DNA of 17,229 nt from Huberarchaeum crystalense [NCBI: Candidatus Huberarchaeum crystalense] (GTDB lineage Archaea; Huberarchaeota; Huberarchaeia; Huberarchaeales). A program made the position numbers and the translations under genes. The notes beneath the pieces are model-generated. The model was given only the letters and a program-made list of their open reading frames with translations, searched no databases and was not told the DNA's origin. Below are positions 1 to 17,229 of the stretch, in pieces. The stretch spans positions 6,930-24,158 of the forward strand of contig PFUW01000020.1 of NCBI GenBank assembly GCA_002790315.1. The letters are read 5' to 3'. Position 1 is the stretch's first letter. The number at the start of each line of letters is the position of its first letter.

Positions 1-12
1 TTTAAATACATT

Positions 13-1146
13 ATGAATACTCAACAAAAGTTTGATTTAATTGTGCGCAACACAGAAGAGATTATAACCAAAGAAGACCTAAAAAATCTACTAAAAAACA
101 ACGAGAAACTAAATCACTATATTGGATTTGAAATTTCAGGAAAAATTCATATAGGAACTGGTTTAATGTGCATGTCAAAAGTCAAGGATTTTATGGATGC
201 AGGAGTTGATTGCGCGATTTTTTTGGCTGATTGGCATAGTTGGATAAATGACAAACTCGGTGGTGATATGGCAAAAATACAAAGTGTGGCTGTTGGATAT
301 TTTAAAGAAGGAATAAAAGCAAGTTTCAAATGTGTTGGCGGCGATCCAACTAAATTAAAATTTATTTTGGGTTCTGAACTTTACTACAATAATAATAAAT
401 ATTGGGCAACAATGGTCGAAGTTAGCAAAAACACCACATTGTCAAGAATTAATAGAAGCATAAGTATTTTGGGGCGAAAAGAAGGAGACGCAGTTGATTT
501 TGCTAAACTATTATATCCACCAATGCAAGTAGCAGACATTTTTAGTTTGGGTGTTAATTTACCTCACGCAGGACTTGATCAACGAAAAGCGCAAGTTATT
601 GGTCGTGATGTTGCACTAAAATTAAAAATAAATCCTTTGCTTAATAAAAACAGAAACAAAATAAAGCCAGTTGCTGTTCACCATCACTTAATTTTAGGTC
701 TTGGAAAGCCGCCTGTTTGGCCTGTGCCAAAAGACCGGTTACAAGAATTATGGTCATTATTGAAAATGAGCAAATCAAAGCCCAAAACATGTATATTTAT
801 TCACGATTCGCCAGAAGATATTAGAATAAAAATAAAAGAGGCGTTTTGTCCTGAAGGTGAAACAGAGTTTAACCCTCTTTTAGATTGGGTAAAATATTTG
901 ATTTTTAAAGATAAAGATTCAAAACTCCAAATAAAGAGGCCAGAAAAGTTTGGCGGAAACAAAATATACACTTCCTACAGCGATTTAGAAACAGATTTTG
1001 CGCAAAAAAATCTTCATCCTTTGGATTTAAAATTAGCTGTTGCTGAAAAAATAATTGAAATTTTGGAGCCAGCAAGAGAACATTTTAAAAAGCCAAAAGT
1101 TAAAGCAATGCTTGATGAGTTAGAAAAGATGATGATAACGCGATAA
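13..1146 (+). CDS. tyrS: Tyrosyl-tRNA synthetase, archaeal type
   Basis: Class I aminoacyl-tRNA synthetase that charges tRNA-Tyr in the cytoplasm. The Rossmann-fold signature HIGTG is at residues 46-50, in the TyrRS context YIGFEISGKIHIGTGL. The tRNA/tyrosine-pocket segment AGLDQRKAQVIGRD is at about 186-199, and KMSKS is at 251-255. The 377-aa length fits the short archaeal/eukaryotic core enzyme, which lacks the bacterial S4-like C-terminal domain. The GFExSG context and DQRKA segment favour TyrRS over the related TrpRS. The ATG at 13 follows an AT-rich TTTAAATA at the window edge, so a promoter probably lies mostly outside. The next gene begins 70 bp downstream, which allows either its own promoter or read-through. 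Confidence 0.95.
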   Translation: MNTQQKFDLIVRNTEEIITKEDLKNLLKNNEKLNHYIGFEISGKIHIGTGLMCMSKVKDFMDAGVDCAIFLADWHSWINDKLGGDMAKIQSVAVGYFKEGIKASFKCVGGDPTKLKFILGSELYYNNNKYWATMVEVSKNTTLSRINRSISILGRKEGDAVDFAKLLYPPMQVADIFSLGVNLPHAGLDQRKAQVIGRDVALKLKINPLLNKNRNKIKPVAVHHHLILGLGKPPVWPVPKDRLQELWSLLKMSKSKPKTCIFIHDSPEDIRIKIKEAFCPEGETEFNPLLDWVKYLIFKDKDSKLQIKRPEKFGGNKIYTSYSDLETDFAQKNLHPLDLKLAVAEKIIEILEPAREHFKKPKVKAMLDELEKMMITR

Positions 1147-1197
1147 GTTGTTGGATTAGAAAATACTAACATTGATGTTATAGTGTGTAAAGCGCTC

Positions 1198-1212
1198 TTA
1201 AATATTTAAAAA
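1198..1212 (+). promoter_or_regulatory. TATA-like AT-rich box before the ureohydrolase gene
   Basis: A CTTAAATATTTAAAA stretch lies 5-19 bp before the ATG at 1217. It resembles an archaeal TATA/BRE element but is closer to the start codon than the 20-25 bp seen before other genes here. It may serve another start point, or simply be an A/T-rich leader. Confidence 0.3.
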
Positions 1213-1216
1213 TCTT

Positions 1217-2029
1217 ATGGGCTTTTATCTTGATAAATCATTTTCAATTGATTTTGGTACAAAACTCGAAAGTGCGCGCAGCTTAATTCTTGGTGTTCCT
1301 TTTGATTCAACCACAACCGCAATTCCTGGTTCTCGACAAGCGCCTTTGCGAGTGCGAGAGGCATTTTTCCAAAAAGAAACTGCAAATTTAAATTTATATG
1401 ATTTAGGAAATCTTGTTTGCGTGCCTGCAAATATCACAGAAACAGGAAAACGAGTTGAATATACTCTGCGCGAAATTAGAAAAAAATCCTCTTCGCCGAT
1501 TTTTACTCTTGGTGGCGAGCATCTAATTACATATTGGACTACTAAAATTTTAGAGCCAGATATTTTGCTTGTTTTTGACGCGCACTTTGATCTGAAAGAC
1601 CAAGTCAATGGTGAAAAATATACACACTGCACTTTTTTGCGTCGAATTATAGAAGAAACAAACATCAGAATTATTGTGGTTGGGGGCCGCGCATTTGATG
1701 ATGACGAAAAATTGTTTGTTGAAAAACACAAAGAACAATTAATTTTTACAAGTTCTTTTGAAAAAATTAATGAAATTTGCAAAGATAAAAAAACATATAT
1801 CTCTGTTGATGTTGATGTTTTTGATCCTGTATTTGCACCAGGAACAGGAACTCCTGAAAGCAATGGTTTGGACACTCGTCAATTTTTTAATATTTTTGAA
1901 AATCTAAACATTGATTTGCTCGGCGGCGATGTGGTTGAGATAAATCCTTTACTTGATGACAAAGCAAACAGGACATCTGTTTTGGCTGCTGATGTTTTGT
2001 TTGAGTTGATTAAAAAGAGCCAAAAATAA
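1217..2029 (+). CDS. speB: Ureohydrolase (agmatinase/arginase family)
   Basis: Binuclear Mn enzyme of the arginase/agmatinase/formiminoglutamase superfamily, which releases urea or formamide from a guanidino-type substrate. All metal-ligand motifs are present: GGEH (H102), DAHFD (D121, H123, D125) and SVDVDVFDP (D198, D200). They are followed by the family's GTGTPE loop (209-214) and EINP at 241-244. The 270-aa length is slightly shorter than the typical 290-310, with a trimmed N-terminus. In archaea the usual member is agmatinase, which makes putrescine for polyamines, but motifs alone do not fix the substrate. In the usual HG(T/A) motif, glycine is replaced here by cysteine (THCTF, 136-140). 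The stop is followed after 1 bp by the next ATG, so it heads or joins an operon with exported proteins, an unexpected partnership. Confidence 0.85.
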   Translation: MGFYLDKSFSIDFGTKLESARSLILGVPFDSTTTAIPGSRQAPLRVREAFFQKETANLNLYDLGNLVCVPANITETGKRVEYTLREIRKKSSSPIFTLGGEHLITYWTTKILEPDILLVFDAHFDLKDQVNGEKYTHCTFLRRIIEETNIRIIVVGGRAFDDDEKLFVEKHKEQLIFTSSFEKINEICKDKKTYISVDVDVFDPVFAPGTGTPESNGLDTRQFFNIFENLNIDLLGGDVVEINPLLDDKANRTSVLAADVLFELIKKSQK

Positions 2030-2030
2030 T

Positions 2031-2990
2031 ATGGTGCGCAAATTTTTCTGTTTTTTGCTTTTAATTCTTACTTTTAGCAATATTTGTTATGCTGGTGTTT
2101 CTATTGATATTATTTCAGCACCTTTAAGTGCATCTGCTGGCGAAAATCTTCAAATTACAATTAATATTTACAGCGATGTTTATGCTGAGGGACATCTATA
2201 TTCTTATATCTATAAATATGATAAAACTAAAAATAAAACAATTTATGCTAACGAAAAAGGGTGGCAGGAAAACAGATGTGGGTTTAGTATTAATGGAAGT
2301 GAGAAAAAAGTTTTAAAAAACAATATTATAGAAAATGTTGAACCAGGAGAATATATTTATCGAGTTAGGTTTAAAGAAAAAGTAGAAGATAAAACTAAAA
2401 ACCACGATGCTGATATAAAGATAAATGTTGGTAATTATCCAGCACCAAAATCAACTTGTGAAGCAAAATTCATTGGCGAAAAATACTGTAAATTGGACAA
2501 TGTTTATCAAAAATACGAACAAAGCAATTGCAGTCAAATTGAAAAGAAAATTGAGACCTGTAACTTTGGCTGTAAAAATGGGGTTTGTAAGAGCAATACT
2601 TCAACATCTTTGGACGCAGATTTGAACAACACAACAAAAAGTGCGCGCAACTCAACCACAAACACAACAACTTCGGCGAACAATACAGATTTAAATAAGA
2701 ATAACAACACAACAAATAATAATGTAAGTAAGGGTGATGGTGTGAATAAAGACAATACAAGTAAGGGTGATGGTGTGAATAAAGACAATATCTTAGAGCA
2801 GCAAAATATAGAACAAGATGACGCTCCTTATGAAAAAAGTCAAACTATAACAAGCAGAGGCATAACTAAGAATACAGAATTACTTTCTTTATCTGCGATT
2901 TCAGGTATGTTTTCCCAAACTAGCAATCTTTCATTGCTTGGAATGGTTGTTGTTTTGGCTATTATTGGAATAATTTTGTGGAAAATATAG
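2031..2990 (+). CDS. Exported Cys-rich protein with Asn/Thr linker and C-terminal membrane anchor
   Basis: I do not recognise a named family. Residues 1-21 form a signal peptide (MVRK, a hydrophobic core, and a likely cut after CYA). Residues 22-135 look like an all-beta, Ig-like extracellular domain ending in a typical GEYIYRVRF strand. Six cysteines lie within residues 143-186 (143, 153, 167, 177, 181, 186), enough for three disulphides. Residues 190-255 are an Asn/Ser/Thr-rich linker with many N-X-S/T sequons, including two copies of SKGDGVNKDN. Residues 301-317 are a hydrophobic anchor ending in WKI. The topology is that of a surface protein tethered by its C-terminus. It begins 1 bp after the ureohydrolase stop, and the next gene follows 13 bp later. 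Confidence 0.85.
   Translation: MVRKFFCFLLLILTFSNICYAGVSIDIISAPLSASAGENLQITINIYSDVYAEGHLYSYIYKYDKTKNKTIYANEKGWQENRCGFSINGSEKKVLKNNIIENVEPGEYIYRVRFKEKVEDKTKNHDADIKINVGNYPAPKSTCEAKFIGEKYCKLDNVYQKYEQSNCSQIEKKIETCNFGCKNGVCKSNTSTSLDADLNNTTKSARNSTTNTTTSANNTDLNKNNNTTNNNVSKGDGVNKDNTSKGDGVNKDNILEQQNIEQDDAPYEKSQTITSRGITKNTELLSLSAISGMFSQTSNLSLLGMVVVLAIIGIILWKI
2727..2792 (+). repeat. 33-bp in-frame tandem duplication in linker
   Basis: Two 33-bp units (2727-2759 and 2760-2792) agree at 31 of 33 positions and encode SKGDGVNKDN followed by T or I. They lie in the low-complexity linker of the exported protein. Near identity at synonymous positions suggests a recent duplication. Confidence 0.9.
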
Positions 2991-3003
2991 GTGTAATAAA
3001 TAT

Positions 3004-3552
3004 ATGGTTATAGAAGCACAAATTATGCAGGATTTTGCAGGACGAAATAGCGAATCTTTAAATGGTTTTGCAGAAAAAATTATTGATGAAATAAAAAAGC
3101 AAATGCTTGATATAAACTTTAAGAAAATAGATATAAGTAAGCCAAAACAAGATGAGAAAACAAAGCTTTTTTTTGTTACTGTTGTTTTAACTGTCAGCGC
3201 CGAACGAATTTCTGATATTTTTAAATTTTACTCCTTTTCTTTGTGGGGTCCAATGTTTATTGATGTTTTATCTCCTATAAAATATGATCTTACCTTAGAC
3301 GAAATGCAAGAAGTTTTTAATATTAACTCCCAAATTATAACTCAAAACACAACCCATCTTTTGCAACAAACGCAACAATCTTCTATATTACAAACCAATA
3401 ACTCAAATAATAATAATAGTAATGCAAACACTAAAACCACAACGCAGACAGATAACTCATATAATAATAGTAATGCAAACACTAAAACCACAACCCTGAC
3501 TAATGAAACAATTATTGACGCGCACACAAAAAAAGATAAAATACCCAAATAA
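3004..3552 (+). CDS. Small protein of unknown function with Asn/Thr-rich tail
   Basis: Not recognised. There is no signal peptide or membrane segment, so the product is probably cytoplasmic although both operon neighbours are exported. Residues 1-115 appear to be one alpha/beta domain: a helix around 18-36, a strand around 55-66 (KLFFVTVVLTVS), then FKFYSFSLWGPMFIDVL and a predicted helix LTLDEMQEVF (96-105). The segment WGPxxIDVLxPIKxDLTLDEMQ looks like a conserved core. Residues 116-182 are low complexity, rich in Gln, Asn and Thr, with a duplicated NNSNANTKTTT unit and a basic end. It lies 13 bp after the upstream gene and 3 bp before the next, so co-expression is likely. Confidence 0.75.
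   Translation: MVIEAQIMQDFAGRNSESLNGFAEKIIDEIKKQMLDINFKKIDISKPKQDEKTKLFFVTVVLTVSAERISDIFKFYSFSLWGPMFIDVLSPIKYDLTLDEMQEVFNINSQIITQNTTHLLQQTQQSSILQTNNSNNNNSNANTKTTTQTDNSYNNSNANTKTTTLTNETIIDAHTKKDKIPK
3411..3494 (+). repeat. 51-bp period repeat in Asn/Thr tail
   Basis: A 33-nt stretch beginning TAATAATAGTAATGC at 3411-3443 recurs exactly at 3462-3494, a period of 51 bp (17 codons). It encodes NNSNANTKTTT twice and keeps frame. Confidence 0.9.
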
Positions 3553-3555
3553 TAT

Positions 3556-4794
3556 ATGAGACACAAAATTTTGCTTTTAGGTTTGGCAATTTTAATACTT
3601 TTCACTCCTGTTTTTGCTGCTGATGAAGACTCTGTAAAATTTAATGCATATACTGGCAGCACTTTTGAAAAAAATCGCGCAATTTTCGATGTGTTTACCC
3701 AAGAGTCAGCGAGCGCATGCTTTTATATTTTGGATAATTTTTCTATCAAAGAAATTTCTGAAAAAATTAATCAAACCAGATATAGGGTCGATTTAAAAAA
3801 TTTAACAACAGGAAAACACAAAATATTGTTTACTTGTTATTTTAACAGCAAAAATTATTCAACAAACCCATATAATTTTGAAATATATCCTATTTTTTGC
3901 GGCGACGGAATTTGCAGTTCAGGAGAAACACCTCAAAGTTGTCCTGCTGATTGCGGCTCACCCTATCGCAAAATAGGAGATGTGTGCTATTCAGATGAGT
4001 CTTGCGAGAGCAAGCACTGTGTTCACGGATTTTGCAGAGAAAATAAATGGGCTGCGGGTGATGGTTTTTGCGATAAAAACATTGGCGAAAATTGCGAAAA
4101 TAGCCCAAAAGATTGTGGTGTTTGTCCTAAAATTAAATATAGAATTTACTCTTCAACTATGTCTGTTCAACCATTTTGCAAAGAAGAAAGTGTTTGTATT
4201 GATGTGAGCGAATTAAATGTAGAACTTATTATAGATAATAATATGTCTTATAGTATAAATAAATATAGTATTTGTTTTAATGCGAGCGAAGGAAGTCATA
4301 TTTTTACTCTAAAAAAAGAACAATTCTTGTCTATTTCTGATGTATTTAATGTAATTGAATGTGATAAAAAAATTATTTTTGGATATTTATGCAGTAAATA
4401 TGCTTGGCCACTTGTCGCGCTTTTTGCTTTGTTGTCAGCATTTATTGTTTGGATGCTTTTAAATCCACGCTTTTTTATGCCAAAGTATGAAAAAGGAGAA
4501 GGTGCGCGCGCCAACCTCCAACACTTTATTAACAGTGCATTAAGATCGCTTTCAGAAGAAGAAATTGTTAATTTAGCGCGAGAAAAAGGATGGCAGATTA
4601 GTGATGTTGCGTCAGCAGTTAAAAATGTAGTTATGCAGCGTGATTTTAAACGATTTTTATTTGGCGGCGCTGTTTTTATTACACTTATTTTAATTGTTTT
4701 TTTGCTTGGTGTTTGCGATTTTTACTGGGTGCCTGCAGCTGTTTGTGTAGTTTCAGTAGCAACTTTGATTAAACAAAGAAGTCTTTATTTTTAA
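3556..4794 (+). CDS. Exported Cys-rich, multi-pass membrane-anchored protein
   Basis: Unnamed family. Residues 1-21 form a signal peptide (MRHK, hydrophobic core, VFA). The extracellular part contains a beta-rich domain (about 23-112) and a CGDGICSSGETPQSCPADC module at 115-133. A Cys-rich stretch with C144, C150, C155 and C160 follows, then a second GDGFC...DC module at about 169-190. These resemble the widespread CGDGxCxxGE...CPxDC disulphide-rich, acidic (possibly Ca-binding) repeats of surface proteins. A membrane helix spans about 283-302. A cytoplasmic loop follows with a short helical motif (EEEIVNLAREKGWQISDVASAV, about 334-355), and one or two further membrane helices lie at about 367-405. 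The gene starts 3 bp after the preceding stop and is the last of the operon. It may be a sensor or adhesin; no enzyme motif is visible. Confidence 0.85.
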   Translation: MRHKILLLGLAILILFTPVFAADEDSVKFNAYTGSTFEKNRAIFDVFTQESASACFYILDNFSIKEISEKINQTRYRVDLKNLTTGKHKILFTCYFNSKNYSTNPYNFEIYPIFCGDGICSSGETPQSCPADCGSPYRKIGDVCYSDESCESKHCVHGFCRENKWAAGDGFCDKNIGENCENSPKDCGVCPKIKYRIYSSTMSVQPFCKEESVCIDVSELNVELIIDNNMSYSINKYSICFNASEGSHIFTLKKEQFLSISDVFNVIECDKKIIFGYLCSKYAWPLVALFALLSAFIVWMLLNPRFFMPKYEKGEGARANLQHFINSALRSLSEEEIVNLAREKGWQISDVASAVKNVVMQRDFKRFLFGGAVFITLILIVFLLGVCDFYWVPAAVCVVSVATLIKQRSLYF

Positions 4795-4833
4795 TTGTGC
4801 TGCTTTTAAAAATAAATCAATTTATGTCTTAAT

Positions 4834-4868
4834 TATATACTTGTTTTTATATTTATATATTTGTTTTT
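4834..4868. repeat. AT-rich 20-bp period repeat between operons
   Basis: TATATACTTGTTTTT at 4834 recurs as TATATATTTGTTTTT at 4854 (14 of 15 matching). It lies in the 157-bp gap between the exported-protein operon and uL15, which otherwise holds AT-rich, TATA-like sequence and no gene I can see. Confidence 0.5.
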
Positions 4869-4920
4869 GAGATAATTCTAAAATTTATAACATCTGTAAT
4901 AAAACACAAACTCTACACAA

Positions 4921-4951
4921 AACTTTTTATAAACTTTTATAACAAAAGTTT
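4921..4951 (+). promoter_or_regulatory. Promoter with inverted repeat abutting the uL15 start codon
   Basis: A TATA-like TTTATAAA lies at 4926-4933, its centre about 23 bp before the ATG, which suggests a leaderless or near-leaderless transcript. AAACTTTT (4931-4938) and AAAAGTTT (4944-4951) form an exact 8-bp inverted repeat with a 5-bp spacer, ending one base before the ATG. It could be an operator or chance AT symmetry. Confidence 0.5.
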
Positions 4952-5368
4952 ATGGCAACAATAAACAGAAAAGTTAGAAAAGCGCGCGGAAAGCGCGGAG
5001 GAAGGGGGCAAGGAAAAAAACAACGCGGAAAAGGAACGCAAGGTGGTTGTGGGTTGGCTGGTTTAAACAAATGGAAACTTGGAACTACTTTAAAATATGC
5101 TCCTGATCATTTTGGAACATGGGGGGTTGCGCGCAGAACAAAACACATGTGTGGCATTAATCTTTATCAAATAACCCAAAAACTAAAATATTTTGAGAAT
5201 AAAAAAGCATTGGAAACCGAGGTACTTGATTTAACTTCTACAAAATATGACAAAGTTCTCAGTTTGGGGGATGTTCCAAAAGGCATTAAAAAAATCATTA
5301 CTCATGCTGTTTCAGATAAAGCAAAAACAAAGTTAAATGAAGCCGGCATTGAAGTTGTGATTGGGTAA
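4952..5368 (+). CDS. rpl15: Large ribosomal subunit protein uL15
   Basis: Archaeal uL15, a 50S protein that threads a basic N-terminal extension into 23S rRNA. The N-terminus shows the family's Gly/Arg-rich tail (RGKRGGRGQGKKQRGKGTQGG at about 12-32). This is followed by the archaeal/eukaryotic segment LKYAPDHFGTWGV (about 47-59) and a C-terminal alpha/beta domain with LGDVPKGIKKIITHAVSDKA. At 138 aa it is a normal archaeal length. It is directly followed by secY with a 4-bp gap, the standard archaeal arrangement at the end of the spc ribosomal operon, but no other spc gene precedes it here. The ATG at 4952 is the only sensible start. Confidence 0.95.
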   Translation: MATINRKVRKARGKRGGRGQGKKQRGKGTQGGCGLAGLNKWKLGTTLKYAPDHFGTWGVARRTKHMCGINLYQITQKLKYFENKKALETEVLDLTSTKYDKVLSLGDVPKGIKKIITHAVSDKAKTKLNEAGIEVVIG

Positions 5369-5372
5369 TTTT

Positions 5373-6701
5373 ATGTCTAATTTTCTTGCAACAATTATGC
5401 CGACTGTTAGCGCGCCAAAAGGAAAAACATCTTTGAAAGAGAAATTTATGTGGATTTTTATAGTTTGCGCAATTTATGTAATTTTAGGAAGTATTCCTCT
5501 TATAGGCCTTGCAGAGGGAGTATATACTCAGTTTGAGCTTTTGCAAATCTTAACAGCATCAAGTATTGGGACTATTTTAACTTTAGGTATTATTCCTATT
5601 ATTGATGCGTCCATTCTTTTGCAGATTTTGTTAGGTATGAAGTTTATATCTATTGATGTTTCTACTTCTCAAGGAAAAGCACAATTAGGCGCACTTCAAA
5701 AAGTATTGGCAATATTTTTCGCGCTCGCATTTTCTTTAGTTTTTGTTGTTACTGGTATACTATCTCCTGCGCAAGGGATTCCGCAAGTTTTTTTATTTAT
5801 TCAGATTTTTATGGGTGCAATCCTTGTAATTTTTCTTGACGAAATTATTACAAAATGGGGTTTTGGAAGTGGAATAGGTTGGTTTATTTTGCTGGGTGTG
5901 GCGCAAGAAGCTATATATAGGGGATTTAATATTTTTGAAGTTGTGGGTTTAAATCTTGGAGATGTTGTTAAATATATTGGAAATCTGGTTGCAGGCAATA
6001 TTGGCGAAATTGATTTGCTTTTTCCCATTATATTTACTTTGGTTATTTTCGCAGTTGTAAACTTTGCGCAGTTATTGCGAGTAGAAGTTCCGTTGTCATA
6101 TAATCAATTTGCTAGCGGCCACAGCTGGAAATTAAAATTTATATATACAAGCAACATTCCTGTAATTTTTGCTTCAATTATTATAGCTGAAATGGGATTA
6201 GTATTTAATACAATAGCAAACCATTCAACAGATATTATTCAGCAAATATTTAGTGGACTTCACTGGTTTGTATCTATCCCCCCATCTTTTATTACTCACG
6301 CACTGTCAGGTACAGCATCCACAACAATGTATATGCAATCTTTTTCTCATATTTTGTTATATGTGGTGTTATCTGCTATGATGGCTTTGTTGTGGTTGGA
6401 AATGACTGCTGCAAGCACACCATCAGGAGTTGCATCTCAAATCCACAAAGCAGGAATGAGCATCGGAGGTTTTAGAAGAGATCCGCGCATTATTGAAGCG
6501 AGGTTGACAAATTACATACCTTATCTTGCTGCAATGGGTGGTGCTTTTGTTGGCTTGCTTGCTGCGTTTGCTAATTTAACTGGTGCATATGGCGGAGGTA
6601 CAGGCATTTTGTTGGCAGTTATGATTGTTTTTCAGCTTTATGAATATCTTATCCATCAGCATGCAGAAGAATTCCTTCCTTTGTTGCGGAAGAAGTTTTG
6701 A
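5373..6701 (+). CDS. secY: Preprotein translocase subunit SecY (Sec61 alpha)
   Basis: Pore-forming subunit of the Sec translocon, which passes signal-peptide proteins across the membrane and inserts membrane proteins. About ten hydrophobic helices are present. Recognisable blocks are the plug region IPLIGLAEG, the cytoplasmic loop LRVEVPLSYNQ...LKFIYTSNIPVI, and the late-helix block AYGGGTGILLAVMIVFQLYEYL near the C-terminus. I place the start at the ATG at 5373 (442 aa), 4 bp after the uL15 stop. The frame also opens from a TTG at 5361 overlapping uL15, but the ATG fits the family N-terminus and local spacing. SecE and Sec61-beta are not in the window. The exported proteins at 2031, 3556, 7362 and 10934 are its natural clients. 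Confidence 0.96.
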   Translation: MSNFLATIMPTVSAPKGKTSLKEKFMWIFIVCAIYVILGSIPLIGLAEGVYTQFELLQILTASSIGTILTLGIIPIIDASILLQILLGMKFISIDVSTSQGKAQLGALQKVLAIFFALAFSLVFVVTGILSPAQGIPQVFLFIQIFMGAILVIFLDEIITKWGFGSGIGWFILLGVAQEAIYRGFNIFEVVGLNLGDVVKYIGNLVAGNIGEIDLLFPIIFTLVIFAVVNFAQLLRVEVPLSYNQFASGHSWKLKFIYTSNIPVIFASIIIAEMGLVFNTIANHSTDIIQQIFSGLHWFVSIPPSFITHALSGTASTTMYMQSFSHILLYVVLSAMMALLWLEMTAASTPSGVASQIHKAGMSIGGFRRDPRIIEARLTNYIPYLAAMGGAFVGLLAAFANLTGAYGGGTGILLAVMIVFQLYEYLIHQHAEEFLPLLRKKF

Positions 6702-6726
6702 AATTGTGGTTTGAAGACAAACTTAA

Positions 6727-6781
6727 AAAATAGTTTGTGTTGATATTACTGATGTGTTGATTTAATATGTCAAACTATTTT
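6727..6781. repeat. 11-bp inverted repeat downstream of secY
   Basis: AAAATAGTTTG (6727-6737) and CAAACTATTTT (6771-6781) are exact reverse complements with a 33-bp loop. The loop side holds a direct repeat TGTGTTGAT at 6736 and 6753. It may be a transcript-end hairpin for the uL15-secY unit, though the loop is long for a classical terminator. Confidence 0.5.
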
Positions 6782-6793
6782 GAATTTGCATCA

Positions 6794-6810
6794 AAAGAAA
6801 AAAGAAAAAA
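6794..6810 (-). terminator. T-rich terminator after initiator tRNA
   Basis: Read on the minus strand, this is a run of T tracts broken by single Cs, beginning 22 bp beyond the tRNA 3' end. That is the usual archaeal intrinsic termination signal. Confidence 0.5.
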
Positions 6811-6831
6811 TACACAGCATCAACATAAACA

Positions 6832-6906
6832 TAGCGGGGAATGGACTTGAACCATTGACCTTCGGGTTATGGGCCCGACGAGCACTCCATGCTGCTCCAC
6901 CCCGCT
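6832..6906 (-). tRNA. Initiator tRNA-Met (CAU)
   Basis: On the minus strand the cloverleaf closes fully. The acceptor AGCGGGG pairs with CCCCGCT, the D-stem GAGC with GCTC, the anticodon stem TCGGG with CCCGA, and the T-stem AATGG with CCATT. A73 is the discriminator. Initiator identity comes from the A1:U72 end pair and the three consecutive G:C pairs flanking the anticodon loop. The loop is CCCATAA: anticodon CAU with C at position 33 instead of the near-universal U33. CCA is not encoded (the base after A73 is T), so it must be added by the CCA enzyme. It is divergent from hjc across 53 bp. Confidence 0.95.
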
Positions 6907-6959
6907 TTTATTTAAATTGTTGTGCATCTTATAATTTTTTTATAATTTTTATAAAAATT
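6907..6959. promoter_or_regulatory. Divergent promoter region of tRNA-iMet and hjc
   Basis: A 53-bp spacer made mostly of A and T with several TATAA/TTATAA motifs. CTTATAATTTT near 6930 is about 25 bp from the tRNA 5' end. TTTTTATAATTTTTATAAAA ends a few bases before the hjc ATG. Both genes probably take their TATA boxes from this shared stretch. Confidence 0.5.
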
Positions 6960-7334
6960 ATGTGGCAATATCAAAAAGGTGTGACTTTTGAAAGGCAATT
7001 ATTCAAGCGATTTTGGGATTCTGGTTGGGCTGCTATGCGCGCAGCTGGTTCAGGAGACAAAAAAGTCCCTGATATTATTGCAGGAAATGGAAAAAAGCTT
7101 ATAATTGTAGAATGCAAAACAATTAACGACGACCATATTTATTTGAAAAAAGATGATGTTGAAAAGTTGATTTTGTTTGGCTTGCGAATTAAAGCCTGGC
7201 CACTTATTTGTGTAAAGTTCAAGGGCAACCCTGAGATATTTTATGCAATTGAGGATTTGCAATATACCAAAAATAACTGCTGCAAACTTAGTGTCCAACA
7301 AAAAGGCCTTTCATTTGATGAGATAAACTATTAA
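6960..7334 (+). CDS. hjc: Holliday junction resolvase Hjc
   Basis: Archaeal structure-selective endonuclease that cleaves four-way DNA junctions in recombination and fork repair. It works as a homodimer with a PD-(D/E)xK fold. The catalytic residues are in place: E11 (KGVTFERQLFKRFW), D38 (VPDII), and E51 with K53 (IVECKT). The conserved RAAGSG loop (27-32) precedes D38. At 124 aa it matches the usual 120-140. An open frame continues upstream to 6780, but it runs through the initiator tRNA, so the ATG at 6960, giving MWQYQKGVTFERQL, is the right start. The C-terminal tail after about residue 100 (YTKNNCC...) is not part of the recognisable core. Confidence 0.93.
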   Translation: MWQYQKGVTFERQLFKRFWDSGWAAMRAAGSGDKKVPDIIAGNGKKLIIVECKTINDDHIYLKKDDVEKLILFGLRIKAWPLICVKFKGNPEIFYAIEDLQYTKNNCCKLSVQQKGLSFDEINY

Positions 7335-7338
7335 TTAT

Positions 7339-7346
7339 TTTAAATA
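7339..7346 (+). promoter_or_regulatory. TATA box before the transglutaminase-like gene
   Basis: TTTAAATA is centred about 20 bp before the ATG at 7362, within a 27-bp gap after hjc. It suggests a separate, near-leaderless transcript. Confidence 0.45.
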
Positions 7347-7361
7347 AGTACAAAAAATATT

Positions 7362-8237
7362 ATGAAATCATCACAAATATATGTTTTGTTACTGGTTTTT
7401 ATAATTTTAGCAGGAAGTGCATATCTTTTCTTGATTTTAAATAACCAAGTTCAGCAAAAATCAACAGAACTAACAGGTCTGTCGATTATAAAAGCAGAAT
7501 TAGAGAACACGTCTCGTTCTCTTGCCGCAGATATTTCAGACTGCAGGGCACAACTAACACACACCCAACAAGCGTACAAACAACTTTTACAATCCAAGCA
7601 AGCAAATTTTACAAATCCTTTATTTAAAGAGCTTGTTAGCTTTTTAGAAGCAGACAAGACAGAGAAAACACAATACAATGAACAAACTTATGATTGCACA
7701 GGCTTTTCCTTAGATTTGTATAAGAACAGTCGCGCGCATGGTTTTAAATCAGGAATTGTTGAAATAGAATTTGCAGAAACCAACAACGCAGGCCATATGA
7801 TAAATGTTTTCCAAACACATGACAAAGGAAGAGTATTTATTGATGTGGCTGGAACAAAAGAAGGAAAAGGTGAAGACAAAGTTGGGTATATTAAACCAGG
7901 AAAGCCATATGGAACCTTGCCTTTTGCGTCAATACTCAACACCACAACAGCAATAGATTGCAACACAACTTGCCGGGTTTTTGCAAAAGAAATAGATTAT
8001 TTTGATTTGGATGTGTTTTCTTATGCTTTTTTTGAAAATACAAAACAATGCATAACTTTATACAACAATTGCAGCCGCATTTTTGCAATAGATTCATCAG
8101 AACGAGCAGAATACACTTCTGAAGAGCAAAACAAACTTTTCGCGCACCTACAAGAATTGTATGTTTATTTAGATAAAAAACACATATCTTATATTTCTAA
8201 AAATGTGACAGTGAAGAGTATCCAGATTTATTGGTAG
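7362..8237 (+). CDS. Membrane-anchored transglutaminase-like protein
   Basis: An N-terminal membrane segment (about 6-26) is followed by a Gln-rich, coiled-coil-like stalk (about 30-85). A globular domain then shows a Cys-His-Asp arrangement typical of the transglutaminase-like/papain-fold superfamily. C112 lies in YDCTGFSLDLY at the start of a helix, H145 in NAGHMINVF, and D161 in RVFIDVAG. The spacing (33 and 16 residues) and the GHxxNVF...xxxIDV pattern are characteristic. The catalytic domain would face outside the cell, so a role in peptide cleavage or crosslinking of surface proteins is plausible. Substrate and exact family are unknown. C61, C200, C204, C230 and C237 could form disulphides. 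The region after about 200 has no recognisable domain. The gene converges on argS. Confidence 0.7.
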   Translation: MKSSQIYVLLLVFIILAGSAYLFLILNNQVQQKSTELTGLSIIKAELENTSRSLAADISDCRAQLTHTQQAYKQLLQSKQANFTNPLFKELVSFLEADKTEKTQYNEQTYDCTGFSLDLYKNSRAHGFKSGIVEIEFAETNNAGHMINVFQTHDKGRVFIDVAGTKEGKGEDKVGYIKPGKPYGTLPFASILNTTTAIDCNTTCRVFAKEIDYFDLDVFSYAFFENTKQCITLYNNCSRIFAIDSSERAEYTSEEQNKLFAHLQELYVYLDKKHISYISKNVTVKSIQIYW

Positions 8238-8304
8238 ATTTTGTTTTTTAATTTATTTAAACATCTTAACAAAACTCTTTTTATATTGTTTTAATAACAC
8301 ATTC

Positions 8305-8371
8305 TAAGCACTAAAATTACATCTTTTCAACAACACCCTATAAGCACTAAAATTACATCTTTTCAACAACA
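8305..8371. repeat. 36-bp tandem duplication of the argS 3' end
   Basis: A 31-bp sequence beginning TAAGCACTAAAATTACATC at 8305-8335 recurs exactly at 8341-8371, period 36 bp. The second copy contains the argS stop codon and last codons. The first lies outside the gene, so the gene's tail has been copied downstream. Confidence 0.95.
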
Positions 8372-10077
8372 TCTATTCCTAACAATCTCAGCGCCTCTTT
8401 AAGCACGACAGCAAAGCAATTTACCAAGAACAGCAAACTTTCTTCATCACAACTTCCCAAAACTTTAACATCGCGATAAAATTGATTGAATTCATTTGCT
8501 AATGAGTAAGTATATTTAGCGATTTCAGCAGGTTCATAGGTTTCTGCTGTTTTTTCCACAACTTCTGGAAATTTTGCCAACAATTTAATCAAAGGAAGTG
8601 TTTGGATAGTTGTCAAGCAATTAACTTTAAATATTGCTGGCTTTTTGCTGGTTTTTTCTAAAATGTGTTGGGCGCGCACATATGCATAAAGCAGATAAGG
8701 GGCTGCATTTCCTTTAAGATCAAGTGCTAAGTCAAAATCAAATTTAATGTCTTTTTTCCTTTCTGTTTTCAGCAAATAATATTTGACTGCTGCTGTTCCT
8801 ATTTTTTCAGCGGTTTCATTTTTTTCAATTTCATTAGGTTCTGTTTGCTTTTCAGCAGAAATGTTTTTGGCGCGTCGTTTTGCTTCATCTAAAATTTCTG
8901 TAATAGATAAATTTGTTGTTCCTATTCTACTTGAAATTTTCGCTTCTTCTTTAAATCCAACCAACCCATATGATAAATGAATTGAGTTTTTATATTGTTT
9001 TTCATAGCTTAGTAATTTTAATATATAAGACAATACTTTCATCACATATGCTTGTTCAACAGCAACAACAGTAATTGCTTTGTCTGCCCCTTTCCATTTT
9101 CCACCAAATAATTTGTCTTCAACAAGGCCAAATTTCCACATCTGCAAAATTATGTCTTTTCCAGTATATGTAGCAGTCCCATCGCTTTTTACTAAAATTT
9201 TGTCAGGATTTTTCATGCCTTTAAATTCTTCAAATTGGCTCAAATTAGCAACCCAACACCCATCTTTTTCATAGATTTTACCTTGCTTTTTTAATATTTC
9301 TATTCCTTTTGTTAATAAGCCAGAAAATACAATGTCGCTTTCATATATTTTAAATTTTGGTTGTTTTATGCCAAGTCGTTGCCATGTTTGGTATTGTGCT
9401 TTAATACATTTATTTACTAAAGTTTTTTGCTCTTTATTGTATTTGAGGTTGGATTTTTGCTCGAGCATTTCTGCCATTTTATGAACTTGCGCATTTATTT
9501 TTTCGTCTTGTTCCATCAATTGTTTAATTTTTGTATAAATGCTTCCTTGCCAAAAGTCAGCTCTTTCTAAAAGTCCTTCTGCTGCAGGAAGATTTTTCAA
9601 ATTTTTAACTGCCCAAAAAACAGCTGCTGTGGGCATGCCCATATCATTGATGTAATCTATTTGAATTGTGTTTTGACCTGCTTTTTTTAAAATATTTGAA
9701 ATTGAATCTCCGAGGCAAGCATTGCGCGCATTTCCAATATGTCCTGCTTTATTTGGATTAAGCCCAGGAAATTCAATGACAACAACCTCTTCCTTTTTCT
9801 TCATCTCTCCAAAATGTTCTTGCTTTTCTATAATTTGATGGAGTGTTTCTTTTATTAGTTTATTTTTATTAACAAAAAAATTAAGATACTTTCCTGCAAT
9901 ATCAACGCGATCAATCCATTTATCTGTTTTAATTTTCCCAACAACACCAGCAGAATTTGAGATAAAAACACTTGCATCGCCATATTTTGGATCTGGGGGG
10001 GTAAGAATTATAATTTTTTCAACTCCTGCGCACTTTAATTGTTCTACTATCTCTGTTTTAAAATCTAATATAGGCAT
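8353..10077 (-). CDS. argS: Arginyl-tRNA synthetase
   Basis: Class I synthetase that charges tRNA-Arg and needs bound tRNA for amino acid activation. Domains in order: an N-terminal Add1-type domain (about 1-90) containing PPDPKYGD; the Rossmann core with FPGLNPNKAGHIGNARNA, whose HIGH variant is HIGN (113-116); the SDGTATYTGKDI block (298-309); a KMSKS equivalent KISSR (380-384); and a C-terminal DALR-type helical anticodon domain (about 460-574) with PYLLYAYVRAQ. At 574 aa the length is normal. The minus-strand ATG at 10077 is followed by MPILDFK. The gene stands alone, divergent from tRNA-Val and convergent with the transglutaminase-like gene. Its last codons and stop are duplicated immediately downstream. 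Confidence 0.95.
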   Translation of the reverse strand: MPILDFKTEIVEQLKCAGVEKIIILTPPDPKYGDASVFISNSAGVVGKIKTDKWIDRVDIAGKYLNFFVNKNKLIKETLHQIIEKQEHFGEMKKKEEVVVIEFPGLNPNKAGHIGNARNACLGDSISNILKKAGQNTIQIDYINDMGMPTAAVFWAVKNLKNLPAAEGLLERADFWQGSIYTKIKQLMEQDEKINAQVHKMAEMLEQKSNLKYNKEQKTLVNKCIKAQYQTWQRLGIKQPKFKIYESDIVFSGLLTKGIEILKKQGKIYEKDGCWVANLSQFEEFKGMKNPDKILVKSDGTATYTGKDIILQMWKFGLVEDKLFGGKWKGADKAITVVAVEQAYVMKVLSYILKLLSYEKQYKNSIHLSYGLVGFKEEAKISSRIGTTNLSITEILDEAKRRAKNISAEKQTEPNEIEKNETAEKIGTAAVKYYLLKTERKKDIKFDFDLALDLKGNAAPYLLYAYVRAQHILEKTSKKPAIFKVNCLTTIQTLPLIKLLAKFPEVVEKTAETYEPAEIAKYTYSLANEFNQFYRDVKVLGSCDEESLLFLVNCFAVVLKEALRLLGIDVVEKM

Positions 10078-10100
10078 ATTTTTTTTAGGTTTGTATCTGT

Positions 10101-10150
10101 TTTTAGATTATATTTAAAATATGTGTGTTTTTTAGCTTATATTTAAAAAA
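10101..10150. repeat. Imperfect 29-bp period repeat carrying TATA-like boxes
   Basis: A 21-bp element, TTTTAG(A/C)TTATATTTAAAA, occurs at 10101-10121 and 10130-10150 with 19 of 21 matches. It lies upstream of argS, and on that strand each copy reads TTTTAAATATAA. The proximal copy is roughly 25-40 bp before the argS ATG, so this may be a duplicated argS promoter. Confidence 0.55.
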
Positions 10151-10181
10151 TTTAAGTGGCACTTATTTTAAAGCAAAGATA

Positions 10182-10196
10182 AAAAATATATTAAAT
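10182..10196 (+). promoter_or_regulatory. TATA-like box for tRNA-Val
   Basis: AAAAATATATTAAAT is centred about 30 bp before the mature tRNA 5' end, the distance expected for an archaeal tRNA promoter. Confidence 0.45.
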
Positions 10197-10219
10197 AACA
10201 ATAATATTATATTAGCAAG

Positions 10220-10291
10220 GGTCGTATAGCGCAGTGGTAGCGCGCTGCTTTCACAGAGCAGATGTCCTTGGTTCAAATCCAAGTACGACCA
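10220..10291 (+). tRNA. tRNA-Val (CAC)
   Basis: Complete cloverleaf: acceptor GGTCGTA with TACGACC, D-stem GCGC with GCGC, anticodon stem CTGCT with AGCAG, loop TTCACAG with anticodon CAC and normal U33, T-stem CTTGG with CCAAG, loop TTCAAAT. A73 is the discriminator, as is usual for Val. No intron, and no encoded CCA (TTT follows). It reads the GUG codon. Confidence 0.95.
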
Positions 10292-10331
10292 TTTATAAAA
10301 ATAATACAAAGCAAAAACCAAAAGAAAAATC

Positions 10332-10937
10332 TTATGTTGTAAAATAAGTTCCTTTGTTTTTTCTTTCTTTATTATTAAATCTGTCAAAAAATATAGAGGG
10401 ATCTTTTAGTGTGCGCGGTTTTAGGTTTTTCAATTCAGGTTCTCCTATAAAGCAAAAGCCAACTAGGTAATAATTATTAACATCTGCGCCAATGAGTTTT
10501 TTAATATTATCAAATTCGCTTGTATATTCTTCAAACCAAAACCCCAAATTTATATTTGCTGCTGCCAAACACATATTTGTGATCGCGCTACCTACTTGAA
10601 ACCAAAGATATTGCTGCTTTTTTTCAAGAGTTAATTTTTCTGTTTTTGGCGCAAAACTACCAAGAACGCAAATTACAACAGGTGCTGTGACAAAAAGATT
10701 TTGTTGATATTTGTTTTTTAAAAGCTCTTTTATGTCTTGATTTTCAATAAACACAAAACTCAGCGGCTCTTGTGATTCTCGTTTTATTCCAAATTTAACA
10801 CTATTGAGAATATATCCCACATCTTCTTTTGAAATAGGTTTGTTTTTAAAAAAAGGTGTAAAATTTTGAATTTCAAGTAAAGTATCAATTTCTTGCTTGC
10901 ACATTTTTTTTAAAAAAGAAGGTACTTTTAGAATCAT
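10332..10937 (-). CDS. Nitroreductase-family flavoprotein, divergent
   Basis: FMN-dependent oxidoreductase fold, recognised from the middle and end: TAPVVICVLGSF (84-95), the helix QVGSAITNMCLAAANINLGFWF (114-135), and YYLVGFCFIGEPEL (156-169). It is about 200 aa, as expected. The N-terminal RRSxRxF motif, whose arginines bind the FMN phosphate, is replaced by NFTPFFKNKPIS (26-37), and the usual PSxxNxQPW segment is reduced to RESQEPLSFVF (53-63). FMN binding may therefore be altered or weak. Substrate unknown. Its ATG overlaps the upstream gene's TGA by 4 bp (ATGA), implying translational coupling to the membrane protein at 10934-12136. Confidence 0.75.
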   Translation of the reverse strand: MILKVPSFLKKMCKQEIDTLLEIQNFTPFFKNKPISKEDVGYILNSVKFGIKRESQEPLSFVFIENQDIKELLKNKYQQNLFVTAPVVICVLGSFAPKTEKLTLEKKQQYLWFQVGSAITNMCLAAANINLGFWFEEYTSEFDNIKKLIGADVNNYYLVGFCFIGEPELKNLKPRTLKDPSIFFDRFNNKERKNKGTYFTT

Positions 10938-12136
10938 AGTATATAGGGTTGAACTTTTGTTATATTATATGGCTTGGAGCTTTCTGTTGAAAATGTTAAG
11001 TGCGCAGTTCCTTCTGTAAAATCAGCAGGAAGTTGAAAATACAAATAATTTGGTCCTGGGGCAGGGTTTATCATAGTTCCTTTTTGAGTTTCACCTGTAC
11101 GCGTAGTTAGGTCAACAAATATTGGTTCGTGAGGTAGTGTTGCTAATGTTTCATTTACGAAAAATACAATCCTTAATTGCTTTTCTTTTTTTAATTTTGG
11201 AATATTAAAACTAAGCTCCTTTGTCACAAATTTTCCATCCCAATATATTATGCGAATATTGCTTATATTAATTTTGAAAGGTGGGATTACATAAAAGAAT
11301 AGAGTGTTTGAGCTTTCTGGATAAATGTTTGTAAATAGTCTTGTTGAATAAGGTGCTATAGGTACAACATCATTATAAAATATACCTTCTCCATTATGCT
11401 TTATTTCTAGTTTTGCAGGCTGGTTTGGCTTTACATCTATGACATCAAATTTCAACTTACCTGCTTTAAATTTATTGTCGCTTGGTTTATATGATTTTGT
11501 CACAATGTTTTGAGTATAGTCATGGGAAAAAAGTTTAATATTTTTCACAGTATATTCAGTTGTTTCCCATAGGTTTGCGACTGTTGTTATTTCAATTTTA
11601 TTGTTTAGTTGTATTGCTTTTTTGTCAAATTGAATGACTTGAAGCCCTACAGGAAGTTTGTCGTTGAATATTTCTTTGTTGTTTAACTTTATTATGAGTG
11701 GTTTGTTTCCTGCGCTTGTTATTGTAAATTGCAGTAGTATTTGCTGAGATGCACCTACAAAATAAGCATCATAATCTTGAACTAAAAAACTAAATGCTAT
11801 TGAATCTGTTCCCCTACCTAAAAACAAATTTTTTTGAGATATATTTTGGGTTTTATTGTTTTCATAAAGTATGACATCATAAGCAGAAGGTGAAATTTGC
11901 GCTTTTCCTAAATTTTGAGAATATTCTTGGGTTTTGCTAAACATTATTTCTCCTAATGGCATTGATTCATAGGGTGTGATTATTTTGCGTCCAACATCTC
12001 CAGATCCGCCGCCCCAATTTTTTCCCCTGAGGTCTGAAAAGTTAATGCTTGAAATAAGATATAAAAAAATTACTACTATTGCTGCTCCTATGATTGCTGC
12101 GTTTCTTAATTTAGCTTCTTTTGCTTCGTCACCCAT
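10934..12136 (-). CDS. Single-pass membrane protein with large extracellular beta-rich region, unknown function
   Basis: Not recognised. A short basic/acidic cytoplasmic start (MGDEAKEAKLRN) is followed by one membrane helix (about 13-31, AAIIGAAIVVIFLYLISSI) and a Gly-rich turn (NWGGGSGD). About 350 residues then alternate short hydrophobic strands and polar turns, with no cysteine, consistent with several beta-sandwich domains outside the cell. Repeated phrases such as FNDKLPVGLQVIQF and FYNDVVPIAPYSTRLF hint at two related modules. No catalytic motif is visible. The start is the ATG at 12136, with a TATA-like element about 24 bp upstream. It overlaps the downstream nitroreductase gene by 4 bp. 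The pairing of surface protein and flavoprotein suggests a linked role but does not identify it. Confidence 0.8.
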   Translation of the reverse strand: MGDEAKEAKLRNAAIIGAAIVVIFLYLISSINFSDLRGKNWGGGSGDVGRKIITPYESMPLGEIMFSKTQEYSQNLGKAQISPSAYDVILYENNKTQNISQKNLFLGRGTDSIAFSFLVQDYDAYFVGASQQILLQFTITSAGNKPLIIKLNNKEIFNDKLPVGLQVIQFDKKAIQLNNKIEITTVANLWETTEYTVKNIKLFSHDYTQNIVTKSYKPSDNKFKAGKLKFDVIDVKPNQPAKLEIKHNGEGIFYNDVVPIAPYSTRLFTNIYPESSNTLFFYVIPPFKINISNIRIIYWDGKFVTKELSFNIPKLKKEKQLRIVFFVNETLATLPHEPIFVDLTTRTGETQKGTMINPAPGPNYLYFQLPADFTEGTAHLTFSTESSKPYNITKVQPYIL

Positions 12137-12156
12137 ATGTTTTTATATGTTTTGTT

Positions 12157-12163
12157 TTTATTA
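12157..12163 (-). promoter_or_regulatory. TATA-like box for the membrane protein/nitroreductase operon
   Basis: On the minus strand TTAATAAA is centred about 24 bp before the ATG at 12136. It fits a near-leaderless archaeal transcript. Confidence 0.4.
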
Positions 12164-12227
12164 AGTAATTTGTCCTGAAATCAACGAGCATTTGTTAGCT
12201 GTGCTTAATAATAGTGATGCGCGTCAC

Positions 12228-13205
12228 CTATCTCCCAAATTCCAAAAAATACTTTTTTGGTTTGGACTCTTGTTTTATTATGCTCTTCCATTTTAGATCA
12301 ATATCTGAAACCCTCTTAATTTTTCCTTTATGCAAACAAAGAGGATCTACTACTCGCGACTTGCAAAATACAATTACATCATAACTTTTTGGATTGTTTC
12401 TGAAACTACCTTTATTATTCATTTTATCAAATAACAGACTTAATTTTGAATCTGTTTTTATGTGTGGTTTTATCTTCTCTAAAACAATTTTATCGGTGGT
12501 ATATAAATCAGTTTTAGAAATATAGTTTTTTGAAAGTGCGTGCCAAAGAAAATCTCCAACATTCCTAGATATAACTGTTAAAGATAAACTAGACCAAAAT
12601 TTAGTATTTAAATTTAAAAATAATTTTGCGTATTTTTCAGCACTTTCAAAATCTTTAAAAACCCATTGCTTATTTTCTGCTAAAAGATTATTAATAAAAT
12701 ATTTTCCATTTTTAATTTTCTTATGAAAAATAGCTGTTCTCAAACCATAATCTATTCTATCTGCGCACAAATCTAGCAAATCTTTTTCTTTTAATGGAAA
12801 ATTTTTGTTGTCCAAAATATAATCTAAATTTAAATTATATTTTTTCAGTATTTCGGGGATTTCTGACTTTCTCACAAACTCATCGAAAATTTTATCATGG
12901 CAATTCTGCTCTTTTTCTGAGTCAGCATCTGAAATATAGTCAGTACAATGAGAAAAAACTGTGTGAGAAACATCGTGAATAAGTCCTGCGATTTGTTCTT
13001 CAATTGGCGCGCCATATGTTTTTAAGAGCAAATAAACACCAATTGAATGCTCAAAGCGGGAAAATGTAGTTTTAAGAGAATGAGATTTAAAATATTCGCC
13101 CTGAGCTATATCTTTTAATCGTTGAAGGGTTTTGGAATTTATTAATTCTAAAATAACAGGTTCATTAATTTCAAAATTTCCATAAACTCTATCAATACCT
13201 TTTAT
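12228..13205 (-). CDS. HD-domain phosphohydrolase (dNTPase/SAMHD-like family) with non-standard start
   Basis: Metal-dependent phosphohydrolase of the COG1078-type HD superfamily, related to dNTP triphosphohydrolases. The H...HD...D ligands are all present: H53 in FSRFEHSIGV, H77-D78 in AGLIHDVSHTVFSH, and D149 in CADRIDYGL (numbered from 13205). The nearest ATG/GTG/TTG start, a TTG at 13031, would delete RFEHS and the family N-terminal block. In-frame sequence upstream clearly encodes that block (IDRVYGNFEI, then LQRLKDIAQGEYF). The frame is open back to a TAG at 13221-13223 and holds no ATG, GTG, TTG or CTG. I therefore place the start at ATA (13203-13205), giving 325 aa, where relatives have Met; ATT at 13194-13196 is the alternative. 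The ATA lies 7 bp after the ABCE1 stop, so co-transcription is likely. The exact nucleotide substrate is unknown. Confidence 0.8.
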   Translation of the reverse strand: MKGIDRVYGNFEINEPVILELINSKTLQRLKDIAQGEYFKSHSLKTTFSRFEHSIGVYLLLKTYGAPIEEQIAGLIHDVSHTVFSHCTDYISDADSEKEQNCHDKIFDEFVRKSEIPEILKKYNLNLDYILDNKNFPLKEKDLLDLCADRIDYGLRTAIFHKKIKNGKYFINNLLAENKQWVFKDFESAEKYAKLFLNLNTKFWSSLSLTVISRNVGDFLWHALSKNYISKTDLYTTDKIVLEKIKPHIKTDSKLSLLFDKMNNKGSFRNNPKSYDVIVFCKSRVVDPLCLHKGKIKRVSDIDLKWKSIIKQESKPKKYFLEFGR

Positions 13206-13212
13206 ATTATTT

Positions 13213-14946
13213 TTATTTTTCTATAAAACACTTATTGTTTTTTTGCTCAATATCTTTTTGTGAATTTGGCTCATTGACGCGAAGGCGATTGGTTTCAACA
13301 TCGCGCCTAAGTGTAATGTTTAGTTTGCTGAGAAGTTTGTTTATGAGTGCGTATTTTTCTCCTTTTGTTGCAGTCGCACTTTCTGGCGCGCACATTATTT
13401 CTTTTTTTTCAAACAACATCAACGAGTCAGAAATATATTCTAAAAATGAAAGATCATGATCTACCACTAATGCTGCTTTTTTGTAAATTCTCAGGAAAAC
13501 TTTCAAAAATTTTGCAAGATTTAGCCGTTGCTTTACATCAAGATATGCTGTTGGTTCATCTAAAAGATAAATATCTGCCTCTTTAAAAAGGCAAGCAGCA
13601 ATCCACACTCGCTGCAATTCTCCTCCTGAAAGTGAATTTAAGGGCCTGTTTAGAAGATGAAATATATTTAAGTTGGCGACAATCAAATTGAATTTTTCTG
13701 ATTTTTTTTCTATATTTTTTGGATTTATAAAATCTGCAACAAGGGTTGTTTTATTGGCGCTAATTTCTTGCGGTTTATATGAGATTGTAATTGATGTTTC
13801 AATGTTTTTTTGATCGCTTTTCTCAATACCATACAAAATTTTCAAAAAGGTGCTTTTGCCTGTTGCGTTTCTTCCCAAAATACCAACAATTTCCTCTTGA
13901 AAAATTGTTCCTTGTTCTGAAGTTAGGCAAAAGTTTTTGTAGGTCTTTGTGAAACTTGGAAATAAGAGCAATTTATTTGTAAAATTAATAGTTTTTTTAG
14001 TTCCTGGTTGTGTAAGAGTGATTGGATCACTCATTTTAACATTTTCATCGCGCAAAAATCCGCGAAGAAAGTCATTAATTCCACTGCGACTATTTCTTAT
14101 ATTTGAAACAATTCCAAATGCTCCGGGTTTTCCGTATAAAATATTGATATAATCTGCAACAATATCTAAGACCAACAAATCGTGCTCTACAACAGCACAA
14201 TATTTATTTTGAGAATATTTTCTAATCGCTTTTGTTATATTTATTCGTTGGTAGATGTCTAAGAATGTTGATGGTTCATCAAAAACCAACAAACCAGAGT
14301 TTTTTTCTAGTGTTATGGCGATTGCTGCGCGCTGTAATTCACCCTGCGAAAGTTCTGAAAGATCTTTTTCTAAAATGTTGCTTAATTCTAAATCATTAAT
14401 TATTTCTTTATTTTTAATAATATCTTTGACTTTTTTTGATGGTAGAACCTTTGGTAGAATTTGTGGTTTATAACTAATTTCTATTTTGTTATCATAGAGA
14501 GATTTAAAAAAATCAAAATTTTGCGTGCGGCGGAAAAAATCAACAACATCTTGCTCAGACGCATTCTTGTTGAAATTAGGAATTATTTGTTTGCTTAATA
14601 TGTTCAATATTGTCGACTTGCCTGTTCCGTTTTCTCCAAGCAAACCTACAATTTTGCCTTTTGGAAGAGTAATGAATTTAAACAACCTAAACATATTTTG
14701 TCCATATTGGTGAAATGGATTGCTTAGCTCTTCAGGAAGATTAATTATTTCTATTGCTCCAAAAGGGCATTTTTTTGTGCAAATTCCGCAACCTACACAA
14801 GTAAATTCATCGATTTTTGGGTATTTTTCACTTTTAACAAATTCTATTGTCTTTTGTCCCATTAAAACACGCGGACAAAATCGCGTACATTCATGGCTGC
14901 ATTTTTCAGGAAAACAGTGGTCTATATGAAGGATTGCAATTCGCAT
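13213..14946 (-). CDS. Ribosome-recycling ATPase ABCE1 (Rli1)
   Basis: Splits 70S ribosomes after termination, together with aRF1/Pelota, using two ABC domains and two 4Fe-4S clusters. The N-terminus has cluster cysteines C11, C16, C20, C24 and C50, C53, C56, C60 (CVGCGICTKKCP). ABC1 has Walker A GENGTGKST (104-112), signature LSQGELQR and Walker B LLVFDEPST. ABC2 has GRNATGKST, LSGGELQR and IYLLDEPTAYLD. The family hinge sequence LNITLRRD...NRLRVN is present near the end. At 577 aa it is slightly under the usual 590-600. The ATG at 14944-14946 gives the conserved MRIAILHID start. It is divergent from uS12, and its first 14 codons plus promoter are exactly duplicated upstream. Confidence 0.97.
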   Translation of the reverse strand: MRIAILHIDHCFPEKCSHECTRFCPRVLMGQKTIEFVKSEKYPKIDEFTCVGCGICTKKCPFGAIEIINLPEELSNPFHQYGQNMFRLFKFITLPKGKIVGLLGENGTGKSTILNILSKQIIPNFNKNASEQDVVDFFRRTQNFDFFKSLYDNKIEISYKPQILPKVLPSKKVKDIIKNKEIINDLELSNILEKDLSELSQGELQRAAIAITLEKNSGLLVFDEPSTFLDIYQRINITKAIRKYSQNKYCAVVEHDLLVLDIVADYINILYGKPGAFGIVSNIRNSRSGINDFLRGFLRDENVKMSDPITLTQPGTKKTINFTNKLLLFPSFTKTYKNFCLTSEQGTIFQEEIVGILGRNATGKSTFLKILYGIEKSDQKNIETSITISYKPQEISANKTTLVADFINPKNIEKKSEKFNLIVANLNIFHLLNRPLNSLSGGELQRVWIAACLFKEADIYLLDEPTAYLDVKQRLNLAKFLKVFLRIYKKAALVVDHDLSFLEYISDSLMLFEKKEIMCAPESATATKGEKYALINKLLSKLNITLRRDVETNRLRVNEPNSQKDIEQKNNKCFIEK

Positions 14947-15072
14947 AAGATTTTTAATTTTTTGGTTTGTGTGTTAATAAAAAGATTATTCAGGAAAACA
15001 GTGGTCTATATGAAGGATTGCAATTCGCATAAGATTTTTAATTTTTTGGTTTGTGTGTTAATAAAAAGATTA
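14905..15072. repeat. Exact 84-bp tandem duplication spanning the ABCE1 start
   Basis: 14905-14988 and 14989-15072 are identical over all 84 bases. The unit contains the first 14 codons of ABCE1 (minus strand) and 42 bp of its upstream region, including a TTTTTATTAA TATA-like element about 31 bp before the ATG. The second copy places this promoter and start codon again within the ABCE1-uS12 intergenic region. Confidence 0.98.
14986..15030 (-). other. 14-codon mini-ORF copying the ABCE1 N-terminus
   Basis: On the minus strand an ATG at 15028-15030 opens MRIAILHIDHCFPE and ends at TAA (14986-14988), 39 bp before the real ABCE1 ATG. It exists only because of the 84-bp duplication. It carries the same upstream context as the genuine start, so it should be initiated equally well if transcribed. 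Whether it acts as a leader peptide or is inert cannot be told from sequence. Confidence 0.6.
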
Positions 15073-15107
15073 TGGGCATCATTAAAAAAAGCAAGAGTTT
15101 GCGAACA

Positions 15108-15112
15108 GAGGG
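15108..15112 (+). promoter_or_regulatory. Possible Shine-Dalgarno for uS12
   Basis: GAGGG ends 6 bases before the uS12 ATG at 15119. It is one of the few Shine-Dalgarno-like sites in the window, so this mRNA may carry a leader, with transcription from the duplicated region upstream. Confidence 0.4.
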
Positions 15113-15118
15113 TTTGTT

Positions 15119-15538
15119 ATGGCTTTGATTCGTAAATTATTGAGGCAAAAAAAAGCGCAAAAATTGCAGAAAAAGCGATATGTACACAAATTAATTAAAA
15201 GAACAAAGAAAGGTATTGATCCTCTTGATGGCTCACCTCAGGCGCGCGCACTTGTTTTAGAAAAGCGAACAGTTGAGCAAAAGCAGCCCCACTCAGGTCT
15301 TATTCGCGTTGTTAGGACTCAGCTAATTAAAAGTGGTCGTCAAGTTACAGCATTTTTGCCGAGAGAAGGAGCTGAAAAACATATTGCAGAGCATGATATT
15401 GTAACAATTGAGAGTGTTCATGGCGCGCAAGGTGGAGCAAAGGGTGCTATTCCTGGGGTTAAGTATTTGGTTATAAAAGTTAATGGTGTTTCCCTTGAGC
15501 AAATTCGCCGCGGGAAAAAGCAAAAACCAATAAAGTAA
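15119..15538 (+). CDS. rps12: Small ribosomal subunit protein uS12, with altered decoding loop
   Basis: 30S protein at the decoding centre. Archaeal uS12 features: a basic N-terminal extension (1-32), DPLDGSPQARALVLEK (34-49), QLIKSGRQVTAFLP (68-81), EHDIVTIE (91-98), GAIPGVKYLVIKVNGVSL (109-126) and a basic end. At 139 aa it is a little shorter than the usual 142-147. The nearly universal KQPNSAIRK loop reads KQPHSGLIR (55-63): Asn to His and Ala to Gly in the PNSA motif that contacts the codon-anticodon helix. The gene sits alone between ABCE1 and serS, not in the usual str cluster with uS7 and elongation factors. A second uS12 copy elsewhere cannot be excluded. Confidence 0.92.
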   Translation: MALIRKLLRQKKAQKLQKKRYVHKLIKRTKKGIDPLDGSPQARALVLEKRTVEQKQPHSGLIRVVRTQLIKSGRQVTAFLPREGAEKHIAEHDIVTIESVHGAQGGAKGAIPGVKYLVIKVNGVSLEQIRRGKKQKPIK

Positions 15539-15539
15539 T

Positions 15540-15593
15540 TGTGTTTATTGTATTCATTTATTAAAGAAATGTGTTTATTGTATTCATTTATTA
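15540..15593. repeat. 30-bp period tandem repeat between uS12 and serS
   Basis: A 24-bp sequence beginning TGTGTTTATTGTATTCATT at 15540-15563 recurs exactly at 15570-15593, immediately after the uS12 stop. The rest of this 108-bp gap is AT-rich, with a TATA-like CTAAAAATAA about 17 bp before the serS ATG. Confidence 0.9.
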
Positions 15594-15646
15594 GAAATTA
15601 GAGAAATAAAAAAGGGTGCTGTTATCTAAAAATAAACAAATAAATT

Positions 15647-17002
15647 ATGTTAGACATAAACCTATTCCGCGAATATCCTGAAATAATAATTGCAAGTGAA
15701 AAAAGAAGAAGCAAGGATTTGGGTTTTGTTGAAAAAACAATTGAATATGACAAACAATGGCGCGCAGCCTTGATTCAAGTCGAAAAATTGCGGCAAGAAG
15801 TTAACAAAAATTCTCACGAGCTTGCGACAGCATCTTCTGTTGAAAAAAAACAAAAATCAGAAAAGATGAAAGAGTTAAAGCAAAAAATCATAGATTTGGA
15901 AAAAAATGCTGATGAATATTTAAAATTGCGAGATGAGAACAGATATAGAGTAGCGAATTTGCTTGATGAAAGAGTGCCTGATGGAAAGTCAGATAAAGAG
16001 AATTTGCCTATTTCATTTTATGGAACACCATCTGTTTTCAAAGATGATTTGCCTGGTTTTTTAAAAGCAACAAATGGAAAAATGACATATAAACGTATTG
16101 AAACGCGTTTGAAAAGCCATTCTGATTTGTTGGTTGATTTAGATATAGCAAATCTGAAAAAATCAGCAGGAATAGCAGGTAGCCGCACATATTATTTAAA
16201 AAATGAACTTGTTTTCTTAAATATAGCTCTTTTGCAATTTGCATTGGAAAAAATGGTTTCAAAAGGATTTACTCCAATGTGGCCTCCTTTTTGGTTGAAC
16301 GAAAAAGCAATGAAAGCTGTTTCGCATTTTGGAAATTTTCAAGACAGTCTTTACAAATTCACAGACAATGACAATGAAAACTTTTATTTTATTCCGTCGA
16401 GCGAACAACCAATGATAGCTTATTTTTATAATGAAATTATTAGGAAAAAGGATTTGCCTTTTTTATGCGCAGGAATTTCAACAAATTTTAGGCGCGAGGC
16501 AAGCGCGCACGGCAAAGATGAAGGAGGGATTTTTCGCGTGCATCAGTTTGATAAAATTGAGCAAATTGTGGTTTGTGCTCCAGAAGACTCTGAAAAATGG
16601 CATCAAGAAATACTTAAAAATGGAGAAGAAATTTTAAAAGATCTTGGTTTGGCTTACAGGGTTATAAATTGCTGTTCTGGAGATATTGGTGATATGAATG
16701 TCCTTCAATATGATATTGAAGTTTGGATGCCATCACAAGGAAAATTTCGAGAAACGCACTCAGTGTCAAATTTAAAAGACTACCAGGCGCGCAGGGCAGG
16801 TATTCGCTACAAAGAGCCAGATGGAACTACTGTTTTTGCTCACACACTTAATGCAACGAGCTTAGCAACCGAGCGCGTGATTGTTGCAATTTTAGAAAAT
16901 TTTCAAAGAAAAGAAGGAACAGTTGAAATTCCAAAAGTGCTGCATAAATATTTACCATTTGGAATAACTGAAATTAAGCTATTAAAGCCATGGAAAGAGT
17001 GA
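15647..17002 (+). CDS. serS: Seryl-tRNA synthetase (common, bacterial-like type)
   Basis: Class II synthetase that charges tRNA-Ser and, in organisms with SelA/SepSecS, tRNA-Sec. The N-terminal helical arm (about 30-105) is the long antiparallel coiled coil that grips the tRNA-Ser variable arm. The catalytic core follows: GSRTYYLKNELV (178-189), IPSSEQP (249-255, the TxE-like serine pocket), motif 2 FRREASAHGKDEGGIFRVHQF (281-301), EVWMPSQGKFRETHSVSN (358-375), and motif 3 HTLNATSLATERVIVAILE (399-417). At 451 aa it is slightly longer than the 420-430 typical of the common form. It is not the rare methanogen-type SerRS. Start ATG at 15647. Its end overlaps the minus-strand pseudogene by 29 bp. 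Confidence 0.96.
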   Translation: MLDINLFREYPEIIIASEKRRSKDLGFVEKTIEYDKQWRAALIQVEKLRQEVNKNSHELATASSVEKKQKSEKMKELKQKIIDLEKNADEYLKLRDENRYRVANLLDERVPDGKSDKENLPISFYGTPSVFKDDLPGFLKATNGKMTYKRIETRLKSHSDLLVDLDIANLKKSAGIAGSRTYYLKNELVFLNIALLQFALEKMVSKGFTPMWPPFWLNEKAMKAVSHFGNFQDSLYKFTDNDNENFYFIPSSEQPMIAYFYNEIIRKKDLPFLCAGISTNFRREASAHGKDEGGIFRVHQFDKIEQIVVCAPEDSEKWHQEILKNGEEILKDLGLAYRVINCCSGDIGDMNVLQYDIEVWMPSQGKFRETHSVSNLKDYQARRAGIRYKEPDGTTVFAHTLNATSLATERVIVAILENFQRKEGTVEIPKVLHKYLPFGITEIKLLKPWKE

Positions 17003-17229
17003 AAACAGATGTTTGCTCTAAAATAATCTTTTCAACTTCTTGCTTTGCTTTTTCTAATTCTTCTTTTGCTTCTTTCTGCAACTGCTCTGCTTTTTGTATT
17101 CTCTTTTTTACTTTATAATTACTATTGTCATAATGTTAGATTGGTTTTGATTTAGTTAAACTACGAGCAAGTTTTTGCATGTTGTTTAATTGTTTGCTTT
17201 TTATATTAAAAAAATTTTCAAGCAGTATT
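16974..17229 (-). pseudogene. Interrupted coiled-coil gene remnant, possibly HsdS-like C-terminus
   Basis: On the minus strand a frame enters from beyond the window (ILLENFFNIKSKQ...), meets a TAA at 17136-17138, and continues in the same frame without a start codon to a TAA at 16974-16976. The part after the stop encodes KKRIQKAEQLQKEAK and EELEKAKQEVEKIIL, a charged helix resembling the C-terminal coiled coil of type I restriction specificity subunits (HsdS). That identification is weak because any coiled coil would look similar. The last 29 bp overlap serS and read as VFTLSMALIA-like junk, consistent with a broken 3' end. Confidence 0.4.

What the first reader, a model, noticed from the sequence alone, without database searches (positions are those of the whole stretch)
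14905..15072. Exact 84-bp duplication gives ABCE1 a second promoter and a 14-codon copy of its own start as an upstream mini-ORF
Two adjacent 84-bp copies are identical. Each holds the ABCE1 promoter region, ATG and 14 codons. In the distal copy the reading frame runs straight into TAA (14986-14988), so transcripts from the distal promoter would start with a decoy cistron MRIAILHIDHCFPE* before the real gene. ABCE1 is the ribosome-recycling factor, so an upstream ORF in its mRNA would be sensitive to recycling and re-initiation. An autoregulatory leader is possible, though a fresh neutral duplication is the simpler view. The duplication also changes the spacing of the divergent uS12 promoter.
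Basis: partly seen in the sequence, partly recalled or inferred. Interest (0 to 1): 0.65.

Follow-up and report, generated by a model that had tools for sequence, protein, structure and literature searches.

The report
Chance tandem duplication before ABCE1
A stretch of 84 letters holding the start of a ribosome-recycling gene is doubled in this tiny archaeal genome, but the genome is littered with such small doublings and this one looks like an ordinary, probably harmless example.

Summary
An exact 84-bp tandem duplication (14905-14988, 14989-15072) copies the ABCE1 start region; the outer copy encodes MRIAILHIDHCFPE*.

The ABCE1-specific reading is not supported. In 269,869 unmasked bases sampled from this 499,820-base genome there are 47 tandem duplications (period at least 20, at least 85% alike; 17.4 per 100 kb), against 5 in 356,177 bases from 14 other genomes of the domain. 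All 12 inside genes have periods divisible by three, against 6 of 20 between genes, so as a class they look like real DNA under selection.

Three other genes have an upstream copy of their own ATG. Duplications over starts number 7; 5.8 are expected when gene interiors are avoided (P = 0.34), though only 1.7 under free placement (P = 0.002).

A second promoter is undemonstrated: an EM search found no positioned TATA-like motif. What is certainly copied is an A-rich start context common in this genome. The 130 bp next to uS12 are unchanged. Whether the mini-ORF is expressed or regulates anything remains untested, and no close relative was available.

The parts
14905..14988 (-). Inner copy of the 84-bp unit: first 14 codons of ABCE1, its ATG (14946) and 42 bp upstream
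14989..15072 (-). Outer copy of the 84-bp unit, 100% identical
14986..15030 (-). Decoy mini-ORF MRIAILHIDHCFPE* in the outer copy; start context attaaaaatctt ATG, identical to that of ABCE1
13213..14946 (-). ABCE1/RLI (577 aa): Fer4_RLI plus two ABC_tran stretches
15119..15538 (+). Ribosomal protein uS12 (Ribosom_S12_S23), divergent neighbour; its adjacent 130 bp are unchanged by the duplication
2726..2790 (.). Another tandem duplication, 33 bp x 2, inside a 319-aa ORF, in frame
15531..15593 (.). Another tandem duplication, 30 bp x 2, over the uS12 stop codon

Best explanation
It is a recent, essentially neutral tandem duplication, one of dozens in a small archaeal genome that carries short (21-84 bp) tandem duplications at about twelve times the pooled density of the other genomes sampled. 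Shown: the duplication is exact; such arrays are pervasive, with varied periods; those inside genes keep the reading frame; those over start codons are about as frequent as expected once gene interiors are avoided. Inferred: slippage, template switching or end-joining with fill-in made the copy, with 1 bp of junction homology; the inner copy keeps ABCE1's start context and 42 bp upstream, so ABCE1 still works; a transcript that begins before the outer copy would carry a 14-codon decoy ending 39 nt before the true ATG, with at most a small effect; the extra copy will be lost or decay.
For: Tandem duplications: 26 in 160,698 bases (first sample) and 21 in 109,171 (second sample, contigs picked by number), against 5 in 356,177 bases from 14 control genomes. 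Inside genes 12 of 12 periods are multiples of 3, against 6 of 20 between genes and 8 of 15 at gene edges. Start duplications: 7 observed, 5.8 expected for the 35 arrays not inside genes, P = 0.34. Three other genes carry upstream copies of their own ATG: a GTPase with two 12-codon decoys, a TRM5/TYW2-type methyltransferase with two 8-codon decoys, and a 178-aa ORF with one 20-codon decoy. In two less similar arrays (95% and 93%) the upstream start reads ATA, as expected for a decoy of no use, though n is two. None of 29 other ABCE1 loci has an exact repeat of 18 or more bases over the start.
Against: Under free placement start duplications exceed expectation (7 against 1.7, P = 0.002); one of the 7 has its start at the very edge of the array. 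Three of the four genes with an intact decoy ATG act in or near translation (general knowledge of these families), too few to test. One control genome with 25% G+C also has a raised density (3 in 40,000 bases), so the habit is not unique. No genome of the same phylum is held, so age and fate of this copy cannot be seen. No expression data.
Confidence: 0.86

Rival explanations
1. The outer copy is a functional autoregulatory leader: ribosomes that translate the mini-ORF reach ABCE1 by re-initiation, so a shortage of ABCE1 changes its own expression.
For: The mini-ORF has the start context common in this genome (A-rich at -9 to -5, T at -1) and ends 39 nt before the true ATG. ABCE1 is the archaeal recycling factor (identity; role: general knowledge). 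Start duplications exceed free placement.
Against: The same architecture occurs before three other genes, at about the frequency expected when gene interiors are avoided; identity of 100% gives no sign of maintenance; the inner copy keeps its own start context; in two less similar arrays the upstream start is no longer ATG.
Confidence: 0.05
2. Assembly artefact: two contig ends overlapping by 84 bp were joined without merging, or the copy number is wrong.
For: The genome is a fragmented, 75%-complete assembly in 74 contigs. Junction homology is only 1 bp, as an unmerged overlap would give. Seven of 28 unmasked contig ends in the first sample carry a terminal repeat, so repeats trouble the assembler.
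Against: Array periods vary from 21 to 84 bp instead of clustering at one word size, and 12 of 12 arrays inside genes keep the frame, which artefacts would not do. This speaks for the class; the ABCE1 array itself could not be checked against reads. It lies inside a 34,274-base contig.
Confidence: 0.07
3. The duplication is adaptive by dosage: a second promoter raises ABCE1 or uS12 transcription.
For: The unit covers 42 bp upstream of ABCE1 and holds TTTTTATTAA at -37..-28 (by eye).
Against: An EM search found no positioned TATA-like motif before first genes, so a promoter in the unit is unproven; frequency at starts is about as expected.
Confidence: 0.02

Closest known systems
Repeat-rich genomes of reduced symbionts, e.g. 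Portiera of whiteflies (PMC7821994; 12 of 25 matching passages read)
   Same: Small AT-rich genomes, some with many tandem repeats (its table lists 10, 31, 3 and 111 for four Portiera; by column order I take 111 as that of Bemisia tabaci); the paper links instability to loss of replication and repair genes
   Different: Bacteria. The link is not simple: the lineage with a dnaQ pseudogene lists only 3 tandem repeats, and in two stable lineages most tandem repeats overlap genes. Here the cause is unknown: a Rad51-family gene is present, NucS and MutS_V gave no match in a 75%-complete genome
Constant-size tandem repeats of Bacillus and other bacteria (PMC8161180; abstract start and passages read)
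   Same: Many tandem arrays of unrelated sequence in one genome
   Different: There the unit size is constant (20-21 or 52 nt) and thought functional; here periods run from 21 to 84
Regulatory uORFs and leader peptides (general knowledge)
   Same: A short ORF upstream of a gene
   Different: No evidence here of transcription, translation, conservation or effect

Membership tests
Short tandem duplication (minisatellite-like) | Adjacent head-to-tail copies, near identical, with single-copy flanks | tested here: met
Short tandem duplication (minisatellite-like) | Belongs to a genome-wide class rather than standing alone | tested here: met
   47 in 269,869 sampled bases against 5 in 356,177 control bases
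Short tandem duplication (minisatellite-like) | Position explained by tolerance, without enrichment at starts | tested here: met
   7 against 5.8 expected for arrays not inside genes, P = 0.34; against free placement 7 to 1.7, P = 0.002
Short tandem duplication (minisatellite-like) | Copy number confirmed by reads | not testable with these tools
   No reads available
Autoregulatory uORF / leader cistron | Upstream ORF with a usable start context | tested here: met
   Same context as ABCE1; A-rich context in 104 of 141 first genes
Autoregulatory uORF / leader cistron | Conserved in relatives | tested here: inconclusive
   Not seen in 29 of 29 distant loci, but no genome of the same phylum is held
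Autoregulatory uORF / leader cistron | Specific to the regulated gene | tested here: not met
   Three other genes show the same
Autoregulatory uORF / leader cistron | Transcribed and translated, and alters expression | not testable with these tools
   No RNA or footprint data
Duplicated promoter | Recognisable promoter inside the unit | tested here: inconclusive
   EM search finds no positioned 8-mer motif in -50..-18; column counts show weak T enrichment and G/C depletion near -31..-25
Constant-size tandem repeats (Bacillus type) | One fixed unit size | tested here: not met
   Periods 21 to 84

The most novel reading that the evidence does not exclude
In this lineage, frequent tandem duplication of gene starts acts as a generator of new cis-regulatory leaders: decoy cistrons that carry the gene's own start signal appear before several translation-related genes (ABCE1, a ribosome-associated-type GTPase, a TRM5/TYW2-type methyltransferase), and some are kept because their effect depends on ribosome recycling and re-initiation.
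Probability: 0.05. Interest if true: 0.7.

Novelty: new member of a known kind. Interest (0 to 1): 0.2.

Why it matters
By itself the duplication matters little. It exposes a small archaeal genome with a high load of short tandem duplications, where frame-keeping inside genes shows selection at work and where new decoy start sites arise often enough for their fate to be studied.

Tried and rejected
Close relatives: the genome-contig scan returned two loci, in a Clostridia and a Bacteroidales assembly, with 26% and 21% identity over part of the protein; I take them for distant ABC proteins. The tool says that records of the own genome may be left out. The genome search holds no other genome of the phylum; the 60 relatives offered are of the same domain only. 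A DNA search with the 214-bp region in 61 genomes gave, outside the own locus, only short matches of some 15 to 42 bp in the listed rows; two lie at ABCE1 starts.

TATA box: by eye the unit holds TTTTTATTAA at -37..-28. EM over 141 first genes (8-mers) gave a lower likelihood gain in -50..-18 than in a control region (31.1 against 36.4) and no peak in position. Column counts did show weak T enrichment and G/C depletion near -31..-25, so a weak TATA signal is not excluded; I claim no promoter.

Repair genes: Rad51-family match present; NucS_C and MutS_V not found. The genome is 75% complete, so the absences are weak and no cause of the duplications is claimed.

Translation bias among start duplications: 3 of 4 with intact decoy ATG, too few to test; the fourth had no Pfam match.

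Rows dropped or qualified: 11 of my 40 own-genome stretches plus one of 20 control stretches read as N and were left out of the final counts; the earlier first-sample figures still contained some. The kept stretches still hold 902 N in the own sample. One start-duplication row (L085 9007-9117) has its start at the array edge; it counts in the 7 but not in the statement on decayed starts. Eight of the first 20 stretches come from contigs that had shown weak matches to the region, so the first sample was not a random draw; the second was picked by contig number and gave the same density or higher.

Literature searches: only the listed rows and the starts of abstracts were seen, apart from passages of PMC7821994, PMC8161180 and PMC10266531 (the last concerned protein repeats and was of no use). 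The rows shown held no title or abstract start reporting this duplication or a mini-ORF before archaeal ABCE1; nothing wider is claimed.

Full report
What is there. The window holds an exact tandem duplication of 84 bp: 14905-14988 and 14989-15072, with an unbroken self-match of 85 positions at offset 84. It straddles the start of a 577-aa minus-strand gene that Pfam identifies as ABCE1/RLI (Fer4_RLI plus two ABC_tran stretches). The outer copy holds an ATG at 15030 and reads MRIAILHIDHCFPE before a stop, TAA at 14988-14986. The real ATG follows 39 nt later. The divergent neighbour is uS12.

What the duplication changes. On the simple assumption of one ancestral copy, ABCE1 keeps its ATG, start context and 42 bp upstream, and uS12 keeps its adjacent 130 bp (14989-15118). 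Only the gap between the two start codons grew, from 88 to 172 bp. The remark that uS12 promoter spacing changed is therefore not supported at close range.

The genome. The window lies in a 499,820-base, 74-contig, 75%-complete genome. No other genome of its phylum is held. I examined two samples, with the window 288,187 bases, of which 269,869 were in unmasked stretches. TRF arrays with period at least 20 and at least 85% alike: 26 in 160,698 bases and 21 in 109,171 bases, together 47, or 17.4 per 100 kb. Nineteen unmasked stretches from 14 other genomes of the domain gave 5 in 356,177 bases, or 1.4 per 100 kb. Composition alone is not the cause: control genomes with 29% and 31% G+C had none in 20,000 bases each, and one Markov resample had none; but the control genome with 25% G+C had 3 in 40,000 bases, so its density is raised too. 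Periods run from 21 to 84; the array at ABCE1 has the longest.

They look real and under ordinary selection. Of arrays wholly inside genes, 12 of 12 have a period divisible by three; of those between genes, 6 of 20; of those at gene edges, 8 of 15. An assembly artefact would not respect the reading frame. Seven of 28 unmasked contig ends in the first sample carry a terminal repeat (15 of 36 there include eight masked ends), as expected if longer arrays break the assembly. The ABCE1 array itself has not been checked against reads.

ABCE1 is not special. Seven arrays overlap a gene start so that the start region is copied. In four the upstream copy keeps ATG: ABCE1 (14 codons), a GTPase with MMR_HSR1 and MMR_HSR1_Xtn domains (DRG-like by recall; two decoys of 12 codons), a TRM5/TYW2-type methyltransferase (two decoys of 8 codons), and a 178-aa ORF without a Pfam match (20 codons). 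In two less similar arrays, before a UvrD-like helicase (95%) and before PCNA (93%), the upstream start reads ATA. In the seventh the start lies at the array edge. Random placement of the 47 units over the sample gives 1.7 start duplications on average (P = 0.002 for 7 or more). Avoidance of gene interiors accounts for most of the excess: placing only the 35 arrays that are not inside genes gives 5.8 on average, P = 0.34. The observed and simulated definitions differ slightly (array against unit); leaving out the edge case gives 6 against 5.8.

Promoter or start context. By eye the unit holds TTTTTATTAA about 30 bp before the ATG. An EM search over 141 first genes found no positioned 8-mer in -50..-18 and a lower likelihood gain than in a control region. 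Column counts show only weak T enrichment and G/C depletion near -31..-25. What the genome does show is a sharply placed start context: at least four A of five at -9..-5 in 104 of 141 first genes and 33 of 62 internal genes (control positions -29..-25: 17 and 7), and T at -1 in 114 and 34. Both ABCE1 copies carry it. The mini-ORF would thus be a plausible start if transcribed; whether it is transcribed is unknown.

Mechanism. The most likely account is a slippage, template-switch or end-joining event with one base of junction homology that doubled 84 bp, tolerated because the inner copy leaves ABCE1 intact. The decoy probably has little effect. A Rad51-family gene is present; NucS_C and MutS_V were not found, but the genome is incomplete, so the cause of the duplication load is open.

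Comparison. Some Portiera genomes are the nearest precedent for the load (PMC7821994, 12 of 25 passages), with the caveat that repeat number and dnaQ loss do not go together in every lineage there. The fixed-size repeats of Bacillus (PMC8161180, passages) differ because their unit length is constant. Of 30 ABCE1 loci (this one and 29 from other genomes, out of 61 genomes searched), none of the 29 has an exact repeat of 18 or more bases over the start, and none shows uS12 in the fetched flanks of at most 1.5 kb; one has a 22-base repeat further upstream. Those genomes are distant, so this says little about age.

Verdict. A real feature, well described, but ordinary for this genome. The autoregulatory reading is not excluded and stays untested.

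Noticed in passing
Own genome, 203 ATG-started genes of the sample (141 first, 62 internal); e.g. window 14947-14955 before ABCE1: A sharply positioned start motif, A-rich (AAAAA or AAATA commonest) at -9 to -5 with T at -1, precedes most first genes (104 of 141) and 33 of 62 internal ones, while SD-like words are fewer (15 of 141, 16 of 62). In 14 control genomes the A-rich word occurs in 14 of 321 genes and SD-like words in 102 (summed). The 16S rRNA keeps CACCTCCTT at its 3' end. It may be a lineage-specific translation or transcription start signal and deserves its own study.
   Followed up: partly
Own genome: TBP is found but no TFIIB-family match in the 75%-complete assembly, and EM found no positioned TATA-like motif. 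Incompleteness may explain the missing factor.
   Followed up: partly
L052 3158-3355 and L063 6458-6633: Two further genes (an MMR_HSR1-type GTPase, a TRM5/TYW2-type methyltransferase) are each preceded by two decoy copies of their own start, periods 66 and 63.
   Followed up: yes
L057 2620-2734 and L085 12867-12983: Less similar duplications over the starts of a UvrD-like helicase and of PCNA, in which the upstream start codon reads ATA; perhaps decoy starts are removed over time, but only two cases.
   Followed up: partly
window 3410-3494 and 8305-8371: Further short-range exact repeats (34-base match at period 51; 31-base match at period 36), consistent with the same duplication habit.
   Followed up: no
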